Source: Leucobacter allii (GTDB taxonomy: Bacteria > Actinomycetota > Actinomycetes > Actinomycetales > Microbacteriaceae). From it: a stretch of DNA of 64,000 nt. The DNA lies in NCBI RefSeq assembly GCF_022919155.1, contig NZ_CP095045.1, forward strand, positions 3,498,129-3,562,128. The letters are read 5' to 3'. Shown here piece after piece: positions 1 to 64,000 of this stretch; positions within the stretch are counted from its first letter, which is position 1, and each line of letters starts with the position of its first letter. A program made the position numbers and the translations under genes. The notes beneath the pieces are model-generated. The model had not been told where the DNA came from, did not search any database, and worked only from the letters and a program-made list of their open reading frames with translations.

Positions 1-1596
1 GAGCATCGCGGCCTCGGCGGCTTCTTCGGCATGTTCGTCGACAACGACCCCGGCGATCCCGCGCGCTACATCGTCTTCGTCATGCAGGGCGGGATCGGGC
101 TGCCCGACGAGTCCTACTACCGGGAGGAGCAGTTCGCCGAGGTGCGCGAGCAGTACCGCGCGCACATCGCGCGCATGCTCGGCCTCGTCGGACTCGGCGG
201 CGCCGAGGAGCTCGCCGAGCTCGCTTACGGGCTCGAGCGCCGCATCGCCGCCAGCCACTGGGACAAGGTCGCCAGCCGCGACATCCAGAAGCTCTACAAT
301 CTCCGCGACTTCGCGGGGCTGCAGGAGCTCACCCCGAAGCTCGACTGGCGCGCCTACCTCGGCACCATGGGCGCGCCGGAGGACGCCTTCGCCGAGGTCG
401 TCGCCGCGCAGCCCGAGGCGCTCACCGGCCTCTCCGAGCTGCTCGTCGAGGGCGAGCTCGAGGCGTGGCGCGCCTGGCTCGTCTGGTCGATCGTGCGCTC
501 GTCGGCGGCGCTCCTCTCCCAGGAGATCTCGCGCGCGAACTTCGACTTCTACGGCACCGCGCTCACCGGGGCGCCCGAGCAGCGCGACCGCTGGCGCCGC
601 GGCGTCTCCTTCGTGGAGGGGGCGATGGGCGAGGCCGTCGGCCGCATCTACGTCGAGCGGCACTTCGACGAGCGGGCGAAGGCCTCGATGGATGCGCTCG
701 TCGGACACCTCATCGAGGCGTACCGGGACTCGATCCGCGGGCTCGAGTGGATGGGGCCGGAGACCCGCCGCCGGGCACTCGACAAGCTCGATCGCTTCAC
801 CCCCAAGATCGGCTACCCGGCGAAGTGGCGCGACTACGGCGCCCTCGCCGTCGACGCCGCGGATCTCGTGGGCAACTCCGAGCGGATCGCCGCGTTCGAG
901 TTCGCGCGGGAGCTCGCCAAGATCGGCCGGCCCATCGACCGCGACGAGTGGTTCATGACCCCGCAGACCGTCAACGCGTACTACAACCCCGGTTTCAACG
1001 AGATCGTGTTCCCCGCGGCGATCCTGCAGCCGCCGTTCTTCGACGCCTCCTGGGACGCGGCGGTGAACTTCGGTGCGATCGGCGCGGTGATCGGTCACGA
1101 GATCGGCCACGGCTTCGACGACCAGGGCTCGCGCTACGACGGCGACGGACGCCTCACCGACTGGTGGACGGAGGAGGACCGCGCGGCGTTCGAGCGGCTC
1201 ACCGGCGCCCTCATCGGGCAGTACAACGCCCTCTCGCCCGAGGGGGCCGAGGGGCAGAAGGTGAACGGCGAGCTCACGATCGGCGAGAACATCGGCGACC
1301 TCTCGGGCCTCGAGATCGCGTGGAAGGCCTACCTGCGGTCGCTCGACGGCGCCGAGCCCCCCGTCATCGACGGTCTGACGGGCGCCGAGCGCTTCTTCCT
1401 CGCCTGGGCGCAGGCCTGGCAGCAGAAGTCGCGGCCCGAGGAGACGGTGCGCCTCCTGACGATCGACCCGCACTCGCCCAACGAGTTCCGCTGCAACCAG
1501 ATCGTGCGCAACCTCGCCGCGTTCCACGCGGCCTACGAGACGCGGCCGGGCGATGCGCTCTGGCTCGAGCCCGAGGAGCGCGTCTCGATCTGGTGA
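1..1596 (+). CDS. M13 family zinc metalloendopeptidase (neprilysin/PepO-like), 5' end cut by window
   Basis: This is the C-terminal ~530 residues of an M13 metallopeptidase; the frame is open to base 1, so the true start lies upstream and the ATG at 31 is internal. The zinc motif HEIGH is encoded at 1096-1110, followed by FDDQGSRYDGDG, and the third zinc ligand region ENIGDLSGLEIAW follows about 57 residues later, the spacing expected of M13. The C-terminus carries the conserved CNQIVRNL and a terminal aromatic (SIW), so that end is complete. Family members cleave peptides of limited size; in actinobacteria they are usually cytoplasmic or cell-associated. The substrate is unknown. No downstream partner is on the same strand. 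Confidence 0.93.
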   Translation, partial: EHRGLGGFFGMFVDNDPGDPARYIVFVMQGGIGLPDESYYREEQFAEVREQYRAHIARMLGLVGLGGAEELAELAYGLERRIAASHWDKVASRDIQKLYNLRDFAGLQELTPKLDWRAYLGTMGAPEDAFAEVVAAQPEALTGLSELLVEGELEAWRAWLVWSIVRSSAALLSQEISRANFDFYGTALTGAPEQRDRWRRGVSFVEGAMGEAVGRIYVERHFDERAKASMDALVGHLIEAYRDSIRGLEWMGPETRRRALDKLDRFTPKIGYPAKWRDYGALAVDAADLVGNSERIAAFEFARELAKIGRPIDRDEWFMTPQTVNAYYNPGFNEIVFPAAILQPPFFDASWDAAVNFGAIGAVIGHEIGHGFDDQGSRYDGDGRLTDWWTEEDRAAFERLTGALIGQYNALSPEGAEGQKVNGELTIGENIGDLSGLEIAWKAYLRSLDGAEPPVIDGLTGAERFFLAWAQAWQQKSRPEETVRLLTIDPHSPNEFRCNQIVRNLAAFHAAYETRPGDALWLEPEERVSIW

Positions 1597-1682
1597 GCGT
1601 GGCCGCGGCGACCGGACCGCGTCGGGACCGGGCCGCGTCGGGGAGCCGGCGGGCGGGGATCGGCGCAGCGCGGTGCCGCGGC

Positions 1683-2588
1683 TCAGACGTCGTCCGGGCG
1701 CCGCGTCCCGCGCCGCCCGGTTCGGCCGGCCCGTTCCGACCGGCCGGCTCCCCGCCCCAGGCGCGGCGTCCCGAGGGTGCGCGGCGTCCGCCGGGGGCGC
1801 TCCGTGCGCTCGGCCAGCTCCGCCGGCAGCGCGTGCGGCGGCGGCCCGAACGCGGTGCGCGAGCGGGCGACGACCCGCCGCGCGAGCAGGTGATTGCCGG
1901 TGCCGCCGATGACGGCGCCGATGCCGTAGGGGAGCGCCTTGCCGATCACCGAGGCGCTGCCGGCACTCGCGGCGCGGCGCAGCAGGGCTCCTTTCAGACG
2001 ATCGACGAGCGGCCCGACGAGCTGCCGCGGCAGCGTCGTGCTCACGAGCTCGCCCCAGAACGCGGCGCGGCCCCCGCCGCCCGTGGCCTGCCCGGTGACC
2101 TGCCGCAGCAGGAGGAGCCCCTCGTCGCCGAGGAGCAGGGTGAGTACGAGGATGCGCGCGCGATCCGGGTCCGCGATCGAGATGCCGTGGAGCTCCGCGA
2201 GCGACTGGGCGTAGAGCGCCGTCGCCTCCAGGAACCCCACGGTCTCGGCGCTCGTGAGCGCCAGTGCCGAGACCGTGCCGACGCCGGGCACCGCGGCCAC
2301 GGCGCCCACGGCGGCGCCGCCGGCGGTGACGGCCGCGAGGTAGCGGGCCTCGAGCGCGCGGACCAGGCGCGCGGGCGGGGCCTGGGGATGCCGGGACCGG
2401 ATCTGCCGCAGGTGCGCGAGCACGACGGGGCGCTGCATCCCGAGCACGCGGTCGACGGCCCGGTCGAGGAGGTGCTCGGGCCGCGCGGGCGATGCGGTGC
2501 TCGTCGCCCCGGCCGCCGCGGTCGGCTCGAGCGGTGCGGGGTGGAGCGGCTCGGGCTGGGAGAGCGCGGGCGCGTCGTTCTGCGGCAT
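1683..2588 (-). CDS. membrane-associated protein of unknown function (glycine/alanine-rich hydrophobic core)
   Basis: A 301-residue protein, start ATG at 2588, with a Pro/Ala-rich N-terminal 40 residues, a helical region with many Arg, then a Gly/Ala/Val hydrophobic stretch around residues 87-115 and two more weakly hydrophobic stretches (about 160-175 and 220-240). The C-terminal 60 residues are Arg/Pro-rich and probably disordered. The overall build resembles EcsC-like or bacteriocin-helper membrane proteins, but no diagnostic motif is visible, so no function is assigned. It faces the M13 peptidase convergently and lies downstream of the SRPBCC gene, from which it is separated by a hairpin. 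Confidence 0.6.
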   Translation of the reverse strand: MPQNDAPALSQPEPLHPAPLEPTAAAGATSTASPARPEHLLDRAVDRVLGMQRPVVLAHLRQIRSRHPQAPPARLVRALEARYLAAVTAGGAAVGAVAAVPGVGTVSALALTSAETVGFLEATALYAQSLAELHGISIADPDRARILVLTLLLGDEGLLLLRQVTGQATGGGGRAAFWGELVSTTLPRQLVGPLVDRLKGALLRRAASAGSASVIGKALPYGIGAVIGGTGNHLLARRVVARSRTAFGPPPHALPAELAERTERPRRTPRTLGTPRLGRGAGRSERAGRTGRRGTRRPDDV

Positions 2589-2643
2589 ACCCGGCAGCGT
2601 AGGCCGCGGCGCTGAGCGTTCGCCCGGGTGCGAGCCCCGGGGC

Positions 2644-2677
2644 GCCGCGGGGTTGCGGAGACCCGCAGCCCCGCGGC
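2644..2677 (-). terminator. hairpin after the SRPBCC gene
   Basis: Two 15-base arms (2644-2658 and 2663-2677) pair with one G-T type mismatch around a 4-base loop, just past the SRPBCC stop codon. There is no T-tract, as is common in high-GC actinobacteria. Confidence 0.5.
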
Positions 2678-2695
2678 ACCCGTCGTCGGGCGGGG

Positions 2696-3361
2696 TCAGG
2701 TTCCCGGCGTCTGCCCGGTGTAGAAGCCGAAGGTGGCGTCGGCCGCGCGGGCGGCCGCGTCGGCATCGCCGCCGGCGGCGACGTGCGCGGCGCCCCACCC
2801 GTCGGCGGCCCCGCGGTAGAAGGCCAGCCCTTCCTCGGTCACGGCCCAGGCCTCGGCCTCCTCGGGGGACAGGGCGCCGGCGACCGCGCCGAGGTGCAAC
2901 GAGAGCCCGAGCAGCCCGCCGTCCCAGCCGACGCCGGTCGCGCCCGGCCCGAAGGTCTCCCACATCTCGGCGGGGACGTCGGCGACGCGCGCGGCGTGCT
3001 CGAGCTCGAAGCGCGTGCGATCCGGGCCCTCGGCGGCGAGCCGCACCGTCACCCAGCTCGTGCCGCCGCCGAACTCCCAGCTCACCCGGTACTCGGCCGC
3101 GCCGTCGGCCGGGGGTGCGCAGGCGAGGATCTCGCCGCCCGCGTTGCCGGTGAGCTGGTAGCGCCCGCCGAGGCGGAGGTCGCCGGAGATCGGCAGGAAC
3201 CAGCGGGGGATGCGTTCGGCGCTCGTCGCGGCGTCCCACACCTCGTCGATCCCCGCGGGGTACTCCTGCACGAGCGTCTGGATGCGCGTCTCCGCGCCGT
3301 CCCGCTCCTCGGTGCGCAGCGCGCGCGTGACCGCTGCGATCTGCTTCGTGACGTCGACCAT
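2696..3361 (-). CDS. SRPBCC (AHSA1-like) domain protein
   Basis: A 221-residue protein starting at ATG 3361, whose A is shared with the TAA stop of the upstream ArsR gene, so the two are translationally coupled. Residues ~25-150 carry the START/SRPBCC signature: YPAGIDEVWDAATSAERIPRWFLP followed by GGRY and repeated beta strands ending in a WETFGPGATGVGWD segment. Pairs of an ArsR-type regulator and an AHSA1-like protein are very common in actinobacteria; such proteins bind hydrophobic ligands, but the ligand is not known here. The C-terminal ~60 residues extend beyond the usual fold and are Ala-rich. Confidence 0.85.
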   Translation of the reverse strand: MVDVTKQIAAVTRALRTEERDGAETRIQTLVQEYPAGIDEVWDAATSAERIPRWFLPISGDLRLGGRYQLTGNAGGEILACAPPADGAAEYRVSWEFGGGTSWVTVRLAAEGPDRTRFELEHAARVADVPAEMWETFGPGATGVGWDGGLLGLSLHLGAVAGALSPEEAEAWAVTEEGLAFYRGAADGWGAAHVAAGGDADAAARAADATFGFYTGQTPGT

Positions 3362-3816
3362 TATCTCTCCTTGCTCTCGGGGTGGTGCTCGGTGCCCGCC
3401 GTGCGCGGTCGCATGCCGTCCCCGGCGTCCGCGTCCCGGGGGCGTGCGAGCTCGGTGTCCGCGTCCGCCGGCTCCGCTTCCGCGGCGGTCAGGCGCCGCT
3501 GCCGCGCCCCGCGCGCGAGCTCCGTGCCGAGCGCCGCGAGCGGTCCGCGCCAGAAGCGCTCGAAGGGGCTCAGCCATTCGCTCGCCGCCTGCGGCCCCCG
3601 CGGGTCGACGGCGTAGAGCCGCCTGGCGCCCTCGGGGCGCACGGTCATGAAGCCGTTCTCCCGCAGGACGCGCAGATGCTGCGACACTGCGGGCTGGCTG
3701 ATCCCGAACTCCGAGGCGATGGCGTCGGCGATCGCCCCCGCCGGGACCTCGTCCCCCGCGACGAGCTCGAGGATGCGCCGGCGGACCGGGTCTCCGAGGA
3801 CGTCGAGGGCGTGCAT
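3361..3816 (-). CDS. ArsR-family winged-helix repressor
   Basis: Residues 1-85 are a standard ArsR winged helix: LGDPVRRRILELV, then ISQPAVSQHLRVLRENGF as the recognition helix. No Cys metal site is seen, so it probably belongs to the non-metal group that partners with SRPBCC genes. The tail from ~105 is Glu/Ala/Asp-rich and probably disordered. I place the start at the ATG at 3816, not the in-frame ATG at 3831. A promoter of TTGACT, 17 bp, AATACT ends 6 bp before it, which implies a leaderless mRNA, and the family normally begins at MHALDVLGDP. Coupled to the SRPBCC gene by overlap of stop and start. Confidence 0.85.
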   Translation of the reverse strand: MHALDVLGDPVRRRILELVAGDEVPAGAIADAIASEFGISQPAVSQHLRVLRENGFMTVRPEGARRLYAVDPRGPQAASEWLSPFERFWRGPLAALGTELARGARQRRLTAAEAEPADADTELARPRDADAGDGMRPRTAGTEHHPESKER

Positions 3817-3822
3817 GCGCCC

Positions 3823-3851
3823 AGTATTCATCCTGAGCTTATATAAGTCAA
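3823..3851 (-). promoter_or_regulatory. promoter of the arsR-SRPBCC operon
   Basis: On the minus strand TTGACT (3846-3851), a 17-bp spacer and AATACT (3823-3828) are followed after 6 bp by the ATG of the regulator. The near-consensus boxes and short distance suggest a leaderless transcript. The region also overlaps where an ArsR protein would bind to autoregulate (inference). Confidence 0.55.
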
Positions 3852-3892
3852 GGATGAAATGATGGTGCGCGCCTCTCGCGGGAGCGCCGGCC

Positions 3893-3942
3893 GTCCCGTC
3901 CCGTCCCGAGCGGTCCCGTCCCGAGCGGTCCCGTCCCGAGTC
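3893..3942. repeat. 15-bp tandem repeat between divergent/convergent host genes
   Basis: Three near-identical 15-bp units reading GTCCCGTCCCGAGCG (3898-3912, 3913-3927, 3928-3942), preceded by a partial unit. They lie in the gap between arsR and trhO. Similar GC-rich tandem repeats occur in four other host intergenic regions of this window. Confidence 0.8.
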
Positions 3943-3944
3943 GG

Positions 3945-4883
3945 CTATGCGGCGGCGGGATGCGCCCCGCAGGCGGAGGAGGCATGCGCGTCGCACACGG
4001 CGTAGCGCGCGCGGCAGCCGGGTTCCGGGCAGTCGGCGAGGCGCTTCGATCCGGTGCCGCACGCGCGGCAGCGTCCGAGGACCGCGGCCCCGGGGGCGAA
4101 GTCGATCGACTCGCGTCCGTCGAACACGGCGAGCGAGCCCTCCCACAGGCCGTCGTTCCCGTAGGCCTCGCCGTACGTCACGATGCCGCCGTCGAGCTGG
4201 TAGACCTCGGCGAAGCCGCGCTTGCGCATCGCGGCGGAGAGGATCTCGCAGCGGATCCCGCCCGTGCAGTACGTGACGACGGGGCGCTGCTTCAGCTCGT
4301 CGTACGCTCCGCTCTCGAGCTGCGCCACGAAGTCGTGGGTCGTCGACGTCTCGGGCACGACGGCGCCGGTGAAGCGGCCGATCTCCGCCTCCCAGGCGTT
4401 CCGCCCGTCGAAGAACACGACGTCGTCCCCGCGCTCGGCGACGAGCGCGTGCACGGCCTCGGGTGAGAGCGGCACGCCGCCGCCGACGACGCCCTCGCCC
4501 GAGACCTCCGTCTCCTCGGGGATGCCGAAGGCCACGAGCTCGTCGCGCACCTTGACGCTGAGCCTCGGGAAGTCGGCGCTGCGCCGCCACGGGACGCTGC
4601 GATCCGCGCCGCGCAGCAGCTGCGGCTCCGTCTCGGCATAGCCGCTGCCGTCGCTCCACTTCGCCTCGAGCCCGGCGAAAGGGGCGTAGCCGCGCGTGCG
4701 CCTGAGGTACTGCTTGCACGCGTCGATCTCGCCGCCGACGGTCCCGTTGATGCCGTGCCGCGAGACGATGATCCGTCCGCGCAGCCCGAGCGACGCGCAC
4801 AGCTCGTGCTGCCAGAGCCGCACGGCCTCGGGGTCGGCGACGGGCGCGAACACGTAGTACAGCAGGATCTTGGGGTCGCTCAC
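3945..4883 (-). CDS. trhO: tRNA uridine(34) hydroxylase, rhodanese type
   Basis: The 312-residue length and layout match the TrhO/YceA (UPF0176) family, which makes 5-hydroxyuridine at position 34 of tRNAs. The N-terminal domain has [17 protein letters not shown] and [16 protein letters not shown]; the central rhodanese domain has [15 protein letters not shown] and the catalytic loop CTGGIRCE. The C-terminus carries a Cys-rich zinc-like region, [19 protein letters not shown], then CDAH, typical of the family. It is monocistronic: it points away from the TipAS-type regulator and is separated from arsR by the tandem repeat. Confidence 0.93.
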
Positions 4884-4905
4884 CCGACCATCGTACGCGC
4901 GCCCC

Positions 4906-4936
4906 TTGACATTGACGCGACGTCAAGATCTACCGT
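4906..4936 (+). promoter_or_regulatory. MerR-type promoter with 19-bp spacer and palindromic operator
   Basis: TTGACA (4906-4911) and TACCGT (4931-4936) are separated by 19 bp, the long spacer typical of promoters twisted by MerR-family activators. Inside lies an inverted repeat CTTGAC ... GTCAAG (4905-4910 and 4922-4927), a likely operator for the regulator encoded just downstream. The RNA start is expected near 4944, leaving a leader of about 70 nt. Confidence 0.6.
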
Positions 4937-5012
4937 GGAGCAGGTCCGCGAACGTCGCGGACGCCGTCCCGGGCGCGAGACGCCCCGGGCGCGAGGCGGA
5001 GCGGAGACGCGC

Positions 5013-5840
5013 ATGGAGCACTCGATCCAGGAGGTGGCGCGCGCCGCCGGTACGACGTCGCGCACGCTGCGGCACTACGACCGCGTCGGCCTCCTCGCCC
5101 CCGCGAGGATCGGCGCGAACGGCTACCGCTACTACGACGAGAGCGGGCTCGTGCGCCTGCAGCGCATCCTGCTGCTGCGCGAGCTCGGCCTCGGGCTCGA
5201 GGCCATCGGGCAGGTGCTCGACGCGCAGGACGCGCAGGCGGGCGCGGCGGACCCCGAGGCGGGATCCGACGCGGCGCAAGCGCGCATCCTGACCGCGCAC
5301 CGGGAGCTGCTCGAACGCGAGCGGGAGCGGATCGTCGCGCAGATCGGCGCGGTCGAGCGCACGATCGCGGCGCTGGGGGCGGCCACGGCAGGCACGGGAG
5401 GAAGGAATCTCATGGCCGAGAACATGTTCGCAGGATTCGATCACACGCAGTACCGGGATGAGGTGGAGGAGCGCTGGGGCTCGGAGGCCTACGGCCGCGG
5501 CGACCGCTGGTGGCGAGGGCTCTCGGAACCCGAGCGCGCCGACTGGCAGGCGCGCAGCGCGCGGCTGGCCGAGGACTGGCGGGCCGCGGCGGAGCAGGGC
5601 GAGGATCCGGCGTCGGACGCCGCGCAGGACCTCGCCGCGCGGCACGCGGCATGGCTCTCCGGGGTGCCGGGCACGCCGGCGGCGGCGCCCGGCGGCGACC
5701 TCGCCGGCTATCTCCTCGGACTCGGGGAGATGTACGTCGCCGACGAGCGCTTCGCGGTCCACTACGGCGGCACGACGGGCGCCGCGTTCGTGCGCGACGC
5801 GCTCGCGGTCTACGTCGAGCGGCTCGGCGCGCCGGAATGA
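5013..5840 (+). CDS. MerR-family regulator with TipAS antibiotic-recognition domain
   Basis: 275 residues. Residues 1-75 form the MerR winged helix: TSRTLRHYDRVGLLAPARIG, then GYRYYDESGLVRLQRILLLRELGLGLEAIGQVL. A coiled coil follows, and the C-terminal half (MFAGFDHTQYRDEVEERWG through YVADERFAVHYGG) is a TipAS domain, as in TipAL proteins that sense thiopeptide-like drugs. The promoter has a 19-bp spacer and a palindrome, consistent with autoactivation. The start at ATG 5013 gives the usual family N-terminus. Upstream in-frame codons from GTG 4935 overlap the promoter and are unlikely to be used. The inducing ligand is unknown. Confidence 0.92.
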   Translation: MEHSIQEVARAAGTTSRTLRHYDRVGLLAPARIGANGYRYYDESGLVRLQRILLLRELGLGLEAIGQVLDAQDAQAGAADPEAGSDAAQARILTAHRELLERERERIVAQIGAVERTIAALGAATAGTGGRNLMAENMFAGFDHTQYRDEVEERWGSEAYGRGDRWWRGLSEPERADWQARSARLAEDWRAAAEQGEDPASDAAQDLAARHAAWLSGVPGTPAAAPGGDLAGYLLGLGEMYVADERFAVHYGGTTGAAFVRDALAVYVERLGAPE

Positions 5841-5845
5841 GTCCC

Positions 5846-5881
5846 GCTGAGCGCCCCGCGGCCCACCGCGGGGCGCTCAGC
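5846..5881. terminator. bidirectional terminator between convergent regulators
   Basis: A perfect 16-bp inverted repeat (5846-5861 and 5866-5881) with a CCCA loop sits between the TipAS-type gene and the convergent GntR gene and overlaps the stop codon of the latter. It could end transcription from both sides. Confidence 0.75.
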
Positions 5882-6671
5882 CCGCGGTGACGTTCTCGCC
5901 GCGCTGCGCGCCGGCTTCGACGGCGTCGTCGATGCGCTGCTGCTGCTCGGGCGTCCGGGCGAGCGGCGGCACGACCTCGTGCTGGTCGTTGACGATGACG
6001 ACGTCGTGGTCCACGTGGTCGACCATGGCGTGCACGGTGTCGATGAAGTCGCGCCGGCGGATCGCGTCGAGCACCCGCGCGTGGTCGCGTTCCATCTCCG
6101 TCGCCGTGGCGACGTTCGCCAGCCGCCCGCGATGCTCGGGGGTGCGCAGCTGGTCGTTGATGCCCGCGTAGAGCGAGGCCAGCAGGCGGTTCTTCGCCGC
6201 GTCGAACACGAGACGGTGGAACTTGCTGTCGAAGGCCGTGTCCTCGCCGCCGGCGAAGCCGAGCACGGGGCAGCGGGTGCAGCCCATCTCGTCCTCCGCA
6301 GCCTGCTCGAGCGCGGCGAGATCGTCATCGCTGCGGTGCAGGGCGGCCTGCTGCGCCGCCTCGATCTCGAGGGCGCGACGGTAGCTGAGGATCTCCTCGA
6401 GGGTGAAGTCGCTGAGGAACTCGTTGAGCAGCGTGCTCGTGGGCGCGGCGGAGCGGACGAAGGTGCCGCGGCCGGGCAGCGTCTCGAGCATGCCGATGCT
6501 CGCGAGCGAGCGGACCGCCTCGCGGACCGTCGAACGGCCGACGCCCGTCTGCTCCGCGAGCTCGGGCTCGATCGGAATGCGGCTGCCGACGGCCCATTCG
6601 CCCGTCGTGATCTTGCGGCGCAGGTAGGCGAGGGTCGCGCGAGCGCGATCCGATCCAGTCGTCACAGCCAT
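5877..6671 (-). CDS. GntR-family regulator, FadR (FCD) subfamily
   Basis: 264 residues. Residues 10-75 are the GntR winged helix (LRRKITTGEWAVGSRIPIEP, GVGRSTVREAVRSLASIGML, LPGRGTFVR). Residues ~85-235 are an all-helical FCD domain, with metal-ligand-like positions D...H (FDSKFHRLVFDAAKN) and the later H residues near RDHARVL and AMVDHVDHD. A pair of Cys residues (MGCTRCP) is unusual. It is encoded just after the MFS gene on the same strand (104-bp gap), so it may control that exporter. Ligand unknown, probably a carboxylate as in most FCD regulators. Confidence 0.9.
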   Translation of the reverse strand: MAVTTGSDRARATLAYLRRKITTGEWAVGSRIPIEPELAEQTGVGRSTVREAVRSLASIGMLETLPGRGTFVRSAAPTSTLLNEFLSDFTLEEILSYRRALEIEAAQQAALHRSDDDLAALEQAAEDEMGCTRCPVLGFAGGEDTAFDSKFHRLVFDAAKNRLLASLYAGINDQLRTPEHRGRLANVATATEMERDHARVLDAIRRRDFIDTVHAMVDHVDHDVVIVNDQHEVVPPLARTPEQQQRIDDAVEAGAQRGENVTAG

Positions 6672-6775
6672 GATCACTTCGCTTTCATCCGCGTGGCGGC
6701 TCCCGGGGCCGAGATCCCCAGTATACCGAGGCGACCCGCGCGCGCCCCGGACCGCCGCGGCCGACCGGGGACGCG

Positions 6776-8131
6776 TCACGCGCCCGCGTCGGCAGCCCGT
6801 CGCCAGCCCGCGTCGGCAGCGCGTCGCGAGCGGACCCACAGCAGCACGGGGATCAGGGCGAGCGCCAGCAGCCCGCCGCCCCAGGAGAGCGCCTGATACC
6901 CGCCCGCGTGCATCACCACGCCGGACATGACCCCGCTCCCCGCGCCGGACAGCGCGATGAGCACGTCGATCGTGCCCTGGGTGCGCGGGCGGTTCGCCGG
7001 AACGGTCGCGTCCACGACGAGCGCGGTGCCGGCCACGAGCCCGAAGTTCCAGCCGAGCCCGAGCAGCACGAGGGCGAGGATGAGGAGCCCGAGGGAGTCC
7101 CCCGGCGCCAGGGCGGCGAGCACGCCGGCGAGGAGCAGGGTGACGCCGGAGGCGATGACCATCGGCGTGCGGCCGAGCCGGTCGACGAGGATGCCGGTGA
7201 CGAGGGACGGCAGCCACATCGCGCCGATGTGCATGCCGATCACGAGGCCGATCGCGCCGACCCCGTGATGATGGGCGTGCATGTGGACCGGCGTCATGGT
7301 CATGATGGCGACCATGACGATCTGGGTGAGCACCATGACGGCCGCGCCGAGGTACGCGCCGATCCCGGCCCGCGGCAGTGCGCCGCCGGGAGCCGGGGTC
7401 GCCGGCCGCCCGGCCGCGTCCGGGGACTCCGGCTCTCCTGCGGCTGCGGTCTCCCGTGCGGCTGCGGTCTCCCCTGCGGCCGCGATGCGGCGTGCGAGGA
7501 GGAACGGGTCGGGGCGCAGCAGCGCGAAGAGGACCGCGCCCGCCGCGGTGTAGGCGGCGGCCGCGAGCATGAAGGGGCCGGCGAGAGCGGGGATGCCGAG
7601 TTCCTCGGCGAAGCCGCCCATCGGCTCGACGAGGTTCGGCCCGGCCACGGCGCCGACGGTCGTCGCGACCATCGCCATGCTCGTGCCGAAGCCGCGGCGG
7701 TCGGCGGGGGCGAGATCGGCTCCCGCGTACCGCGCCTGCAGGTTCGTCGCCGTCCCCGCGCCGTAGACGAACAGCGAGAGGAAGAGCAGCGGCACGCTGC
7801 CGGCGATCGCGGCGACCACGACGCCGAGCGCCCCGACCCCGCCGGCGAGGAAGCCGAATGCGAGCCCGGTGCGCCGTCCGAAGCGCTGGGTGGAGCGGCC
7901 CACGAGGTAGGCGGCCGCCGCCGAGCCGAGCGTGAAGAGCCCGGTCGGCAGGCCCGCGAGGGCGTCCGAGCCGAGGAGGTCCTGCGCGAGCAGCGCTCCG
8001 ACCGAGATGCCCGCGGCCAGGCCGGCGCCGCCGAGGATCTGGCTGGCGATCACGACACCCAGGGTGCGCCGATGGATCCGCGCCGTCTCCGCTGCGGTGA
8101 TGCCGCTTGCGTCCGTATTCCGATGGTCCAT
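6776..8131 (-). CDS. MFS transporter, 12-TM
   Basis: 451 residues with about 12 hydrophobic segments. The cytoplasmic loop motif between TM2 and TM3 reads GRSTQRFGRRTG, and the matching loop in the second half reads DRLGRTPMV, which identifies MFS. The central loop (residues ~205-245) holds an Ala/Glu-rich repeat (GETAAARETAAAGE). At the start of the second half comes a His-rich MTPVHMHAHHHG, unusual for the family and possibly metal-binding. The C-terminus ends in a short RRAADAG repeat. The gene lies directly upstream of the FCD-type regulator, which may regulate it. Substrate unknown; an exporter role is likely from the class. Confidence 0.88.
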   Translation of the reverse strand: MDHRNTDASGITAAETARIHRRTLGVVIASQILGGAGLAAGISVGALLAQDLLGSDALAGLPTGLFTLGSAAAAYLVGRSTQRFGRRTGLAFGFLAGGVGALGVVVAAIAGSVPLLFLSLFVYGAGTATNLQARYAGADLAPADRRGFGTSMAMVATTVGAVAGPNLVEPMGGFAEELGIPALAGPFMLAAAAYTAAGAVLFALLRPDPFLLARRIAAAGETAAARETAAAGEPESPDAAGRPATPAPGGALPRAGIGAYLGAAVMVLTQIVMVAIMTMTPVHMHAHHHGVGAIGLVIGMHIGAMWLPSLVTGILVDRLGRTPMVIASGVTLLLAGVLAALAPGDSLGLLILALVLLGLGWNFGLVAGTALVVDATVPANRPRTQGTIDVLIALSGAGSGVMSGVVMHAGGYQALSWGGGLLALALIPVLLWVRSRRAADAGWRRAADAGA

Positions 8132-8282
8132 GGAATGGCACGGTAGCGGATCCCGGCACGCGACCGCGCACGCTGGCGGGGCGCCTGCGCGGCCCCTAAG
8201 CTGTGGAGCGGAGACGTGACCGCGGGAGCCGGTCACCGGGCGCGCGCCGCCCGACACGGCGCCGGAACGAATGGATCGAGCG

Positions 8283-8837
8283 ATGACGCAGACGCAGGGA
8301 CGTGGAGCGATCAACCCGTACGCGGGGATGCGGGAGGTTCCCGGCTTCACGCTGACGAGCGCCGACATCCAGGACGGCGAGCCGCTGCCGGCCGAGCTCT
8401 ACGCCGAGTACGCGGGCGGCGCGAACCGCTCCCCGCAGCTGAGCTGGTCGGGCTTCCCCGCCGAGACGAAGAGCTTCGCCGTGACCTGCTTCGATCCCGA
8501 CGCGCCGACCGGTTCCGGCTTCTGGCACTGGTCCGTCGCGAACGTCCCGGGAGACGTCACCGAGCTGCCCGCCGGCGCCGGCGCCCTCGGCAGCGCGCTG
8601 CTGCCCGCGGGCACCATCACCATGCCGAACGAGAAGCGCGAGCCGGCGTTCACGGGAGCCGCTCCGCCCGAGGGCACCGGCGTGCACCACTACTGGTTCG
8701 TGGTCCACGCCCTCGATGTCGAGCGCATCGACGTCGACCCGCAGGCGACCCCCGCGGTGCAGGGCTTCCTCATGCGCGACGCGGTGCTCGCGCGCGCCAT
8801 CATCGTGGCGACCGGCGAGTTCGGCGGCGCCGCGTAG
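8283..8837 (+). CDS. YbhB/YbcL family PEBP-like protein
   Basis: 184 residues of the phosphatidylethanolamine-binding-protein fold in its bacterial form. The ligand-pocket motifs are visible: SPQLSWSGFPAETKSFAVTC followed by FDPDAPTGSGFWHW, and later GVHHYWFVVHALD. Function in bacteria is poorly known. The ATG at 8283 gives the family's usual short N-terminal extension. No signal peptide. Confidence 0.9.
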   Translation: MTQTQGRGAINPYAGMREVPGFTLTSADIQDGEPLPAELYAEYAGGANRSPQLSWSGFPAETKSFAVTCFDPDAPTGSGFWHWSVANVPGDVTELPAGAGALGSALLPAGTITMPNEKREPAFTGAAPPEGTGVHHYWFVVHALDVERIDVDPQATPAVQGFLMRDAVLARAIIVATGEFGGAA

Positions 8838-8984
8838 CGCAACGGCTCGATCACGAAGCCCGGCCCCGTTTGCGCGGAGCGGGGTGGCGCGGTCTACCAT
8901 GCTGGAATCGGCGTTCTTCTCCGCCGATCCTTCCCGACCGCCGCGGCTCGGCCACGGCGGCCCCATCGTAAGGACCGATATCCC

Positions 8985-10004
8985 ATGCGTCAGACCTCGT
9001 TCCGCCGCCGTGCGCTCGCCGTCACGAGCCTCACCGCCGCAGCCGCGCTCACGCTCAGCGCCTGCTCCTCCAGCAGCTCCGACTCCGAGGGCGGCGACGA
9101 CGCCGCGGGTCTCGAGTCCGTCAAGATCGGGATCAGCCAGCTCGTGCAGCATCCCGCGCTCGACTCGGCCACCGAGGGCTTCAAGCAGGCGTTCCTCGAC
9201 GCCGGCTACGTCGAGGGCGAGACCGTCGAGTTCGACGAGCAGAACGCGAACGGCGAGCAGGCCACCGCGGTCACGATCGCCCAGACCTTCGCGAGCTCCG
9301 ACGCCGACCTCGTGCTCGCCGTCGCGACCCCCGCGGCGCAGGCGGCGGCCCAGGCCATCGCCGACAAGCCCGTGCTCTTCACCGCGGTGACCGATGCGGT
9401 CTCCGCGGAGCTCGTCGACTCGAACGAGGAGCCCGGCGCCAACGTCACCGGCACGAGCGACATGGCCCCGCTCTCCGATCAGCTCGAGATGATCACCCAG
9501 ATCGTGCCCGACGCCGCGAAGATCGGCATCGTCTACGCCTCCGGCGAGGTGAACTCCGAGGTGCAGGTGGAGGCCGCGCAGGAGGCCGCCGCGGATCTCG
9601 ACCTCGAGATCGTCACGAAGACCGTCACCACCGCCAACGACATCGCGCAGGCCACCGAGGCGCTCGGCGACGTCGACGCGATCTACGTCCCCACCGACAA
9701 CATGGTCGTCGCCGGCATCTCCTCGCTCATCCAGGTCGCCGAGGACAAGCAGATCCCCGTGATCGGCGCAGAGTCCGGCACCGTCGAGGGCGGCGCGATC
9801 GCCACCCTCGGCATCGACTACGAGAGCCTCGGCCACCAGACCGGCGAGATGGCGATCAAGATCCTGCAAGACGACGCGGATCCCGCGACCATGCCGGTCG
9901 AGTTCGCGAGCGAGTTCACCTACGTCGTGAACCCCGGGGCCGCCGAGCGCATGGGCGTCGAGATCCCCCAGGAGATCCTCGACCAGGCGGAGACCGTCGA
10001 GTAG
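8985..10004 (+). CDS. ABC importer substrate-binding lipoprotein, TrpX-like
   Basis: 339 residues with a twin-Arg-rich N-terminus and lipobox LSAC (Cys ~27), followed by a Ser/Asp linker and a type I periplasmic fold of the ABC_sub_bind family: VKIGISQLVQHPALD, GFKQAFLDAGYVEGETV, LVLAVATPAAQAAA, IYVPTDNMVVAGISS. In firmicutes the family imports tryptophan or tyrosine; here the substrate is not proven. First gene of a three-gene operon with permease and ATPase. No T-box or other leader is evident in the 147 bp upstream, which holds only a weak TACCAT -10-like box. Confidence 0.88.
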   Translation: MRQTSFRRRALAVTSLTAAAALTLSACSSSSSDSEGGDDAAGLESVKIGISQLVQHPALDSATEGFKQAFLDAGYVEGETVEFDEQNANGEQATAVTIAQTFASSDADLVLAVATPAAQAAAQAIADKPVLFTAVTDAVSAELVDSNEEPGANVTGTSDMAPLSDQLEMITQIVPDAAKIGIVYASGEVNSEVQVEAAQEAAADLDLEIVTKTVTTANDIAQATEALGDVDAIYVPTDNMVVAGISSLIQVAEDKQIPVIGAESGTVEGGAIATLGIDYESLGHQTGEMAIKILQDDADPATMPVEFASEFTYVVNPGAAERMGVEIPQEILDQAETVE

Positions 10005-10037
10005 TCGGCCCCGCCGGACGAAGCAAAGGACCAACGC

Positions 10038-11036
10038 ATGATCGGCGCGCTCGAACTGGGCCTCATCTACGGGGTGATGGCCCTCGGCGTCTACCTCACC
10101 TTCAAGGTGCTGAACTTCCCCGACCTCACGGTCGACGGCAGCTTCACCACCGGTGCGGCGGTCGCCGCCGCGCTGATCACGAACGGGATCAACCCCGTCC
10201 TCGCCACCCTCGCGGCGGCGGGGGCGGGGCTGATCGCCGGCGCGGTCACCGGAGTGCTCCACACCAAGGGGCAGATCGACGGCCTGCTCGCCGGAATCCT
10301 CACGATGATCGCCCTCTGGACGATCAACCTGCGCATCATGGGCACGGCGAAGGAGGACACGGCCGTGGCGGCCAACCTCCCGCTGCTGCGCGCCGAGACC
10401 GTCTTCACGCCGCTCAAGGACGCGGAGCTCCTCGGCAGCTGGGCCGGCATCGCGATCATCCTCGTCGCGGTGCTCGTGCTGAAGCTCCTCGTCGACTGGT
10501 TCCTGTCGACGAACCTCGGCCTCGCGATCCAGGCGACCGGGGACAACGGCCCGATGATCCGCAGCTTCGGCGTGAACACCCACCGCACGACCATCCTCAC
10601 GCTCGCCATCTCCAACGGCTTCGTCGGGCTCTGCGGCGCGCTCGTCGCCCAGTACCAGGGATTCGCCGACATCAGCATGGGCGTCGGACTCATCCTCGTG
10701 GGGCTCGCCTCGGTCATCCTCGGCCAGGCGGTCTTCGGGCAGCGCTTCATCTGGGTCGCGAGCCTCGCGGTCGTGCTGGGTGCGGTGCTGTACCGCCTCA
10801 TCATCTTCTTCGCGCTCCGCGCCGGACTCGACCCCAACGACATGAAGCTCGTCACCGCGGTCCTGGTGATCGCGGCGCTGCTGCTGCCGCGGTGGCGCTT
10901 CCTGCGCCGCATCCCCGCGCTCAGGCGACGGGACGGGCGGATCGTGGTCGAAGACGGTTCCGCCGCGCCCGCGGCAGCCGCGTCGCCCGGATCTGAGCCC
11001 GTGGCCGCGACCCCCGACGAGACGAGCGGGAGGTAG
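10038..11036 (+). CDS. ABC importer permease, TrpY-like
   Basis: 332 residues with about nine hydrophobic segments in the branched-chain-amino-acid permease arrangement. Characteristic motifs are LNFPDLTVDGSFTTGAAVAA near residue 30, GLLAGILTMIALWTINLRIM, and the cytoplasmic loop GDNGPMIRSFGVNTHRTTIL that contacts the ATPase. The C-terminal ~45 residues are a Pro/Ala-rich tail not needed for transport. Starts 33 bp after the binding-protein gene. Confidence 0.9.
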   Translation: MIGALELGLIYGVMALGVYLTFKVLNFPDLTVDGSFTTGAAVAAALITNGINPVLATLAAAGAGLIAGAVTGVLHTKGQIDGLLAGILTMIALWTINLRIMGTAKEDTAVAANLPLLRAETVFTPLKDAELLGSWAGIAIILVAVLVLKLLVDWFLSTNLGLAIQATGDNGPMIRSFGVNTHRTTILTLAISNGFVGLCGALVAQYQGFADISMGVGLILVGLASVILGQAVFGQRFIWVASLAVVLGAVLYRLIIFFALRAGLDPNDMKLVTAVLVIAALLLPRWRFLRRIPALRRRDGRIVVEDGSAAPAAAASPGSEPVAATPDETSGR

Positions 11037-11040
11037 CCGC

Positions 11041-11832
11041 ATGCTCACCATCGACCGTATCGAGAAGACCTTCTTCCCCGGCACCGTCAACGAGCGCCGG
11101 GCGCTCGCCGGGCTCAGCCTGACGCTCGAGGAGGGCGACTTCGTCACCGTCATCGGCTCGAACGGGGCCGGCAAGTCCACGCTGTTGAACGCGATCTCCG
11201 GCCGCTACGCGGTCGACGCCGGCGTCATCGAGATCGACGGCCAGCGCGTCAACCGGCTGAAGGAGCACCAGCGCGCGAAGTACATCGGCCGGGTGTTCCA
11301 GGATCCGATGGCGGGCACCGCGCCCGACCTCACGATCGAGCAGAACCTCGCGCTCGCGGTGCGCCGCGGCAAGCCCCGCGGGCTCGGCCTCGCGCTCTCC
11401 CGCGCGCTGCGGGCGCGGTTCCGCGAGGAGCTCACGGCCCTCGAACTCGGTCTCGAGCACCGGCTCACGGCGAAGGTCGGCCTGCTCTCGGGCGGCCAGC
11501 GCCAGGCGCTGTCCCTCCTCATGGCGGGCTTCACCCATCCGAGCATCCTGCTGCTCGACGAGCACACCGCCGCGCTCGACCCGCAGCGCGCCGCGCTCGT
11601 CACCGAGCTCACCGACCGCATCGTCTCGCAGGGCGGGCTCACCACGCTCATGGTCACGCACAACATGGAGCAGGCGCTGCGTCTCGGCAACCGGCTCGTG
11701 ATGATGCACGAGGGCGACATCGTCTTCGAGGCCTCGGCCGAGGAGAAGCGGCGCCTCACCGTGCCCGGGCTCCTGGCCGAGTTCGCGAAGATCAAGGGGG
11801 CGCAGCTCGACGATCGCGCGCTGCTCGCGTAG
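11041..11832 (+). CDS. ABC importer ATPase, TrpZ-like
   Basis: 263 residues with all ABC motifs: Walker A GSNGAGKST, Q-loop in GRVFQDPMAG, signature LSGGQRQAL, Walker B ILLLDEHTAALD and H-loop MVTHNM. The signature's neighbour ...TAKVGLL and the DEHTAALDP box are typical of the TrpZ group. Separated from the permease by 4 bp. It energises import through the permease. Confidence 0.94.
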   Translation: MLTIDRIEKTFFPGTVNERRALAGLSLTLEEGDFVTVIGSNGAGKSTLLNAISGRYAVDAGVIEIDGQRVNRLKEHQRAKYIGRVFQDPMAGTAPDLTIEQNLALAVRRGKPRGLGLALSRALRARFREELTALELGLEHRLTAKVGLLSGGQRQALSLLMAGFTHPSILLLDEHTAALDPQRAALVTELTDRIVSQGGLTTLMVTHNMEQALRLGNRLVMMHEGDIVFEASAEEKRRLTVPGLLAEFAKIKGAQLDDRALLA

Positions 11833-11905
11833 GCCAGCCTGGGAGGACGCCCGGGGCCGGTGCGCCTCGCCGCCCCCGTCGGCGGCCCGTCGTACAGTGT
11901 GGAAC

Positions 11906-14900
11906 ATGGCCGATGAGGGAGCAGCCGCCGCGTCGCGCACGGCGGTGCCGGGGTTCGACGCCGTCGCGGAGCAGACGGCGGCGTGGTCGGCGCTCGCCGA
12001 GGCGGCGGGCGACCGCGCCGAGGCCTGGATCGCGCGGGCCCGGGACGCGGCCGACGCCGCGCCCCCGGCCGAGGTGCTCGCCGGGCTGACCGGGGACCCC
12101 GAGAGCTTCGCCTTCACCCGGCGGCTCCTCGAACTCGTCGCGGGCACCGACGACGCCTTCGCGTCGGCCGCGGGGCTGCGGGAGGTCGCGCAGGAGGTGC
12201 CGCGCTCGATGCCGGTACGGGACCGGCTGGCCGTGCGGGCCGGAGGCGCCACCTCCCTCGGCCTGCCGTGGGCGGTGATGCCGGTGGCCCGCCGGTGGCT
12301 GCGGGAGCGGGTCGCCGGGCTCGTGCTCGCCGCCCGGCTGCCCGAGGGCGGCGACCCCGGTCGCCTCTCCGGCCTCGCCGAGGCGATCCGCCGGCACGCG
12401 GAGGCCGGGCTGACGACCGTCGTCGTGCCGCTCGGCGAGCCCGTGCACGGCCCCGCCGGGGCCGAGGCGGAGGCCGCGCGGCTCACCTCCCTCGCCGCGC
12501 ACGCCGCCGTGCGGCACCTCCAGGTCGATCCCGCGCGGCTCGCCCCCGGCGGCTCGGACTGGTCCGCGGAGTCCGATACCGCGCGCGCGGCCCGGGCGCT
12601 GCGCCCGATCCTCGAGGCCGCGGCGCAGCACGGCACCACGATCCACATCGCCCCGAACAGAGTGCGCTGGGCCAGGCTCGTGCCCGATCTCCTCGGTCGC
12701 GCGCTGGCCGACCCGGAGCTCGACCGCGCGCGCGTCGGCGTGCGGCTGCTCGCGGAGCTCCCCGAATCGCGCGAGCACTACGACCGCATCAGCCGCTGGG
12801 CGCAGCGCCGGGTCGCCGACGGCGGCGCCGCGGCCGAGGTGGTCATCGGCGTGGCGGGCGTCGCCGGAGCCGAACGCATCGCATCGATCCTGAGCGGGCT
12901 GCCGGTGCCCGTGATCGAGGATCGCGCGGAGCTCCGCGCCCAGTTCCTGCGTCTCGCCGAGCTCGCGCTGCACCCCGGGCGCGCGGCGGTGCTCAGACCC
13001 GTGCTCGCGACGGAGGACCCCGTGCTGCTCGCCGCGGCGCGCGAACTCGCCGAGCGGAGCCGCAGCGCGGAGCTCGCCTCCCTCCAACTGCGCAGCGGCG
13101 TCGCCACCGGACTCGCCGGCATCGTCGCGGATTCCGGGATCGACGTGAGGATCGCGCTGCCCGTGGTCGCCCCGAAGCGCTTCGGCAGCGCGGTCGACCT
13201 GCTCGTCGGCTTCGCCGCGGAGGCCGCGGACCCGGCATCGGATGTGTCGCGCCTCGCCGCGCTGCTCGCGGAGGACGAGGCCGCCCCGGCGGCGGCGCTC
13301 GCGGCGGCACGCGGCGAGCTCGCGGCGGCGGCGCGGTTCGCGGTCGATCCCGCGCCCGCGTCGCATCGCACCCAGCTGCGCGCCAGGGAGTGGGATCCGA
13401 GCGAGCGCGACAGCGCGCTCTTCTACCGCGCCCCGGAGGAGCCGGTGCGTTTCGACACCGGCGGGCTCACCGCTGCGGTGCTCGGACTCAGCCGGGGAAC
13501 CGACGGCGAGATGAGGCTCGCGGACCTCGTGCCGCCGCGCGCGATCCCCGTCGTGTCCGCTTCGGGCTTCGCGGGCGAACCGGGGACGGACGCGAGCGTG
13601 CCGGCGAACCGCGAGTGGGTGCGGGAGCTGCTCGATCGCGCCGCGGGCGCGGCGCAGGAGCGGGATCCCGTCAACGACACCGTCGCGCTCTCCGCCGCGG
13701 ATCTCGACCCCGAGCGCGCCGCGCAGGACGCGCGCGAGGACGGGGAGCGCTGGACCCGGCTCTCCCACGGCGGCCGCGCCTCGCGACTGCGGCGGGCGGC
13801 GCTCGCCGTCGTCGCCGCGCGCGACCGCCTGCTGCAGGCGCTCGCGGCCGACACGGGCGCACCGGTGGCCGAGCTCGACGCGGAGGTCGACGACCTCGTC
13901 GACGCCGCCCGGTACACCGGGCAGCTGGCCGAGGGCCTCGCGGCCGTGCGCGGGGCGTCCTTCGCGCCGGAGCGGCTCGTGCTCGTGGCCGCGGACGCGG
14001 CGACACCGATCGCGGCTCAGGCCGAGGCCGTGCTCGCCGCGCTCGGTGCCGGAGCGGGCGTGCTCTGGGCGGTGCCGCAGCGCGTCGCCGACTCCGCTCG
14101 CATCCTGCTCGAGGAGTGGGAGGCCGGTGGGATCGTCTCGGGCGCGGTGCGCCTCGAAGCGGTGGCCGAGACGCGCACGCTCACGGAGCTCGTCGCGCAC
14201 CGCGAGGTCGACCGCGCGGTGATCCTCGGCGATCGCGCGGCGGCCACGGCACTCGCCCGCGCGCGCCCCGACCTGCGCGTCGAGGGCCGGTTCCGCGCCC
14301 GCGGCGCCGTCATCGTCACGCCCTCGGCCGACCTCGACGCGGCGATCGCCGACCTCGTGACCTCCGCCTTCCGCGGCGCGGGGACGGATCTCCGCGCCGC
14401 GCACGCCGCGATCCTCGTCGGCAGCGTGGCCCGATCCCGGCGCTTCCGCGAGGGCCTCGCCGACGCGGTGCGCGCCCTGCGCCCCGGAGACACCGCTCGG
14501 CCGGGCGACGAGGACCCGCTCGCCTTCGACCTCGGCCCGCTGCCCGCACCGCCCGACGCCGCAGGACTGGCCGCGCTGACCGAGCTGGGCCGCGGGGAGC
14601 GCTGGCTCGTCGAGCCGCAGCGGCTCGACGCCGAGGGCCGGCTGTGGTCGCCGGGCGTGCGGCTCGGCGTCGCGCCGGAGTCCTCCTTCTGGGACGACGC
14701 GCGCGGCGTGCCGGTGCTCGGGATCGCCCACGCGCGCAGCCTCGGCGAGGCCGTCGAACTGCAGAACGCGGCGGGGAGCGGCGCGGTCGCCGGGCTGCAG
14801 TCCGCCGACGCGCACGAGGTCGAGCAGTGGATCGCCGGGGCCGAGGCCGCCGGCTTGGCGCTCAACCGGCCGACGACGGGCGCCCGCGTCGAGCGGCACC

Positions 14901-15637
14901 CCTCCGGCGGATGGAACGACGCCGTGATGGGACTCCCGGCGCTCAGCGGCGGGCCCAATCGTCTGCTGCCGTTCGGCTCCTGGCAGCCCCGCGCGGGCAC
15001 GCGCAGCGAGACGCTGCACCTGCGGGGGCTCGAACCCGAGGTGCAGCTGCTCATCGAGGCGGCGCAGCCCGTGCTCGACTATGCGGACTTCGACGGCGTG
15101 CGCCGCGCCGCCCTCGCCGACGCCCTCGTCTGGCGCACCGGCTTCGGGGCGGAGCACGACGCGATCGGCCTCGGCATCGAGCGCAACCTCGTCAGATACC
15201 ACCCGGTGCAGACGCAGGTGCGGCTCGCGGAGCACGGCCCGCTCGCGGCCCTCGTGCGCGTGCTCGCGGCCGCGCTGCTCGTGCGCGCTCCCATCACGGT
15301 GTCGACGGGCGTGCTGCTGCCGCCCGGGCTCGGCGGCCTGCTCGATCGGCTCGGGATCGAGGTGTCGCTCGAGCGCGACGACGCGTGGGTGGAACGGCTC
15401 GCCGTCGCCGGTCCCGTCGGATCGGACGGCGTGCGCGCCGACCGGGTGCGGCTCATCGGCGGCGACCCCGTGCGCGCGGCCGAATGGCTGGGCGGTCTGG
15501 ACCGCACGGCGCTCTGGGCCGAGCCCGTGACGATGGCCGGCCCCGTCGAGCTCCTCACCCTGCTGCGGGAGCAGTCGGTGTCGGCTCGGGCGCACCGGCA
15601 CGGGCTGGCCATCCCGGTACCCGGCCTGGAGGAGTGA
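11906..15637 (+). CDS. PutA-like giant protein with degenerate proline-dehydrogenase and aldehyde-dehydrogenase domains
   Basis: 1243 residues aligning along its length with actinobacterial bifunctional PutA. It has a helical N-terminus, a PRODH-like barrel (~100-440), an ALDH-like region (~510-1000) and a C-terminus ending in the PutA-like LLREQSVSARAHRHG. Active-site motifs are replaced. The segment normally reading AFGxAGQKCSAA is AFRGAGTDLRAAH (residues 821-833), so the catalytic Cys position is Leu. The ETGGKN segment reads RFRARGAVIV, and the PRODH motifs FINLDMEEY and VRLVKGAN appear as TIHIAPNRV and VVIGVAGVA. It is probably a paralogue that no longer oxidises proline. The ATG at 11906 follows TACAGT by 7 bp, a possible leaderless start. 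Confidence 0.8.
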   Translation: MADEGAAAASRTAVPGFDAVAEQTAAWSALAEAAGDRAEAWIARARDAADAAPPAEVLAGLTGDPESFAFTRRLLELVAGTDDAFASAAGLREVAQEVPRSMPVRDRLAVRAGGATSLGLPWAVMPVARRWLRERVAGLVLAARLPEGGDPGRLSGLAEAIRRHAEAGLTTVVVPLGEPVHGPAGAEAEAARLTSLAAHAAVRHLQVDPARLAPGGSDWSAESDTARAARALRPILEAAAQHGTTIHIAPNRVRWARLVPDLLGRALADPELDRARVGVRLLAELPESREHYDRISRWAQRRVADGGAAAEVVIGVAGVAGAERIASILSGLPVPVIEDRAELRAQFLRLAELALHPGRAAVLRPVLATEDPVLLAAARELAERSRSAELASLQLRSGVATGLAGIVADSGIDVRIALPVVAPKRFGSAVDLLVGFAAEAADPASDVSRLAALLAEDEAAPAAALAAARGELAAAARFAVDPAPASHRTQLRAREWDPSERDSALFYRAPEEPVRFDTGGLTAAVLGLSRGTDGEMRLADLVPPRAIPVVSASGFAGEPGTDASVPANREWVRELLDRAAGAAQERDPVNDTVALSAADLDPERAAQDAREDGERWTRLSHGGRASRLRRAALAVVAARDRLLQALAADTGAPVAELDAEVDDLVDAARYTGQLAEGLAAVRGASFAPERLVLVAADAATPIAAQAEAVLAALGAGAGVLWAVPQRVADSARILLEEWEAGGIVSGAVRLEAVAETRTLTELVAHREVDRAVILGDRAAATALARARPDLRVEGRFRARGAVIVTPSADLDAAIADLVTSAFRGAGTDLRAAHAAILVGSVARSRRFREGLADAVRALRPGDTARPGDEDPLAFDLGPLPAPPDAAGLAALTELGRGERWLVEPQRLDAEGRLWSPGVRLGVAPESSFWDDARGVPVLGIAHARSLGEAVELQNAAGSGAVAGLQSADAHEVEQWIAGAEAAGLALNRPTTGARVERHPSGGWNDAVMGLPALSGGPNRLLPFGSWQPRAGTRSETLHLRGLEPEVQLLIEAAQPVLDYADFDGVRRAALADALVWRTGFGAEHDAIGLGIERNLVRYHPVQTQVRLAEHGPLAALVRVLAAALLVRAPITVSTGVLLPPGLGGLLDRLGIEVSLERDDAWVERLAVAGPVGSDGVRADRVRLIGGDPVRAAEWLGGLDRTALWAEPVTMAGPVELLTLLREQSVSARAHRHGLAIPVPGLEE

Positions 15638-15722
15638 GGGCGACTCGGCGCGACTGCGGCGTTCGCCGCGTCTGTCGCTTCGGCCGCGTCAGCCGCGCCC
15701 GCCGCTCGTTCGGGGGCACGGC

Positions 15723-16187
15723 TCAGCCGCGGCGCATCGGGGTGTGGGGGATCCCGTCCTCGAGGAAGCCGGGACCGCAGGGCGCGAAGCCGAAACGCGC
15801 GTACCACTCCGCGAGATGCGACTGGGCGTGCAGCAGGATCGGACGGCCCGCGCAGGCCGCGATGCCGGCCTCGAGCAGGGCCCCGGCCACGCCGCGACCC
15901 CGCCATGCGGGCGCCGTGACGACCCGCCCGATGCTGCGGAGCCCGGGTTCCTGGGCATCCTCGGCGAGGATCCGGATCGTCGCGGCGATGCCGCCCGTCG
16001 CGTCCTCCACCCACAGTTGCACCGTCCCCGGCTCGAGGTCGCGACCGTCGAGGTCGAGGTAGACGCAGTCCTGCTCGACGACGAACACCTCCTGCCGCAG
16101 TCGCGCGATCGCATAGAAGGTGCGGCTCGGAATGTCGTCGATGCGGTGCGCGGTGCGGAGCGAGAGTCCTGCGGGAAGTGCCGTCAT
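15723..16187 (-). CDS. GNAT-family N-acetyltransferase (ElaA-like)
   Basis: 154 residues. The acetyl-CoA loop is seen as GRVVTAPAWRGRGVAGALLEAGI, after FYAIARLRQEVFVVEQDCVYLDLDGRD, the signature of ElaA-type GNATs, and before LHAQSHLAEWYARFGF. Substrate unknown. It ends just after putA-like on the opposite strand and is divergent from the tRNA-Tyr gene. Confidence 0.9.
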   Translation of the reverse strand: MTALPAGLSLRTAHRIDDIPSRTFYAIARLRQEVFVVEQDCVYLDLDGRDLEPGTVQLWVEDATGGIAATIRILAEDAQEPGLRSIGRVVTAPAWRGRGVAGALLEAGIAACAGRPILLHAQSHLAEWYARFGFAPCGPGFLEDGIPHTPMRRG

Positions 16188-16275
16188 GCCTCGATCCTGC
16201 CACGCCTGCGGGTCGATTTCCGTTCGCGACGGCGAGCCGGTAATGTGGTCTCCTGGTCGTGCTCGCGCGACCGAT

Positions 16276-16357
16276 GGCGGGTTACCCGAGCGGCCAAAGG
16301 GGGCTGACTGTAAATCAGCTGGCACTGCCTACGGGGGTTCGAATCCCTCACCCGCCA
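16276..16357 (+). tRNA. tRNA-Tyr (anticodon GTA)
   Basis: Acceptor arms GGCGGGT (16276-16282) and ACCCGCC (16350-16356) pair, the anticodon loop reads CTGTAAA with anticodon GTA, a long variable arm typical of bacterial tRNA-Tyr is present, and the T-loop GTTCGAATC is intact. The discriminator is A; CCA is not encoded. A TAATGT -10-like box lies at 16241-16246. The last 42 bases are shared with the prophage, so integration leaves the tRNA whole. Confidence 0.97.
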
Positions 16358-16358
16358 C
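16316..16358 (+). other. attL core (tRNA-Tyr 3' segment)
   Basis: The 43 bases are identical to 56773-56815. They start in the anticodon stem and run through variable arm, T-arm and acceptor, ending one base past the discriminator. Strand crossover must occur inside this stretch, probably near the anticodon-stem end as for other tRNA-targeting integrases. Confidence 0.95.
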
Positions 16359-16364
16359 ACAAGA

Positions 16365-16399
16365 AAAGCCCGGTCAGATCATAAATCTGACCGGGCTTT
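16365..16399. terminator. bidirectional terminator at the prophage left edge
   Basis: A perfect 15-bp inverted repeat (16365-16379, 16385-16399) whose arms begin with AAA and end with TTT, so it can stop both the tRNA-Tyr transcript and the convergent integrase transcript. It shares GCCCGGTC with the host terminator at 56820-56855 that it replaces. Confidence 0.9.
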
Positions 16400-16436
16400 C
16401 TTGGTTTCTGGACCAGTTTCGGCGATCAAGTGTGCA

Positions 16437-16447
16437 TTTAGTCTGCG
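16437..16447 (+). promoter_or_regulatory. candidate integrase arm-type site, left end
   Basis: TTTAGTCTGCG occurs here and again at 56666-56676 in the same orientation, each within about 110 bp of an att core. The left copy overlaps the integrase stop codon. Repeats of this kind near both cores are expected of arm-binding sites of a tyrosine integrase; assignment is inference. Confidence 0.4.
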
Positions 16448-17586
16448 CTTTGCTGGAAAAGTTCATCAATCACGGCAGCCGCCTCAGGCCCCCGTTTCGC
16501 CGGCTCCACGTAGTACTTCAAGTTCGCAAGCCCAGTGTGCCCGAGCTGATCCCGGGCAGCTTCAACGCCCAGCCGGTCGGCGATGTGTGTGGCGACGCTC
16601 TTTCGGTATAGCCCGAGCTTCAGGCCCTCGTATTCCGATCCCCTGAGAGCGTCCCGCCAGTCCCGCCGCAAGCTATCCGGCCAGCGCAGCGTTCCCGCCT
16701 GCGATGGGAACACGAGGTCGCAGGTAGCGTTCACGCGTCGCCTGATGAGCATGCTGGCCACCGAGTTCGGTAGCTCGAGCCGGCGAATCAGATGGTTCTT
16801 CGTGTGGTGCTGGATTTCGAGCTTGCCTGCCGTGTTCTTGATGACGGTCTTGTCGACCGTGGCCTCGTAAGGTTCCTGGAGTAGGTCGAGCGAGGGCCAA
16901 TCGAACGCGAGGAGCTCGGCCGTGCGCGTGCCCGTGGCGAGATACATGTCCGTGGCGTCCGTCAGGCTCCCGTTCCTCGGGTGCCTGCCGATCGGCTTAC
17001 GATCCCACTGCTGCAGCAGCACCCGGATCTCCATGAGCTGCGGGGCGCGCAGTGCGCTGAAGTTCGGGACTGCACGTGCAACCGCCCGAGTCTCCACCAC
17101 GGGATTGCGGTCTACTGCTTCGTGCAGCACCGCGAGCATCATCATGTTCTTCAAGACGGTCCGCACCATCCGGGCTGCGCCAGGATGCTTCGTGGCGACA
17201 GCCTGCACGAACCGGTCAAGCCGAGCCGGCGTGGCCTCGGCAATGGTCACACCGCCAAGCCCGACACGGATCGTTTTCAGCTTCGACTTGTAGTTGTTCT
17301 TCGTCTGGGGGCCGAGCTTCGAATCGCGTTCCATCTCAGCTTCGTAGATGTCGGCAAGCTCTCGGAGCTTCGTATCGCGGTTGATGTCGCCCAGTGAGGG
17401 CTTCGATCTATCCGCGAGCGCTTCCAAGAGAGCCGTCTTCGCCTTAGCCTTGCTCGCCCCAGTGCGGAGAACTGGGCGGCTCACTCCGTCATAGTCGCGG
17501 AATCGCGCGTAGGCGGCAGGCTTCCCAGAGCGGGTGGTGTAGTTGATCTCTCCCCATGCACCGATGGGGAGTGCCGGGCGCGCCAT
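16438..17586 (-). CDS. int: tyrosine-type phage integrase
   Basis: 382 residues: an arm-binding N-terminus, a SAM-like core-binding domain (~70-170) and a catalytic domain. Catalytic residues visible are R221 (GTRTAELLAF), a likely K263, R328 (LYRKSVATHIA), H350 (LGHTG) and the nucleophile Y358 or Y359 (LKYYVE). The usual His of the H-x-x-R box is replaced (sequence GLYR), a variation tolerated in some actinophage integrases. It is encoded next to attL pointing at the core and recombines attP with the tRNA-Tyr attB. Its ATG overlaps the stop of the ImmA-like gene. Confidence 0.96.
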   Translation of the reverse strand: MARPALPIGAWGEINYTTRSGKPAAYARFRDYDGVSRPVLRTGASKAKAKTALLEALADRSKPSLGDINRDTKLRELADIYEAEMERDSKLGPQTKNNYKSKLKTIRVGLGGVTIAEATPARLDRFVQAVATKHPGAARMVRTVLKNMMMLAVLHEAVDRNPVVETRAVARAVPNFSALRAPQLMEIRVLLQQWDRKPIGRHPRNGSLTDATDMYLATGTRTAELLAFDWPSLDLLQEPYEATVDKTVIKNTAGKLEIQHHTKNHLIRRLELPNSVASMLIRRRVNATCDLVFPSQAGTLRWPDSLRRDWRDALRGSEYEGLKLGLYRKSVATHIADRLGVEAARDQLGHTGLANLKYYVEPAKRGPEAAAVIDELFQQSAD

Positions 17587-18035
17587 CAGGCAACCTCGAA
17601 CTTAGCGACGTACTGGCCGAGTCCCATCCTCGAGCCTTGGTAGACGACATCTCCGAGGCGGTCGAGAGTGCCTTCAAAGGCAATGACGAGTCGCTCGAGC
17701 ACGCCGAGTTCCTGGGCGATCCAATCGGTACGACTCCCGTACTTGGCCTCGGCTAACTTGTACTCCTCAACATCGATAAGGAAGTGGGCCGCCCATTCGT
17801 CGGCGGCTCGCTCTTGACGTTCGTTCACGTGCGGGAAGATCGACTCAACGTGTCGGAGGACCGCGTGTCCGAGCTCGTGCGCAAATGAGCAGATGGTCTT
17901 GATGTAGGTCATGCCGTCGAGGATCTTGATGTGCCGAGCTTCGTCGGAGTAGTTGCCTGGGCGGTTTGGGTCGAGGTCGAAGGTGAACTCCCATGTGACG
18001 GCGATGGAGTCCGCGAAGGTCACGAGGCGCTGCAT
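17586..18035 (-). CDS. ImmA/IrrE-like zinc protease
   Basis: 149 residues. The gluzincin motif is HELGHAVLRH, followed 18 residues later by ERAADEWAAHFL that supplies the third ligand, typical of ImmA/IrrE (DUF955). In phages and ICEs these proteins cleave or inactivate the cognate repressor after damage. It lies in one leftward unit with the repressor (8 bp apart) and integrase, consistent with a role in relief of immunity. Confidence 0.92.
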   Translation of the reverse strand: MQRLVTFADSIAVTWEFTFDLDPNRPGNYSDEARHIKILDGMTYIKTICSFAHELGHAVLRHVESIFPHVNERQERAADEWAAHFLIDVEEYKLAEAKYGSRTDWIAQELGVLERLVIAFEGTLDRLGDVVYQGSRMGLGQYVAKFEVA

Positions 18036-18043
18036 TGGGTCTC

Positions 18044-18433
18044 CTATTCGTCCATGAGTTCGCCGGTCTCCTCCGTAAAGGGGTGGGAGACGAGGCCGAA
18101 GTCGCTCTGTTTCCGGGACTCAGGATTCTCATTGGTGCCACCGACATTCGCGTCAACGTCGCGCATTCGCTGGATCATGACCAGGTCTTCGGCGCGGCCA
18201 ATCAGATCTGCGGTGTCCTCGCCAAGGTGGTTGCAGATCTTAAGTACGTCGTCAACATCGATAGCACGCAGAGCATTCAATGTCTTATGCAAGGTGGTGC
18301 GGGGTATGCCGGCTTCACGAGATAGGCGCGCGGCACTGACCTTCCGCCGGCCAAGTAGCGCGTTCAGCTCTTCGGCGACAGCGACCGTCATCGGGCCGAT
18401 GTCTCGAGCATTTGATGCCTTGTCTGTTCCCAT
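18044..18433 (-). CDS. prophage immunity repressor, XRE-type HTH
   Basis: 129 residues. An HTH spans ~15-70: LNALLGRRKVSAARLSREAG, then IPRTTLHKTLNALRAID as the recognition part. The C-terminal half is polar with no LexA-type protease, fitting inactivation by the adjacent ImmA-like protein. The ATG at 18433 follows a TAGGAT -10 box by 7 bp, so the mRNA may be leaderless. Divergent from the Cro-like gene. Confidence 0.88.
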   Translation of the reverse strand: MGTDKASNARDIGPMTVAVAEELNALLGRRKVSAARLSREAGIPRTTLHKTLNALRAIDVDDVLKICNHLGEDTADLIGRAEDLVMIQRMRDVDANVGGTNENPESRKQSDFGLVSHPFTEETGELMDE

Positions 18434-18512
18434 GTAGGGAATCCTATATCAATTTCGGGAAACACAGTACCCCAGGTTGACACGTGCCCAGGTGCGACCT
18501 ACCGTTATCCAC
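18434..18512. promoter_or_regulatory. divergent immunity promoters and operator region
   Basis: Rightward: TTGACA (18477-18482), 17-bp spacer, TACCGT (18500-18505), then 7 bp to the Cro-like ATG. Leftward: TAGGAT (18441-18446 on the minus strand), then 7 bp to the repressor ATG, with a weak -35. Both transcripts would be leaderless. A small palindrome AGGT-GCG-ACCT (18490-18500) overlaps the rightward -10 and is a possible operator. Confidence 0.65.
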
Positions 18513-18758
18513 ATGGGAACGGAAAAGCAACGAAACCTGGTCGCTGGTGAGGTCAGGGCAGCAATCGCCCGGGCCGGGAAACGACAGTCGGACATCTGCC
18601 GCTTGACTGGGTTCTCGTCTTCGAGACTCTCCAACAAGCTTCGCGGGGAGTCTCCCTTCACGGTTGATGAGCTCTTCATCATCGCAGCGGCGCTGGAGGT
18701 TCCTGCCCGCTCTCTTCTGCCGCGGAGCGTCGATGAACTCGGGGCGGTTGCAGCATGA
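18513..18758 (+). CDS. Cro-like XRE HTH protein
   Basis: 81 residues, start ATG 18513, chosen because the promoter TACCGT ends 7 bp before it and the in-frame ATG at 18477 lies within the -35. The HTH is RAAIARAGKRQSDICRLTGF then SSSRLSNKLRGESPF. It shares the unusual MGT N-terminus with the repressor. First gene of the rightward early operon; probably the lytic switch protein. Confidence 0.85.
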   Translation: MGTEKQRNLVAGEVRAAIARAGKRQSDICRLTGFSSSRLSNKLRGESPFTVDELFIIAAALEVPARSLLPRSVDELGAVAA

Positions 18759-18976
18759 GCACCGGGTATGCAGGTACGAGCTTTGAGCCGACGTGGACCA
18801 CGAAGCAGGTGGCGGAGTTCCTCGGCCTGAAGGTGCAAACGGTCTACAACCGGCTCGATCACAAGCGCGGTGAGCCGGAGTTCCCGAGGCCGAAAAAGCA
18901 GGGGCGGCTGAATGCGTTCATCCCGTCTGAGGTCGCCGCGTATCGGGCCAAGCGGCTCGGATTGGAGGAGTCATGA
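18755..18976 (+). CDS. MerR/AlpA-like HTH protein, candidate excisionase
   Basis: 73 residues. WTTKQVAEFLGLKVQTVYNRLDH is a winged-helix HTH of the excisionase/AlpA class, followed by the wing FPRPKKQGRLNAFIPSEVAAY. Such proteins in this position are either Xis or early regulators. Overlaps its neighbours by 4 bp on each side. Confidence 0.75.
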   Translation: MSTGYAGTSFEPTWTTKQVAEFLGLKVQTVYNRLDHKRGEPEFPRPKKQGRLNAFIPSEVAAYRAKRLGLEES

Positions 18977-19287
18977 GCAGCATGGTTTTGGATGGTGCGG
19001 CGTCGCGGTCGCGGTCGTCGGATCCGGTGACTTCGGTGGACGCCGGCCGATCGGTGGACGTGTGTCCGTCTCAGGAGTACGTGTTCGCGATTCTCAAGGA
19101 CGTGGGGCCGCTGGCTAACCACGAGCTTCTCGAGTACCACTCTCCCCGCATTTGGCCTTGGTCACCGCAGCGAGTGCGTTCGGCTCGGTCTGAGCTCGTG
19201 GAGCAGGGCCGCGTGGAGTTCGCGGGTATCTACCGGCTGACGCCGAGTGGCCGTAGGGCGCGCGTGTGGCAGGTCGCCACTACCTGA
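18973..19287 (+). CDS. winged-helix phage protein
   Basis: 104 residues. After a Ser/Asp-rich N-terminus (DPVTSVDAGRSVD), the rest resembles a winged helix: VGPLANHELLEYH, PQRVRSARSELVEQGRVE, then YRLTPSGRRARVWQV. This build is frequent in early genes of actinophages and suggests DNA binding. The exact role is unknown. Confidence 0.65.
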   Translation: MSSMVLDGAASRSRSSDPVTSVDAGRSVDVCPSQEYVFAILKDVGPLANHELLEYHSPRIWPWSPQRVRSARSELVEQGRVEFAGIYRLTPSGRRARVWQVATT

Positions 19288-19676
19288 TCTGAACCGTCTG
19301 GTTCATCCCTCCTGATGGGGAGGGCTGGCTACAGCATTCCCTTTTTCGGGTCCGTCGCTGTCGAAAGCGGCGGATCCACGAACATAGTTCGACTGAATTC
19401 CGATGGCCACCCGGCCCCGGTTCCAGAGGTTCGGACGTTGAATATCTCGCTAGATCCTGTTGATCGTCTCGTGGTGGGGGCGTAGGGGTGCGGTGGTGGA
19501 AAGTCGGCAGGTAGGTCCCTGTCGCAAAGTTTTGGCCTCGCAGTCGCGGGGAACCGGGCACGGGTTATGTGCGGGCGGTACATGGTTGTCGCGTCATGGC
19601 TGGGTTACCCGGTGACGTGCAGGGATCGTGACCCTGACCGCCACGGCGGATGGTCCGCAAATGAGAGGTGGTTGTT
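19288..19676 (+). other. 389-bp leader/intergenic region with clustered small hairpins
   Basis: No convincing gene. It starts with GAACC-GTCT-GGTTC just after the preceding stop codon. Three consecutive small stems end it: CAGGG/CCCTG (19620-19636), CCGCC/GGCGG (19638-19649) and CGGA/TCCG (19647-19657), the latter two overlapping and so mutually exclusive. They lie about 20 bp before the start codon at 19677 and could act on its translation or on transcription (inference). Confidence 0.4.
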
Positions 19677-20006
19677 ATGGCTACAGAGATCGGAAGCGCG
19701 TTCATGGACGTGCCGGCAAGTGATTCACATCTTCGGACGGAAGCCCTGAATCATGCGGTCAAGCTTCGGATGTCAACGAACGTCCGGGGCACTATCGGCG
19801 AGATCGTGGCTGATGCAGATGAGATGTACCGCTTCCTGAAGGGTGATCGTCCGGTGGGCGTATCCCTTCCGGGTGAGGTCGCTCAGTCGCTGAACCTTGT
19901 TGGTGGCGTTCGCGAGGTCCGCTTTGCGCGCGGCGCAGTTGCGCGCTGGACGCATGACCCTGATGGGTTGCGTGTGGAGCTGAACGAGGAGCCGCCGGCG
20001 TTCTAG
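19677..20006 (+). CDS. hypothetical phage protein
   Basis: 109 residues, start ATG 19677 with GAGAGG about 11 bp upstream. Helical N-terminal part (LNHAVKLRMSTNVRGTIGEIVADADEMYRFL) and a beta-rich C-terminal part. It resembles small early proteins of actinophages but has no known domain that I recognise. Confidence 0.6.
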   Translation: MATEIGSAFMDVPASDSHLRTEALNHAVKLRMSTNVRGTIGEIVADADEMYRFLKGDRPVGVSLPGEVAQSLNLVGGVREVRFARGAVARWTHDPDGLRVELNEEPPAF

Positions 20007-20210
20007 GTGGTTGGCCCGTGTGTGCGCTCGCGGATCGGCGCACGGGTACTGGCGCGATAGCGCGTTGACGCGGGTGTGTGTCACCTGGCGGCGGCATCGG
20101 GGTTTGTCGTACGGGATGGGTCGCGTATGCGGTCGTACCTAGATGAGGGGGCGTCGGATGGAACTACCGGCGTCCCCATACCCCGCTCAAGTTTTCAGGA
20201 GGGAGTGGCG

Positions 20211-20381
20211 ATGAAGTCGATGGATGAGGTGCGGGCGGAGATTGCGGTGATGCGGGCGAATCGTTCGTATGCGGATTCGTGCGTGGAGATGGCTGTTGAG
20301 GACTCGTCTCGTGCGTACTGGGTGGATCGGGTGAGCGAGTTGACGCAGCGGATCTGGGCGTTGGAGTGGGTGCTGTCGTGA
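20211..20381 (+). CDS. small hypothetical phage protein
   Basis: 56 residues, highly charged, helical (DEVRAEIAVMRANRSYAD). Start ATG 20211 has a strong AGGAGGG 7 bp upstream. The 200 bp before it hold only a GTGCGC/GCGCAC stem near 20027-20050 and no gene. Confidence 0.6.
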   Translation: MKSMDEVRAEIAVMRANRSYADSCVEMAVEDSSRAYWVDRVSELTQRIWALEWVLS

Positions 20382-20467
20382 ACGGCGGCGATCTGTTGTT
20401 CGTGATTGTGGCGTTGCTCGTCGTGCGCGTCTTGTACTTGTGGGAGGTGCGGCGTGGCAGACGGTGA
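20378..20467 (+). CDS. 29-residue single-pass membrane peptide
   Basis: Begins at GTG 20378, overlapping the TGA of the previous gene by 4 bp, and ends inside the next gene's start region. Nearly the whole peptide is one hydrophobic segment (LLFVIVALLVVRVLYLW) followed by RRGRR. Tight overlap on both sides argues that it is translated. Confidence 0.5.
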   Translation: MNGGDLLFVIVALLVVRVLYLWEVRRGRR

Positions 20468-20828
20468 ATGGCATTTCGATTTCGACTGGGCGAAGCCGCC
20501 CCTGTCGCTGAACTATCGGATGCATCACATGCAGGCCGCGAAACTCACGAAAGAGATTCGCGGCCTGATGCACGCCCGGGCTCGTGTACTTCCCACGATG
20601 GCACGTTGCGAGGTGGTGTTGACATGGTTCGTGAGCACCCGCACGCGGCGTGATGACGAGAACCCTGTGCCGACGCTGAAGGCGCTCTGCGACGGGCTCG
20701 TGGATGCGGAGATCGTGCCGGATGACACGCACGAGTTCATGGTGAAGAGAATGCCGGTCATCGTGTACCGGCGAGGTGAGCCAGCGTCGATGCGGCTCAC
20801 CATACGAGACATAGGAGAAGAAGCATGA
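20454..20828 (+). CDS. rusA: RusA-family Holliday junction resolvase
   Basis: 124 residues, start GTG 20454 preceded by GGGAGG. The acidic catalytic set is visible: TRRDDENPVPTLKALCDGLVDAEIVPDD matches the D-x-(D/E)-N...K...D-G...DD pattern of RusA. It resolves branched DNA during phage replication or recombination and prepares DNA for packaging. Part of the recombination block with the RecE-like nuclease. Confidence 0.92.
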   Translation: MADGEWHFDFDWAKPPLSLNYRMHHMQAAKLTKEIRGLMHARARVLPTMARCEVVLTWFVSTRTRRDDENPVPTLKALCDGLVDAEIVPDDTHEFMVKRMPVIVYRRGEPASMRLTIRDIGEEA

Positions 20829-21058
20829 GCAAGCAAGACGAAGCGAAGTGCGATCACAGGCGGTCCGAGGTGCTCGTTACGAACCAGCCCCATGGGTACG
20901 ACAACACACGTTCGCACGCATCCGTTTGGGTCTGCGCCGACCCGGGATGCGTACTCGATGCGATGGGGTGGGTGACCCGGTTCACGAAGGAAACCGCCTG
21001 GTGGCGGGTGGGCGTTCATGGCGAGTGGCAGCAGACGGTGCCGGAGGTGGTGTCGTGA
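20825..21058 (+). CDS. hypothetical phage protein with zinc-like C/H residues
   Basis: 77 residues. Cys/His positions (AKCDHRRSEV ... WVCADPGCVLDAMG) suggest a small metal site. Overlaps rusA by 4 bp and the next gene by 1 bp (TGATG). Confidence 0.65.
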   Translation: MSKQDEAKCDHRRSEVLVTNQPHGYDNTRSHASVWVCADPGCVLDAMGWVTRFTKETAWWRVGVHGEWQQTVPEVVS

Positions 21059-21249
21059 TGTCTGAGACGCCAACGTTTTTGAACGAGACCCGGGGGTGGA
21101 ATCCTCCGGGTCTTTCGTTTGGTGCGGGCCTGTTCCTGGACGAGGTGGAGCGGCCGGACCGCCCGCACATGTGTGGCCGGTGCCGGAACCCGTTCACTCG
21201 GGAGGGCAACAGTGAGTGCCCGAACAGGAGCCGTGATGTCTCGGCATGA
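21058..21249 (+). CDS. small protein with CxxC zinc ribbon
   Basis: 63 residues, start ATG 21058. MCGRCRNPFTREGNSEC looks like a rubredoxin-like knuckle. N-terminal half has no known motif. Translationally coupled to its neighbours. Confidence 0.6.
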   Translation: MSETPTFLNETRGWNPPGLSFGAGLFLDEVERPDRPHMCGRCRNPFTREGNSECPNRSRDVSA

Positions 21250-21391
21250 CCGTCTCGATGCGGGGTGGGTGCCGGACGATCGGGACCGCCGGTGCGACTG
21301 CGACGACTGCATGGTGCAGGAAGCTGCGGACCGGTACACGGACTACGAGGTGGACAGGATCAGAGAGGAGAAGGTTCATGGTGACGCGTGA
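21236..21391 (+). CDS. small Cys-containing protein
   Basis: 51 residues from ATG 21236. The segment RRCDCDDCMVQEA gives three closely spaced Cys. Overlaps the preceding gene by 14 bp and the exonuclease gene by 14 bp. Confidence 0.55.
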   Translation: MSRHDRLDAGWVPDDRDRRCDCDDCMVQEAADRYTDYEVDRIREEKVHGDA

Positions 21392-22211
21392 CGGGCTTGT
21401 GTACGGCCTCCCGGAGGCGGAATATCATGCGCCGAAAGATGAGCTGTCGTCCACCGGGGCGAAGCTGATCCTGGACGCGCCGGCCCGGTTCAAGCATGTC
21501 GTGCTCGACGGCAACCAGGAACACAAGGACTCCTACGATCTAGGGTCGATCGTGCATGCGAAGGTTCTCGGCACCGGGTGGGGTGTCGAGGTGCTGGACT
21601 TCGAGAATTGGCGCACGAAAGCCTCGCAGGAAGCGAAAGCAGCAGCACGTGCGGCAGGACTGATCCCGATGCTTCGGCATGAGGTTGAGAAGCCGAACGC
21701 GATCGCTGAAGCGGTCCTCGCGAACCGCGACGCTGCTGCCCTGTTCGAGCGGGATGGGGCGTCGGAGGTGTCAGCGTTCGCGACCTGCCCGGAAACCGGG
21801 GTGAGGGTCCGTGCACGTGCTGACCGCTTCTGTGGGCCGATCGTGGACCTCAAGACCACGGCAGGATCCGCCAAGCCGGAAGACTTCGCCCGGACCGCGT
21901 TCAAGTTCGGATATGACCTGCAGGACGCGATGTACGAGGACGTGTTCAGGTGGGCTTCGGGATGGGATGACGAGTTCAAGTTCGTCGTCGTAGAGACGCG
22001 CGCACCCTACCTTGTGAGCGTCTGCACCCTCCGGTCCGACTTCATCGACATGGGGCGTGACAAAGCCCTGAAGGCCAGGCGGGTGTACGCCGAGTGCATG
22101 GCTGCCGGGATCTGGCCCGGCTACCCGTCCGGGGAGCACGTCGTGGAACCGCCCATGGCTGCGGTCTACGACTACCAAGACAACTACGAGAGCGAGGAGA
22201 TTCACCTCTGA
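21378..22211 (+). CDS. PD-(D/E)XK exonuclease, RecE/YqaJ-like
   Basis: 277 residues, start ATG 21378 with AGGAGAAGG upstream. N-terminus YHAPKDELSSTGAKLILDAPARFKH is typical of RecE C-terminal-type nucleases. The catalytic core is RARADRFCGPIVDLKTTAGS (D ... D-x-K) followed by the Q-rich helix GYDLQDAMYEDVF. It should degrade one strand of duplex ends to provide 3' overhangs for recombination, with the next gene as likely partner. Confidence 0.9.
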   Translation: MVTRDGLVYGLPEAEYHAPKDELSSTGAKLILDAPARFKHVVLDGNQEHKDSYDLGSIVHAKVLGTGWGVEVLDFENWRTKASQEAKAAARAAGLIPMLRHEVEKPNAIAEAVLANRDAAALFERDGASEVSAFATCPETGVRVRARADRFCGPIVDLKTTAGSAKPEDFARTAFKFGYDLQDAMYEDVFRWASGWDDEFKFVVVETRAPYLVSVCTLRSDFIDMGRDKALKARRVYAECMAAGIWPGYPSGEHVVEPPMAAVYDYQDNYESEEIHL

Positions 22212-22735
22212 TGGACATCTCGAAGATCATCCAACCGAAGTCGGACCAGCAGAACTACGACGACTACATCGCCGGTCCGAAGACCGTGACCGTGAGCGAC
22301 GTTCGCGTCCTCGAAACTGATCAGCCTCTCGAACTGCATCTGACGGAGTTCCCGGGGCGTCCGTACAAGCCGAACCTGTCGATGCGGCGCGTCCTCATCG
22401 GCATCTGGGGCAACGGCGTCTCTTCCTATATCGGCCGCTCGCTGCGCCTCTATGGGGATCCCACGGTCAAGTTCGGGAAGTACGAGGTAGGCGGCATCAA
22501 GATCAGCCACCTGTCCCACATTGACGAGCCGAAGACGATCATGCTGACGGTGACTCGGGGGCGCAAGGAGCCGTTCACGGTGCAGCCGCTCACGACGAGG
22601 GATGCTGCCGCCGCATGGCTGCAGGCAGCGTCGACTATGGAGGAACTGCAGAAGGCGTGGGCCGCGGTCCAACAGGCCGGGTACGCGGCCGACCTGTCCG
22701 GGCTGAAGGACGCACGAAAGCAGGAGCTGACGTGA
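22211..22735 (+). CDS. phage protein linked to RecE-like nuclease, possible ssDNA annealing or accessory factor
   Basis: 174 residues starting one base within the nuclease stop codon. The central part has beta-strand motifs PKTVTVSDVRVLETDQPLEL and RRVLIGIWGNGVSSYIGRSL, LYGDPTVKFGKYEVGGIKIS. Genes of this type regularly follow RecE-like nucleases in actinophages, so a role with ssDNA or in recombination is likely. No classical RecT or Erf motif is visible. Confidence 0.65.
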   Translation: MDISKIIQPKSDQQNYDDYIAGPKTVTVSDVRVLETDQPLELHLTEFPGRPYKPNLSMRRVLIGIWGNGVSSYIGRSLRLYGDPTVKFGKYEVGGIKISHLSHIDEPKTIMLTVTRGRKEPFTVQPLTTRDAAAAWLQAASTMEELQKAWAAVQQAGYAADLSGLKDARKQELT

Positions 22736-22866
22736 CTACGACCCAGACAGGTATCCCGATCGTGCACTGCGGCGAATGCGGTGTGCGTCACCCGGTCAGT
22801 CGCGCCCACTGCATCTATTGCGGGAAAGCGTCGCTGTTCGGGCACGACTTCTGCGAACCGTCATGA
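22732..22866 (+). CDS. 44-residue zinc-ribbon protein
   Basis: Starts at GTG 22732, overlapping the previous stop by 4 bp. Two CxxC pairs (HCGECGV ... HCIYCGKAS) form a zinc ribbon, followed by HDFCEPS. Confidence 0.65.
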   Translation: MTTTQTGIPIVHCGECGVRHPVSRAHCIYCGKASLFGHDFCEPS

Positions 22867-23243
22867 GTTTGCCGAAGAAGACGACGGCCGCTGTCCTGGA
22901 ACGGGATGGCGGCCTTTGCGTTCTCCGCCTGGACGGCTGCCTGGTTGAGGCGTCGTGTGCGGATCATCGCGCGAACCGGGGGCATGGTGGAGCACGGTCC
23001 GGGGTGTTGGATCGGTTGTCGAATCTGCTGGCGGCCTGTGGGCTTTGCAACGGCCATAAGGAGGACGCGGAAGGCGATCTGAGGGCCGATCTGGAACGGC
23101 GTGGGGTGCGGCTCCGGTCGGACTCCACGCATGCGAAGACGGCGCTCAGGGCGCTCGTCACACCCGTGATCTATCCGGATGGTGGGCGCTACTACCTGGA
23201 CGACTTCGGGGGCCGCGAAGAGGTCAAGGAGCAACCGTTTTGA
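22863..23243 (+). CDS. HNH endonuclease-like protein
   Basis: 126 residues. The N-terminal half is an HNH fold: CVLRLDGCLVEASCADH with the first His, then LSNLLAACGLCNGHKED with Asn and second His flanked by CGLC. The C-terminal half (VIYPDGGRYYLDDFG) is a short beta extension. Located among recombination genes, so it may be a homing-like or host-DNA nuclease. Confidence 0.8.
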   Translation: MSLPKKTTAAVLERDGGLCVLRLDGCLVEASCADHRANRGHGGARSGVLDRLSNLLAACGLCNGHKEDAEGDLRADLERRGVRLRSDSTHAKTALRALVTPVIYPDGGRYYLDDFGGREEVKEQPF

Positions 23244-23258
23244 GAGAGGAGGAAGACG

Positions 23259-24047
23259 TTGGCGTGGTTCAAGGTGGACGATGGGCTGCACGCCTCTCGT
23301 AAGTTCTTGTCGATCCCGAAACGGTCTCGGTTTGCGGCGGTCGGAACGTGGACGATCGCGGGCTCTTGGTGCGCTGACCAACTCACTGACGGGCACGTAC
23401 CGGAGTACATGTTGGAACTGTGGGGCGTGCCACCTTCGGTACCTTCCGCGTTGGTGGAAGCGGGGCTTTGGGAGCGCGAGTCTGGTGGCTATCTGTTCTG
23501 CAACTGGCTTGAGTATCAGCCGCGTAAGGCAGACGTAGACGCCGAGCGCGAGGCGAGTCGGGAACGCATGAGGGAGTTACGAGCCAAACGCAAACAGAAG
23601 AAACCGCAGGATGATGCGGAAGTTGGGGATATGTTCGGGCGAACGGTTGCGAACGGTTCGGATAATGTTCGTAACCCCGACCCGACCCGACCCGACCCAG
23701 TACCTATAGAGGTCTCTAAAGAGACCTCTCCGCGCAAAGCGCGAGGGTCACGGGTCGACGCTAACTGGATCCCTGAGCGTGACTTGATCCAGCAGATGCA
23801 AACCGAGTGCCCCGGCGTTGATCTTGAGGCCGAGCATCGGGTGTTCATCGACTACTGGGTGGCTCAGCCGGGGCAGAAGGGCGTGAAGGTCGATTGGGCG
23901 GCGACGTGGCGGAACTGGATGCGTCGCAAGCATGGCGAGCGCGGCAACGGGAGTGCGGTCGCGGGTTCTGCCGGGCGCGGCTCGAAGCCGTCGCCCGGGC
24001 AGAAGGCACGCAGTATCGCTGACGAACTACGAATGGAGGGGCTATGA
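23259..24047 (+). CDS. phage replication initiation protein
   Basis: 262 residues beginning at TTG 23259 with GAGGAGGA upstream. N-terminal winged-helix region (MAWFKVDDGLHASRKFL ... WTIAGSWCADQLTDGHVP) is typical of actinophage replisome organizers. A charged linker (~95-165) separates it from a C-terminal domain, VDWAATWRNWMRRKH, that resembles DnaD-type helicase-loading partners. The linker's DNA carries origin-like repeats (23641-23729). The next gene overlaps by 4 bp and may load the helicase. Confidence 0.75.
   Translation: MAWFKVDDGLHASRKFLSIPKRSRFAAVGTWTIAGSWCADQLTDGHVPEYMLELWGVPPSVPSALVEAGLWERESGGYLFCNWLEYQPRKADVDAEREASRERMRELRAKRKQKKPQDDAEVGDMFGRTVANGSDNVRNPDPTRPDPVPIEVSKETSPRKARGSRVDANWIPERDLIQQMQTECPGVDLEAEHRVFIDYWVAQPGQKGVKVDWAATWRNWMRRKHGERGNGSAVAGSAGRGSKPSPGQKARSIADELRMEGL
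23641..23729. other. candidate prophage replication origin inside the replication gene
   Basis: Three repeat types adjoin within 90 bp. GAACGGTTGC and GAACGGTTCG stand in tandem (23641-23660). Four CCCGA units lie at 23676-23695. A perfect 10-bp inverted repeat, AGAGGTCTCT/AGAGACCTCT with an AA loop, lies at 23708-23729. They fall in the low-complexity linker of the initiator, the arrangement known from the lambda O gene. Function is inferred. Confidence 0.5.
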
Positions 24048-24466
24048 AACCGAGCGAGGTTGCCGACCTGCTGTCGCTGTCGCTCGAGATTGACCGGTAC
24101 GCGACGGCCGACAAGATGACGAAGGAGCGGGCGGTGGCGTGGGCGGCCACGATCGGGGCGAAGGCTCCGGGGATGACGTTCGACGCGGCGCAGCGTGTGG
24201 TCATCGACTACTACGCAGACGGCGGGGACTCGCTGCAGGTGGGTGACCTGATCATTGTGTGGCGGAAGAAGAACGCTGCGGATGTGCGTGCGGCTCGCAG
24301 CCGTGGCCTGATTGGTCGTGACCATAGCGAGCATCAGGCGCTGCCGCCGGCGGTGAATCGGGCGTTGGCGGAGGCTCGTGAGCGTGATCGCGCCACGGCC
24401 GCCCAGTATGCGGTCGAGGGGTCTGCGGTGTCGCCGCTGCAGCTCGACGTGGGGCGGCGACCGTGA
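24044..24466 (+). CDS. replication-associated protein, possible helicase loader
   Basis: 140 residues, overlapping the initiator by 4 bp. N-terminal helices EVADLLSLSLEIDRYATADKMTKERAVAW are followed by a DUF-type middle and a basic tail. Genes with this N-terminus follow initiator genes in many actinophages. No Walker motif, so not an AAA+ loader. Confidence 0.6.
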   Translation: MKPSEVADLLSLSLEIDRYATADKMTKERAVAWAATIGAKAPGMTFDAAQRVVIDYYADGGDSLQVGDLIIVWRKKNAADVRAARSRGLIGRDHSEHQALPPAVNRALAEARERDRATAAQYAVEGSAVSPLQLDVGRRP

Positions 24467-24657
24467 TGCGCAGTCGCGCCGATGTTCGCGAGCGGGAGGA
24501 GCTCGTGAGCGAACTATGGCGATTGCGGTGCTCGGATCCTGTGATCGCGGATCGGGCTGGGTGCACGGATCGGACGGTTCGTCGGATCCGGCGACGCTTG
24601 GGTTTGGGGGCGTGGGAGGTGTGGCAGCAGCAGCAGCAGTTGCGGCGAGTGTTGTGA
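24463..24657 (+). CDS. small HTH protein
   Basis: 64 residues from GTG 24463 (ATG at 24466 also possible). RCSDPVIADRAGCTDRTVRRIRRRLGLG is a homeodomain-like HTH. A run of four Gln follows. Probably a DNA-binding regulator of the early region. Confidence 0.65.
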   Translation: MMRSRADVREREELVSELWRLRCSDPVIADRAGCTDRTVRRIRRRLGLGAWEVWQQQQQLRRVL

Positions 24658-24691
24658 GTCAAATGGCCGTATGGCTGGAAAGAGGTAACAG

Positions 24692-24946
24692 GTGACGGTG
24701 GTTCGCGTGTACACGAAAGAGCGTTGCGTGCAGTGCGACATGACGAAGCGGCTGATGAGTCAGCTCGGTGTCGAGTTCGTGGAGGAAGACGCGATGGATG
24801 AGGGCAACCTGCTCGCGTTCAAGGAGCTTGGGTTCCTGGCGGCTCCGGTGGTGGCTGTGGGGGAGTCGCGGGATGACATGTGGTCGGGTTTCCGGCCGGA
24901 TCGTATCAAGGAGATCGCGCAGCGACTCAACAAGGAGGAAAAGTGA
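24692..24946 (+). CDS. nrdH: NrdH-type glutaredoxin-like protein
   Basis: 84 residues from GTG 24692. Thioredoxin fold with redox motif CVQC near residue 12, then the NrdH-like FKELGFLAAPVVAVGE and WSGFRPDRIKEI. Reduces ribonucleotide reductase in hosts; a phage copy would boost dNTP supply. Overlaps ssb by 4 bp. Confidence 0.93.
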   Translation: MTVVRVYTKERCVQCDMTKRLMSQLGVEFVEEDAMDEGNLLAFKELGFLAAPVVAVGESRDDMWSGFRPDRIKEIAQRLNKEEK

Positions 24947-25425
24947 GCAAGGCAGTATTCAGCATTGAGGGTTTCGCGGCGGAACCGAAGCCGCGCACGT
25001 CGCAGAACGGGAAGCGCATGCTCGACATCTCGGTAGCGCACACGGAACGGCGCAGGAACAAGCAGTCTGGCGAGTGGGAGAACGTCACTGACCGGGACGG
25101 GAACGAGGTGACTTTGTGGGCTCGGGCGACGTTCTTCGATGAGCAGGCCGACCTTCTCGCCCGGGAGGTGTCGAAGGGCACGCTGGTCCGCATCGAGGGG
25201 ATGCCGCGCCTGAACGTGTACACCGACAACGCGGGCGCGGCGAAGGCGAGCATCGATGTGCAGTTCGCTTCGATCAGCATCATCCCCAGAGCTTCCCAGG
25301 GCGGTTCTGGCGGCGGATACCAGGCGCCCCCGGCTCAGCAGTCGCAGCAGTCGTGGGGAGCGCCCCAGAACGTCGCACAGAACTCCGGGTTCGGGGATTC
25401 GTTCGCTGATACAAGTCCGTTTTGA
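24943..25425 (+). CDS. ssb: single-stranded DNA-binding protein
   Basis: 160 residues from GTG 24943. OB-fold of ~115 residues (FAAEPKPRTSQNGKRMLDISVAHTE, WARATFFDEQADLLAREV, KGTLVRIEG) and a Gly/Gln/Pro linker. The tail ends SFADTSPF, close to the acidic DDIPF-type tip that recruits partners, though with fewer acidic residues. Confidence 0.93.
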   Translation: MSKAVFSIEGFAAEPKPRTSQNGKRMLDISVAHTERRRNKQSGEWENVTDRDGNEVTLWARATFFDEQADLLAREVSKGTLVRIEGMPRLNVYTDNAGAAKASIDVQFASISIIPRASQGGSGGGYQAPPAQQSQQSWGAPQNVAQNSGFGDSFADTSPF

Positions 25426-25541
25426 GCATCCTTGACTGGTTGCAGCGTGCAGAACCACTGATCTGGGCACTCCACCAAGCGCCCGAGGATGCGACTGACA
25501 CGCAACTCGCGGACATCGTTCGCAAACACTGGCCCCGCTAG
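25422..25541 (+). CDS. 39-residue hypothetical protein
   Basis: Open frame from TTG 25422, overlapping ssb by 4 bp, to a TAG inside the terminator stem. Amphipathic helix ILDWLQRAEPLIWALHQ. Overlap makes translation plausible. Confidence 0.45.
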   Translation: MSILDWLQRAEPLIWALHQAPEDATDTQLADIVRKHWPR

Positions 25542-25556
25542 CAGGCGGGGCTTTCT
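25533..25556 (+). terminator. intrinsic terminator after ssb operon
   Basis: CCCCGC (25533-25538) and GCGGGG (25545-25550) form a stem followed by CTTTCT. A second stem, GAGGGGCC/GGCCCCTC, follows within 40 bp (25563-25589). Probably separates the replication operon from the methyltransferase operon. Confidence 0.75.
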
Positions 25557-25610
25557 AGTATCCCGAGGGGCCGGCCATCCGCTGGCCCCTCACGACGTTC
25601 AGGGGCAAAC

Positions 25611-26318
25611 ATGAAGCCAATACTGCTCGACCTGTTCTGCTGCCAAGGCGGCGCGGGAATGGGGTATAGCCGCGCAGGCTGGGACGTGGTCGGCGTGGAC
25701 ATAGACCCCCAACCAAAGTACCCATTCCCGTTCCTGCGGATGGACGCGATCGAGGCGCTCCAACGGTTGCTCGCAGGGGAGAAACTCTGGTTTCAGATGC
25801 GAGGGCTGAGCCCGCACTTCGGTGACTCTCGATCCGTGCGACTTCCCGCCATTCGGGCTGTCCACACAAGCCCGCCATGCCAAATGCACACGCTCGCTCA
25901 AAAGATCCAAGGCAATGAGCACCCTGACCTGATCGAACCGACGCGAGATGCGCTAAACGAGACGGGGAAGCTGTACGTGATCGAGAATGTGCCCGGTGCG
26001 CCACTTCATGACCCGGTTGAGCTTTGCGGTGTGATGTTCGGTCTTGAAACGTACCGGCATCGTTTGTTCGAGACGAACTGGGAACTCACTGCTCCCGAGC
26101 ACCCGCAGCATGTTGCGCGCACGACGAAGATGGGTAGGCCTCCGCAGCCGGGGGAGTTCATGCATGTCGTCGGCAATTTCTCCGGGGTAGAACGCGGACG
26201 CGAGGTGATGGGAATGCCGTGGGCGAACCGCGACGGGCTGCGTGAGGCGATCCCGCCGGCGTACACGGAGCAGATCGGTCGACAGCTGATTACTCAGCTT
26301 GAGCGGGTGGCGGCATGA
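25611..26318 (+). CDS. solitary C5-cytosine DNA methyltransferase
   Basis: 235 residues. Motif I LDLFCCQGGAGMGYSRAG binds SAM, motif II ends VVGVDIDPQ, motif IV SPPCQ carries the catalytic Cys, motif VI is ENVPG, and RHRLFETNW matches motif VIII. The target-recognition region is short. Without a restriction gene nearby it probably protects phage DNA from host restriction. Specificity cannot be read from the sequence. Confidence 0.92.
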   Translation: MKPILLDLFCCQGGAGMGYSRAGWDVVGVDIDPQPKYPFPFLRMDAIEALQRLLAGEKLWFQMRGLSPHFGDSRSVRLPAIRAVHTSPPCQMHTLAQKIQGNEHPDLIEPTRDALNETGKLYVIENVPGAPLHDPVELCGVMFGLETYRHRLFETNWELTAPEHPQHVARTTKMGRPPQPGEFMHVVGNFSGVERGREVMGMPWANRDGLREAIPPAYTEQIGRQLITQLERVAA

Positions 26319-26497
26319 CGGTTGAAATCTTCCGGTGCCCGGTCCCGCGGTGTGCGCAGATCGACATGACCCGGGAGCTTGCTGCGGTTCATGCGGCGGA
26401 ACACGCTGACCCAGCATGGGTTGCTCAGGATGCGGAGTGGCGTCGTATCGCGCAGGAGAACTATCGGGTGTGGAAACAGAAACGAGGAGAAACATGA
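26315..26497 (+). CDS. small zinc-finger-like protein
   Basis: 60 residues. FRCPVPRCAQIDMTRELAAVHAAEHAD has a C-x4-C...H-x3-H pattern resembling a C2H2 finger. Overlaps its neighbours by 4 bp on each side. Confidence 0.55.
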   Translation: MTVEIFRCPVPRCAQIDMTRELAAVHAAEHADPAWVAQDAEWRRIAQENYRVWKQKRGET

Positions 26498-26883
26498 TGA
26501 CTGATGACGAGAAGCGCGAACTGATCGCGGCTGCCCTCATGAACTCCGACAGCTTGAACCATGAGCGCCTGTGCGGGTGCAACGCCTGGCCGTGCGTGAC
26601 TTACGGTACGACGCGACCGTGGAGCCACGATGCCGAGTTCGTCGCAATGGAGGTTTTGCGTCTCGCTGATGCTCTCGAAGGGACGCTTGACGAGAGCGAA
26701 TGGGAGTACTGCATCGTAAACGGGCTCGGAGTAGGAATATACATGGCGTACTCGCTTGAGGAAGCCCTACAGGGGATCGCTAGAGACCAGTCCTCCCTGG
26801 GAAGTAAGCCGAAGCGGTCTCTTATGCGCCGTCGCAAAGCTGGCCCGTGGGAGCCGCTGCCGGTAGGAGGTGAGACCGAGTGA
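26494..26883 (+). CDS. hypothetical protein with WEY...WEPLPVGGE C-terminal module
   Basis: 129 residues (start ATG 26494). N-terminal helical half includes ERLCGCNAWPC. The C-terminal half, from EWEYC through YSLEEALQGIA to GPWEPLPVGGE, is shared in outline with the gene at 28013, showing a common module. The DNA of the end (GCTGCCGGTAGGAGGTGAG) also contains the ribosome site for the next gene. Confidence 0.6.
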   Translation: MMTDDEKRELIAAALMNSDSLNHERLCGCNAWPCVTYGTTRPWSHDAEFVAMEVLRLADALEGTLDESEWEYCIVNGLGVGIYMAYSLEEALQGIARDQSSLGSKPKRSLMRRRKAGPWEPLPVGGETE

Positions 26884-27017
26884 GAGGTATGTGCAATGCG
26901 AAGCACCCGAATGGGCTGAACGTCTGCGTTCTGCGCGTGTTTCACAAGGGCGATCACAAGGCATTCACGCTAGGCGGCACTCTCGTCTGGCCGAGGACCG
27001 AATGGAGAAGGCTGTGA
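26880..27017 (+). CDS. 45-residue phage protein
   Basis: From GTG 26880 (4-bp overlap) to TGA 27017. MCNAKHPNGLNVCVLRVFHKGDHKA has spaced Cys and His and resembles the CxxxLxxxCCxxxxHxG pattern of the gene at 28682, so both may be small metal-binding proteins of one family. Confidence 0.55.
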   Translation: MRGMCNAKHPNGLNVCVLRVFHKGDHKAFTLGGTLVWPRTEWRRL

Positions 27018-27352
27018 CCACGATTACCGAGTACCTGGCCGAGCAGAAGCGCCTCGCGGAGGACGCGCAGGCCGACAGCACCAGCCTCAAGATGAACACG
27101 GACACGGGGCGGTGGATGATCTCGTCGTCCAAGCGCACGATCTTCGCAATGGATCAGCTCGTGGACACGGTGCCGCGGATGATCGCCGCGCTCGAAGCGG
27201 TAGTCAGGATGCACTTCCCGTACCGAGGGCCAGGTGACCGTGACACCTGCGGCTCAGAAATCTGCTCGAACCTAAGTTGGGGTCCTGAACCTTGGCCGTG
27301 CCCGACGGTCCGCGCCGTTGAGGCAGCGCTGGGAGGTGGGGGCGATGAGTGA
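27014..27352 (+). CDS. hypothetical phage protein
   Basis: About 112 residues from GTG 27014, which overlaps the previous stop; ATG 27002 is an alternative. Helical N-terminus (EYLAEQKRLAEDAQAD) and a C-terminus with CGSEICSNLSWGPEPWPCPTVRAVE, a Cys pattern seen in small actinophage proteins. Confidence 0.55.
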   Translation: MTTITEYLAEQKRLAEDAQADSTSLKMNTDTGRWMISSSKRTIFAMDQLVDTVPRMIAALEAVVRMHFPYRGPGDRDTCGSEICSNLSWGPEPWPCPTVRAVEAALGGGGDE

Positions 27353-27611
27353 GCGTAGCTTCGAGGAGATAGTGACCCGTCGTACCGAGCAGGCGACACG
27401 GTATCGGCGTGAGGCGAAGCGGTGGCGAGATGCGGCCCTTACCGCGCGCTGCGGACTCGATGTCAAGGCAGGCACCTACGCCTTCGACCGCGGCATGGCG
27501 TCGATCATGTCGAAAGCGCTTGAGGAGAACGCCGCCAAGTTCGACGAGCAGGCAGACGAGACGATGGCGATTCTCCAACGGGAACTCGCCGGGGAAGTAG
27601 AGGAGGACTAG
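27345..27611 (+). CDS. hypothetical helical phage protein
   Basis: 88 residues from ATG 27345 with GGGAGGTGGG upstream; overlaps the previous gene by 8 bp. Almost wholly helical and charged (RRTEQATRYRREAKRWRDAAL). No known domain. Confidence 0.55.
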   Translation: MSERSFEEIVTRRTEQATRYRREAKRWRDAALTARCGLDVKAGTYAFDRGMASIMSKALEENAAKFDEQADETMAILQRELAGEVEED

Positions 27612-27614
27612 ACC

Positions 27615-28016
27615 ATGACCCCCGAGAAAACCCGAGCCCTGATCGCGGAGGACCTGCGCAACAGCGCCGACATGATCCGAGACCGCGGAAACAGCGTAGC
27701 GACGATCTACGCGGCAACCATCGAGCGACTGATGCGAGATGCCGCTGACGCTCTGGAGGCGCTCACAGTACCGGACGGAGACGTGCGGGAGCGGATGGTG
27801 CAACTGATTGATAAGAAGCTTGACGGTGATTGTGGCTATGGCGTAGGCGAGTACTTGTCCGACGCGATCCTGCCCGCGTTCCCGGTGCTCGGGCGCGACA
27901 TCGCGGGCGAGATCGACGCTGAGCGTGAGGCCGAGTGGGTGAAGGTTTCAGATCGCGGGCAGGCGTACCGAGACGGTCTCCGCCGTGCCGCTGAGATTGT
28001 GAGGAACGGACGATGA
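27615..28016 (+). CDS. hypothetical phage protein
   Basis: 133 residues, helical N-terminus (LIAEDLRNSADMIRDRGNSVATIYAATIERL). Ends 4 bp inside the next gene. No recognised domain. Confidence 0.55.
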   Translation: MTPEKTRALIAEDLRNSADMIRDRGNSVATIYAATIERLMRDAADALEALTVPDGDVRERMVQLIDKKLDGDCGYGVGEYLSDAILPAFPVLGRDIAGEIDAEREAEWVKVSDRGQAYRDGLRRAAEIVRNGR

Positions 28017-28354
28017 ACGAAACAGACTATGACGCGCTGGTCAACCTGGGCACGTGCATCAAGGGGCAGGCTGACCGCCTCGGGATCGAGCATGAGGGTG
28101 TCCCGCTTGAGGGCGTGGTGGTGCGCATCGCGGAGGCCGCGCTCTCTCGTGCTGCTGCACCCGAGCCGGAGTGGGAGTACGGGACCGCGCATGCGGACGA
28201 TCCGGAGGCCGTGGACATGGGCTACACGCTCGAAGGCGCGCAGAGTCGAGTCGCCCAGTGGAACGCCGCCGACCCGGAACGCAAGGGCATCGTCGTGCGA
28301 GCCCCGAGGCGCGTCTGGGAGCCGCTGTCAACAGGAGGCAACGATGAGCGATGA
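28013..28354 (+). CDS. hypothetical protein with WEY...WEPLSTGG C-terminal module
   Basis: 113 residues. The second half (EWEYGTAHADDPE, MGYTLEGAQSRVAQW, RRVWEPLSTGG) parallels the C-terminal half of the gene at 26494, so the two are partial paralogues with different N-termini. The end of the gene supplies AGGAGG for the next start. Confidence 0.55.
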   Translation: MNETDYDALVNLGTCIKGQADRLGIEHEGVPLEGVVVRIAEAALSRAAAPEPEWEYGTAHADDPEAVDMGYTLEGAQSRVAQWNAADPERKGIVVRAPRRVWEPLSTGGNDER

Positions 28355-28571
28355 GCGCTTGGTGTCCGCCAGAGTCGATGAAACGACCGCAGGCCCACTC
28401 GTTCGAGAGTGCCCTGTGTGTGGCGCTCAGGTCAATGCATCATGCACGGTGCTCGAGCCCGCCCCGCTCGGTGATGCGAGGGGCCTCGCGTGGGTTCGGT
28501 CTCAGGTTCTTGAGTTTCATCAGGGGCGAGTCGGGCCGCTGCCGGTAGGGGATGACGATGCTGCGCTGTAA
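28344..28571 (+). CDS. small zinc-binding protein
   Basis: 75 residues from ATG 28344. RECPVCGAQVNASCTVLEP is a zinc-ribbon-like segment; the C-terminus is GRVGPLPVGDDDAAL, another version of the PLPVGG gene end. Overlaps both neighbours. Confidence 0.6.
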   Translation: MSDERLVSARVDETTAGPLVRECPVCGAQVNASCTVLEPAPLGDARGLAWVRSQVLEFHQGRVGPLPVGDDDAAL

Positions 28572-28692
28572 CCGATGCGGGGCCATATGGCTCACCAGTC
28601 ACTTGACCCTGCATCAGAAGAAGAAATTGACGAAGCGGCACGACCAGGAGTGTCCTGCGCTGCCGGTAGGGGGTGAGAGCGATGGCGAGTGA
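28552..28692 (+). CDS. 46-residue C2H2-like protein
   Basis: Open frame from ATG 28552, overlapping the previous gene by 20 bp, to TGA 28692. CNRCGAIW ... HLTLHQ ... HDQEC resembles a zinc finger. The end reads ALPVGGE, again the shared gene-end module, and its DNA gives the ribosome site for the gene at 28682. Confidence 0.5.
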   Translation: MTMLRCNRCGAIWLTSHLTLHQKKKLTKRHDQECPALPVGGESDGE

Positions 28693-28873
28693 GTGCGCAA
28701 ACCAGCTCGGAGGGAGTTGCTGCGTTCGCCCATCGGGTCACGGTGGAGCCTGTCGAGCGGATTCGGGTCATTGGTGGGCTCAGTACGACTCAGGACGGTC
28801 CGACAAGGAGCCGTTCGCCCCACTTCCTGACGATCCATACGCTGACCAAGACATGAGAGAGGTTTGGAAATGA
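28682..28873 (+). CDS. 63-residue Cys/His protein
   Basis: From ATG 28682. ECANQLGGSCCVRPSGHGGACRAD has four Cys and a His in a compact pattern, then GHWWAQYD and an acidic tail. Similar in outline to the gene at 26880. Confidence 0.55.
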   Translation: MASECANQLGGSCCVRPSGHGGACRADSGHWWAQYDSGRSDKEPFAPLPDDPYADQDMREVWK

Positions 28874-29835
28874 CGACCACACCTGAAACCCCGGAGCCGG
28901 ACGAGCTGCGCGAGATCTACACGGCGGCGCGCGAGGGGGCCAGCTCTGCCGACAAGGCGAAGGCAGGGTTGATCGGAGTGTACGAGGCCGGTCGTGCTGT
29001 CGGTCTGCTCGCGGGTGCCCCGACCGAGGCACAGATCGAACAGGCAGCGCGGGCGATCTGGGCAACTCGGTACCCGGAAAGCCGCCCCGATATTGCGGAG
29101 GCCACCTGGGCCGAAATGACTGCACCCGATGATTGGATGCCAGAAGCGCTGGACATCATGGTCGAGGCGCGCGCCGCCCTAGTTGCTGCTGGTGTCGCCC
29201 CGCAGGCTTCATTGGAAGACCACACTGAGGATCTTTCCCACTCTCACAGTGTGGGTCTCAGTGATCCTCGCTGTGCGGCAGTGAGCGCCCCGCAGGAGCC
29301 GAGCGAAGCCGAGAATGCTGCTGTGGCTCGCTCGATTCGGCTGTGGACTCGACAGGTGCGCTCGGAGTTGGAAGCGACTCGGGAAGCGAACATCAGTCTC
29401 GGAGAGCTGTACCTCTCGGGCATGGATTCAGCCTTGCGACAGGCTGAGGAGCACGCTGCAAGGATCGAGAACGATCTCTACGGCGATGAGCCCACCCCGA
29501 GTCCCGTCCGGTGCCCCGCTTGCGATGTGGACCCTGCGGCCCCGCATAACGGCAAGGGGGACTGCCCGCCGAAGCCTGCCCCGTCCCCCGACCGCGAGAA
29601 GCTGGCCGATGCGATTCGCTACCTGCGCCCGATCGCGGAGTCAGCAACCGTAGGTGGGTACGGGGAGATGCTCCAGAGAGTGCTCATGGCAAGTGACGCC
29701 GCTCTCGCTGCCCCGGTCGAGGTGGACGCTGATCGGATCGCCGAGATCATTCGTCGTGTGGACGGGGACCACTCGATGGGCGCCGGCGAGCTCGGTGAGC
29801 ACATCGCCAACGAACTGCGAGGTGGTGGGCGGTGA
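28870..29835 (+). CDS. hypothetical phage protein, Ala/Glu-rich
   Basis: 321 residues from ATG 28870 (ATGA overlap). The middle has an HNH-poor helical segment ending with a zinc knuckle RCPACDVDPAAPHNGKGDC, and the C-terminus carries VDADRIAEIIRRVDGDHSMGAGEL. A DNA stem CACTGAG/CTCAGTG lies inside the coding region at about 29222-29262. No known domain; long for this block. Confidence 0.55.
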   Translation: MTTTPETPEPDELREIYTAAREGASSADKAKAGLIGVYEAGRAVGLLAGAPTEAQIEQAARAIWATRYPESRPDIAEATWAEMTAPDDWMPEALDIMVEARAALVAAGVAPQASLEDHTEDLSHSHSVGLSDPRCAAVSAPQEPSEAENAAVARSIRLWTRQVRSELEATREANISLGELYLSGMDSALRQAEEHAARIENDLYGDEPTPSPVRCPACDVDPAAPHNGKGDCPPKPAPSPDREKLADAIRYLRPIAESATVGGYGEMLQRVLMASDAALAAPVEVDADRIAEIIRRVDGDHSMGAGELGEHIANELRGGGR

Positions 29836-30113
29836 GTGAGTACACGCCGAGCGTAGAGGAAGCGCGGAACGCCTGGATCGAGTACCAGACCGAGGTACCC
29901 AGCGATGGTGCGTATATTCCGATGTCCGTTGAGGATGCGGTAGCGCAGTGGGATCGCATGATCGCAGAGGTGGAGCGCGCAGTCGTCGAGCGGGAGCGTG
30001 CAGCGATCGGGTCAGCGATCGGTGCGTACACGGAGAGCGGTGTGGGGGCGTTCGAACAGGCCGTGGGGTGCATCGACCGCGAACGACGAGAGGAGAATGA
30101 AGAACATGGCTAA
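29832..30113 (+). CDS. hypothetical phage protein (MSEYTP family, copy 1)
   Basis: 93 residues from GTG 29832. Begins MSEYTP and ends with IGAYTESGVGAFEQAVGCID; both segments recur in the gene at 30526, so the two are paralogues. Helical throughout. Confidence 0.6.
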   Translation: MSEYTPSVEEARNAWIEYQTEVPSDGAYIPMSVEDAVAQWDRMIAEVERAVVERERAAIGSAIGAYTESGVGAFEQAVGCIDRERREENEEHG

Positions 30114-30327
30114 GTACAGGGTCTACATGCAGCAGGTGGTCAGCACTAGCGTCGAAGTAGAGGCAGAAGACGGCGAGCATGCCGTCGAGGAAGCATTCAG
30201 CAAGGGGCTCCCCGGGCTCGTGTTTCTGGACCACACGTTCCCGTCCGAGGGTGGGTGGATGACGGCGAGCGAGCTCTTCCCGGCGAACAACCGACCTGAG
30301 GATGATTGGGAGTTGATCGAAGAATGA
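30106..30327 (+). CDS. hypothetical phage protein
   Basis: 73 residues from ATG 30106. KYRVYMQQVVSTSVEVEAED then a helix EHAVEEAFSKGLPG, a small alpha/beta fold often found in actinophages. Acidic C-terminus. Overlaps neighbours. Confidence 0.55.
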   Translation: MAKYRVYMQQVVSTSVEVEAEDGEHAVEEAFSKGLPGLVFLDHTFPSEGGWMTASELFPANNRPEDDWELIEE

Positions 30328-30533
30328 GTGCTCGGTTGAGCGGTCTCAGCGCGAGGTTTGACGACGGGCTCTGGACCGTCGTAGACCGGGCGAAAGGTCG
30401 ATGGTGGACCTCCACGAGCAAGGACCTCGACGCCCACATCACCAACGAGAAACTCCGCCCCATCAAGGCGAACTCTCCGCTGGGCGTCAAGATTCGCTTC
30501 GCAATCGCCGCGGCGGAGGCAGACGATGAGTGA
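30324..30533 (+). CDS. hypothetical phage protein
   Basis: 69 residues from ATG 30324. Beta-rich start FDDGLWTVVDRAKGRWW, then a helical end. Overlaps the flanking genes by 4 and 8 bp. Confidence 0.5.
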   Translation: MSARLSGLSARFDDGLWTVVDRAKGRWWTSTSKDLDAHITNEKLRPIKANSPLGVKIRFAIAAAEADDE

Positions 30534-30792
30534 GTACACGCCGACGACAGATCAGGTTCTCACGTTCATCCGCGGTTTCGCCGTGATGGCTGGGGCTACC
30601 GCCGACGAGGCTCAGGAAGCGGCGTCCGACTGGCACGCCGCAGAGATCCGGCGGGCGAAGGCCGAGGCGCTGCGGGAGGTTCGCTCGACCATCGGCGCAT
30701 ACACGGAGCATGGCGTCTGGGCGTTCGATCAGGCAGTCGCTTGCATTGAGCGCCACCGCGCCGCCGAGATGGAAGGAGGGAACCGTGAGTGA
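30526..30792 (+). CDS. hypothetical phage protein (MSEYTP family, copy 2)
   Basis: 88 residues. Shares MSEYTP at the start and IGAYTEHGVWAFDQAVACIE near the end with the gene at 29832, while the middle differs. This points to duplication followed by exchange of the central part. Confidence 0.6.
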   Translation: MSEYTPTTDQVLTFIRGFAVMAGATADEAQEAASDWHAAEIRRAKAEALREVRSTIGAYTEHGVWAFDQAVACIERHRAAEMEGGNRE

Positions 30793-30859
30793 TCTGTTAG
30801 ACCTTGCGGGTGCTATAGAGCGGGCGCTCAACGGAGAGGAGACCGATGGAGAGCACTAG
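30785..30859 (+). CDS. 24-residue peptide, possible small gene
   Basis: GTG 30785 overlaps the previous gene and the frame ends with TAG at 30859, 14 bp into the next gene. One short helix (LLDLAGAIERAL). Supported only by the overlaps. Confidence 0.35.
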   Translation: MSDLLDLAGAIERALNGEETDGEH

Positions 30860-31493
30860 TAGGGCCGTTGACCGGCTCACGCAACACCACACAGTGTTCG
30901 TTGGGGGGACGGTCGCCGAATGCGGGCCGCTCCTCGAGGAACTCCGCCTGGCAAGGTACCCGAACCTCGGCCGAACGAAGGGCGGTGGCGGGTCGGGGGA
31001 TCTGCTCGACATGAAGGCCGTGTCCATGTACGAGACGATCGATGCGGGCGTGAGGGCGTGGCTGGATCACTTCCGGCAACCCGCACCCGCGGATCTGATC
31101 GAAGCGACGGTACGGCTGCATGACGTGCTCCACGCCGAAGCCGCCGGCGGACGCCTGGACGACCCCGACACGATGTTCGGCATGTTCACGACATGGGTTC
31201 AACGCATCGAGGATCTATTCGACCCGCCCCGTGAGTTCGAACTGACTGCGGCGTGCCCCGAGTGCGAGACGGAGCACGTTGCGGACGAGGACGGTGGCAT
31301 GCGGTGGGCGGTGCGCGTCCCCGTCAAGAAGGGCCGCGCGCTCGTGGCGGAGTGCCGAGCATGCGGGGAGTTGTGGGCGGGGGAGGATCGGCTGCTCGAG
31401 CTCGCTGACGGGATGGGCGAGGAGGTCGACCATGTTGCGTTGAGGCTGCTTGCGCTGGAAGCTTCCAACGCAAGCGCGGACGTGATACCATAG
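30846..31493 (+). CDS. hypothetical phage protein with C-terminal zinc ribbon
   Basis: 215 residues. The N-terminal ~140 residues are helical (AVDRLTQHHTVFVGGTV, LLEELRLARYPN). A zinc ribbon is formed by CPECETE and, ~40 residues on, CRACGELW. It resembles a widespread actinophage family of unknown function. Last gene of the early block. Confidence 0.7.
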   Translation: MESTSRAVDRLTQHHTVFVGGTVAECGPLLEELRLARYPNLGRTKGGGGSGDLLDMKAVSMYETIDAGVRAWLDHFRQPAPADLIEATVRLHDVLHAEAAGGRLDDPDTMFGMFTTWVQRIEDLFDPPREFELTAACPECETEHVADEDGGMRWAVRVPVKKGRALVAECRACGELWAGEDRLLELADGMGEEVDHVALRLLALEASNASADVIP

Positions 31494-31799
31494 GGGTGCG
31501 CGATACAAGTGCGCCTACTTCAAGCCCTGGAATGCTCCGGGGCTTTCGTGTTTCTGGGGCGGGCAGCCGACGAGCTACCCGCCCCGCGCTCCCTTCCCTG
31601 GAGAGTCTGCGGCATGACGATGCGCGGCAGGCACCCACACGCTTACGTTCAACGCGCCGATAACGAGAGATGTCGCCGAAGACCTCCCCTCAACGCGCAC
31701 TTGAAGATCATTCTTGGTTCCCACCATCGAGACCAACACAACGCCACGAGCGCTAACCGCGGTGCGAGTGTGGAACCAGACACCATCCAGGAGGATTCA
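31448..31799 (+). promoter_or_regulatory. late-operon leader with 28-bp palindrome and tandem hairpins
   Basis: A palindrome of two 14-base arms without loop (31448-31475, one mismatch) ends the previous gene. TACCAT at 31486-31491, 17 bp after TTCCAA, is a possible promoter. Then follow a hairpin AGCCCTGGA/TCCGGGGCT (31523-31544) with TTCGTGTTT after it and a second stem GGGGCGGG/CCCGCCCC (31556-31585). No gene is convincing in 31494-31799, although the downstream frame is open from ATG 31614. Confidence 0.45.
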
Positions 31800-33071
31800 T
31801 TGTCGAACCAGCCTGGACAGATCGATGACGCCCGCGTGATGGAGCTCGCCGCCGCCGGATGGTCGAACGCTGCGATCGCACGCGAACTCGGATGCCACGA
31901 AGCATCCGTACGCCGAGCACGGAAACGGCTCCGGCTCGCGTCCGCTCCTGCATTGAACGCGGGCACGCATGCGGTCGGGGAGTCGGAAACGCACCGCCCA
32001 GACGGGAGCGCGGACTACACGGTCCCCTCAACCGTCGCGTGGGGGTACGACGACTTCTGCAAGTTCATCCGCTCCAAAGGGCAAGACCCCGAGCAGGTGA
32101 CGTTCTCCTGGGGCGTCACCTCGACACCCGGCGGCGGGTACTTCAACAAGCTGAACAACGTGCGTCCGAAGGCCCCACAGGCGTCCAGCATCGACACAGA
32201 CGCGATCCTGGACCGCCTCCGCACCTGGACCCCCACACCAATGGAGTCCGTCGCGGGTGAGCCTGTAGGGCTCGTGGTGGCGCTCGCCGACCTACAACTC
32301 GGGAAGGGCGAGGGCGACGGCACACCGGGCACCCTGCGACGCCTCGAACAGTCCCTCGAACGCGTCGTGGAGCAAATCCGCTCACTCCAAACCCGGGGCG
32401 TGCGGATCCGCTCCATCCTCCTCGCGAACATGGGCGACCACACCGAGGGCACGCACGGCTCCTACGCCAGCCAGCCCTACAGTGTGGACCTGAACCTGCG
32501 TGACCAGTTGCAGACCGCCCTCGAGGTGAACCTGCAATGGGTGAAGACCCTCGCGCCCTTCACCGACAATTTCGAGTACGCGGCGACGATCTGCAACCAC
32601 GGCACCCTGTCCCGCGCCGGCGGTCGGGAGAACATCACCGACGACGCCGACAACGCCACCGGACTCATCACCGACCTAATTGCGAAGATCTGCAAACTGC
32701 ATCCCGACCTGCAGCACGTGAAAGTTAACTCACCACGCGGCGAGATGATAACCACCACCACCATCGAGGGCGTGACCCTGGCGATGGCGCACGGGCAGAA
32801 GATCACCGGCAGCGAAGCGAACTGGTTGGCGGCACAGTCCCAGAACCTCGCACACCGACGCAAGTTCGTCCCCGACATGTGGTTGACCGCGCACAAGCAT
32901 CACGCGCAGGTCACCGACTTCGGACCGTACACGCGCATCCAAGCAACGACCGTGGAGCCCGGGTCGAAGTACTTCGAGGATCTGACCGGCCAGTACTCGC
33001 GCACCGGCGTCACCATGTTCACGGTGGGCCAGGATCTGCCAGGCAAGTGGGACAACTACTACATCGCGTAA
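31800..33071 (+). CDS. HTH-calcineurin-like phosphoesterase fusion
   Basis: 423 residues, start TTG 31800 with CCAGGAGGA upstream. Residues 8-45 are an HTH (MELAAAGWSNAAIARELGC, HEASVRRARKRLR). From ~150 a metallophosphoesterase core is visible: VALADLQLGKGEGD, LLANMGDHTEG, ICNHGTLSR, VTLAMAHGQKI and WLTAHKHHAQ, matching the D-x-H / GD / NH / H / HxH order with Gln in the first block. It could cleave phosphodiesters in DNA, guided by the HTH. It lies ahead of the terminase region. Substrate unknown. Confidence 0.78.
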   Translation: MSNQPGQIDDARVMELAAAGWSNAAIARELGCHEASVRRARKRLRLASAPALNAGTHAVGESETHRPDGSADYTVPSTVAWGYDDFCKFIRSKGQDPEQVTFSWGVTSTPGGGYFNKLNNVRPKAPQASSIDTDAILDRLRTWTPTPMESVAGEPVGLVVALADLQLGKGEGDGTPGTLRRLEQSLERVVEQIRSLQTRGVRIRSILLANMGDHTEGTHGSYASQPYSVDLNLRDQLQTALEVNLQWVKTLAPFTDNFEYAATICNHGTLSRAGGRENITDDADNATGLITDLIAKICKLHPDLQHVKVNSPRGEMITTTTIEGVTLAMAHGQKITGSEANWLAAQSQNLAHRRKFVPDMWLTAHKHHAQVTDFGPYTRIQATTVEPGSKYFEDLTGQYSRTGVTMFTVGQDLPGKWDNYYIA

Positions 33072-33132
33072 ACGATCACAGGTGTGCCGGATGTGTACCG
33101 GTTTCGGTACCTTTCTGACGATGGAGGTTCTC

Positions 33133-33342
33133 GTGGCGAAGCGGATCACCAGCAACAGAGTGCGGAAGCATCACCCTGATCTGGACGAACTGCCTTCAGG
33201 ATCGGTTGTGCTCGACCGGTTTGGGCATGCATGGCAGGTAGGAAGCATCTACTGGTACCGCGCCTACGGCGACGACAGCATGGTCTCCTCGTGGGACCTC
33301 TCGTTCAGCGGTCCCTTCCGCGTGCTCCATAAGGGGGAATGA
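33133..33342 (+). CDS. hypothetical phage protein
   Basis: 69 residues from GTG 33133 with TGGAGG 5 bp upstream (ATG 33121 possible). Beta-rich: LPSGSVVLDRFGHAWQVGSIYW. Looks like a small SH3-like or OB-like fold; unknown role. Confidence 0.5.
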   Translation: MAKRITSNRVRKHHPDLDELPSGSVVLDRFGHAWQVGSIYWYRAYGDDSMVSSWDLSFSGPFRVLHKGE

Positions 33343-33440
33343 TGGACACCCTCATTCGGATGCTCGACCGTGAAACACCACCCGCTGAAGGGGACTGGCT
33401 GCTAGGCGATAGAGACGACGTGGGGGCCGATTGTGACTGA
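33339..33440 (+). CDS. 33-residue acidic peptide
   Basis: ATG 33339 overlaps the previous stop codon (ATGA), and the frame ends at TGA 33440, overlapping the next gene. Acidic (GDWLLGDRDDVGADCD). Position in a chain of overlapping genes is the main support. Confidence 0.45.
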   Translation: MMDTLIRMLDRETPPAEGDWLLGDRDDVGADCD

Positions 33441-33543
33441 CCCGTACGTGTGCGAGTACTGCAGTGCACGGTGGCCGTCGATCAAGGCCGCGCTCCTGTG
33501 CTGCATGGACGACGACCGCGGGCACGTGCGCGGCTACGACTGA
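33433..33543 (+). CDS. 36-residue zinc-ribbon-like peptide
   Basis: From GTG 33433. YVCEYCSARWPS and LLCCMDDDRGH supply four Cys and a His in the order of small actinophage zinc peptides. It converges with the leftward gene ending at 33534. Confidence 0.5.
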   Translation: MTDPYVCEYCSARWPSIKAALLCCMDDDRGHVRGYD

Positions 33544-33755
33544 TACCCGTACTGCTGGAGCTGGGCCGGTGTCATGTCGGAGACGTGGTGCTCCACGATC
33601 ACACCACACACGGTGCACTCGTACTTCACGAGCGCCTCACGGGCTGCTGCGTGCGTCACCCCAGCATGCTCCACGATCAGCTCGGCAGCGGGCAGGTACT
33701 CGAGCACACGCACCGGGTGGTCACCAGTAGGGCACTTGATCGGGCGAACGGTCAT
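33534..33755 (-). CDS. small Cys-containing protein, leftward operon
   Basis: 73 residues from ATG 33755. CPTGDHPVRVLEYLPAAELIVEHAG then YECTVCGVIVEHH: Cys/His ligands at both ends suggest a zinc fold. Last gene of the leftward operon that starts at 34301. Confidence 0.55.
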   Translation of the reverse strand: MTVRPIKCPTGDHPVRVLEYLPAAELIVEHAGVTHAAAREALVKYECTVCGVIVEHHVSDMTPAQLQQYGYQS

Positions 33756-33789
33756 GCGGGCAGCGTAGACGACACCAACGACACCGAAG

Positions 33790-33984
33790 CTAGGACCGGG
33801 GCTTCCGCCCTGCTCCAGCGCCCTTCCCGGGGCGTGCAGCGTTCCATGCGTCGACTGTGTCGGGCAGCCATCCGCGTACGTCGCCAATGAAGGCGTCGGG
33901 CTCGGGGAGGGCGTACTTGGCTGCGGTCGCGGGCTGCACGTTGATGCGTGCAGCGAGCTCTTTCAGGGACAGGTACTTAATCAC
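33790..33984 (-). CDS. AlpA/MerR-like HTH protein, leftward operon
   Basis: 64 residues from GTG 33984, overlapping the stop of the upstream membrane-protein gene (GTGA). LSLKELAARINVQPATAAKYAL is an HTH of the excisionase/AlpA type, followed by FIGDVRGWLPDTVDAWNAARPG as the wing. Basic Gly-rich tail. Could autoregulate the operon. Confidence 0.65.
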   Translation of the reverse strand: MIKYLSLKELAARINVQPATAAKYALPEPDAFIGDVRGWLPDTVDAWNAARPGKGAGAGRKPRS

Positions 33985-34133
33985 TCCTTGGTGTCCTTCC
34001 TGATGATGGTGACGGCGACGAGGATGCCCGCGGCGATCGCGAGGACGCCCGCCCATGTTGATCCTGTGGCGAAGGCGATCGTGCCGGCGGCGAATGCCGT
34101 GATGACTGATGCGTACTTGAGTATCTGGTTCAT
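33981..34133 (-). CDS. 50-residue two-TM protein, leftward operon
   Basis: ATG 34133 to TGA 33981. Two hydrophobic helices (SVITAFAAGTIAFATG and WAGVLAIAAGILVAVTII) and a charged tail RKDTKE, as in small holin-like or exclusion proteins. Stop overlaps the HTH gene start. Confidence 0.6.
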   Translation of the reverse strand: MNQILKYASVITAFAAGTIAFATGSTWAGVLAIAAGILVAVTIIRKDTKE

Positions 34134-34159
34134 GGTGTTGTGAATGATAATGGTGGTCC

Positions 34160-34190
34160 GGGCCGGAGATACTTGGTCTATCTCCGGCCC
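34160..34190 (-). terminator. strong hairpin inside the leftward operon
   Basis: Perfect 11-bp arms (34160-34170 and 34180-34190) with a 9-base loop lie between the 34-residue and 50-residue membrane-protein genes. There is no T-run, so it may be a partial terminator or RNA-stability element that sets gene ratios. Confidence 0.5.
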
Positions 34191-34196
34191 GCCTGG

Positions 34197-34301
34197 TTAC
34201 TTCTTCTTCCGCTTGCCGCTGCTCCTCCACAGTGCGAGTGATGTGATGAGGGCTGCGGTTGCTCCGATGAGCTTCACCAGGTTGTCCACTATTTCGTTCA
34301 T
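34197..34301 (-). CDS. 34-residue single-TM protein, leftward operon
   Basis: From ATG 34301 with AGAGGAGGTG 4 bp upstream, a near-perfect ribosome site. One hydrophobic helix (LVKLIGATAALITSLALW) and a basic tail SSGKRKKK. First gene after the promoter at 34330-34359. Confidence 0.6.
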   Translation of the reverse strand: MNEIVDNLVKLIGATAALITSLALWRSSGKRKKK

Positions 34302-34329
34302 TTCACCTCCTCTCTTTCGTTGTACCTTA

Positions 34330-34359
34330 ATCATACCATGTGAGTTGGGGCGATTGCAA
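34330..34359 (-). promoter_or_regulatory. promoter of the leftward accessory operon
   Basis: On the minus strand TTGCAA (34354-34359), an 18-bp spacer and TATGAT (34330-34335) precede a strong ribosome site and the gene at 34301. The boxes are close to consensus and unlike the rest of this region, which suggests expression in the lysogen. Confidence 0.65.
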
Positions 34360-34377
34360 GGAGGTATCCGAAGACGC

Positions 34378-34467
34378 ATGCCCCATTGCACAATCGACAC
34401 CCGCGTCAACGACGCGCAGCCGCCCTGCTGCAACGACACCAACCGGTGCCAGCGGGGCAATGACTAG
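34378..34467 (+). CDS. 29-residue Cys-rich peptide, possible gene
   Basis: ATG 34378 to TAG 34467, with AAGGAGG 13 bp upstream. Four Cys in MPHC...PPCCNDTNRC suggest metal binding or disulfides. Lies between the divergent leftward promoter and the DUF4190-like gene. Spacing of the ribosome site is long, so this is tentative. Confidence 0.35.
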   Translation: MPHCTIDTRVNDAQPPCCNDTNRCQRGND

Positions 34468-34499
34468 ATCGAACGAAAGTACACAGGTAGCATTCAGCC

Positions 34500-34853
34500 A
34501 TGACCTACCAGCCGCCACAGCAACAGTACGTCTACCAGCAGGTAGTGAAGCCGCCGTCGAACGGCATGGCAGTAACCGCCCTCATTCTCGGAATCGTGGC
34601 CATCGTCATCGGCATTTGGTCGCCCATCCCGTTTGTCGGGATCGGAGCGGCGTTCTTCGCGTTCCTCCCCGCCGTCCTCGCCGTAATCTTCGGCCACGTG
34701 GGTGCAGGCACCGCGAAGAAGGTGCGGGTCGGCAAAGGCATGGCAACCACGGGGCTCGTGCTCGGATACCTCACGCTTGGCCTCATCGTCGCCGTCACGA
34801 TCTTCTGGATCATTGCCGGGGCAGTCGGCAGCTCTTCAAGCTCAACAATGTAG
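34500..34853 (+). CDS. DUF4190-like membrane protein
   Basis: 117 residues: a Pro/Gln/Tyr-rich cytoplasmic N-terminus, then two hydrophobic pairs (MAVTALILGIVAIVIGIW, FFAFLPAVLAVIFGHVG and GLVLGYLTLGLIVAVTIFW). The central GHVGAGTAKK... GKGMATTGLVLGYL matches DUF4190 proteins of actinobacteria. TAGCAT ends 6 bp before the ATG, so its mRNA may be leaderless and made in the lysogen. Followed by a terminator: a self-contained accessory gene (moron). Confidence 0.75.
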   Translation: MTYQPPQQQYVYQQVVKPPSNGMAVTALILGIVAIVIGIWSPIPFVGIGAAFFAFLPAVLAVIFGHVGAGTAKKVRVGKGMATTGLVLGYLTLGLIVAVTIFWIIAGAVGSSSSSTM

Positions 34854-34866
34854 AAGTTCCAGCATG

Positions 34867-34900
34867 GCCCCCTTCGCCACACAGGCGGCGGGGGCTTTTT
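34867..34900 (+). terminator. intrinsic terminator after the DUF4190-like gene
   Basis: GCCCCC (34867-34872) pairs with GGGGGC (34890-34895), with an inner GCC/GGC, followed by TTTTT. One of the few hairpins here with a full T-tract. Confidence 0.85.
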
Positions 34901-34924
34901 GCATTCCCGGGGTGGGGGTTGAGC

Positions 34925-35248
34925 ATGGGGCGTCCGCAAACATCAAACCCCCGCAGGCAGAACGGCCACCGCAGGGACCAGACCCGCGCACGTGTATACG
35001 CACGAGATGCGGTGTGCTGGCTCTGCCACGCACCCGTAGACAAGACCCTTCCCCCACGCCTCCCGCAATCGCCAGAGATCCACGAGATCATCCCCGTATC
35101 CCGTGGAGGATCACCATACGAACTGAGCAACACGACACTCACGCACAGAGCCTGCAACCAGTGGATCGGCAACCGAACACCTGACGAGCTGGCCCGAGAC
35201 CAACGGAGCGGACCGATCGTCGTCACGACGACACTCATCGGATGGTGA
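34925..35248 (+). CDS. HNH endonuclease of the packaging module
   Basis: 107 residues from ATG 34925. AVCWLCHAPVD, then PEIHEIIPVSRGGSPYELSNTTLTHRACNQWIGNR supply the C-C, H-E, N and H-CN elements of HNH. Its position directly before terminase genes is typical of cos phages, where HNH proteins assist terminase cleavage. Confidence 0.9.
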   Translation: MGRPQTSNPRRQNGHRRDQTRARVYARDAVCWLCHAPVDKTLPPRLPQSPEIHEIIPVSRGGSPYELSNTTLTHRACNQWIGNRTPDELARDQRSGPIVVTTTLIGW

Positions 35249-35340
35249 GCGTGCCCCAACCCCCCTCCCCGGCCACGTGGAGCCCTCCCCAGGTGCATAG
35301 GGCTAATCTCTCCCCGCGTTTTCCACCAAGGAGGTTCGAC

Positions 35341-35619
35341 ATGCCGAACCCGAAGTTGCGGGCTGTTGGGCCTGACGAGCGGCGCGCTGTGGAGTCGGTT
35401 TCAGATGCTGTGGATTATGGCTCACGCCTGGATGAGCTTGTGCAGATGCGCAGGGTGGTTGCGCGGGCGATCGATACTACGGCTTCTGCTCGTGACTTGG
35501 CGGCGCTGACGAAGCGGCTGACGGAGATCTCAAAGGAGATCGACGTGTTGCGGCGTGAGGACGAGGAGGTTTCGTCTGATGGCGAAGTTAGCACCTCCTT
35601 CGATGCCAAAGTTATCTGA
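35341..35619 (+). CDS. terS: terminase small subunit
   Basis: 92 residues from ATG 35341 with AAGGAGG upstream. PNPKLRAVGPDERRAVESVSDAVDYGSRLDELVQMRR and a C-terminal coiled coil (RDLAALTKRLTEISKEIDVLRREDE) match short actinophage TerS proteins. The gene overlaps terL by 41 bp. The C/G-biased stretch 35249-35340 ahead of it may include the cos site (inference). Confidence 0.82.
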   Translation: MPNPKLRAVGPDERRAVESVSDAVDYGSRLDELVQMRRVVARAIDTTASARDLAALTKRLTEISKEIDVLRREDEEVSSDGEVSTSFDAKVI

Positions 35620-37090
35620 GGCTGCAAGGCATCTTGTCTACCCAGAACTTTCGGGGTCATTGTTCCCTCGGGTTAATCAGAAGCTCATTGATGTTGGTGT
35701 GGGTTTCGATCCTTGGCAGACGGGTTTCGGCACGGTTGCACTTGGCCTGAATGACGATGGGAAGTTCGCGGCCTCCATCGGCGGGGTATGTGCTTCGATC
35801 CCGCGCCAGGTGGGTAAGACGTTCACTATCGGTCACCTGATCATTGGGCTGTGTCTGCTGATCCCGAACTTGCGGGTTATCTGGACCTCGCATCACTTGG
35901 TGACGACTGGGAACACGTTCCAGTCGATGCAGGGCATGGTGAAGAAGCCGAAGGTTCTCCGCCATGTCGAAGACATCCGCCTTGCGAACGGTGAGCAGCG
36001 GATCACGTTCAAGAACGGGTCCGTTGTCATGTTCGGTGCTCGGTCTCATGGCTTCGGTCTCGGTATGGATGCGATCGATGTTGTCGTGTTCGACGAGGCT
36101 CAGCGGCTGACGGCTCGAGGCGCGGAGGATCTGGTGCCCACGACGAACCAGGCACGCAACGAGTACGGTGCACTGCTGTTCTTCATTGGCACTCCGCCAC
36201 GTCCGGCTGATGATGGTGACGCGTTCAAGTCGAAGCGCAGGCAGGCACTTTCGGGTGGCTCGGAGAACATGGTGTATGTCGAGTTCTCGGCTGATGCTGA
36301 TGCGGCGTTGGATGATCGGTCGCAGTGGCCGAAGATGAATCCGTCCTACCCGTTCCGCACACCGCTTGAGTCGATGCTTCGTATGCGGGAGAACATGGCT
36401 GATGATGCTGCATGGCGGCGCGAAGCTATGGGGATATGGGACTCCGATAATCCTGGCACTCGCCTTATCTCGAGCGAGCTTTGGGTGGCGCAAGGTCGCA
36501 CTGCTCGTCAAGTCGAGATCATCCGTGAGAGCGAAGAAGTCCGCACTTTCGGCGTGACGTTCTCTCTCGATGGCAAGCGTGTCGCTGTCGCCGGCGGGCT
36601 TAAGCATGCTGACGGCGCTCACGCTGAGGTGGTCGACGGCTTCTCGGGTCACATGGAGGCGGGCGTGGATGCGCTTGCTGCGTGGCTTGCTGAGGAGTCG
36701 CGCCGGGAGAAGACAGCGCTCTATGCGGTCTCGGGCCGGTCTCATGCTGAGGTTCTTTCGCGGAAGCTCATCGAGTTGGGGGTCCCGCGGAAGGCGGTCC
36801 ACATCCTTAGTTCGCCGGAGTATTTCACGGCCTGCTCGATGTACGAGACGGGTTTGCGCGACGGGTCGGTAACGCACTCGGAGGACGAGGCTGCTGACCA
36901 GACAATTTTGAACCGTTCGGTTTCTGTCTGCGACAAGAAATTGCGCGGCACGGCCGGTTCATGGAGTTGGGAAGTCACAGTCCCGGGTGGCGACGAAACA
37001 CCGCTGGAGGCGGCGTCGGTTGCAGTTTGGGCTGCGTTGACGACGAAGCGTCGTCCGGGGCGGAAGAGTAGGGCGGTGGTGTTGGGATGA
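35579..37090 (+). CDS. terL: terminase large subunit
   Basis: 503 residues from ATG 35579. Walker A is IPRQVGKT (R76-T81 region), Walker B VVVFDEAQ (D172, E173), and the coupling motif is FFIGTPPRP. The C-terminal nuclease domain begins near TFGVTFSLDGKRVAVAGG with a catalytic Asp and continues past SWSWEVTV. It pumps and cuts phage DNA. HK97-like actinophage type. Confidence 0.96.
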   Translation: MAKLAPPSMPKLSEAARHLVYPELSGSLFPRVNQKLIDVGVGFDPWQTGFGTVALGLNDDGKFAASIGGVCASIPRQVGKTFTIGHLIIGLCLLIPNLRVIWTSHHLVTTGNTFQSMQGMVKKPKVLRHVEDIRLANGEQRITFKNGSVVMFGARSHGFGLGMDAIDVVVFDEAQRLTARGAEDLVPTTNQARNEYGALLFFIGTPPRPADDGDAFKSKRRQALSGGSENMVYVEFSADADAALDDRSQWPKMNPSYPFRTPLESMLRMRENMADDAAWRREAMGIWDSDNPGTRLISSELWVAQGRTARQVEIIRESEEVRTFGVTFSLDGKRVAVAGGLKHADGAHAEVVDGFSGHMEAGVDALAAWLAEESRREKTALYAVSGRSHAEVLSRKLIELGVPRKAVHILSSPEYFTACSMYETGLRDGSVTHSEDEAADQTILNRSVSVCDKKLRGTAGSWSWEVTVPGGDETPLEAASVAVWAALTTKRRPGRKSRAVVLG

Positions 37091-38481
37091 TGGTTTCTTC
37101 GATGCCATTCGTGTCTGGTCTTCCTGATGAGTATCGGGATGAGCTCGCGACGTTGTTCGACCAGGTGCAGCAGAAGCAACGCCGGAATCTGATCCGGCGA
37201 AGGTACTACGACTACAAGGCGGGTCTGAAGGATCTCGGGATCGCGATCCCGCCGCAGTTGCGGAACATCGAGACTGTAATCGGTTGGTCAGCGAAGGGCG
37301 TCGAAGGGCTTGTGAAGCGGGCCGTCTTGGACGGGTTCACGACACCGGCCGGTGTAGATGCTGAGGCGATCGGAGTTACGGCGGTTTGGGAGGACAACCG
37401 GCTTGGTGTTGAGTCGCGGATGGCTCATACCGATGCCGCAGTAGCTTCCTGCGTCTTTGGGTTCGTGCAGGCCGGTGATGCCGATGCTGGCGAGCCAGAA
37501 GCGGTGATCTCGTTGAAGTCTGCCGAGTGGGCGACCGGCAAGTGGGATGCGCGTCGCCGGGGGCTCTCGTCGGCGTTGTCAGTCATCGACGTGGACGCTA
37601 CCGGCCAGGTCACGCGGTTCAACCTGTATCGACCCGGCGAAGTCATTGCGTTTCGCCAGGTGGGCGCTGGCTGGGACATTCGGCGCATGCGTCATGATCT
37701 CGGCATGCCGGTCGAGGTGCTACCGCATAAGCCGTCCCTCTCGCGGCCGTTCGGTAAGTCTCGGATCTCGCGTGCGGTCATGGCGCTGACCGATTCGGGC
37801 GTGCGCACGCTGCTGCGTTCTGAGGTGTCGGCGGAGTTCTTCTCCGCCCCGCAGCGTTACGCGCTCGGCGTCGATGAGGATACGTTCGTGGGGCCGGATG
37901 GGAAGCCGATTCCTGCTTGGCAGGCGATCATCGGGCGCATTCTTGCGATGGGCCGCGACGAGAATGGCGACATCCCGTCAGTAGGGCAGTTCTCGCAGCA
38001 GTCGTTCGAACCGCACTTCGCGCAGATCCGTCAGCTTGCTTCCCTGGTGTCTTCGGAGTTCAATATGACGCCGCGTTCGTTTGGCATCGTGCAAGACAAT
38101 CCTGAGTCCGCTGATGCGATCATCGAGGCGAAGGAAGACCTCGTGCTGGATGCTAAAGAGTTCACCGACACAGTGGCTCCGGCGTGGAAGCGGCTCATGA
38201 TCGGGGCTCTGCGGATTCAGGATGATTCGCCGGCCGCCCGTGAGGTGTACAGGCAGATTCGCCCGCACTTCCGAAACCCGGCATTGCCGTCTGTTGTGTC
38301 GGCTTCGGACGCGGTTACGAAGCAGGTGTCCTCGTTCCCGTGGCTCGCGGAAACCGATGAGGCGCTCGAGATGCTCGGCTACGACCGGCAGCAGATCGAC
38401 TCGATGCAGTCTGCGCGGCGGCGGGCGACCGCGCGGCAACTGCTCACGCAAGGAACCTTGGCTGACCCGCAGGAGGTCTGA
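37087..38481 (+). CDS. portal protein (SPP1 Gp6-like)
   Basis: 464 residues overlapping terL by 4 bp. Typical features are RRRYYDYKAGLKDLGIAIPPQLR at the N-terminus, LPHKPSLSRPFGKSRISRAVM in the clip/stem, and the C-terminal SSEFNMTPRSFGIVQDNPESADAI. It forms the dodecameric DNA entry ring. Confidence 0.95.
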   Translation: MMVSSMPFVSGLPDEYRDELATLFDQVQQKQRRNLIRRRYYDYKAGLKDLGIAIPPQLRNIETVIGWSAKGVEGLVKRAVLDGFTTPAGVDAEAIGVTAVWEDNRLGVESRMAHTDAAVASCVFGFVQAGDADAGEPEAVISLKSAEWATGKWDARRRGLSSALSVIDVDATGQVTRFNLYRPGEVIAFRQVGAGWDIRRMRHDLGMPVEVLPHKPSLSRPFGKSRISRAVMALTDSGVRTLLRSEVSAEFFSAPQRYALGVDEDTFVGPDGKPIPAWQAIIGRILAMGRDENGDIPSVGQFSQQSFEPHFAQIRQLASLVSSEFNMTPRSFGIVQDNPESADAIIEAKEDLVLDAKEFTDTVAPAWKRLMIGALRIQDDSPAAREVYRQIRPHFRNPALPSVVSASDAVTKQVSSFPWLAETDEALEMLGYDRQQIDSMQSARRRATARQLLTQGTLADPQEV

Positions 38482-39563
38482 TGACGACAAGGCGGGATCT
38501 CAACGAGCTTGCAGCGTTGGGATCCCGCACCGTCGAACTTGCTCGGGCGGAGCTTGAAGCCTTCTTCTATGGTCTGGATCTGACGCGCCCTGAGCTCGCA
38601 CGTGACGCGTTGATCGAGTTCATGCCGATGCTGGCACAGGAGTACGGCGATGCGGCTGCTACGGCTGCGGCTGAGTGGTACGAGGCTCAAAGGCGCGGGC
38701 AGATCGCTGGGAGCTATTCGGCTGTCCTTGGCGAGGGCGCATCTGCGGAGCAAGTGGCAGGGACTACCCGGTGGGCGGCTGGCCAGCTTTTCGACGGCGA
38801 CCCATCCCAGACGCTCCTTCTCCTCGGAGAAGCGCTGCAGCGCTTTGTGCTGCAAGGCGCGCGCGACACGGTCGCCGCGAACGCTTCACGTGATCCTGCT
38901 CGGCCCAGATTCGCGCGGGTACCGATGGGACGCAAGACATGCGCGTGGTGCTCCATGCTCGCGTCACGCGGGTTCGTGTACTGGTCGGAGGAGACCGCCG
39001 GGATTGCGCGTGGACACTTCCATGATGGCTGTGACTGCCAGGTGGTGTCGTCGTTCGCCAAGGGAAGGATCCGGATAGACGGGTACGACCCGGAGGCATT
39101 GTATGAGCGTTACAGCGCTGCACGCGTCGAAGTCGTTTCAGAAGGAATAGTTCCGTCCGATGAGGCAATCGCTAAGCGGATGCGGGACATGTTTCCTGAC
39201 GAGTTCACGGACGGGGCCGAAGTTCCGTCGCTACTGCGTGAGCCTGATGCGGGATGGCCGTCATCGTTCGGTCCTGTGTCTCCGGGGCGGTGGAGGCATA
39301 TTCTTGGCCGGCATGGTGCGGGCGGTGCGGCAGTCGATACCTTCCCGGACGGCCTGTCGCCGTACGAGATCGCAAAGATCATTCGTGCTGTCGTCTCGAA
39401 TCCTGATTTCACTAGGCCACACCCTTCGATGAGTGGCTACATTCTCAACTACTTCAAGCGAGAAGATGGCCGCCTGTACGTTGTTGGCACAAAGGTTGCC
39501 GGCGACGGGAAAGTCATGGTGAGGACGGCGTTCCCACCGGGAGAAGGGACGGGTATCCTGTGA
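38481..39563 (+). CDS. MuF-like minor head protein with C-terminal EndoU-like toxin domain
   Basis: 360 residues. Residues ~1-200 are MuF-like, with the zinc signature C154AWC157 ... H181DGCDC186. A linker (~200-265) leads to a distinct C-terminal domain. Its WRHILGRHGAGG, FPDGLSPYEIAKIIRAVVSNP and VMVRTAFPPGEG follow the order HIL...H, FP..W/L..I....V...P, (V)xTA(F/Y)P of EndoU/BECR ribonuclease toxins. MuF fused to polymorphic toxin domains is a described theme in temperate phages. The toxin assignment rests on these motifs only. The next gene overlaps by 4 bp and is the candidate immunity gene. Confidence 0.75.
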   Translation: MTTRRDLNELAALGSRTVELARAELEAFFYGLDLTRPELARDALIEFMPMLAQEYGDAAATAAAEWYEAQRRGQIAGSYSAVLGEGASAEQVAGTTRWAAGQLFDGDPSQTLLLLGEALQRFVLQGARDTVAANASRDPARPRFARVPMGRKTCAWCSMLASRGFVYWSEETAGIARGHFHDGCDCQVVSSFAKGRIRIDGYDPEALYERYSAARVEVVSEGIVPSDEAIAKRMRDMFPDEFTDGAEVPSLLREPDAGWPSSFGPVSPGRWRHILGRHGAGGAAVDTFPDGLSPYEIAKIIRAVVSNPDFTRPHPSMSGYILNYFKREDGRLYVVGTKVAGDGKVMVRTAFPPGEGTGIL

Positions 39564-39751
39564 GCATGGAACTCAAGGAAGCAACTATCAGGATGCGGGA
39601 TGCAATCGCGCCGCGTCTTGATGATTACTCCCTCGAGCTTCTCGATATCGAGATCGAGGAAGGCGATTGGGAGACCGCCCACGGCATGGCGGTACAAGCC
39701 GCGAAGTTCCACCATATTGACGTGCCGGACGAGATTCTCGAAGCCGCTTAG
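39560..39751 (+). CDS. small acidic protein, candidate immunity partner of the MuF toxin domain
   Basis: 61-63 residues (GTG 39560 or ATG 39566). Very acidic and helical: LELLDIEIEEGDWETAHGMAV. Size, charge, overlap with the toxin-like gene and the terminator directly after it fit an immunity protein. No family recognised; role is inferred from position. Confidence 0.6.
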   Translation: MSMELKEATIRMRDAIAPRLDDYSLELLDIEIEEGDWETAHGMAVQAAKFHHIDVPDEILEAA

Positions 39752-39771
39752 GCGAGAGTCTTCTGGCCTGT

Positions 39772-39800
39772 ACCCCGTACCACTCGGTGCGGGGTTTTTT
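39772..39800 (+). terminator. intrinsic terminator after the MuF/partner pair
   Basis: ACCCCG (39772-39777) pairs with CGGGGT (39790-39795), followed by TTTTT. A second stem CCCGCC/GGCGGG (39805-39820) with TTCTCTATTT follows. Located inside the structural operon, so it must be partial or anti-terminated. Confidence 0.8.
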
Positions 39801-39889
39801 CATGCCCGCCGCAAGGCGGGTTCTCTATTTCAACTGACTTTCCGCCCCGCACGGGGCTGGTGGTCGATTCCGCACGGAAGGAACAACTG

Positions 39890-40375
39890 ATGAGTGAAGT
39901 TACTGAGCCGGTCGAGGAGCCGACTGTGGTGCCGCAGGGCGAGCAGGAGGACAAGACCGACTGGAAGGCAGAAGCACGAAAGTGGGAAGGCCGAGCGAAG
40001 GAGAACTTCAGCGCAGTCGAGGAACTGCAGAAGCTGAAGGACGCCGAAAAGACCGAGCTACAGCGGGCGACGGAGGCGGCCGAGGCTGCGCAGCGCGAGC
40101 TCGCGGAGTCGAAGCAGGAAGCTGCACGTCTTCGGATTGCTGCGAAGCACGGGATCGGTGAAGACCATCTCGACCTGCTTACCGGCGTGGACGAAGCCGA
40201 ACTCGAAGCGAAGGCGGGGAAGCTCGCCAAGCTCATCAAGGTCCCGACCACCGAGGAACCCCAGCGCAAGGGCGCATGGGCTCCGTTCGATCCCGACGAA
40301 GGCAAGAGCCCGAACCTCGCGCTCAACGGCGACGGGATCGAGAACGCACTGAAGAACGTACTCGGCATCGGTTGA
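39890..40375 (+). CDS. capsid scaffold protein
   Basis: 161 residues from ATG 39890. Long coiled coil (EELQKLKDAEKTELQRATEAAEAAQRELAESK, shown here only in part) between an acidic N-terminus and a C-terminus ending in ENALKNVLGIG. Typical scaffold directly before the capsid gene; no protease motif. Confidence 0.88.
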   Translation: MSEVTEPVEEPTVVPQGEQEDKTDWKAEARKWEGRAKENFSAVEELQKLKDAEKTELQRATEAAEAAQRELAESKQEAARLRIAAKHGIGEDHLDLLTGVDEAELEAKAGKLAKLIKVPTTEEPQRKGAWAPFDPDEGKSPNLALNGDGIENALKNVLGIG

Positions 40376-40400
40376 TGCCACCTACAGATTGGAGTTGGTG

Positions 40401-41303
40401 ATGGCTCAGACCGCACCTACTACTACCAGCGAGTTCGCTGGTTTCCTCAAGCCCGACGAGGCGCAGGCTTACTTCGATGAGGCGCGCAATCAGTCCGTCG
40501 TGCAGCAGCTCGTCCGTCAGGTGCCGCTCGGCATCAACGGGCAGGAGATCCCGGTCACGACCTCGAAGCCCACTGCCGGCTGGGTCGCTGAGGGTGGGCA
40601 GAAGCCCACCACCGCCGGCGGAAAGACCCTCAAGACGATCAAGCCGCAGAAGATCGCAGCGATTTCCGTGGTGTCCGCTGAGGTCGTCCGCGCAAACCCC
40701 GCGAACTACATTCAGGATCTCCGCGCGGACATCGCTGAGGCATTCGCCATTGCATTCGACGCGGCCGCTCTCCATGGCTCGTCTAGCCCCTTCGGTGCCG
40801 GGAACAACATCGCGGCGACGACCAAGGCTGTTGAGCTCGGAACTGCAGCGACCGCCGCGGGGAGCATCTTCGCTGACGTGAATGCGGGTCTCGCGCTTCT
40901 CGTGAATGACAAGAAGCGTTTCACTGGCAGCGCGTGGGATTCGATCGCGGAGCCGGTTTTCAACGGTGCTGTCGACGCGAACGGCCGCCCGCTGTTCATC
41001 GACAGTCCTACTGTTGAGAACGCGGCAACCGTCCGACAGGGCCGCCTTCTCGGTCGGCCTTCGTTTATCGGTGACGGGGTCGCCGCGGGAACGATCGTCG
41101 GCTTTGCTGGCGATTGGACGAAGGCCGTGTGGGGTGTCGTTGGCGGCATCTCGTACGACGTCTCGACGCAGGCGACTGTGACCCTGAATGGGGAGCTCGT
41201 GTCGCTGTGGGAGCACAACCTTGTGGCTGTTCGCGCGGAGGCGGAGTACGGCTGGCTCGTGCACGATACGGCCGCGTTCGTGAAGTACACCGAGGGGGCT
41301 TGA
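40401..41303 (+). CDS. major capsid protein, HK97 fold
   Basis: 300 residues from ATG 40401. E-loop and P-domain features: FLKPDEAQAYFDEARNQSVV, VTTSKPTAGWVAEGGQKP, KIAAISVVSAEVVRANPANY, FIDSPTVENA... and the C-terminal EYGWLVHDTAAFVKYT. No long delta domain, consistent with a separate scaffold gene. Confidence 0.95.
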   Translation: MAQTAPTTTSEFAGFLKPDEAQAYFDEARNQSVVQQLVRQVPLGINGQEIPVTTSKPTAGWVAEGGQKPTTAGGKTLKTIKPQKIAAISVVSAEVVRANPANYIQDLRADIAEAFAIAFDAAALHGSSSPFGAGNNIAATTKAVELGTAATAAGSIFADVNAGLALLVNDKKRFTGSAWDSIAEPVFNGAVDANGRPLFIDSPTVENAATVRQGRLLGRPSFIGDGVAAGTIVGFAGDWTKAVWGVVGGISYDVSTQATVTLNGELVSLWEHNLVAVRAEAEYGWLVHDTAAFVKYTEGA

Positions 41304-41458
41304 TGGTAACGGTCGTTTCCCCCTCGGGGACAGTAGCGACCGTGGAGCAGCCTCTCGCTGACGTGCTCGTCCGGACGGGCTGGACGGTTCCGGGGAAGCC
41401 GGAGCCGGAGCAGGCCCTGGTGAAGCGGAAGCCGGGCCGCCCGAGGAAGTCGGAGTGA
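41303..41458 (+). CDS. short head protein
   Basis: 51 residues from ATG 41303, overlapping the capsid stop. SPSGTVATVEQPLADVLVRTGW then a basic AT-hook-like tail KRKPGRPRKSE. Similar peptides follow capsid genes in many actinophages; possibly a capsid accessory. Confidence 0.6.
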   Translation: MVTVVSPSGTVATVEQPLADVLVRTGWTVPGKPEPEQALVKRKPGRPRKSE

Positions 41459-41474
41459 ATGGGGGTGCGTCATC

Positions 41475-41894
41475 ATGGCGTATGCGACGGTCGATGATCT
41501 AGAGGCGCGGTGGCGCACCCTCACCGACACGGAGAAGACTCGTGCCGGGGTGCTGTTGGGGGATGCTCAGGTTCGTTTGGATGCTGAGTGTCCCCCTTCG
41601 GTGCCGCCGACGAGTGCGGAGCTCGAGGCACGGAAAATCGTGTCCTGCGAGATGGTCAAGCGGGCCATGATCGCGAGCGGCTCCGGCGACGGCGGGGACG
41701 TATCTGGCGTCTCTGCGTTGATGAATGTTGCTGGACCGTTCACGCAACAGAGGTCGTTCCGGAACCCTATGGGCGAGCTCTACGTCACCAAGGCAGATAG
41801 GAAGCTGCTTGGATGTGGCGGGCAGCGTGCATTCACGATCGATACTGCACCGCCTGGATCGGGGGTGCAGTCGTGGATGGGGTCGACCCTGTAA
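41475..41894 (+). CDS. head-tail adaptor (Gp19/Gp15/Gp42-like)
   Basis: 139 residues. YATVDDLEARWRTLTDTEKTRAGVLLGDAQVRLD is the conserved N-terminal helix pair of this adaptor family, with FTQQRSFRNPMGELYVTKADRKLLG near the end. It joins portal to neck. Confidence 0.88.
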   Translation: MAYATVDDLEARWRTLTDTEKTRAGVLLGDAQVRLDAECPPSVPPTSAELEARKIVSCEMVKRAMIASGSGDGGDVSGVSALMNVAGPFTQQRSFRNPMGELYVTKADRKLLGCGGQRAFTIDTAPPGSGVQSWMGSTL

Positions 41895-42205
41895 CTCGTC
41901 TTCGGCGGGTTCTGACCGGGCGGGACCGATACAACCAGCCGATCTACGACACGATCGAGGAAGACCTGCCGAAGGCGCTCTACGCGCCCAGGCACGTCGT
42001 TCCCGCGGTCGAGGTCGGGCGTCAGCCAACGATCGTGGAGCCCACCCTGTACTGGCCTAACCTCTGGCCTGATGTGAACTCTGGCGACCGTCTGCGTGTT
42101 CGGGGCCGCGAGTTCGAGATCAACGCTGACGCTGCAGATTGGCGTGGTCACGGTGTGGGCGGGCTCGTCGTCGTGTTGAAGGACTCTCATGAGGGGGTGG
42201 CCTGA
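41873..42205 (+). CDS. head closure (stopper) protein
   Basis: 110 residues from GTG 41873, 22 bp inside the previous gene. A beta fold with WPDVNSGDRLRVRGREFEINADAADW, the pattern of phage head-closure proteins. Order and size agree with that role. Confidence 0.78.
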   Translation: MDGVDPVTRLRRVLTGRDRYNQPIYDTIEEDLPKALYAPRHVVPAVEVGRQPTIVEPTLYWPNLWPDVNSGDRLRVRGREFEINADAADWRGHGVGGLVVVLKDSHEGVA

Positions 42206-42417
42206 TGACGAAGCGCGTGAAATTCGTGTTGAACCGGAAGAACTTCCGAGAGCAGATCCTTAAGGGGTACGGCGCGGAAGTGATCTCTGACGGTCTGGGT
42301 GATGAAGCGGAGATCGACGTTACCCCTTCGGGTGAGCGCGCTCGTGGCCGAATCTACGGGCGCATGTCCGATGAGGCCCAGAACGGGACTCTCTCGCGGA
42401 AGCTCGGGGGCCTCTGA
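42205..42417 (+). CDS. neck/minor tail protein (HK97 gp10-like, short)
   Basis: 70 residues from ATG 42205, overlapping both neighbours by one base. Basic N-terminus VKFVLNRKNFREQILKG and SGERARGRIYGRM. Occupies the gp10 position but is shorter than most. Confidence 0.65.
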   Translation: MTKRVKFVLNRKNFREQILKGYGAEVISDGLGDEAEIDVTPSGERARGRIYGRMSDEAQNGTLSRKLGGL

Positions 42418-42806
42418 TGCAGGGGTTTGTCACGAATACACCGGACATCGATGCCGAAATCCTGAGGGTACTACTTTCTGTGGAGCAGACGGAGTTAGTG
42501 AAGCCCGAACTTGCGAAGCCGTACCGGGTGCTCGTATCTCGCGCAGACCTTCAGCAGCGGATCACACCATTGTCGCGATACTGCCGGGTGGGCGTGCAGG
42601 CGTGGTCCGTGCGCAAGGACGGCACCGCGAATCTCGGTGACGCGTTCGACCTGTGCGCAGCAGCCGGAGCCGCCCTCGAGAGCGCGCCCAGCAACTCCCA
42701 GATCATTCTCTCGGCTGAGATCCAGTCCGGCCCGTCTCGTGTCGCTGATGAGGTGACGCGCATCGAGTACCAGTACATGACTGTGCTGCTCGAGGTTGCC
42801 ACGTAA
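42417..42806 (+). CDS. tail terminator protein
   Basis: 129 residues. PYRVLVSRADLQQRITPLSRYCRVGVQAW and a C-terminal strand TRIEYQYMTVLLEV are features of tail-terminator (gpU-like) proteins. Directly before the tail tube gene. Confidence 0.8.
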   Translation: MQGFVTNTPDIDAEILRVLLSVEQTELVKPELAKPYRVLVSRADLQQRITPLSRYCRVGVQAWSVRKDGTANLGDAFDLCAAAGAALESAPSNSQIILSAEIQSGPSRVADEVTRIEYQYMTVLLEVAT

Positions 42807-42822
42807 CCGATGTTCATATCTT

Positions 42823-42850
42823 GCCCCGCCTGGTGCGGGGCTTTTCTATT
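42823..42850 (+). terminator. intrinsic terminator before tail tube gene
   Basis: CCCCGC (42824-42829) and GCGGGG (42835-42840), then CTTTTCTATTT. Sits 12 bp before the tube gene's ATG, separating head from tail genes; its effect is probably partial. Confidence 0.75.
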
Positions 42851-42862
42851 TAGGAGGGGCTT

Positions 42863-43456
42863 ATGGCTAAGCCTGCATACATGACAACGGGCGTGGACGC
42901 TGACCTCGCTCGACTGATCAAGGATGGTGCGATCTTCATCCGCGAATCTGGGACCACCGACGTGCCGACCGGTACTGACTGGACCCCTGTGGGTGAGGCT
43001 TCGCAGGTCGGCTACTACTCGGACGACGGGTTCACTCTCGCGCCGAACACCGGCGATACGACCGAACTGACCGGTCACAACGGGGACGTGCTGATCGCCG
43101 AGTCCGACCCCGGCTATTGGACGGTAGCCTTTGCCGGCCTCGAAGGGAACAAGGCCACGACAGAGGCCTACTTCGACACCACCGTGGCAGCTGACGGATC
43201 GATCACCGTCACCACAGCGGCGGCGTCCAAGCGGTACGACATCGTGACGGTTGGTCTCGACCAGAAGGAGCGCCTGATCCTCGTCCATTACCCGAGCGTT
43301 CAGATCAGCGAGCGCGAGGGCATCACGTTCAACCGCACCACGCTTCTGGCGATGGCGGCGACGTTCCGAACGTTCAAGGGCGGGGCCGCTGCGCCCTACC
43401 ACTTCAAGGCGTGGGGTCTCGTGGCTGAGGAGCCGTCCTCGCCGGATACCCCTTAG
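42863..43456 (+). CDS. major tail tube protein
   Basis: 197 residues. Beta-rich with FIRESGTTDVPTGTDWTPVGEASQVGYYSDDG, WTVAFAGLEGNKATTEAYF and SEREGITFNRTTLLAMAATF, as in siphophage tube proteins of actinobacteria. The gene is flanked by hairpins that may raise its relative expression. Confidence 0.92.
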   Translation: MAKPAYMTTGVDADLARLIKDGAIFIRESGTTDVPTGTDWTPVGEASQVGYYSDDGFTLAPNTGDTTELTGHNGDVLIAESDPGYWTVAFAGLEGNKATTEAYFDTTVAADGSITVTTAAASKRYDIVTVGLDQKERLILVHYPSVQISEREGITFNRTTLLAMAATFRTFKGGAAAPYHFKAWGLVAEEPSSPDTP

Positions 43457-43461
43457 TAACT

Positions 43462-43497
43462 CCCGTGGGCAGGTACTCGCAACCGCCTGCCCACGGG
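43462..43497 (+). terminator. 12-bp perfect hairpin after tail tube gene
   Basis: CCCGTGGGCAGG (43462-43473) and its exact complement (43486-43497) with a 12-base loop; no T-tract. Probably a partial terminator or 3'-end stabiliser between tube and chaperone genes. Confidence 0.6.
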
Positions 43498-43535
43498 TTC
43501 CCCGAACGGTTGCCAGAACACGAAAGGTTGCCGCC

Positions 43536-43877
43536 ATGATTGAGCTCGGCTCGAATACTGAGACCGTCAAGATGATCGACTTCGGCCGCGACGGGAAGGT
43601 GCTGTTTCAGCTCCCCGTGCTCGGCCAGAAGGGGGTCCCGATGGGCATCATGTCTGCCTTCGGGATCTTCTGGGACAAGATCCAATCCGGCCGAAAGATG
43701 ACGGAGAACGAGACCGCTTCCGCGTGGTCGTTCTTCATCCAGACTCTCGCGGATTCCTACCCGGATGCGACGCGGCAGATCGCGCGTCTGGATGAGGAGA
43801 ACCTGCAACTCGTTATGACGGAATGGCTGCGGCAGTCATCCGAGGTGACGGGGTACGACCCAAAAGCGCAGTCTTAG
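43536..43877 (+). CDS. tail assembly chaperone, short form (G)
   Basis: 113 residues. IDFGRDGKVLFQLPVLGQKGVPMG, then ENETASAWSFFIQTLADSYPDATRQIARLDEENL. It precedes the tape-measure gene. The last codons contain the slippery sequence, so some ribosomes extend it into the -1 frame. Confidence 0.92.
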   Translation: MIELGSNTETVKMIDFGRDGKVLFQLPVLGQKGVPMGIMSAFGIFWDKIQSGRKMTENETASAWSFFIQTLADSYPDATRQIARLDEENLQLVMTEWLRQSSEVTGYDPKAQS

Positions 43878-44257
43878 CGGTCGCGATTTACGTTCACCAC
43901 CGACCTGCACTCGAGTACGACTTACTCACTCGAGCCGGGTTCGGTGTTGAGCGGATCGACCGCGAAGAACTCCCGTGGGCTCAGGTGATCGCCTTGATCG
44001 ATGGCCTCATGAGCGACCATACGTCACACACGTTCGCGTCTGCTGCGGGATGGGCCTACGTTCCATCCGCTGAAGAGGTCGCGTTCTACAACGACCTCGA
44101 CGTGAAGCTGGCAATGAATCGCGGCAAGAATCAGCCGCTCCCTCAACCAGTAAAGAGGCCCTGGGAGCAGGCGCAGCCGAAGGCGATTGTGCCGCGCAAC
44201 GACCCTGAAACGCGGAAGCGCCGGCAGGCCCTCAACGAACGGTTGGGGATCCAGTAA
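43536..44257 (+). CDS. tail assembly chaperone, -1 frameshift product (G-T)
   Basis: After reading C CCA AAA at 43859-43865, a -1 slip continues as PKSAVLAVAIYVHHRPALEY and on to the stop at 44257, giving about 240 residues: 110 from the 0 frame and 130 from the -1 frame. The downstream frame has no start or ribosome site of its own before the overlap. The fused protein is expected to bind the tape-measure protein. Confidence 0.88.
43859..43865 (+). promoter_or_regulatory. programmed -1 ribosomal frameshift site
   Basis: CCCAAAA in the phase C CCA AAA, a canonical X-XXY-YYZ heptamer. The zero-frame stop follows four codons later. No strong pseudoknot is obvious by eye. Confidence 0.85.
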
Positions 44258-44301
44258 TTCCATATTGACCGGTTGCGACATGACCCACCTCGGAGGTGTT
44301 T

Positions 44302-46314
44302 ATGGCGCAAGAGGTTGGTGTTGCCTACGTCACGCTGCTGCCATCAGGCCGCGGCTTCGGCAAGTCGGTTGAAGGCCAGATCGACTCCGCCGTGGCGAAG
44401 TCGGAGCGGAAGACCGAAGGGTTCTTCTCGAAGGTCGGCACGGGGATAAAGCGTGTCGGGCTTGGCGTAGCAGCGCTTGTCGGCACAGTCGGAACGCTTG
44501 CTGTCGGGGGCGGCATCAGCCGCGCGCTGAATATCGAGGATGCTCAGGCAAAGCTCAAGGGGCTCGGCCACGATACGAAGTCCGTCGAAGCGATCATGAC
44601 GAATGCGCTCGCTTCGGTGAAGGGCACTGCGTTCGGGCTCGATGCGGCAGCTACGACCGCGGCTTCGGCTGTCGCATCCGGCATCAAGCCTGGCCAGGAA
44701 CTCGAGCGGTATCTACGCCTCACGGCGGATGCGGCCACCATCGCGGGCATCTCGATGGAGGAGATGGGCTCCATCATCAACAAGGTCCAGGCCAAGGGCG
44801 TGGCGCAGATGGACGACCTGAACCGGCTCACAGAGCGCGGCGTACCGATCCTGCAGATGCTTGCTGACGAGTACGGGGTGACGGCCGACGAGATGTCCTC
44901 GATGGTGTCTCGGGGTGAGGTAGACGCCGAGCGGTTCCGAAAGGCGCTTGAAGACAACGTGAGTGGCGCTGCGCTGGCGTCAGGCGACACGACACGTGGT
45001 GCATTCGCGAACATGATGGCGGCACTGTCGCGTCTGGGCCTCGTCTTCGTGGAAGACGCACTGGGTGGAGCCAAGCAGTTCTTCAACGAGATGACGGTCA
45101 TCTTCGATGGCCTAGGTGAGCGCTTCGGTCCCTGGGTAGATGACATCAAGTCGAAGCTCTCTGGGATGTTCGAGATCGAGGGCATGGGGGACCGCTTCCT
45201 CGAGGGGTTCGACCGACTGGTTGATGCCATCAGCAACGGGCCAGTACCTCAACTGCTTGAGGCGCTTTCGCCGCTACTTCCTGTGGTCGCGGATGCAGCA
45301 GCCTTGATCGGTGGAGCTTTGGGCGACGCCTTCTACGAAATTGGCGAGGCGCTCGCCCCGGTGCTGCCGCTCATCGCTGAAGATCTCGCGAATGCGCTTG
45401 TCGAGATCATCCCGCCTCTTGCTGACTTGCTGGTTGCGTTGCTTCCGCTAGTCGGCCCGCTCGCGGAGATCCTCGCTGCAGTAGCGCCGATCGTCACTCA
45501 GTTGGTTGACTTCCTGCTGCCGGCTATCGAATGGCTCGTAGACCTACTCTCGGATCAGATCGGCCTTGACCTGCTGGCTTCGGGCTTCCGGGACGGGAAA
45601 GTCAGCGCGGAAGAGTTCGTGGATGGGATCGTCGCTATCGGCGGCCCGATAGCGAACTTCATCATCTGGCTTCTTCAGACCGGTGTCCAGCTCAGCAACT
45701 TTGTCAAGGATGTCGTTCTCGGTGCGGCTACGATCTGGGCGGCAATTCGAAACGCGTTCTCGAATGTGATGAGTTTCGCATCAACTGCATGGAGCGTTGT
45801 TTCGTCGGTGGTGTCGTCCGCGGTCGGCACGATGATCTCCGTAGTCCAGGGCCTGCCAGGCCAGATCATGGGCGCCCTTTCTGGTGCCGCAACATGGCTA
45901 GTGCAGACCGGCCGCGACATCATCCAAGGCCTCATTAACGGAGTGGCATCCATGATCGGCTCCGCGGTTTCAGCCGTGAAGAACGTGGGCGGGGCAATGC
46001 TCGACGGCGTCAAGTCCTTCCTCGGTATCCATTCACCGTCACGAGTGTTCCGTGACCAGGTCGGGAAAATGGTCGGCCTGGGCCTCCTCGAGGGCATCGA
46101 GGATCAGGCGATCGCAGGCCGCATCGACACTGCAGTGAACCACATGGTGGCAATGCCGGAGGACGCCCGTTCGGCCTCGTTCCCTGGGTCCGTGACTCTC
46201 GTGGATGAGGACGGGTCAATTCTCGCTCGAGCTCGTGTCGTTGCGGATCGTGCGATCGACAGTTTTCAGGGCCAGATGGGTGCCGCAATGCGTTACGCGC
46301 AGATGGGAGTGTGA
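44302..46314 (+). CDS. tape measure protein
   Basis: 670 residues from ATG 44302 with CGGAGG upstream. N-terminal region with GVGVAALVGTVGTLAVGGGIS, a tape-measure core LKGLGHDTKSVEAIMTNALASVKGTAF and ANMMAALSRLGL, then several hydrophobic stretches (~345-420, 460-540) and the typical end GIHSPSRVFRDQVGKMVGLGL. The short length predicts a tail of about 100 nm by the usual residue-to-length rule. Confidence 0.95.
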   Translation: MAQEVGVAYVTLLPSGRGFGKSVEGQIDSAVAKSERKTEGFFSKVGTGIKRVGLGVAALVGTVGTLAVGGGISRALNIEDAQAKLKGLGHDTKSVEAIMTNALASVKGTAFGLDAAATTAASAVASGIKPGQELERYLRLTADAATIAGISMEEMGSIINKVQAKGVAQMDDLNRLTERGVPILQMLADEYGVTADEMSSMVSRGEVDAERFRKALEDNVSGAALASGDTTRGAFANMMAALSRLGLVFVEDALGGAKQFFNEMTVIFDGLGERFGPWVDDIKSKLSGMFEIEGMGDRFLEGFDRLVDAISNGPVPQLLEALSPLLPVVADAAALIGGALGDAFYEIGEALAPVLPLIAEDLANALVEIIPPLADLLVALLPLVGPLAEILAAVAPIVTQLVDFLLPAIEWLVDLLSDQIGLDLLASGFRDGKVSAEEFVDGIVAIGGPIANFIIWLLQTGVQLSNFVKDVVLGAATIWAAIRNAFSNVMSFASTAWSVVSSVVSSAVGTMISVVQGLPGQIMGALSGAATWLVQTGRDIIQGLINGVASMIGSAVSAVKNVGGAMLDGVKSFLGIHSPSRVFRDQVGKMVGLGLLEGIEDQAIAGRIDTAVNHMVAMPEDARSASFPGSVTLVDEDGSILARARVVADRAIDSFQGQMGAAMRYAQMGV

Positions 46315-46315
46315 A

Positions 46316-47203
46316 GTGGCCTGGGATTGGACGCTCACTACCGAGGATCGACAGATCACATTCGGTGACGACGAAAACTTGTTCGTGGTCGACTCGTGGT
46401 CTGTCGAGCCCGGCAAGCTCCGAGTGGATGATCGCGAAGTCCCACGCGGTGACGGGCTCAGGTTCGGACAGGATTTCCGGGCAGGGCAGGTCGCTTCATT
46501 CTCGCTTTGGGTGAACGGGGGAGATGAAGCGACTGCTTCTGCTGCGTTGTCCGAGTTCGGTGCCGCGTGGCGCAACGACACGGGGCGACGGATCGGTGGC
46601 GCGATGGCGACGCTACGTCACCCGCAGGGGCGATGCGCCTATGGTCGCCCCCGCGGGTTCACCCCCGACTCGAACCGTATTGAGCAGGGCTGGGCGAAGA
46701 TCAAGGCCGAGTTCGAGTGTGTGGATGAACTCTGGTACGGACCGGAAGAGGTCACGGAGGTGTCGTTCGTGCCGCCGGCGACTGGTGGTTTGGAGTTCCC
46801 CGCGGAGGCACCGTTCACGTTCGATTCGGGTCCAACCGTCCGGAATGGGTCGGTGATCGTGTCGGGTGATGTGGCGTCGTGGCCGGTGTTTGAGATTCTC
46901 GGGCCGGTCGCGAACCCGGAGATCGACATCATCGGGGTAGGGCGGCTGGTCTTCAGGACGACGTTGGCGGCGGATCAGTTCTTGGTGGTGGATACGCGGC
47001 CGTGGGCTCGGTGGGTGAAGCGTGGGTATGCGTCGAACCCGACTGTGTTGGCGGCGTTGCCTGGCGCGTTGGATGCGTCGGGGGCGCGCTTGTCGGATGT
47101 GGCGCTGCAACCGGGCGCGTATTCGATTCTGCTGCGCGGGTATGACACGACCGGTACGGCGAAGTTGCGGGTGCGGTGTGAGCCCGCGTTCACGAGTTTT
47201 TAG
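46316..47203 (+). CDS. distal tail protein
   Basis: 295 residues from GTG 46316. TEDRQITFGDDENLFVVDSW and the AEFECVDELWYGPEE strand pattern fit siphophage Dit-like proteins with a C-terminal beta domain. Directly after the tape measure. Confidence 0.85.
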   Translation: MAWDWTLTTEDRQITFGDDENLFVVDSWSVEPGKLRVDDREVPRGDGLRFGQDFRAGQVASFSLWVNGGDEATASAALSEFGAAWRNDTGRRIGGAMATLRHPQGRCAYGRPRGFTPDSNRIEQGWAKIKAEFECVDELWYGPEEVTEVSFVPPATGGLEFPAEAPFTFDSGPTVRNGSVIVSGDVASWPVFEILGPVANPEIDIIGVGRLVFRTTLAADQFLVVDTRPWARWVKRGYASNPTVLAALPGALDASGARLSDVALQPGAYSILLRGYDTTGTAKLRVRCEPAFTSF

Positions 47204-47212
47204 GAGGATCGC

Positions 47213-48235
47213 ATGGGCTTCTATGTGCCGTGGGTGATTGATGGTTCGAAGCATCCGGCGCGCTTGTTTCGGCGCACGTATCAGCAGCATGAGGGTGAGG
47301 GGTCGGGGGTGTCTCGGCCGGGTGATCTGAAGGTTGAGGCGCTGACGGTTCCGGGTACTGGATTCCGTGTCGCCCCTGGCGGTGGTGTGGCGCAGTCGCG
47401 TGACACGTCGGGGTCGTCGCGTGAGTCGTATGGGCCGATCAATGATCAGGAGATCATCGTTTCCGGTGTGCCCGGGACGGGGTCTTCGGGCGGTCGGCGG
47501 GATCTTGTAATCCTGGAGATCACGGACCCTGAGATGGAGTCCGTGACGTATCCACCCCCGGCTGACCCGCGCGGCACCGGCGGGTGGCTGGATGGGGCGT
47601 CGTTCTGCCGCATCACGGTGATCCCTGGCGTGGGGGCGTCGGTGACGCGGCTCGAGGATGTGTCAGATCCGGCGTACGCGAACGTGACGGGGGTCACGTT
47701 GGCGGCGATCAATTGGCCGGCATCGACGGGCACGATCACCGCGGCGATGATTGAGGATCTGCGAGAGGTGCATCGTCCGAAGTCGGATAGGGTGCTGCGC
47801 ACTCGCGCCCTGTCGGGGGTGGAGTCTGATGATCTGACGGTGTCCGCGGCTGCTGGGCAGACGTGGCCGGGTCTTGGGTCGGACCTATGGGGGCCGATCA
47901 AGATTCCGTCGTGGGCGACGCATGTGCGGGGCCTGGTCCGGTGGAACGGTGTCCTCCTGAACGGGGACGCGTGGGGTGATGTGTGGCTCCGCATCGGGAC
48001 CGGGGCGACTCGCTTCGAGAGTACTCGGTTCGATTCGGTCGCGTCGGGTGGGAATCAGCGCACGGTCATCGAGGCGTCCGGGGGCACGTACCTTCCGGTG
48101 GCGATGCGGGGCACGGAGCAGCGGTTCTATCCGATTGGTCGGAAGGATGCCGGTTCGGCTGGGTCGTCGGTGGTTCGACTGGATAAGTCGTCTTCGCTCA
48201 CGTTGGACGTGGAGTTCTATCAGGCGACGGTGTAG
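47213..48235 (+). CDS. minor tail protein
   Basis: 340 residues from ATG 47213. N-terminal FYVPWVIDGSKHPARLFRRT and GDLKVEALTVPGTGFRVAPGG are common to actinophage tail-tip proteins; a C-terminal lectin-like beta domain follows (SWATHVRGLVRWNGVLL). Probably part of the baseplate with the next two products. Confidence 0.78.
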   Translation: MGFYVPWVIDGSKHPARLFRRTYQQHEGEGSGVSRPGDLKVEALTVPGTGFRVAPGGGVAQSRDTSGSSRESYGPINDQEIIVSGVPGTGSSGGRRDLVILEITDPEMESVTYPPPADPRGTGGWLDGASFCRITVIPGVGASVTRLEDVSDPAYANVTGVTLAAINWPASTGTITAAMIEDLREVHRPKSDRVLRTRALSGVESDDLTVSAAAGQTWPGLGSDLWGPIKIPSWATHVRGLVRWNGVLLNGDAWGDVWLRIGTGATRFESTRFDSVASGGNQRTVIEASGGTYLPVAMRGTEQRFYPIGRKDAGSAGSSVVRLDKSSSLTLDVEFYQATV

Positions 48236-48247
48236 AAGGGGGCGTCC

Positions 48248-49519
48248 ATGCTGCGGTACATCGTGGAGCGTATCTCGGATGGGGAGTTCCTGGATTTGGA
48301 GCTCCCCATTGACGTGTCTGGTGCTGGCCGTGCACTGAATGGGGCGGGTGGTTTCGCGGGGACTGTGGCCCCTGATGTGGGTGGGCTCCGGTACGAGAAT
48401 GGGGCGCTCCTCATCGACCCGTACGGGACGTTCATCCATGAGGAATCGGATGGGGTGATCCGGGGGACGTGGCTCGTAACCCGGTCTGAGATGGATGGGC
48501 CGGTGTGGAGCATCGAGGGTGCCGGGTTCTCGTCGTACTTCGCGGACCGCCCGTATGAGGGGGAGTATCGGGGTGTGCAGGTCGACCCGATCGCGGTCGC
48601 CCGGCACATCGTGGAGCACGCCCAATCGTTCGCGGGGGCGGATGCGGGGATCACGGTTGTGGGTGCCTCTGATGTTCGTGTGGGCACGGACTCTGACGAC
48701 AAGGAGGCCACGGCGAAGGCCGCAGCTGATGCGGCGAAGGCCGTGTCGGAGGCGGCGAAGAAGGCTCTCGAGGCGGCGCGAGCTTTGGCGAAGTCGGATC
48801 CGTCGCCCGCGAATAAGGCGCTGGTGGATGCCCGTAAGGCTGAGGCGGATGCTGCTGCGGAGGTCAAGAAGACCCGCGACGAGGCGCTGTCTGTCGCGAA
48901 GGAGCGTGCTCGGGAGGATGGGGGCGCGTGGAAGATTCTCTGGTGGGACACCCCGGATTGTTTGGCGGAGATTCAGGATGCGATCGAGGAAGCCGGGTTC
49001 GAGTGGGTGGAGTGGTCCGGGTGGACCTCGGACCGGACACGGATCCTGAAGGAGATCCGGTGCGTTCCCCGGGTCGGGCGGAAGCAGGACGGCATCTCAT
49101 TCATCGAGGGCGACAACATCATTGAGACGGTCGTGGTCGAGGATGATGTGTCCGAGTGGGCGAATGCGGTGCTCGCGATCGGTGCGGGGGAGGGGCGTGA
49201 CGCACTCCGGGTGACGGTGGAGCGTGCCTCTACCCGCCGGCGGCGTGTGTTTGTTCTGGATGCGAAGCATGTGACGAAGCGGAGCGTGCTGGAGAAGCTT
49301 GCGAAGGCTGAACTGTCGCGCCGCTTGCAGCGTCTTCGGGTGGACATGATCCGCGTAGTGAACCACCCGAACGCGGAGTTCGGGTCATTCGATGTCGGGG
49401 ACACGATCCTGGTCGACGCGGAGGTGTCCTGGCTGGGTCGGCAGCGGTTGTGGCGGCGTATCGAGGACCTCGAGTACGTCGGTGATGATGTGGTGGATTT
49501 GAGTTTGGGGGATGCATGA
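48248..49519 (+). CDS. tail tip protein (Gp37-like) with coiled-coil insertion
   Basis: 423 residues. LRYIVERISDGEFLDLELP and WLVTRSEMDGPVWSIEGAG match the siphophage Gp37-like tail protein family, as does DVGDTILVDAEVSWLG near the end. Residues ~155-225 are an Ala/Lys/Glu coiled coil (KAAADAAKAVSEAAKKALEA) inserted in the middle, which may project from the tip. Overlaps the fibre gene by 4 bp. Confidence 0.85.
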   Translation: MLRYIVERISDGEFLDLELPIDVSGAGRALNGAGGFAGTVAPDVGGLRYENGALLIDPYGTFIHEESDGVIRGTWLVTRSEMDGPVWSIEGAGFSSYFADRPYEGEYRGVQVDPIAVARHIVEHAQSFAGADAGITVVGASDVRVGTDSDDKEATAKAAADAAKAVSEAAKKALEAARALAKSDPSPANKALVDARKAEADAAAEVKKTRDEALSVAKERAREDGGAWKILWWDTPDCLAEIQDAIEEAGFEWVEWSGWTSDRTRILKEIRCVPRVGRKQDGISFIEGDNIIETVVVEDDVSEWANAVLAIGAGEGRDALRVTVERASTRRRRVFVLDAKHVTKRSVLEKLAKAELSRRLQRLRVDMIRVVNHPNAEFGSFDVGDTILVDAEVSWLGRQRLWRRIEDLEYVGDDVVDLSLGDA

Positions 49520-51342
49520 TTCCTCTGAGGCGTAAGGCCGCCCTGAAGGCTCAGGCGCTGACGGCTCGACAGACTGCGCTGACGGCTCGCCGGTCGGGGC
49601 GTGCGGCTCAGGCTGCACGGTCGACGGTCGCTGTTGGTGAAGCGGATGTGCCCCTCGTAGATGCGGTCGATACTGCGGTGACGGTGGGCGCGGATCTCCC
49701 GGGCGTGCAGGACGAGACCGTGCAGGCCGGGAACGACGCGTGGGAGGCGTGGGAACAGGCCTCATCGGTCGCTGTGGATGTGGAAGCAGCACTGACGGCA
49801 GCAAACGAGGCCGCAGAGAACGCGCTGAAGGCAGTAGCCACCGCGGACGGTAAGAACTCGATCTACGTGGGCATGACGGAGCCCGCCGAGGATCCAGAGC
49901 AGCCTTTCACGCAGGGAGACCTCTGGTACGTCACCGACATATCTGGGCGCATGACTATGGTCCGCATTTGGAACGGTGACTCGTGGGCTGGGTATCAGTT
50001 CGTGGCGGACTCGATCTTGGTGCCCGGGTCTGTTGGGCCGACACTCATCGAGGATGGGTCGATCGTCACGCAGAAGCTCTCTGCAACCGCGATCGATGGC
50101 ATGGTGATCCGTGGCAACGAGATCATCGGCGCGACCGTTTCGGGATCGTTTTTTGAGCTCCTCGGCCAGGGCGCAACCTCCGCATATTCGCTCGTGGACG
50201 CCATGGAATCGGCAAGTTCGAATTGGATCGGGATCAACGCTTCGAAGGTGCAGAACACAGCCCAGTTTCATAGTGGGACACAGGCAACTCGTTTCACTCC
50301 CGGGGTATCTGCTGGAGAGAAGTACTTTTACCGTTCGCTTGGTCTCGGACTAGCACCTATGTCGCTTGCTGGGAGCGTCTGGGCATGGGCTCCGTCAGCC
50401 ACGACGATCAGCACCCGGTTTGGTGGCGGTAACGCTTTCTCTGCGTCGCAAACGCACATCCTGCCTGCGGGCGTTTGGACTGAGCTCACCCTGACGGCTG
50501 ATGCTGTTGAGGTCGGATGGAGCCGACTCTACTTTCAGTTCGACTCTGCCAGCACGGTTCCAGTCACTATCGATGATCTCTCTATCGCAAGTGCCGAGAA
50601 GAACAACCAGCTGCTTTCGTTGTCCCGCGATGGGTATGGCATACCTCAGATTCTTGGCGCATCGGAAAGCGGTCCGCGATTTAAGTTGGCCGTGGCTCGC
50701 GGAGGGCCTCTTGACGGTCGCGCGCGAGGGGGACAGCTGTCTCTTTGGGATGAGTCCGGTAATGAACTGCTTATCTCGGGGAGTTCCGCGAACTTCTACG
50801 AGGCTGGGACCGGAGCAATCCGTATGTGGATGCGGAACAATCTACTGGCGCTGTACCCAAGCACCGGGTCCGCACAGTTCACTTCAAATGCCCCCGGTGG
50901 CGTCTTCTTCACCGACAGCTCGAGTGCCGGAGGCGGCGCAACGCTCCGGTCAATTCAGAACGATGTTCGAATCTCCGTCCCAGCAGGCAAGAAGATCTAC
51001 TTGGACGGCGTGACAGAGTTCCAGGGTGACACTGCGTGGGCGAATATCGCGATCACGGGCGGTAGTGGCACGTGTAAGTGGCGACGGTATCTCGGGATGA
51101 TCGAGTTGGAGTTCGATATCACGATGTCGTCTGCGCTCGCGGCTGGGGCGGCGATCACGACTCTGTTCTCCGTGCCGGCTGCTGCTGCACCTGCGACCCC
51201 GGCCCCGTTCAACGTAACGACGGCCGGGGCGCAACCCATCAACGGGTTCGTGTCCGCTTCGACGCTGGGCACCACGTTTCGCAACAACGGGACCAGTTCC
51301 CAAAACCGCATCTTCGGGTGGGGTCGCTGGTCTCCCGCATAG
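49516..51342 (+). CDS. tail fibre / receptor-binding protein
   Basis: 608 residues. N-terminal Ala/Arg/Thr-rich helix, a segment YVGMTEPAEDPEQPFTQGDLWY common in fibre proteins, then IVTQKLSATAIDGMVIRGNEIIG, a beta-helix starter, a carbohydrate-binding-like beta sandwich (~225-360) and a C-terminal domain ending in NRIFGWGRWSPA. DNA of the middle part is lower in GC than its surroundings, suggesting exchange of the receptor-binding region. Confidence 0.85.
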   Translation: MIPLRRKAALKAQALTARQTALTARRSGRAAQAARSTVAVGEADVPLVDAVDTAVTVGADLPGVQDETVQAGNDAWEAWEQASSVAVDVEAALTAANEAAENALKAVATADGKNSIYVGMTEPAEDPEQPFTQGDLWYVTDISGRMTMVRIWNGDSWAGYQFVADSILVPGSVGPTLIEDGSIVTQKLSATAIDGMVIRGNEIIGATVSGSFFELLGQGATSAYSLVDAMESASSNWIGINASKVQNTAQFHSGTQATRFTPGVSAGEKYFYRSLGLGLAPMSLAGSVWAWAPSATTISTRFGGGNAFSASQTHILPAGVWTELTLTADAVEVGWSRLYFQFDSASTVPVTIDDLSIASAEKNNQLLSLSRDGYGIPQILGASESGPRFKLAVARGGPLDGRARGGQLSLWDESGNELLISGSSANFYEAGTGAIRMWMRNNLLALYPSTGSAQFTSNAPGGVFFTDSSSAGGGATLRSIQNDVRISVPAGKKIYLDGVTEFQGDTAWANIAITGGSGTCKWRRYLGMIELEFDITMSSALAAGAAITTLFSVPAAAAPATPAPFNVTTAGAQPINGFVSASTLGTTFRNNGTSSQNRIFGWGRWSPA

Positions 51343-51351
51343 GAGGCTCCC

Positions 51352-51627
51352 TTGTCGTACTACACACAGTCCCTGCTCGCATCCGATCAGGGCATCCTAC
51401 AGCGCACTACCGCGTGCGCCGCATCGGAGGGCATCAGCGACCCTCAGTTCTGGGCGCAGCAGCGCATGTGGCAGCTTTCTGCACAGCCTGGCTGGGATGC
51501 GGCGTACGCGTCCGCAATCGCCGCCGGGGTCGCGCATCCCGGAGTGTCCGATGCTGTGGTCTCGGATCCGATGATCCTCTCCGCCGTGCAGGCGCTCCAC
51601 GCGGCGGAGACCCCGCCCGTGGAGTAG
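51352..51627 (+). CDS. hypothetical tail-associated protein
   Basis: 91 residues from TTG 51352 with AGGAGG upstream. YYTQSLLASDQGILQRTTACAASEGI, then FWAQQRMWQLSAQPGWDAAY: a small helical fold seen in actinophages between fibre and lysis genes. Function unknown. Confidence 0.7.
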   Translation: MSYYTQSLLASDQGILQRTTACAASEGISDPQFWAQQRMWQLSAQPGWDAAYASAIAAGVAHPGVSDAVVSDPMILSAVQALHAAETPPVE

Positions 51628-51645
51628 TCGCCCCGCATCAACCCC

Positions 51646-51690
51646 GGAAGGGGGTCCGTCATCACGGCGGGCCCCCTTCCCGCATTTCTA
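51646..51690 (+). terminator. hairpin before lysis cassette
   Basis: GGAAGGGGG (51646-51654) pairs with CCCCCTTCC (51672-51680), then CGCATTTCTA. Separates tail from lysis genes. Confidence 0.65.
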
Positions 51691-51700
51691 GGAGGGCCGC

Positions 51701-52420
51701 ATGCCTGACCTCATCTATTGGCCGTTCGATCCGGGGATCATCCGCGAGTATCCGGGCGCATCGCAGCTCGCGATCCGGCCACAGCACTATGGAACCGATT
51801 TCCCCGTCGCGGCCGGCACACCACTGCGCGCCACGATCTCCGGCACGGTGCGTCTCACATGGAACGACGGGTACGGGGCGTACGTCCTCGACATCGTCGC
51901 CCCTTCCGGGACCGTGATCCGAAACGGGCACCTGTCCCGCATGGACGTCCCGCACGGAGCGTGGGTGAATGCCGGCGACTGGATCGGCCTCACCGGTGGT
52001 CGCCCCGGAAGTGCCGGCGCGGGCCTCTCCACGGGGGCGCATCTCCACTGGGAGATTCGCGACAACATCCGGTGGGACGGATACGGCTGGTACGACCCCC
52101 GCGACCTCGAGATCCACCACTTCGCGGAGCTCGATTTCCCGCCCGCAACCACAACCTCGGCGGACGCTGCTCCGCCCCTACTCGGAATGGAGTCCGAAAT
52201 GATCGTCTACTACGCTCACGCCCTCGGCAAGGGTCAGCCTGGCTGGCTCGTGATGGGGTACTCCCCGAAGGCGCTGATCCTCTCCACCCAGGAGTCTGCG
52301 AATGAATGGGCGCGCCGTATCGGCAAGGAGACGATTTCCGCCGGGTACGACGGCTTCCGGAAGTACCTGCGCGCCGCGGGCGGCACGGTCGCCCAGCTCG
52401 CCACCGTCAGCAAGGGCTAA
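51701..52420 (+). CDS. endolysin with M23 peptidase domain
   Basis: 239 residues with AGGAGGGC before ATG 51701. LAIRPQHYGTDFPVAAGTPL holds the zinc ligands H-x3-D, and STGAHLHWEI holds the H-x-H pair of M23 (LytM-type) peptidases. The C-terminal ~80 residues are a separate domain, probably for wall binding. It should cut peptide cross-links in the host wall. Confidence 0.93.
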   Translation: MPDLIYWPFDPGIIREYPGASQLAIRPQHYGTDFPVAAGTPLRATISGTVRLTWNDGYGAYVLDIVAPSGTVIRNGHLSRMDVPHGAWVNAGDWIGLTGGRPGSAGAGLSTGAHLHWEIRDNIRWDGYGWYDPRDLEIHHFAELDFPPATTTSADAAPPLLGMESEMIVYYAHALGKGQPGWLVMGYSPKALILSTQESANEWARRIGKETISAGYDGFRKYLRAAGGTVAQLATVSKG

Positions 52421-52425
52421 CCCGC

Positions 52426-52824
52426 GTGACGGAAGAGCAGCTCGCGGTCCTATTCGGCGACGCGACTCTCGCTCAGGCCGTCATCTGGCTCGCCGCTGCC
52501 TCGGCCCTCGTTGGTGTTGCGGTGAAGTTCCGGTGGTGGGAGCGGCTGAAGCGGTTTATCGCGACCGTGGATGCACTCGCGGTCCTGCCGCAGAAACTCA
52601 AGTTGCTGGACGAGATCCATCATGAGGTTCGCCCGAATACGGGGACGAGCCTGAATGATGCGGTTCGCAGGATCGAGTTCAAGACCAAAGCGCTCGAGCG
52701 GCGGGTGGCTGAGCAGTCGGGCAAGATCGACGGCTTGCAGGTGCTCATGGAGTCCGCCGATGAGGAGCTTGCCGACCGCGTCGGTGACCTCGAAGACACT
52801 CTGAACCCGAAGGAGAACCCATGA
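52426..52824 (+). CDS. membrane-anchored coiled-coil protein of the lysis cassette
   Basis: 132 residues from GTG 52426. One transmembrane helix (AVIWLAAASALVGVAVKF) and a coiled coil (~75-130, RRIEFKTKALERRVAEQSGK). Resembles DUF2746-type proteins that accompany holins in actinophages. Confidence 0.75.
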   Translation: MTEEQLAVLFGDATLAQAVIWLAAASALVGVAVKFRWWERLKRFIATVDALAVLPQKLKLLDEIHHEVRPNTGTSLNDAVRRIEFKTKALERRVAEQSGKIDGLQVLMESADEELADRVGDLEDTLNPKENP

Positions 52825-53099
52825 CAAGCCAGACCCCGGCGACGGTGCGTGACGCCCTGGTGGCGCTCGTGCGTACCGTCGTGCCCATGATCGTCGGCTA
52901 TCTGCTGAGCCTCGCCGCGGCGGCAGGCCTGCATATCGACGCATCCACGTCGGACCTGCTGACCCTGATCCTTGTGGCGGTATGCACCGCCGCCTACTAC
53001 GCGCTCATCCGTGCACTGTCGACGCGCTGGGCGTGGGTGGGGTGGTTCCTCGGCTACCCGACCGATCCCACGTACGAGCCCCGCCACAGCGCGGACTGA
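52821..53099 (+). CDS. holin
   Basis: 92 residues with two hydrophobic helices (VVPMIVGYLLSLAAAAG and TLILVAVCTAAYYALI) and a short charged C-terminus. Adjacent to the endolysin and followed by a strong terminator. Permits endolysin escape. Confidence 0.85.
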   Translation: MTSQTPATVRDALVALVRTVVPMIVGYLLSLAAAAGLHIDASTSDLLTLILVAVCTAAYYALIRALSTRWAWVGWFLGYPTDPTYEPRHSAD

Positions 53100-53109
53100 C
53101 GCGCCCCCT

Positions 53110-53147
53110 GCCCCCTCCTGGACTTCGGTCCGGGAGGGGGCCTTTTC
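53110..53147 (+). terminator. intrinsic terminator of the late operon
   Basis: GCCCCCTCCTGGAC and GTCCGGGAGGGGGC form a 14-bp stem with a TTCG tetraloop (one mismatch), followed by CTTTTC. Ends the structural and lysis operon. Confidence 0.92.
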
Positions 53148-53178
53148 GTGTGTCTCCAGGCGCGCGTACTCTGTGGTC

Positions 53179-53871
53179 ATGTGTGGGAGAGTCATCGTGG
53201 ACTACGACGAGAACATGAATGTGGCTGGCGGGCGCGAGCTCGCGCGCTGGTTGACGGGCCGGCCGGCTGGGTATGAGCCATCCTGGAACGTGAAGCCGAC
53301 ACAGCCGTTGCCGATCGCGTTCACGGACCACAAGTCAGGCGATCCCCGTTTCGAGTACGCGTTCTGGTCTCTCGTCCCGGTCTGGTCGAAGGAGCTCAAG
53401 ACGCGCTTCCCGACGTTTAACGCGCGAAGCGAGACCGCGTCGGAGAAGGCTTCGTTCAAGGCCTCGGTGAAGTCGCGGCGCTGCATCATCCCCGTCACGG
53501 GCTTCTACGAGTGGACCGGACCGAAGTCGAGCCGGACCCCGCATGCGATCTTCGGTCCTGACCCGATCCTCCCCATGGCAGGCCTCTACTCCTGGTGGCA
53601 CGAGCCCGATGCTGGGGATGACGAGGGCTGGCATCTCACTGCGACGATACTTACTCGCGCATCCGCTGGCATCTTGCAGACGTTGCATGATCGGATGCCG
53701 GTCTTCATGAGCGACGAGCTACTGGCCGACTGGCTCGACCCCGAAACCGAAGGTGACAAGCTCTTGCTGGATGCGGTGTCGGAGGCGTCGGTGCCGATCT
53801 CAGAGCACCTCCGCGAGTACGCTGTGAAGCCGCTGCGCGGCGACGGGTCAGAGCTCATCGAACCCGCCTAA
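53179..53871 (+). CDS. SRAP domain protein (YedK/HMCES type)
   Basis: 230 residues beginning MCGRV; Cys2 becomes the catalytic N-terminus. PSWNVKPTQPLPI, FNARSETASEKASF, CIIPVTGFYEW (active-site Glu) and TLHDRMPVF (His) are the SRAP motifs. These proteins form a covalent cross-link to abasic sites in ssDNA and protect them. Late-operon terminator lies 30 bp upstream, and TACTCT ends 6 bp before the ATG, so it has its own, possibly leaderless, promoter. Accessory gene of the prophage. Confidence 0.95.
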   Translation: MCGRVIVDYDENMNVAGGRELARWLTGRPAGYEPSWNVKPTQPLPIAFTDHKSGDPRFEYAFWSLVPVWSKELKTRFPTFNARSETASEKASFKASVKSRRCIIPVTGFYEWTGPKSSRTPHAIFGPDPILPMAGLYSWWHEPDAGDDEGWHLTATILTRASAGILQTLHDRMPVFMSDELLADWLDPETEGDKLLLDAVSEASVPISEHLREYAVKPLRGDGSELIEPA

Positions 53872-54191
53872 GTGGTCGCTCGGCCGCGGTTGTTCTCGTG
53901 CGGTGATCCGGGCCCGCGGTGGTTTTCGCGGCCGGTCTGGTGGTTCGTCGGCCACCTCACGGACCTGTTGGCTTCCTCGAGACTGTCGTACATGGCGACG
54001 AGCCGACGCCTGTGGGGTTCGGGGTGCCATGTGAGGACGAGGAATTTCGCGAGCTGCTGCCGATCCATGATGCACTGGATCATCGCCACGGGGTGCTCTT
54101 CCGGGTCGCGCATGACGGCCCAGAGATCGGTCTCGATCTGGATGTACGGCATGCGTTTCCGCTCGCTTCCGCCTGCTCGATAGCTTGGCAT
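53868..54191 (-). CDS. hypothetical protein downstream of a LexA-box-like palindrome
   Basis: 107 residues from ATG 54191 with GGAGGTGG upstream. MPYIQIETDLWAVMRDPEEHPVAMIQCIMDRQQLAKFLVLTWHPEPHRR looks like a small alpha/beta domain (quoted here as landmarks only by MPYIQIETDLW and FLVLTWHPEPHRR). The tail is His/Asn/Arg-rich. Converges with the SRAP gene (4-bp overlap). Promoter region carries TATTAT and a SOS-box-like element. Confidence 0.65.
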   Translation of the reverse strand: MPSYRAGGSERKRMPYIQIETDLWAVMRDPEEHPVAMIQCIMDRQQLAKFLVLTWHPEPHRRRLVAMYDSLEEANRSVRWPTNHQTGRENHRGPGSPHENNRGRATT

Positions 54192-54198
54192 CAGCCCA

Positions 54199-54246
54199 CC
54201 TCCATTCGAAACTATGTTCGAATAATACTCTGTGGTCGAATGGAGG
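54199..54246 (-). promoter_or_regulatory. LexA-box-like element within a larger palindrome
   Basis: TCGAAA-CTAT-GTTCGA (54206-54221) matches 11 of 12 fixed positions of the actinobacterial SOS box TCGAAC-N4-GTTCGA. It lies between the -10-like TATTAT (54222-54227, minus strand) and the start of the leftward gene. An outer perfect 11-bp inverted repeat (54199-54209 and 54236-54246) encloses both. Confidence 0.6.
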
Positions 54247-54340
54247 CGTCTGAGGGTTCCCCTGCTTTGAATCAAAGGTTATTGCCTGTTTCGAGATAGG
54301 GTGGGGTGGTCCATCAGATCCCAATCTCGAGGTACGTCGG

Positions 54341-55165
54341 ATGCAGGAGTTTGCAATTCGAGGAAGCAGCCCTCACTCGATGCCACGGATCCGAGAGGTG
54401 GACAATGAAAGTGTTGTCTTCGATCTCTCCTGGGTTACATTCATCGACCCAGCGTTTGCTGTTTCTCTCACCTCCCGAGTTGCGCTGTTTTGTGAGTTCG
54501 GTATCTCTGTAGTAGTTCTGCCGCCCGCAACCAGTGACGCCGCGGTGTATGCCTCCAGACTTCAGCTTCCCGAAATGCTTGGTCGACTTGGCAGTGATGC
54601 GCGCGGCTTCCCGACGATCTCAAGTAACCACATCCCCGAGCGCATCCTCGAGTTGCAGGACTTCCGAGGCCCTGAAGGGCTTGAAGCGCTGGCGGAGCAG
54701 GTTGGTTTGCACGTTCGGGATGAAGCGGCGACGGATGGTCTGCGTGACTGCCTGTTTGAGGCTGGACAGAATGTCTACCAACACTCGGGAAAGAACCAGG
54801 GTTTCGTTGCAGCCCAGTTTTACCCGAAAGTCGGGCGGTACAGGTTTGCAATTGCCGATTCAGGGATGGGATATCGTGCTTCGTTAGCCGCTGCACACTC
54901 TCCGTCGGATGATGCCGAAGCGATAGATCTGGCAATGACCAAGGGGATTTCGGGCACAGGAAAGGAAACCCGCGGCCTCGGGCTAAGTGAGGTTCGTCAT
55001 ATCGTGACTAGTCACGGCGGCTGGGTCTCAGTTACGTCGGGTACGGTCACGAAGACATTTAACGACCCGGAGGAAAAGCCAGCGAGTCATAGAGTGGGGG
55101 ATTATGTGCCAGGAACCGTGCTCGAAGGATGCATCCGCTCCCGGTATGGAATCCACGGACGTTAG
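54341..55165 (+). CDS. STAS-GHKL ATPase fusion protein
   Basis: 274 residues. Residues ~20-95 form a STAS-like fold (VVFDLSWVTFIDPAFAVSL, EFGISVVVLPPATS). From ~115 a GHKL ATPase follows: N-box CLFEAGQNVYQHSGKNQ (E140, N144), G1 DSGMG (173-177) and G2 RGLGLSEV (211-218). No His-kinase phosphoacceptor domain. Together with the next gene (STAS-like) this looks like an anti-sigma-like switch module. GC content is well below the rest of the prophage, so it was probably acquired separately. Biological role unknown. Confidence 0.8.
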   Translation: MQEFAIRGSSPHSMPRIREVDNESVVFDLSWVTFIDPAFAVSLTSRVALFCEFGISVVVLPPATSDAAVYASRLQLPEMLGRLGSDARGFPTISSNHIPERILELQDFRGPEGLEALAEQVGLHVRDEAATDGLRDCLFEAGQNVYQHSGKNQGFVAAQFYPKVGRYRFAIADSGMGYRASLAAAHSPSDDAEAIDLAMTKGISGTGKETRGLGLSEVRHIVTSHGGWVSVTSGTVTKTFNDPEEKPASHRVGDYVPGTVLEGCIRSRYGIHGR

Positions 55166-55203
55166 GCCGTAGAATTATACTAAAGAGTTCAGTGGAGGTC
55201 AGA

Positions 55204-55485
55204 ATGACAACGATCGTTCTCCCGCGACTGCTCGGCACGCGGGAAAAGGCAGAGGCTATTGTTGCCGGTGCGGGTTTTTCCAATGAAGTCTCCCGCTCAG
55301 TTGAAGTTGCGGCTCGAGCAGTGAAGACCGCAACTCCCTCTTTTGTGAATGCGTTTGTTGAAGAACTTCACAAGCGCGGTGTGCAGGAAATCCGGTTGCT
55401 CGGGGCGTCCGAGCGGTTTGCGGCGTCCCTGGAGGCTGAGGGCGCTAATTTGGACGTCAGGGTTCTTGTCGGAATCTCTGCTTAA
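55204..55485 (+). CDS. STAS-like (DUF4325-type) protein
   Basis: 93 residues from ATG 55204 with GTGGAGGTC upstream. ATPSFVNAFVEELHKRGVQEIRLLGASE is the conserved core of DUF4325-type STAS-like proteins. It normally pairs with a GHKL ATPase, here the preceding gene. A TATACT box at 55176-55181 may give a second promoter. The convergent membrane-protein gene overlaps by 4 bp. Confidence 0.78.
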   Translation: MTTIVLPRLLGTREKAEAIVAGAGFSNEVSRSVEVAARAVKTATPSFVNAFVEELHKRGVQEIRLLGASERFAASLEAEGANLDVRVLVGISA

Positions 55486-55916
55486 GAAGGCGTTGACCTT
55501 ACGATTTCGTCGATAAGTGAATCAAAGGCGGCGTCGTAGGCTTCGGCGCTCGTTTCGGGGTCTGCGGCCGCATACCTTTCAGCTATCTGGATGAAGGCTC
55601 TTGCTTTGTCAAGGAGCTTCGTGTCGCCAGCCCGGGCGATCTCTCCGTAGACTTTCGCCTGCGTCGTTGCGATGACGATGTCCTTTTCAGGGTCGTCAGA
55701 GGTCTGATAGCGCATGTACTCTACGTAGGCAATTCCAGCGGCATCTAGAGCCCCACTTCTTGCGCTCCGCTTGAAAATCTTGCCTTGTTCGCGGGACTCG
55801 GCCAGCTTTTGAATCCACATAGTGAGGGCTGACGAGCCGACGATAACCCCGAGCACCCCAAGGAGCACCAGCCAGATGTTCGCATCGACAACTTGCTCTA
55901 GTAACTTCTCGATCAA
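55482..55916 (-). CDS. membrane-anchored helical protein, accessory region
   Basis: 144 residues from TTG 55916 (start uncertain, weak ribosome site). One N-terminal transmembrane helix (IWLVLLGVLGVIVGSSALTMWI), then a cytoplasmic helical domain (IYVEY-type AGIAYVEYMRYQTSDD, YDAAFDSLIDEIVRS). Convergent with the STAS-like gene and of similarly low GC, so it may be part of the same accessory island. No known family. Confidence 0.6.
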   Translation of the reverse strand: MIEKLLEQVVDANIWLVLLGVLGVIVGSSALTMWIQKLAESREQGKIFKRSARSGALDAAGIAYVEYMRYQTSDDPEKDIVIATTQAKVYGEIARAGDTKLLDKARAFIQIAERYAAADPETSAEAYDAAFDSLIDEIVRSTPS

Positions 55917-56003
55917 TCAAGACTCGTCTCTATGCAGCCAATAGAGGAATACTACTGGCTGCCTAGCGCGATTTGCCGGGGTCGAAGCCTCACTATCCCC
56001 GGA

Positions 56004-56141
56004 TCACTCCCAAGGAAGCTTCTCCGGGAGCGCCGGCAGGATCCTAACCACCCCGCACCCGGGGTCGCTGCAGCGCACGGTGCCCCCGACACGCTCGGCG
56101 GGACCACCGCAGGCGATGCAGATCCACGACGTCGGAGGCAT
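56004..56141 (-). CDS. 45-residue zinc-ribbon protein
   Basis: ATG 56141 to TGA 56004. WICIACGGPAERV and RCSDPGCGVVR make two CxxC-like knuckles. It starts 15 bp after the stop of the 56157-56618 gene and is in the same direction, so the two form an operon. The ~90 bp beyond its stop contain nothing recognisable. Confidence 0.6.
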   Translation of the reverse strand: MPPTSWICIACGGPAERVGGTVRCSDPGCGVVRILPALPEKLPWE

Positions 56142-56156
56142 GAAGACAGGGTACGG

Positions 56157-56618
56157 CTAGAGGGTGAGCGATCGCATCACCCGGCTACTCTCCTCGTTCC
56201 GCTCGTTCATGACCGAAACCTGCATAGGGCCAGGCAGGTACGCCGTGCCGTCATCTACCAGGATGACGAAATGCCACGTTGCGGTGCCGAAGCTGGCATC
56301 AGTTCGCCGCTGGGGCAGCATCTTCGAGTAGAGGTCGAATCCGATGAGGTTCGCGATCTCATCCACGAGGGGGTCTTCGGGGATCGAGATCCGTTCCCGG
56401 GTGCCTGCCTTCCACGCGCTCCCGGAGAGCACGAGAGCATCCCCTCGGAACAGGGGCGAGTTGAAGTGTGCTGCAGCGCTGGTCCGGGTTGCCGCGATCC
56501 TGAAGTAGTAGGGGCGTCCAGGCCGGGCTGGTGTGTGGATGGCTGCGGGCTGGTCGACGGGGGTGTGCTCGCCGTTGACGATGGCGGCGAAGGCCTGCTC
56601 TTCGGTTCTTGTGCTCAT
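56157..56618 (-). CDS. hypothetical protein at prophage right end
   Basis: 153 residues from ATG 56618. Beta-rich, with YYFRIAATRTSAAAHFNSPLF and TATWHFVILVDDGTAYLPGPMQVSVM. A TACTCT box ends 6 bp before the ATG on the minus strand, suggesting a leaderless transcript made in the lysogen. No known family; possible accessory (exclusion or fitness) gene by position. Confidence 0.6.
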   Translation of the reverse strand: MSTRTEEQAFAAIVNGEHTPVDQPAAIHTPARPGRPYYFRIAATRTSAAAHFNSPLFRGDALVLSGSAWKAGTRERISIPEDPLVDEIANLIGFDLYSKMLPQRRTDASFGTATWHFVILVDDGTAYLPGPMQVSVMNERNEESSRVMRSLTL

Positions 56619-56665
56619 GCGGGGAGAGTAAGCGGGACCGCCGACAACGGGGCCCCTGGTCTGCG

Positions 56666-56676
56666 TTTAGTCTGCG
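56666..56676 (+). promoter_or_regulatory. candidate integrase arm-type site, right end
   Basis: TTTAGTCTGCG, identical to 16437-16447. The next 90 bp hold an 8-bp inverted repeat CTACCTCC/GGAGGTAG (56698-56740 region), also a possible protein-binding structure next to attR. Confidence 0.4.
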
Positions 56677-56772
56677 GCATGCCCTATTACTTGGACCTAC
56701 CTCCGCCTAATGAATTGAGGCAACGTATGGGGAGGTAGCCCGAAGTAGGGCCAGGTAAATCCGTGGTCAATC

Positions 56773-56815
56773 CAGCTGGCACTGCCTACGGGGGTTCGAA
56801 TCCCTCACCCGCCAC
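56773..56815 (+). other. attR core
   Basis: 43 bases identical to attL. Only the 3' part of tRNA-Tyr is present, so no tRNA is made here. The base after the repeat begins host DNA. Confidence 0.95.
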
Positions 56816-56819
56816 CACC

Positions 56820-56855
56820 GAACGCCCGGTCGGAATACCTTCCGACCGGGCGTTC
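56820..56855 (+). terminator. original host tRNA-Tyr terminator
   Basis: Perfect 16-bp inverted repeat (56820-56835, 56840-56855) with TACC loop and TTCGTG after it. It would follow the tRNA in an uninfected chromosome; now it is cut off from the gene by the prophage. Confidence 0.88.
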
Positions 56856-57225
56856 TTCGTGTGTTCGGGATCCCGTCCCGCTCTCGCTTCCGCTCTCGCT
56901 CTCGCTCCCGCTCCCGCTCGCCAGCCGCGCCGCGTTCGCCCGTTCCGCAGCGTTCGCCCGTTCCGCCGCGTTCGCCCGCTCCGCTCCGTTCGCCCTCCTA
57001 CGTCTCCGCGACCTCGTTCGACAGTTCCCGCCACCCTCACTTCAGGTCCGGGTCGCTGCGGCAGGGTACGCATCACGCTCACCCTGCCGCAGCGACCCGG
57101 ATCCCGGGGGCGAATCCCGGGGGCGGATCGCGGGGGCGGATCCCGGGGCCGGAGACGGGGGAGGAGGCGGAGGAGGACCGAAGCAGGCGCGGCGCCCCGG
57201 CCTGGCGCCGCGTATTCTGAAGCGC
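56856..57225. repeat. repeat-rich host intergenic region
   Basis: 370 bp without a gene. It contains CGCTCT/CGCTCC pyrimidine-rich repeats (56880-56920), three 18-bp units starting GCGTTCGCCCG (56932-56985) plus a partial fourth, a 20-bp perfect inverted repeat (57048-57067 and 57081-57100) with 13-base loop, and four 13-bp tandem units of the form ATCCCGGGGGCGG (57101-57152). Confidence 0.75.
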
Positions 57226-58473
57226 ATGACCGCACCCGCGCCCGCCCCGCGCACGATCGTCGTCGTCGCGCCCGACTCCTTCAAGGGCAGCTGCACCTCG
57301 TCGCAGGCGGCGCGCGCCATGGCCGGCGGCCTCCGCGCAGCGCTCGGCGCGGAGACGGTCGTCCGCGAGCTGCCGCTGGCCGACGGCGGAGAGGGCACGC
57401 TCGACGCGCTCGTCGCGGCCTGGGGTGGGAGCATCCACGAGGTCGCGACGCGCGACGCGCTGGGGCGGCCGCGCACGGGGCGGATCGGGATCGGCGTGCG
57501 GGGCGCCGCGGCGTCCGACCCGCTGCGCGCCATCGTCGAGGCCGCCGATGCGAACGGCCTGCCCGCAGTGGCCGACCTTCCGCCGCGCCCGCTCGACGCC
57601 GACAGCGCGGGCGTCGGCGTGCTCGTGCGCGCGGCCCTCGGCGCGGGGGCCGGGGAACTCCTGCTCGGCATCGGCGGATCCGCGACGAGCGACGGCGGCA
57701 CCGGGATGCTGCGCGAGCTCGGGGTCCGGTTCCTCGACCGCCGAGGCGACGAGATCGCGCCGGGCGCGCGCGGCCTCGCGGCACTGCACGAGATCGATGC
57801 GACGGGGCTCGATCCGCGCGCCGCGGCCCTCCGCTGGCGCATCGCCTGCGATGTCGACCACCCGCTGACGGGCCCGCGCGGCGCTGCGGCGGTCTTCGGC
57901 CCGCAGAAGGGCGCGGACGCCGCCGAGGTCGCCGCGATCGACGCGGGGCTCGGTCGTCTCGCCGACGCGTTCGCTGCCCTCGCGGGGGTCGATGCCGCCG
58001 AGCTCCGCGCGCGGGCGGGGCTCGGAGCGGCGGGCGGGCTCGCCCTCGGGCCAGCGGCGCTCCTCGGGGCGGAGCTGCTGCCCGGATCGGCGCTCGTCGC
58101 CGACGCGGTCGGCCTGCGCGCGGCGCTCGCGGACGCGGATCTCGTCGTCACCGGCGAAGGGCGCTTCGACGCATCGTCCCTGGACGGCAAGGTCGTCTCC
58201 CGGCTGCTCGCGGAGACGGCGGGCCGCGCGCCCGTCGTGGTCATCGCCGGCGCGCTCGGGATCACGGCCGCCGAGTCCCGCGCCGCCGGCGTCGCGGCGG
58301 CGTTCACCATCGCCGACGGACCGGCGTCGCTCGCCCGGCTGCAGACCGACGCCGAGTCGCTCATCGAGGACGCCGCGGCGCGGGTGGGCGGGCTCTTCGC
58401 GACCGCGCGTTCCGCGGGCCGGGCGGGCCGCGCGCCGGGTGCCGCCGCTCAGCCGCAGACCTCGAACACGTAG
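57226..58473 (+). CDS. glycerate kinase (GlxK family)
   Basis: 415 residues, ATP-dependent phosphorylation of glycerate. VVVAPDSFKGSCTSSQAARAM at the N-terminus, ELPLADGGEGTLDALV, GIGGSATSDGGTGML and VVTGEGRFDASSLDGKVVSRLL are the family motifs. The C-terminal ~25 residues extend beyond the usual length and overlap the convergent gene. TATTCT ends 7 bp before the ATG, a likely leaderless start. Confidence 0.95.
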   Translation: MTAPAPAPRTIVVVAPDSFKGSCTSSQAARAMAGGLRAALGAETVVRELPLADGGEGTLDALVAAWGGSIHEVATRDALGRPRTGRIGIGVRGAAASDPLRAIVEAADANGLPAVADLPPRPLDADSAGVGVLVRAALGAGAGELLLGIGGSATSDGGTGMLRELGVRFLDRRGDEIAPGARGLAALHEIDATGLDPRAAALRWRIACDVDHPLTGPRGAAAVFGPQKGADAAEVAAIDAGLGRLADAFAALAGVDAAELRARAGLGAAGGLALGPAALLGAELLPGSALVADAVGLRAALADADLVVTGEGRFDASSLDGKVVSRLLAETAGRAPVVVIAGALGITAAESRAAGVAAAFTIADGPASLARLQTDAESLIEDAAARVGGLFATARSAGRAGRAPGAAAQPQTSNT

Positions 58474-59366
58474 TCCGCGTCCCCCGGCCGGGCGAGCTCC
58501 CGATCCCGCAGCACCATCGAGGTCGGCGACGCCGGGTCGGCGCACATCCGGGCGAAGGAGCGCGGCAGCCGATCCGCGTACTCGATGTCGATCATCCGGT
58601 CCCCGTAGACGGCGGCGTAGGCCCCGCACTCGGCGTAGGCGGCGCACTCCTCCGCCACCGCGAAGTCGAAGCCGGCCTCCGCGCGCAGCCGCTCGGCATC
58701 CTCGGCGGCGTTCTTCTGCCCGGCGGCGAGCCCCGCGGCGTGCGCTGCATCCGCGTAGGCGCCGGCGAGGGCGAGGGCGTCCTCGAGATCCAGGGCCCCG
58801 CCGGAGCGGGTGTAGCTGTCGAGATTGTCGAACTCGACGGCGGCGAAGCCCGCGTCCGCGCAGCCGGCGATCCACGGCCCGACGATCGCGAGGATCCGCT
58901 CCCGCTGCGCCGCCGTCGAGGTGTCGAGCAGGGCCTCGTCGGGCCACTCGGGATCGAAGACGGGGCCCTCGGGCCCGCGCAGGATGAGGTCCTCGGGCCA
59001 GTCGCCGAGCTCGCCCGGCTGGGTCTGGAAGCCGTTCACGTAGCAGATGGAGAACCGCTCGGGATCGGGCTCCGCGGTGCGATCGCGGGCCAGGATCCCG
59101 ACCTTGGGATCCGGCGCGTAGGCGCCGCCGAGCTGGTAGTCGGGGACGGCGCCCGCGGGAAACACCGGGATCGCCCGGGTCTCGTTGCGCTCGTGGGTCT
59201 CCGAGCCGGGTGGTGCCGTCGTCGCGGAGGATCCGCGGGGAGCCGGGCCATCATCCATCGCTGCGGTCGGGCCCCCTGCCGCGCATCCGGCAGCGCCGAG
59301 GATCGCGACGATGACGGCGGCGGCGCGCGCGTTCCGCCGGAGCGCGCGCGTCGTCCGGATCTTCAC
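58449..59366 (-). CDS. GH114-like lipoprotein (endo-alpha-1,4-polygalactosaminidase type)
   Basis: 305 residues with lipobox LGAAGC (Cys ~28) and a Pro/Ser linker. The TIM-barrel motifs of GH114 appear: PDYQLGGAYAPDP, FSICYVNGFQTQPGE, FAAVEFDNLDSYTRSGG and AGLAAGQKNA, with AVEECAAYAECGAYAAVYG near the end. Such enzymes cut galactosamine-rich polysaccharides; the lipoprotein would act at the cell surface. Overlaps glycerate kinase by 25 bp tail-to-tail. Confidence 0.87.
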   Translation of the reverse strand: MKIRTTRALRRNARAAAVIVAILGAAGCAAGGPTAAMDDGPAPRGSSATTAPPGSETHERNETRAIPVFPAGAVPDYQLGGAYAPDPKVGILARDRTAEPDPERFSICYVNGFQTQPGELGDWPEDLILRGPEGPVFDPEWPDEALLDTSTAAQRERILAIVGPWIAGCADAGFAAVEFDNLDSYTRSGGALDLEDALALAGAYADAAHAAGLAAGQKNAAEDAERLRAEAGFDFAVAEECAAYAECGAYAAVYGDRMIDIEYADRLPRSFARMCADPASPTSMVLRDRELARPGDADYVFEVCG

Positions 59367-59895
59367 GCTCCGATGCTACGCCCCGGCGTCGTGCGTGCTC
59401 GCCTCATGGCCGCTGAGCCCTCTCCTCTCCCCGTCTTCCCGTCCCCGTCCTCCCGTCCCCCCGTCCTCCCGTCCCCCGTCCTCCCGTCCTCCCGTCCTCG
59501 CCTCCCCCTCCCTCCCACCCCGGCTCGGTGCTCTCGGGCGTGAAAGTAACGCAATCTGGGCTCATCCCCCCGGGAAACCCCGCAACGAGTCATCCGCGAG
59601 GGGTGGCGAGGGTGACAGGGGTGGCGAGGGTGACAGGGGTAGCAAGGGGTGACAAGGGTGACAGGGGTGGCGAGGGGGACAAGGGGGGCGAGGCTGACAA
59701 GGGGGGCGAGGGTGACAGGGGTGACAAGGGCGGCGAGGGTGACAGGGGTGACAAGGGCGGCGAGGGTGGCGAGTGCGACGAGGATGGCGAGGGTGACGAG
59801 GGCGACGAGGGCGACGCAGACTGAGCGCGGCGCAGGCTCGGGGAGGTGGAGGGCGGCGCGGGGAGGGGAAGCACGCGCGCGGCTAGACTCGAGCC
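59367..59895. repeat. repeat-rich host intergenic region
   Basis: 529 bp. The first part is a C-rich pyrimidine tract built of CCCGTCCTCC-like units (59411-59515). The second (about 59600-59815) consists of ~18-bp units GGGGTGGCGAGGGTGACA in many variants. A frame encoding Gly/Asp/Lys/Glu repeats crosses it but looks like a by-product of the repeats. Confidence 0.75.
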
Positions 59896-60834
59896 ATGCC
59901 CGAGCTCGTCGTCTCCCTCCCCGCCGAAGGACTCCGCGAAGCCCTCGGGGAGGTGCCCGGCGTCGAGTTCATCGAGTGGGAGCTCGAGGGGCCGGCCCCT
60001 CGCGCGCGTATCGACATCGTCGTGCCGCCCTACTGGGGAGGCAACCGGCGCCTCGCGCAGCTCGCCGAGGTCGAGGTCGGCCTCGTGCAGTGGCAGTCGA
60101 TCGGCTACAACGGCGTCGAGAAGCACCTGCCCGAGGGGATCCCGTTCGCGAACGCGACGACCGTGCACGAGACCTCGACGGCCGAACTCGCGCTCGGCCT
60201 CGCGCTCGCCGCCCAGCGCGGCATCCCGGAGTTCGTGCGCGCCGGCGACGCGCACCGCTGGCAGCTGCGATCCTTCCCGAGCCTCGCGGATCGTCGCGTG
60301 CTGCTCGTCGGCTACGGCGGCGTGGCTCGGGCGATCGAGGCGCGCCTCGCCGGATTCGAGGTCGAGATCACCCGTCTCGCCCGCACGTTCCGCGAGACGA
60401 CGAATCCGGCCGGCGAGACCGTGCACGTGCACGGCCTCGATGAGCTTCACGCGCGCCTCGCCGCGGCCGAGATCGTGTTCCTCGCGGTACCGCTCACGGG
60501 CGATACCCGAGGGCTGCTCGACGGGGAAGCCCTCGCGCAGCTGCCCGACGGCGCGCTCGTCGTCAACGTGGCCCGCGGGCCCGTCGTCGACACGGACGCG
60601 CTCGTGGCGGAGCTCCGAGCCGGTCGCCTCCGCGCCGCCCTCGACGTCACGGATCCCGAGCCGCTCCCCGAGGACCACCCGCTCTGGGACTGCCCGAACA
60701 CCCTCGTCTCGCCCCACGTCGGCGGCGACTCCAGTGCGATGCTCCCGCGCATGGCGGCGCTGATCCGCCGCCAGATCGATCGGATGCGGGCCGGGGAAAC
60801 CCCCGAGAACCTCGTGCTCGGCGCGGAGGCCTGA
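59896..60834 (+). CDS. D-isomer-specific 2-hydroxyacid dehydrogenase
   Basis: 312 residues. NAD-binding VLLVGYGGVARAIEARLAGF, then the motifs FLAVPLTGDTRGLLDGEALAQLPDGALVVNVARGPVVD (quoted in part: VPLTGDTRGLLD and VVNVARGPVVD), ALDVTDPEPLPEDHPLW with the catalytic Glu, and SPHVGGDS with the catalytic His. Substrate unknown. TAGACT ends 6 bp before the ATG, suggesting a leaderless mRNA. Confidence 0.92.
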   Translation: MPELVVSLPAEGLREALGEVPGVEFIEWELEGPAPRARIDIVVPPYWGGNRRLAQLAEVEVGLVQWQSIGYNGVEKHLPEGIPFANATTVHETSTAELALGLALAAQRGIPEFVRAGDAHRWQLRSFPSLADRRVLLVGYGGVARAIEARLAGFEVEITRLARTFRETTNPAGETVHVHGLDELHARLAAAEIVFLAVPLTGDTRGLLDGEALAQLPDGALVVNVARGPVVDTDALVAELRAGRLRAALDVTDPEPLPEDHPLWDCPNTLVSPHVGGDSSAMLPRMAALIRRQIDRMRAGETPENLVLGAEA

Positions 60835-60908
60835 GCGCGGCGAGCACCGCGCCGACGCCGCCCCCGCGGCGCTCCACCCCGCGGCGGCCCACCTGACGCG
60901 CCGCGCCG

Positions 60909-61676
60909 CTACTCCGAGTCGTACCCCTGCGCGCGCAGCGAGGCGCGCATCGTGTGGCGGCCGTGGAGACCGGCGGCGGTCGCGAGCCTGCCGATGACCG
61001 TGCGCGCCCAGCTCCGGCCAGGCGTGCCCTGGGTAGCGAAGTAGCGTTCGTAGTCCGCCTCGTACTCCTCCGCGGCCGGGCGCCAGGCGCGATCGTCGTA
61101 GCGCTCGCGGTGCAGCACGCCCGCGAGCGGCAGCCGCGGCTTCACGCCAGTGCCCTCCTCGGGATCGGGGACACCGAGCGCCATGCCCACGACGGGGAAG
61201 GCGTGGCGGGGGAGCCCGAGCTCGGCGCTCACGGCCTCGGGATTGTTGCGCACCGATCCCACGAACACCCCGCCGAGTCCGAGCGATTCCGCGGCCAGCA
61301 GCGCATTCTGCGCGGCGATGCCGACGTCGACGGCGCCGATGAGGGTGTTCTCGATGAGACCGAGGGTCTCCGGCTCGGCTCCGCCGGCCCGCATCACCGC
61401 CGCGTTGCGGGCGAGGTCGGCGATCCACACGAGGAAGACGGGCGCCTCCTCCACGTAGCTGCGCCCGCCGATGGCCCGGGAGATGCGGCGCTTGCGCTCC
61501 CGATCCCGCACCGCCACGACGCTCACGACCTGCAAGTTCGAGGAGGTCGAGGCGCGCTGCGCGGCGTGCACGATGCGCTCGAGCTGCGCATCGCTCACCG
61601 GGGCGTCGAGATAGCGCCGCACGGAGCGGTGCTGCAGCTGCTGCGCGATGACGGCGGAGTCGCGTCGTTCCGTCAC
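60909..61676 (-). CDS. NfsA-type nitroreductase family protein
   Basis: 255 residues from GTG 61676 with GAGAGGGG upstream. HRSVRRYLDAPVSDAQLERIVHAAQRASTSSNLQ is the FMN-binding start of the family (landmarks RSVRRYLD and ASTSSNLQ), followed by GAVDVGIAAQNALLAAESLGLG and VGSVRNNPE. Reduces nitro compounds or flavins with NAD(P)H. Divergent from glyS. Confidence 0.92.
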   Translation of the reverse strand: MTERRDSAVIAQQLQHRSVRRYLDAPVSDAQLERIVHAAQRASTSSNLQVVSVVAVRDRERKRRISRAIGGRSYVEEAPVFLVWIADLARNAAVMRAGGAEPETLGLIENTLIGAVDVGIAAQNALLAAESLGLGGVFVGSVRNNPEAVSAELGLPRHAFPVVGMALGVPDPEEGTGVKPRLPLAGVLHRERYDDRAWRPAAEEYEADYERYFATQGTPGRSWARTVIGRLATAAGLHGRHTMRASLRAQGYDSE

Positions 61677-61817
61677 GGGGTCCCCTCTCCGCCGCGGCCG
61701 GTCGCGGCGCCATGAGGAGCCTATCGGAGGGCGGCCGGTAGACTGGCCGGGTATGCCGTCGACGCCGGGCGCCGACGGTCCCAAGATCCCCGCTTGCCCC
61801 TTGGAGTGAACCCGAAC

Positions 61818-63203
61818 ATGGCTGAACAGTCCCGCCTCGACAAGGTCATCGCCCTCGCCCGCCACCGCGGCTTCGTCTTCCAGGCGGGTGAGATCTACGG
61901 CGGCTCGCGCTCGGCCTGGGACTACGGCCCCCTCGGCACGGCGCTGAAGGAGAACATCAAGCGCCAGTGGTGGAAGTCGATGGTCCAGAAGCGCGACGAC
62001 GTCGTCGGCATCGACTCCAGCGTGATCCTGCCGAAGCAGGTCTGGGAGGCCTCCGGGCACGTCGAGGTCTTCAGCGACCCGCTCGTCGAGTGCCTCCAGT
62101 GCCACAAGCGCTACCGCGAGGATCACCTCATCGAGGCCTTCGAGGAGAAGAAGGGCCGGGCGCCCGAGGGCGGCCTCGCCGAGATCGTCTGCACGAACTG
62201 CGGCACCCGCGGCCAGTGGACGGAGCCACGCGCCTTCTCGGGTCTGCTCAAGACCTACCTCGGCCCCGTCGACGACGAGGCGGGCATGCACTACCTCCGC
62301 CCCGAGACCGCGCAGGGCATCTTCGTGAACTTCGCGAACGTGCTGCAGTCCGCCCGCATGAAGCCCCCGTTCGGCATCGGCCAGATCGGCAAGAGCTTCC
62401 GCAACGAGATCACGCCGGGCAACTTCATCTTCCGCACCCGCGAGTTCGAGCAGATGGAGATGGAGTTCTTCGTCGAGCCGGGCACCGATGAGGAGTGGCA
62501 GGAGTACTGGATGCACGAGCGCATGCGGTGGTACACCGACCTCGGCATCGATCCCGAGAACCTCCGCTTTTACGAGCATCCGGCGGAGAAGCTCTCCCAC
62601 TACTCGAAGCGCACCGCCGACATCGAGTACCGCTTCGGCTTCACCGGCGGCGAGTGGGGCGAGCTCGAGGGCATCGCGAACCGCACCGACTTCGACCTGT
62701 CGACGCACGCGAAGCACTCGGGCAAGGACCTGAGCTTCTTCGACCAGAACAAGAACGAGCGCTACACGCCGTACGTCATCGAGCCCGCCGCGGGCCTGAC
62801 CCGCTCGCTGATGGCATTCCTCGTCGACGCCTACCGCGAGGAGGAGGTGCCGAACGCGAAGGGCGGCACCGACACCCGCACGCTCCTCGCGCTCGACCCG
62901 CGGCTCGCCCCGGTGAAGGTCGCCGTGCTGCCGCTCAGCCGCAACGAGAAGCTGTCGCCGCTCGCCCGCGAGCTCGCCCAGGAGCTGCGCGAGGAGTGGA
63001 ACGTCGACTTCGACGATTCCGGCGCGATCGGCCGCCGCTACCGCCGCCAGGACGAGATCGGCACCCCCTTCTGCGTCACCGTCGACTTCGATTCGCTCGA
63101 CGACCAGGCGGTGACCGTGCGCGACCGCGACACGATGCAGCAGGAGCGGATCCCCCTCGCCGAGCTGGGGGCGACGCTCGCGGCTCGGCTTCGCGGGGCC
63201 TGA
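61818..63203 (+). CDS. glyQS: glycyl-tRNA synthetase
   Basis: 461 residues of the single-chain class II enzyme. Motif 2 [26 protein letters not shown], motif 3 area [14 protein letters not shown]-terminal [18 protein letters not shown] and a zinc-binding pair CLQCH...CTNCGT. C-terminal anticodon-binding domain is complete ([21 protein letters not shown]). Start ATG 61818 is the family start. A TAGACT box at 61739-61744 may be the promoter. Confidence 0.97.
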
Positions 63204-63211
63204 GCCCCGCG
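63192..63211 (+). terminator. short hairpin at the glyS stop codon
   Basis: CGCGGGGC and GCCCCGCG pair around CTGA, overlapping the stop codon. A 13-bp tandem repeat CGGACCCGGAGCC follows at 63244-63269. Confidence 0.5.
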
Positions 63212-63363
63212 GGCTCGCGCGCCCCGGGATCCTCCGGGGGACGCGGACCCGGAGCCCGGACCCGGAGCCCGGATCCTGACTCGGTCGAGCGACCGGAGGA
63301 TCCCGAGCGGACCGCCCCGGGGCGACCCGGGCGGCACCGCCTGACGAACGGAAGGACACCCGC

Positions 63364-64000
63364 ATGACGAGCACCGGACCGGAGCAGACGCCGGGCACCC
63401 CCGATCCCCAGGTTCCCGCCGCCGGGTCCCCGGCAGCCGCGCCCGCCCCGCAGGTTCCCGCGGAATGGGCGTGGGCGCGACCGCAGCCGACCCTCCGCAC
63501 CGTGGAGACGGAGCCGCTCGCCTACCACCGCCTCCTCCGCGGCACGGCGAACTACCGCTGGTGGAAGCCGCTCCTCCTGCTGCTGCTGGCGGGCGTGTAC
63601 TTCGGCGTCTTCACGGTCGTCGTGACCGTGGCCATGATCCCGTTGCTGCTCGCCTTCGACCCGGAGTACCTCACCGACGTCGCCGCGGATCCGAATGCGG
63701 CGCTCGACACCCAGCGCCCGCTCTCGGTGCTGCTGAGCATGCTGTCGATCATCGTCATGATCCCCTCGGTCGTGCTCGCCGTGCTCTCGATGGGCATGCG
63801 CCCGGTCGGTCGGGTGTGGTCGGTGGCCGGGCGGATCCGCTGGGGCTTCTTCGCCCGGCTCCTCGGGGCCGCGCTGCTCGGCGTCATCGCGATGAATGTC
63901 GTCGGGATCGGGATCGGGTTCGCGATGGATCCCGGTGCGCTGACGGAACCGCCGCCCGAGACCGGCGGCGACTACCGCCTGAGCGCGGCGATCTTCTCGC
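63364..64000 (+). CDS. CPBP-like integral membrane protein, 3' end cut by window
   Basis: At least 212 residues, open to the window end. A Pro/Ala/Gly-rich N-terminus, then YHRLLRGTANYRWWKPLLLLL and further TM helices. The pattern P(L/Y)AYHRL...RWWKPL... and PLSVLLSMLSIIVMIPSVVLA matches CPBP-family proteins of actinobacteria. The catalytic EExxxR motif would lie beyond the window, so class is tentative. Confidence 0.65.
   Translation, partial: MTSTGPEQTPGTPDPQVPAAGSPAAAPAPQVPAEWAWARPQPTLRTVETEPLAYHRLLRGTANYRWWKPLLLLLLAGVYFGVFTVVVTVAMIPLLLAFDPEYLTDVAADPNAALDTQRPLSVLLSMLSIIVMIPSVVLAVLSMGMRPVGRVWSVAGRIRWGFFARLLGAALLGVIAMNVVGIGIGFAMDPGALTEPPPETGGDYRLSAAIFS

Follow-up and report, generated by a model that had tools for sequence, protein, structure and literature searches.

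Gene layout and neighbourhood

The window analysed here is a stretch of 64,000 nt from Leucobacter allii (NZ_CP095045.1, assembly GCF_022919155.1, positions 3,498,129-3,562,128, forward strand). It carries a PutA-like gene, for which an alternative GTG start is possible 9 bp 5' of the ATG at 11906, together with the features below; the limits of the C-terminal ALDH-superfamily-like domain, referred to from this point on as ALDHSF, were chosen by us from the PutA alignment.

3945..4883, minus strand: UPF0176/rhodanese gene; several other genera likewise carry one upstream of PutA
8271..8837, plus strand: PEBP-family gene, a neighbour of the PutA-like gene in 15 of 20 Leucobacter loci
8985..11832, plus strand: ABC transporter (substrate-binding protein 8985-10004, permease 10038-11036, ATPase 11041-11832)
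11893..11898, plus strand: TACAGT, a -10-like box and candidate leaderless promoter, 7 bp 5' of the ATG
11906..15637, plus strand: PutA-like pseudoenzyme gene, 1243 aa from the ATG (ORF list, Pfam, 5ux5 match)
12380..13180, plus strand: degenerate PRODH barrel, residues 159-425, without the residues for FAD and proline (Pfam, alignment)
13331..13585, plus strand: inter-domain linker, residues 476-560, bearing REWDPSERDSALFYRAP...DTGGLTAAVLGL (alignment)
13694..14932, plus strand: degenerate aldehyde dehydrogenase (ALDH) domain, residues 597-1009 (Pfam, alignment)
14390..14392, plus strand: codon of residue 829 (Leu), the catalytic Cys position (alignment)
15023..15505, plus strand: ALDHSF, residues 1040-1200, kept (PutA alignment)
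15506..15601, plus strand: C-terminal motif region with LREQSVSARAHRHG, residues 1201-1232, conserved and kept (alignment)
15723..16325, minus strand: GNAT acetyltransferase ORF, downstream neighbour (ORF list, neighbourhood)
16276..16358, plus strand: tRNA-Tyr; in all 20 Leucobacter loci compared it is no more than about 3 kb from the PutA-like gene

Pfam assigns residues 597-1009 to Aldedh (116 bits) and, weakly, residues 159-425 to Pro_dh (42 bits); it finds no RHH DNA-binding domain of the kind that marks trifunctional PutA (type C architecture). The best PDB relative is a PutA, 5ux5 (E 4.1e-100), which we take to be from Corynebacterium freiburgense. The PRODH-ALDH-C-terminal domain order, a length of about 1200 aa and the C-terminal motif are all present, so that the PutA-like build described in an earlier note on this DNA is borne out by Pfam, the 5ux5 match and the alignment. 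In these respects the protein resembles type B PutA, such as 5ux5, a type that PMC5293562 describes as having 1100-1200 residues with a C-terminal domain.

Microbacteriaceae carry two types of PutA, here called C-type and D-type. The C-type is marked by a -10 box directly before the start codon and by a linker with REW...GLTxxVLGLTRG; the window gene has in common with it the linker motif and the UPF0176 neighbour. A TAnAGT box lies 6-7 bp ahead of an in-frame ATG in 32 of the 34 loci of groups A and B, and the same test gave 0 of 20 D-type loci and 8 of 9 PutA loci of other genera. This position suggests a leaderless promoter, and the conserved box supports, short of proof, leaderless expression of the window gene. 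As for the neighbours, the 5' end of the GNAT ORF overlaps the tRNA gene, and its true start is therefore probably internal. The ABC transporter, whose permease is of the branched-chain-amino-acid type, occurs in 13 of 20 loci (upstream in 12, on the other side in L098). An operon role with it was dropped as a functional clue, because it is absent from seven of the 20 and the gene has its own promoter-like box.

Loss of both active sites

In the window protein AFRGAGTDLRAA stands where PutA has AFGHAGQKCSAA, the ALDH Cys motif; RFRARG takes the place of the ETSGKN loop, TIHIAPNR that of FINLDMEE and VVIGVAGV that of VRLVKGAN. These replacements, with Leu at the Cys position, had been read correctly from the sequence beforehand, and the inactivation goes further than was then listed. 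All PRODH columns tested (K329, D370, R431, K434, H487, Y552, R555 and R556 in E. coli PutA numbering) are altered, as are the ALDH columns Asn, Lys, Glu and Cys and, within EYFGP, those of Glu and Phe. Active PutAs have every one of these residues intact, both in the C-type (16 of 16) and in the D-type (19 of 19, the twentieth locus, L111, being excluded for an internal TAA). Among the FAD and proline residues of VSIK, NLDMEE, VRLVKGAN, AGHN and YxxRRxxE, the last Glu (E559) alone is retained, and the ALDH Asn, Glu and Cys and the NAD-site Lys are all missing; both Gly of QPFGGW are still present. None of the 38 aligned proteins (33 from Leucobacter, including that of the window, and five from three other genera) has the ALDH Cys or either PRODH Lys, which rules out chance or sequencing error.

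Three further positions of the barrel are acidic in Leucobacter. In the 33 Leucobacter copies, position 208 is Asp in 32 and Glu in one, position 370 is Glu in 30 and Asp in three, and position 371 is Asp in all 33, where active PutA has Lys, His and Asn in the alignment; the Glu at 439 is retained (32 Glu, one Asp). Such near-invariance, seen in the alignment only, and the transporter with its substrate-binding protein beside the gene in 13 loci would fit a barrel rebuilt as an acidic pocket in which a cationic ligand is bound or converted, making the protein a new enzyme or a small-molecule sensor. We regard this as unlikely, although it is the strongest of the alternatives: of the five copies from other genera, just 3, 4, 3 and 2 have the acid at 208, 370, 371 and 439 respectively, positions 249 and 251 are variable, no domain of the degenerate Leucobacter copies is less conserved than the barrel, and the transporter is not a constant neighbour.

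A counterpart of the gene is present in all 54 Leucobacter genomes searched. Of these copies, 33 were aligned and the other 21 were assigned by identity to the window protein, assigned counterparts being at least 46% and active copies at most 41% identical. The second, canonical putA that the earlier note had proposed to look for is found in congeners but not in the window's own genome: 45 of the 54 Leucobacter genomes give a strong extra PRODH match, as do 22 of 22 genomes searched from other genera, whereas nine, including the window's own complete genome, show no second PutA or PRODH match (two of the nine are 72% and 76% complete). When an active Leucobacter PutA was searched against that genome, its PRODH half matched the window gene alone. 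A search with the Pro_dh family missed even the window gene and is therefore weak taken alone; the other two genome searches carry the claim. The frequent company of a strong PRODH match could point to a protein that regulates the active PutA of its own cell or forms hetero-oligomers with it. That role is quite improbable, since genomes in which no other PutA or PRODH match is seen keep the gene, and these nine contradict it, barring an undetected partner from another family.

Selection and the shift of constraint

The earlier note had argued from the long intact frame to selection. The argument fails by itself, because the gene has a GC content of 0.78 and is overlapped by two longer ORFs, one antisense (11792-15601, 1269 aa) and one out of frame (11983-16062, 1359 aa). 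The conclusion nevertheless stands, since dN/dS is 0.045-0.27 in 11 pairs of degenerate copies; in active PutA it is 0.065-0.20 in seven pairs and 0.24 and 0.31 in two more. To illustrate within single genome pairs, degenerate and active copies give 0.071 versus 0.065 in G002/G003 and 0.120 versus 0.067 in G048/G039. Together with the presence in 54 of 54 genomes, the site loss in 38 of 38 relatives and the promoter-like box, these values support a pseudoenzyme under selection, that is, a conserved and selected homologue from which the catalytic residues are absent.

Where the constraint lies has changed. The comparison covered 14 of the 54 genomes, each with both proteins (91 pairs), and there the catalytic domains evolve faster in the degenerate copies, PRODH identity being 0.52 against 0.86 in the active D-type, whereas the linker (0.70 against 0.60) and ALDHSF (0.68 against 0.64) are slightly better conserved; the C-terminal motif is lower (0.82 against 0.88). 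When the clade is scanned in 25-residue windows, the linker stretch 501-525 comes out as one of the two best conserved. A set of 85 active PutAs served to define conserved columns; where these are charged, retention in Leucobacter is 100% in ALDHSF (11 columns) and 13% in the barrel (38 columns). A residue-matched permutation of linker, ALDHSF and motif against barrel gave 0 of 5000, and Gly, Pro and Trp columns alone give 63% for barrel and ALDHSF alike. The retention figures rest on few columns (seven in the linker, 20 in ALDHSF), because both regions are naturally variable in active PutA. The domains differ less sharply in the degenerate copies of other genera, where two of three groups have retained the N-terminal arm as well (84%).

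A functionless, decaying relic would account for the graded loss seen in groups g31 and g17, which resembles ongoing decay, and for frame breaks in five of the 54 Leucobacter genomes (G007, G011, G016, G020 and G031, of which G011, G016 and G020 are single contigs; stops flagged in G021 and G036 precede the ORF as read, and stops were flagged in G037 and G040 too). Single genomes may indeed be losing the gene, but for most of the clade the selection tests contradict decay, as do the genus-wide presence, the promoter-like box and the linker and ALDHSF conservation relative to active PutA of the same genomes, and we consider it very improbable. An artefact of assembly or reading frame, a natural worry in high-GC DNA full of spurious ORFs, has a negligible chance of being right and is refuted by the same protein in other genomes, mostly at 46-74% identity.

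Relation to C-type PutA and a putative non-catalytic role

Shared neighbour and linker support, without settling, the view that the window protein is an orthologue of C-type PutA; long branches weaken the placement of the clade in trees. The linker as a Leucobacter invention was ruled out: active C-type PutA has the core of the motif, which is thus ancestral and merely sharpened in Leucobacter. Other Microbacteriaceae show the same catalytic loss at differing stages, graded in g31 and g17. A tree built by a quick method from 107 rows, a set thinned to save time, requires five losses of the Cys, assuming that it is never regained and scoring groups A and B with g17 as a single event because long branches meet there. 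Glu 'losses' number nine, two of them Glu to Asp. In the graded-loss test Arg was accepted at K329, and L186, L198 and L217 were consequently scored unchanged. Five proteins tried as canonical PutA, P0086-P0090 (two named Frigoribacterium), proved degenerate in the alignment as well. The pattern supports independent, repeated loss of catalysis in other genera, although it falls short of proof.

The reading that we prefer, and consider probable, is that a C-type PutA orthologue died in place and was kept for a non-catalytic, probably binding, job that falls to the linker and the C-terminal domain. In an ancestor of Leucobacter and the three other genera it would have lost the ability to bind FAD and NAD and to oxidise proline, along with the ALDH site, leaving a true pseudoenzyme that is predicted to be PutA-folded and transcribed from its own promoter. 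Because the gene is kept in every Leucobacter searched and relatives seemingly lost catalysis separately, a second, non-catalytic job is probable, one that probably predates the loss and was already borne by the active ancestor. The earlier note had put forward a scaffold, sensor or regulatory role as a candidate. Where conservation is concentrated speaks for interaction through the linker and C-terminal domain rather than for catalysis, and the likeliest job may be the binding of a partner protein or membrane through linker, ALDHSF and C-terminal motif. More broadly, and with our judgement evenly balanced, one PutA type may have an ancestral non-catalytic linker and C-terminal function that outlives catalysis, with at least five independent switch-offs in the sampled family, some affecting one or a few residues and others total, and a dead form that is a Leucobacter core gene even where no other proline dehydrogenase match is seen.

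Precedents cover parts of this picture. PutA can have a second job beyond catalysis, and its C-terminal domain is tied to lipid binding and switching in PMC5293562 and PMC9132996. The PutA non-enzymatic regulators described there retain catalysis, unlike the window protein, and trifunctional PutA acts through the RHH domain that Pfam does not find here. The window protein also departs from type B PutA, having lost the catalytic and cofactor residues and being slightly more conserved in the linker and C-terminal domain and much less in the catalytic domains. Human ALDH16A1, according to PMC10650815, is an ALDH-fold pseudoenzyme in which the whole catalytic triad is absent and which interacts with maspardin. 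Like it, the window protein is an ALDH-related pseudoenzyme devoid of catalytic residues; unlike it, the window protein has lost two different active sites in a single chain. To our knowledge, ALDH16A1 is not a PutA and has no PRODH domain. A literature search that covered few subscription papers gave one match for PutA as a pseudoenzyme, a paper on NQO2, and found no title about an inactive PutA and no papers on proline dehydrogenase pseudoenzymes, proline dehydrogenase in Leucobacter, PutA in Microbacteriaceae or the PutA of C. freiburgense.

One bacterial family thus offers a natural series from active through partly dead to fully dead PutA, and the non-catalytic job of a large bifunctional enzyme could therefore be tested by swaps or deletions of the linker and C-terminal domain. 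Public records name close relatives of the window protein proline dehydrogenase or aldehyde dehydrogenase. Dead copies under enzyme names call for caution in annotation, and metabolic models could on their account wrongly give proline oxidation to any Leucobacter that has no real PutA.

Residue loss in the window protein and its relatives

The gene considered here encodes a PutA-like protein in which two domains are recognised, and the C-terminal part of which also matches PutA 5ux5:

11906-15637, + strand: PutA-like open reading frame, 1243 amino acids (ORF reading)
residues 159-425 of its product: weak proline dehydrogenase (PRODH) barrel (Pfam)
residues 597-1009 of its product: aldehyde dehydrogenase (ALDH) domain (Pfam)

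The window protein was aligned with 32 other degenerate Leucobacter copies (together group A, 33 sequences), five degenerate copies from three other genera (group B), and two types of active PutA, 16 of C-type from other genera and 19 of D-type from Leucobacter. Every catalytic residue examined is retained in 16/16 C-type and 19/19 D-type sequences. Across A and B the position of the ALDH Cys (window residue 829) varies freely among P, L, A and H; R, H, Q, G and C all occur where the Glu should be; and the Asn and Lys positions are variable. In the barrel, the PRODH Lys has given way to D, E or S, and the flavin-contact Lys to V, L, I, T and other residues. R431 survives in all five B sequences; survival in A is partial, comprising Y552 in 8/33, R555 in 2/33 and R556 in 1/33. 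The PRODH residue numbers used, including K329, are those of E. coli PutA. Roles for Lys265, Arg488/489 and Cys844 of SmPutA are described in PMC12398946. Judged from the alignment, both active sites are dead across the whole A+B clade, and by nearly every sequence criterion applied the window protein has lost catalysis and cofactor binding.

No second PutA was found in the genome of origin, a single 3.56-Mb contig with a completeness rating of 100%. This genome is close to L. allii, whose protein P0001 shows 99% identity. The window protein as query matches itself only; with an active Leucobacter PutA as query, the PRODH half matches the window gene alone and the remaining 26 matches are ALDH-only. 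A Pro_dh family search of this genome returned no matches, but missed the window gene as well.

Distribution, selection and a promoter-like box

All 54 Leucobacter genomes contain a match to the window protein at 46% identity or more, active copies reaching at most 41%. The frame is broken in five of the 54 copies (genomes G007, G011, G020, G031 and G016, the last near the N-terminus), and those of G035 and G045 stop at contig edges. An active D-type PutA is present in 45/54 genomes and was not found in G000, G014, G021, G024, G034, G041, G045, G047 and G052, of which two, G041 (72%) and G045 (76%), have low completeness. The dead gene is the sole Pro_dh match in G021, G034, G047 and G052. Separate from both PutA-like genes, G015, G032 and G042 each have one more PRODH match, in a short frame (389-409 aa).

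By the Nei-Gojobori method, and with partial saturation at the synonymous sites of several pairs, dN/dS is 0.045-0.27 over 11 degenerate pairs (ten A, one B), the highest being the window against A_L091 at 0.267, and 0.065-0.20 over seven active pairs, with 0.24 and 0.31 in two further active pairs. For the same two genome pairs, degenerate versus active values are 0.071 versus 0.065 and 0.120 versus 0.067. By these sequence comparisons, the degenerate gene is found throughout Leucobacter and is under selection.

TAnAGT just before an ATG is what a leaderless promoter in actinobacteria would be expected to show. It lies 6-7 bp ahead of an in-frame ATG at 32/34 A/B loci, and was not found at the other two, L098 (N-terminus frame-broken) and L158. 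The window instance is:

11893-11898: TACAGT box, upstream of the ATG of the window gene

The identical test finds the box at 0/20 D-type PutA loci and at 8/9 PutA loci of other genera. The window-type gene has its own promoter-like signal.

Location of constraint and the probable remaining role

The two most conserved 25-residue stretches in A+B are residues 501-525 (mean entropy 0.55), within the linker (residues 476-560), and 1201-1225 (0.48); residues 501-525 are among the most variable in C+D (2.07), a set that mixes two types. Residues 478-545 alone, as query, recover 121 of 170 candidate proteins at E 0.001 or better, and the organism-named entries among the 120 matches listed are all Leucobacter. 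In the 14 genomes with both genes (91 pairs), identity within A is below that within D for the N-terminal arm (0.59 versus 0.86), PRODH (0.52 versus 0.86) and the two parts of ALDH (0.56 and 0.62 versus 0.80 and 0.85), and above it for the linker (0.70 versus 0.60; A higher in 78/91 pairs) and the C-terminal ALDH-superfamily domain (0.68 versus 0.64; 68/91). For the C-terminal motif it is 0.82 versus 0.88, A being higher in only 20/91.

Among columns more than 90% conserved across 85 active PutAs, retention in A is 30% for the barrel (145 columns), 45% and 56% for the two parts of ALDH, 84% for the linker (7 columns), 82% for the ALDH-superfamily domain (20 columns) and 73% for the C-terminal motif (13 columns). 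In a residue-matched permutation, the difference between the last three regions combined and the barrel was reached in 0/5000 trials. By residue class, the contrast between barrel and ALDH-superfamily domain is strong for charged columns (13% versus 100%), smaller for aliphatic ones (35% versus 56%) and absent for Gly/Pro/Trp (63% in both). Selection, as read from these patterns, is protecting the linker, the C-terminal ALDH-superfamily domain and the last motif most. According to PMC5293562, ALDH activity and channelling in active PutA depend in part on the C-terminal domain, which is also suggested as an essential element of switching with lipid binding. Since no reaction would be left to support, the role remaining to the window protein is most likely a binding one. 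Alternatively, but less probably, the Leucobacter barrel may hold a ligand pocket, a reading kept in play by its acids at window residues 208, 370, 371 and 439, which are near-invariant in the 33 Leucobacter copies and partly kept in the five B copies.

Origin, locus and losses in other genera

A+B is set apart by a branch with SH-aLRT 100 and is 36-38% identical to C-type versus 30-33% to same-genus D-type (one partial match, 36%). The traits that A+B shares with C-type are a linker core, REW...GLTxxVLGL (seen in C_L138, absent from D_L115 and P0091), the -10-like box and a UPF0176 neighbour. This gene, on the opposite strand, is found upstream in the window and 8/20 Leucobacter contexts, in 2/4 B contexts (on the other side in a third), and in genera g35 (3/4), g5 (2/2) and g17 (2/2). 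Counting against the shared-neighbour argument, it was not seen at 5/5 group-C loci (L160-L164), nor at the loci of g31 (6/6), g45 (2/2) and g50 (1/1), and it occurs at only one (L168) of 11 further active loci (L165-L175). The dead g35 and g31 copies share their locus with intact genes found in other genera, and so died in place; a 148-aa ORF (locus L228, 7166-7612), for instance, recurs at 19/28 further loci, with dead and with intact copies, but at none of A/B.

A tRNA-Tyr lies near the degenerate locus in 20/20 Leucobacter and 3/4 B contexts. In the window its last 40 bp are exactly repeated, at 16319-16358 and 56776-56815, some 40 kb apart, and the first copy adjoins an integrase-like frame:

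16438-17586, - strand: integrase-like ORF (named by eye)

An integrated element, roughly 40 kb long, seems to occupy this tRNA-Tyr site. At L095 and L244 (Leucobacter G006 and G020) the upstream ABC transporter is duplicated in tandem.

Other Microbacteriaceae carry PutA at several stages of residue loss, 31 of 40 retrieved copies being intact by the residue test. Within g31, L195 is intact, L186 (Cys to Arg) and L196 (K329 to Thr) have few changes, and L197, L198 and L199 show deep loss; these six genomes form a natural series for the order of active-site residue loss. In g17, L217 lacks the ALDH residues with the barrel almost intact and L218 shows deep loss; in g35, L194 shows partial loss with Cys retained, and L178, L182, L183, L185 and L191 deep loss. 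Proteins P0086-P0090 (two named Frigoribacterium) show deep loss with the flavin Lys retained, and g45 L214 a single change. On a quick-method tree of 107 rows that left out the motif columns, allowing regain requires five changes; if regain is barred, Cys is lost five times, the flavin Lys three and Glu nine (twice to Asp). A strong additional Pro_dh match is present in all 22 genomes searched (those with dead, partly dead or B copies). The 11 dead sequences of other genera keep 85-88% of columns in the ALDH-superfamily domain, 80-86% in the linker and 49-60% in the barrel, but also 84% in the N-terminal arm and, in g31, 78% in the first ALDH half. Loss of PutA residues as in Leucobacter has, on this reading, happened elsewhere in the family, and dN/dS is 0.11-0.38 in seven pairs in which at least one copy is dead or partly dead.
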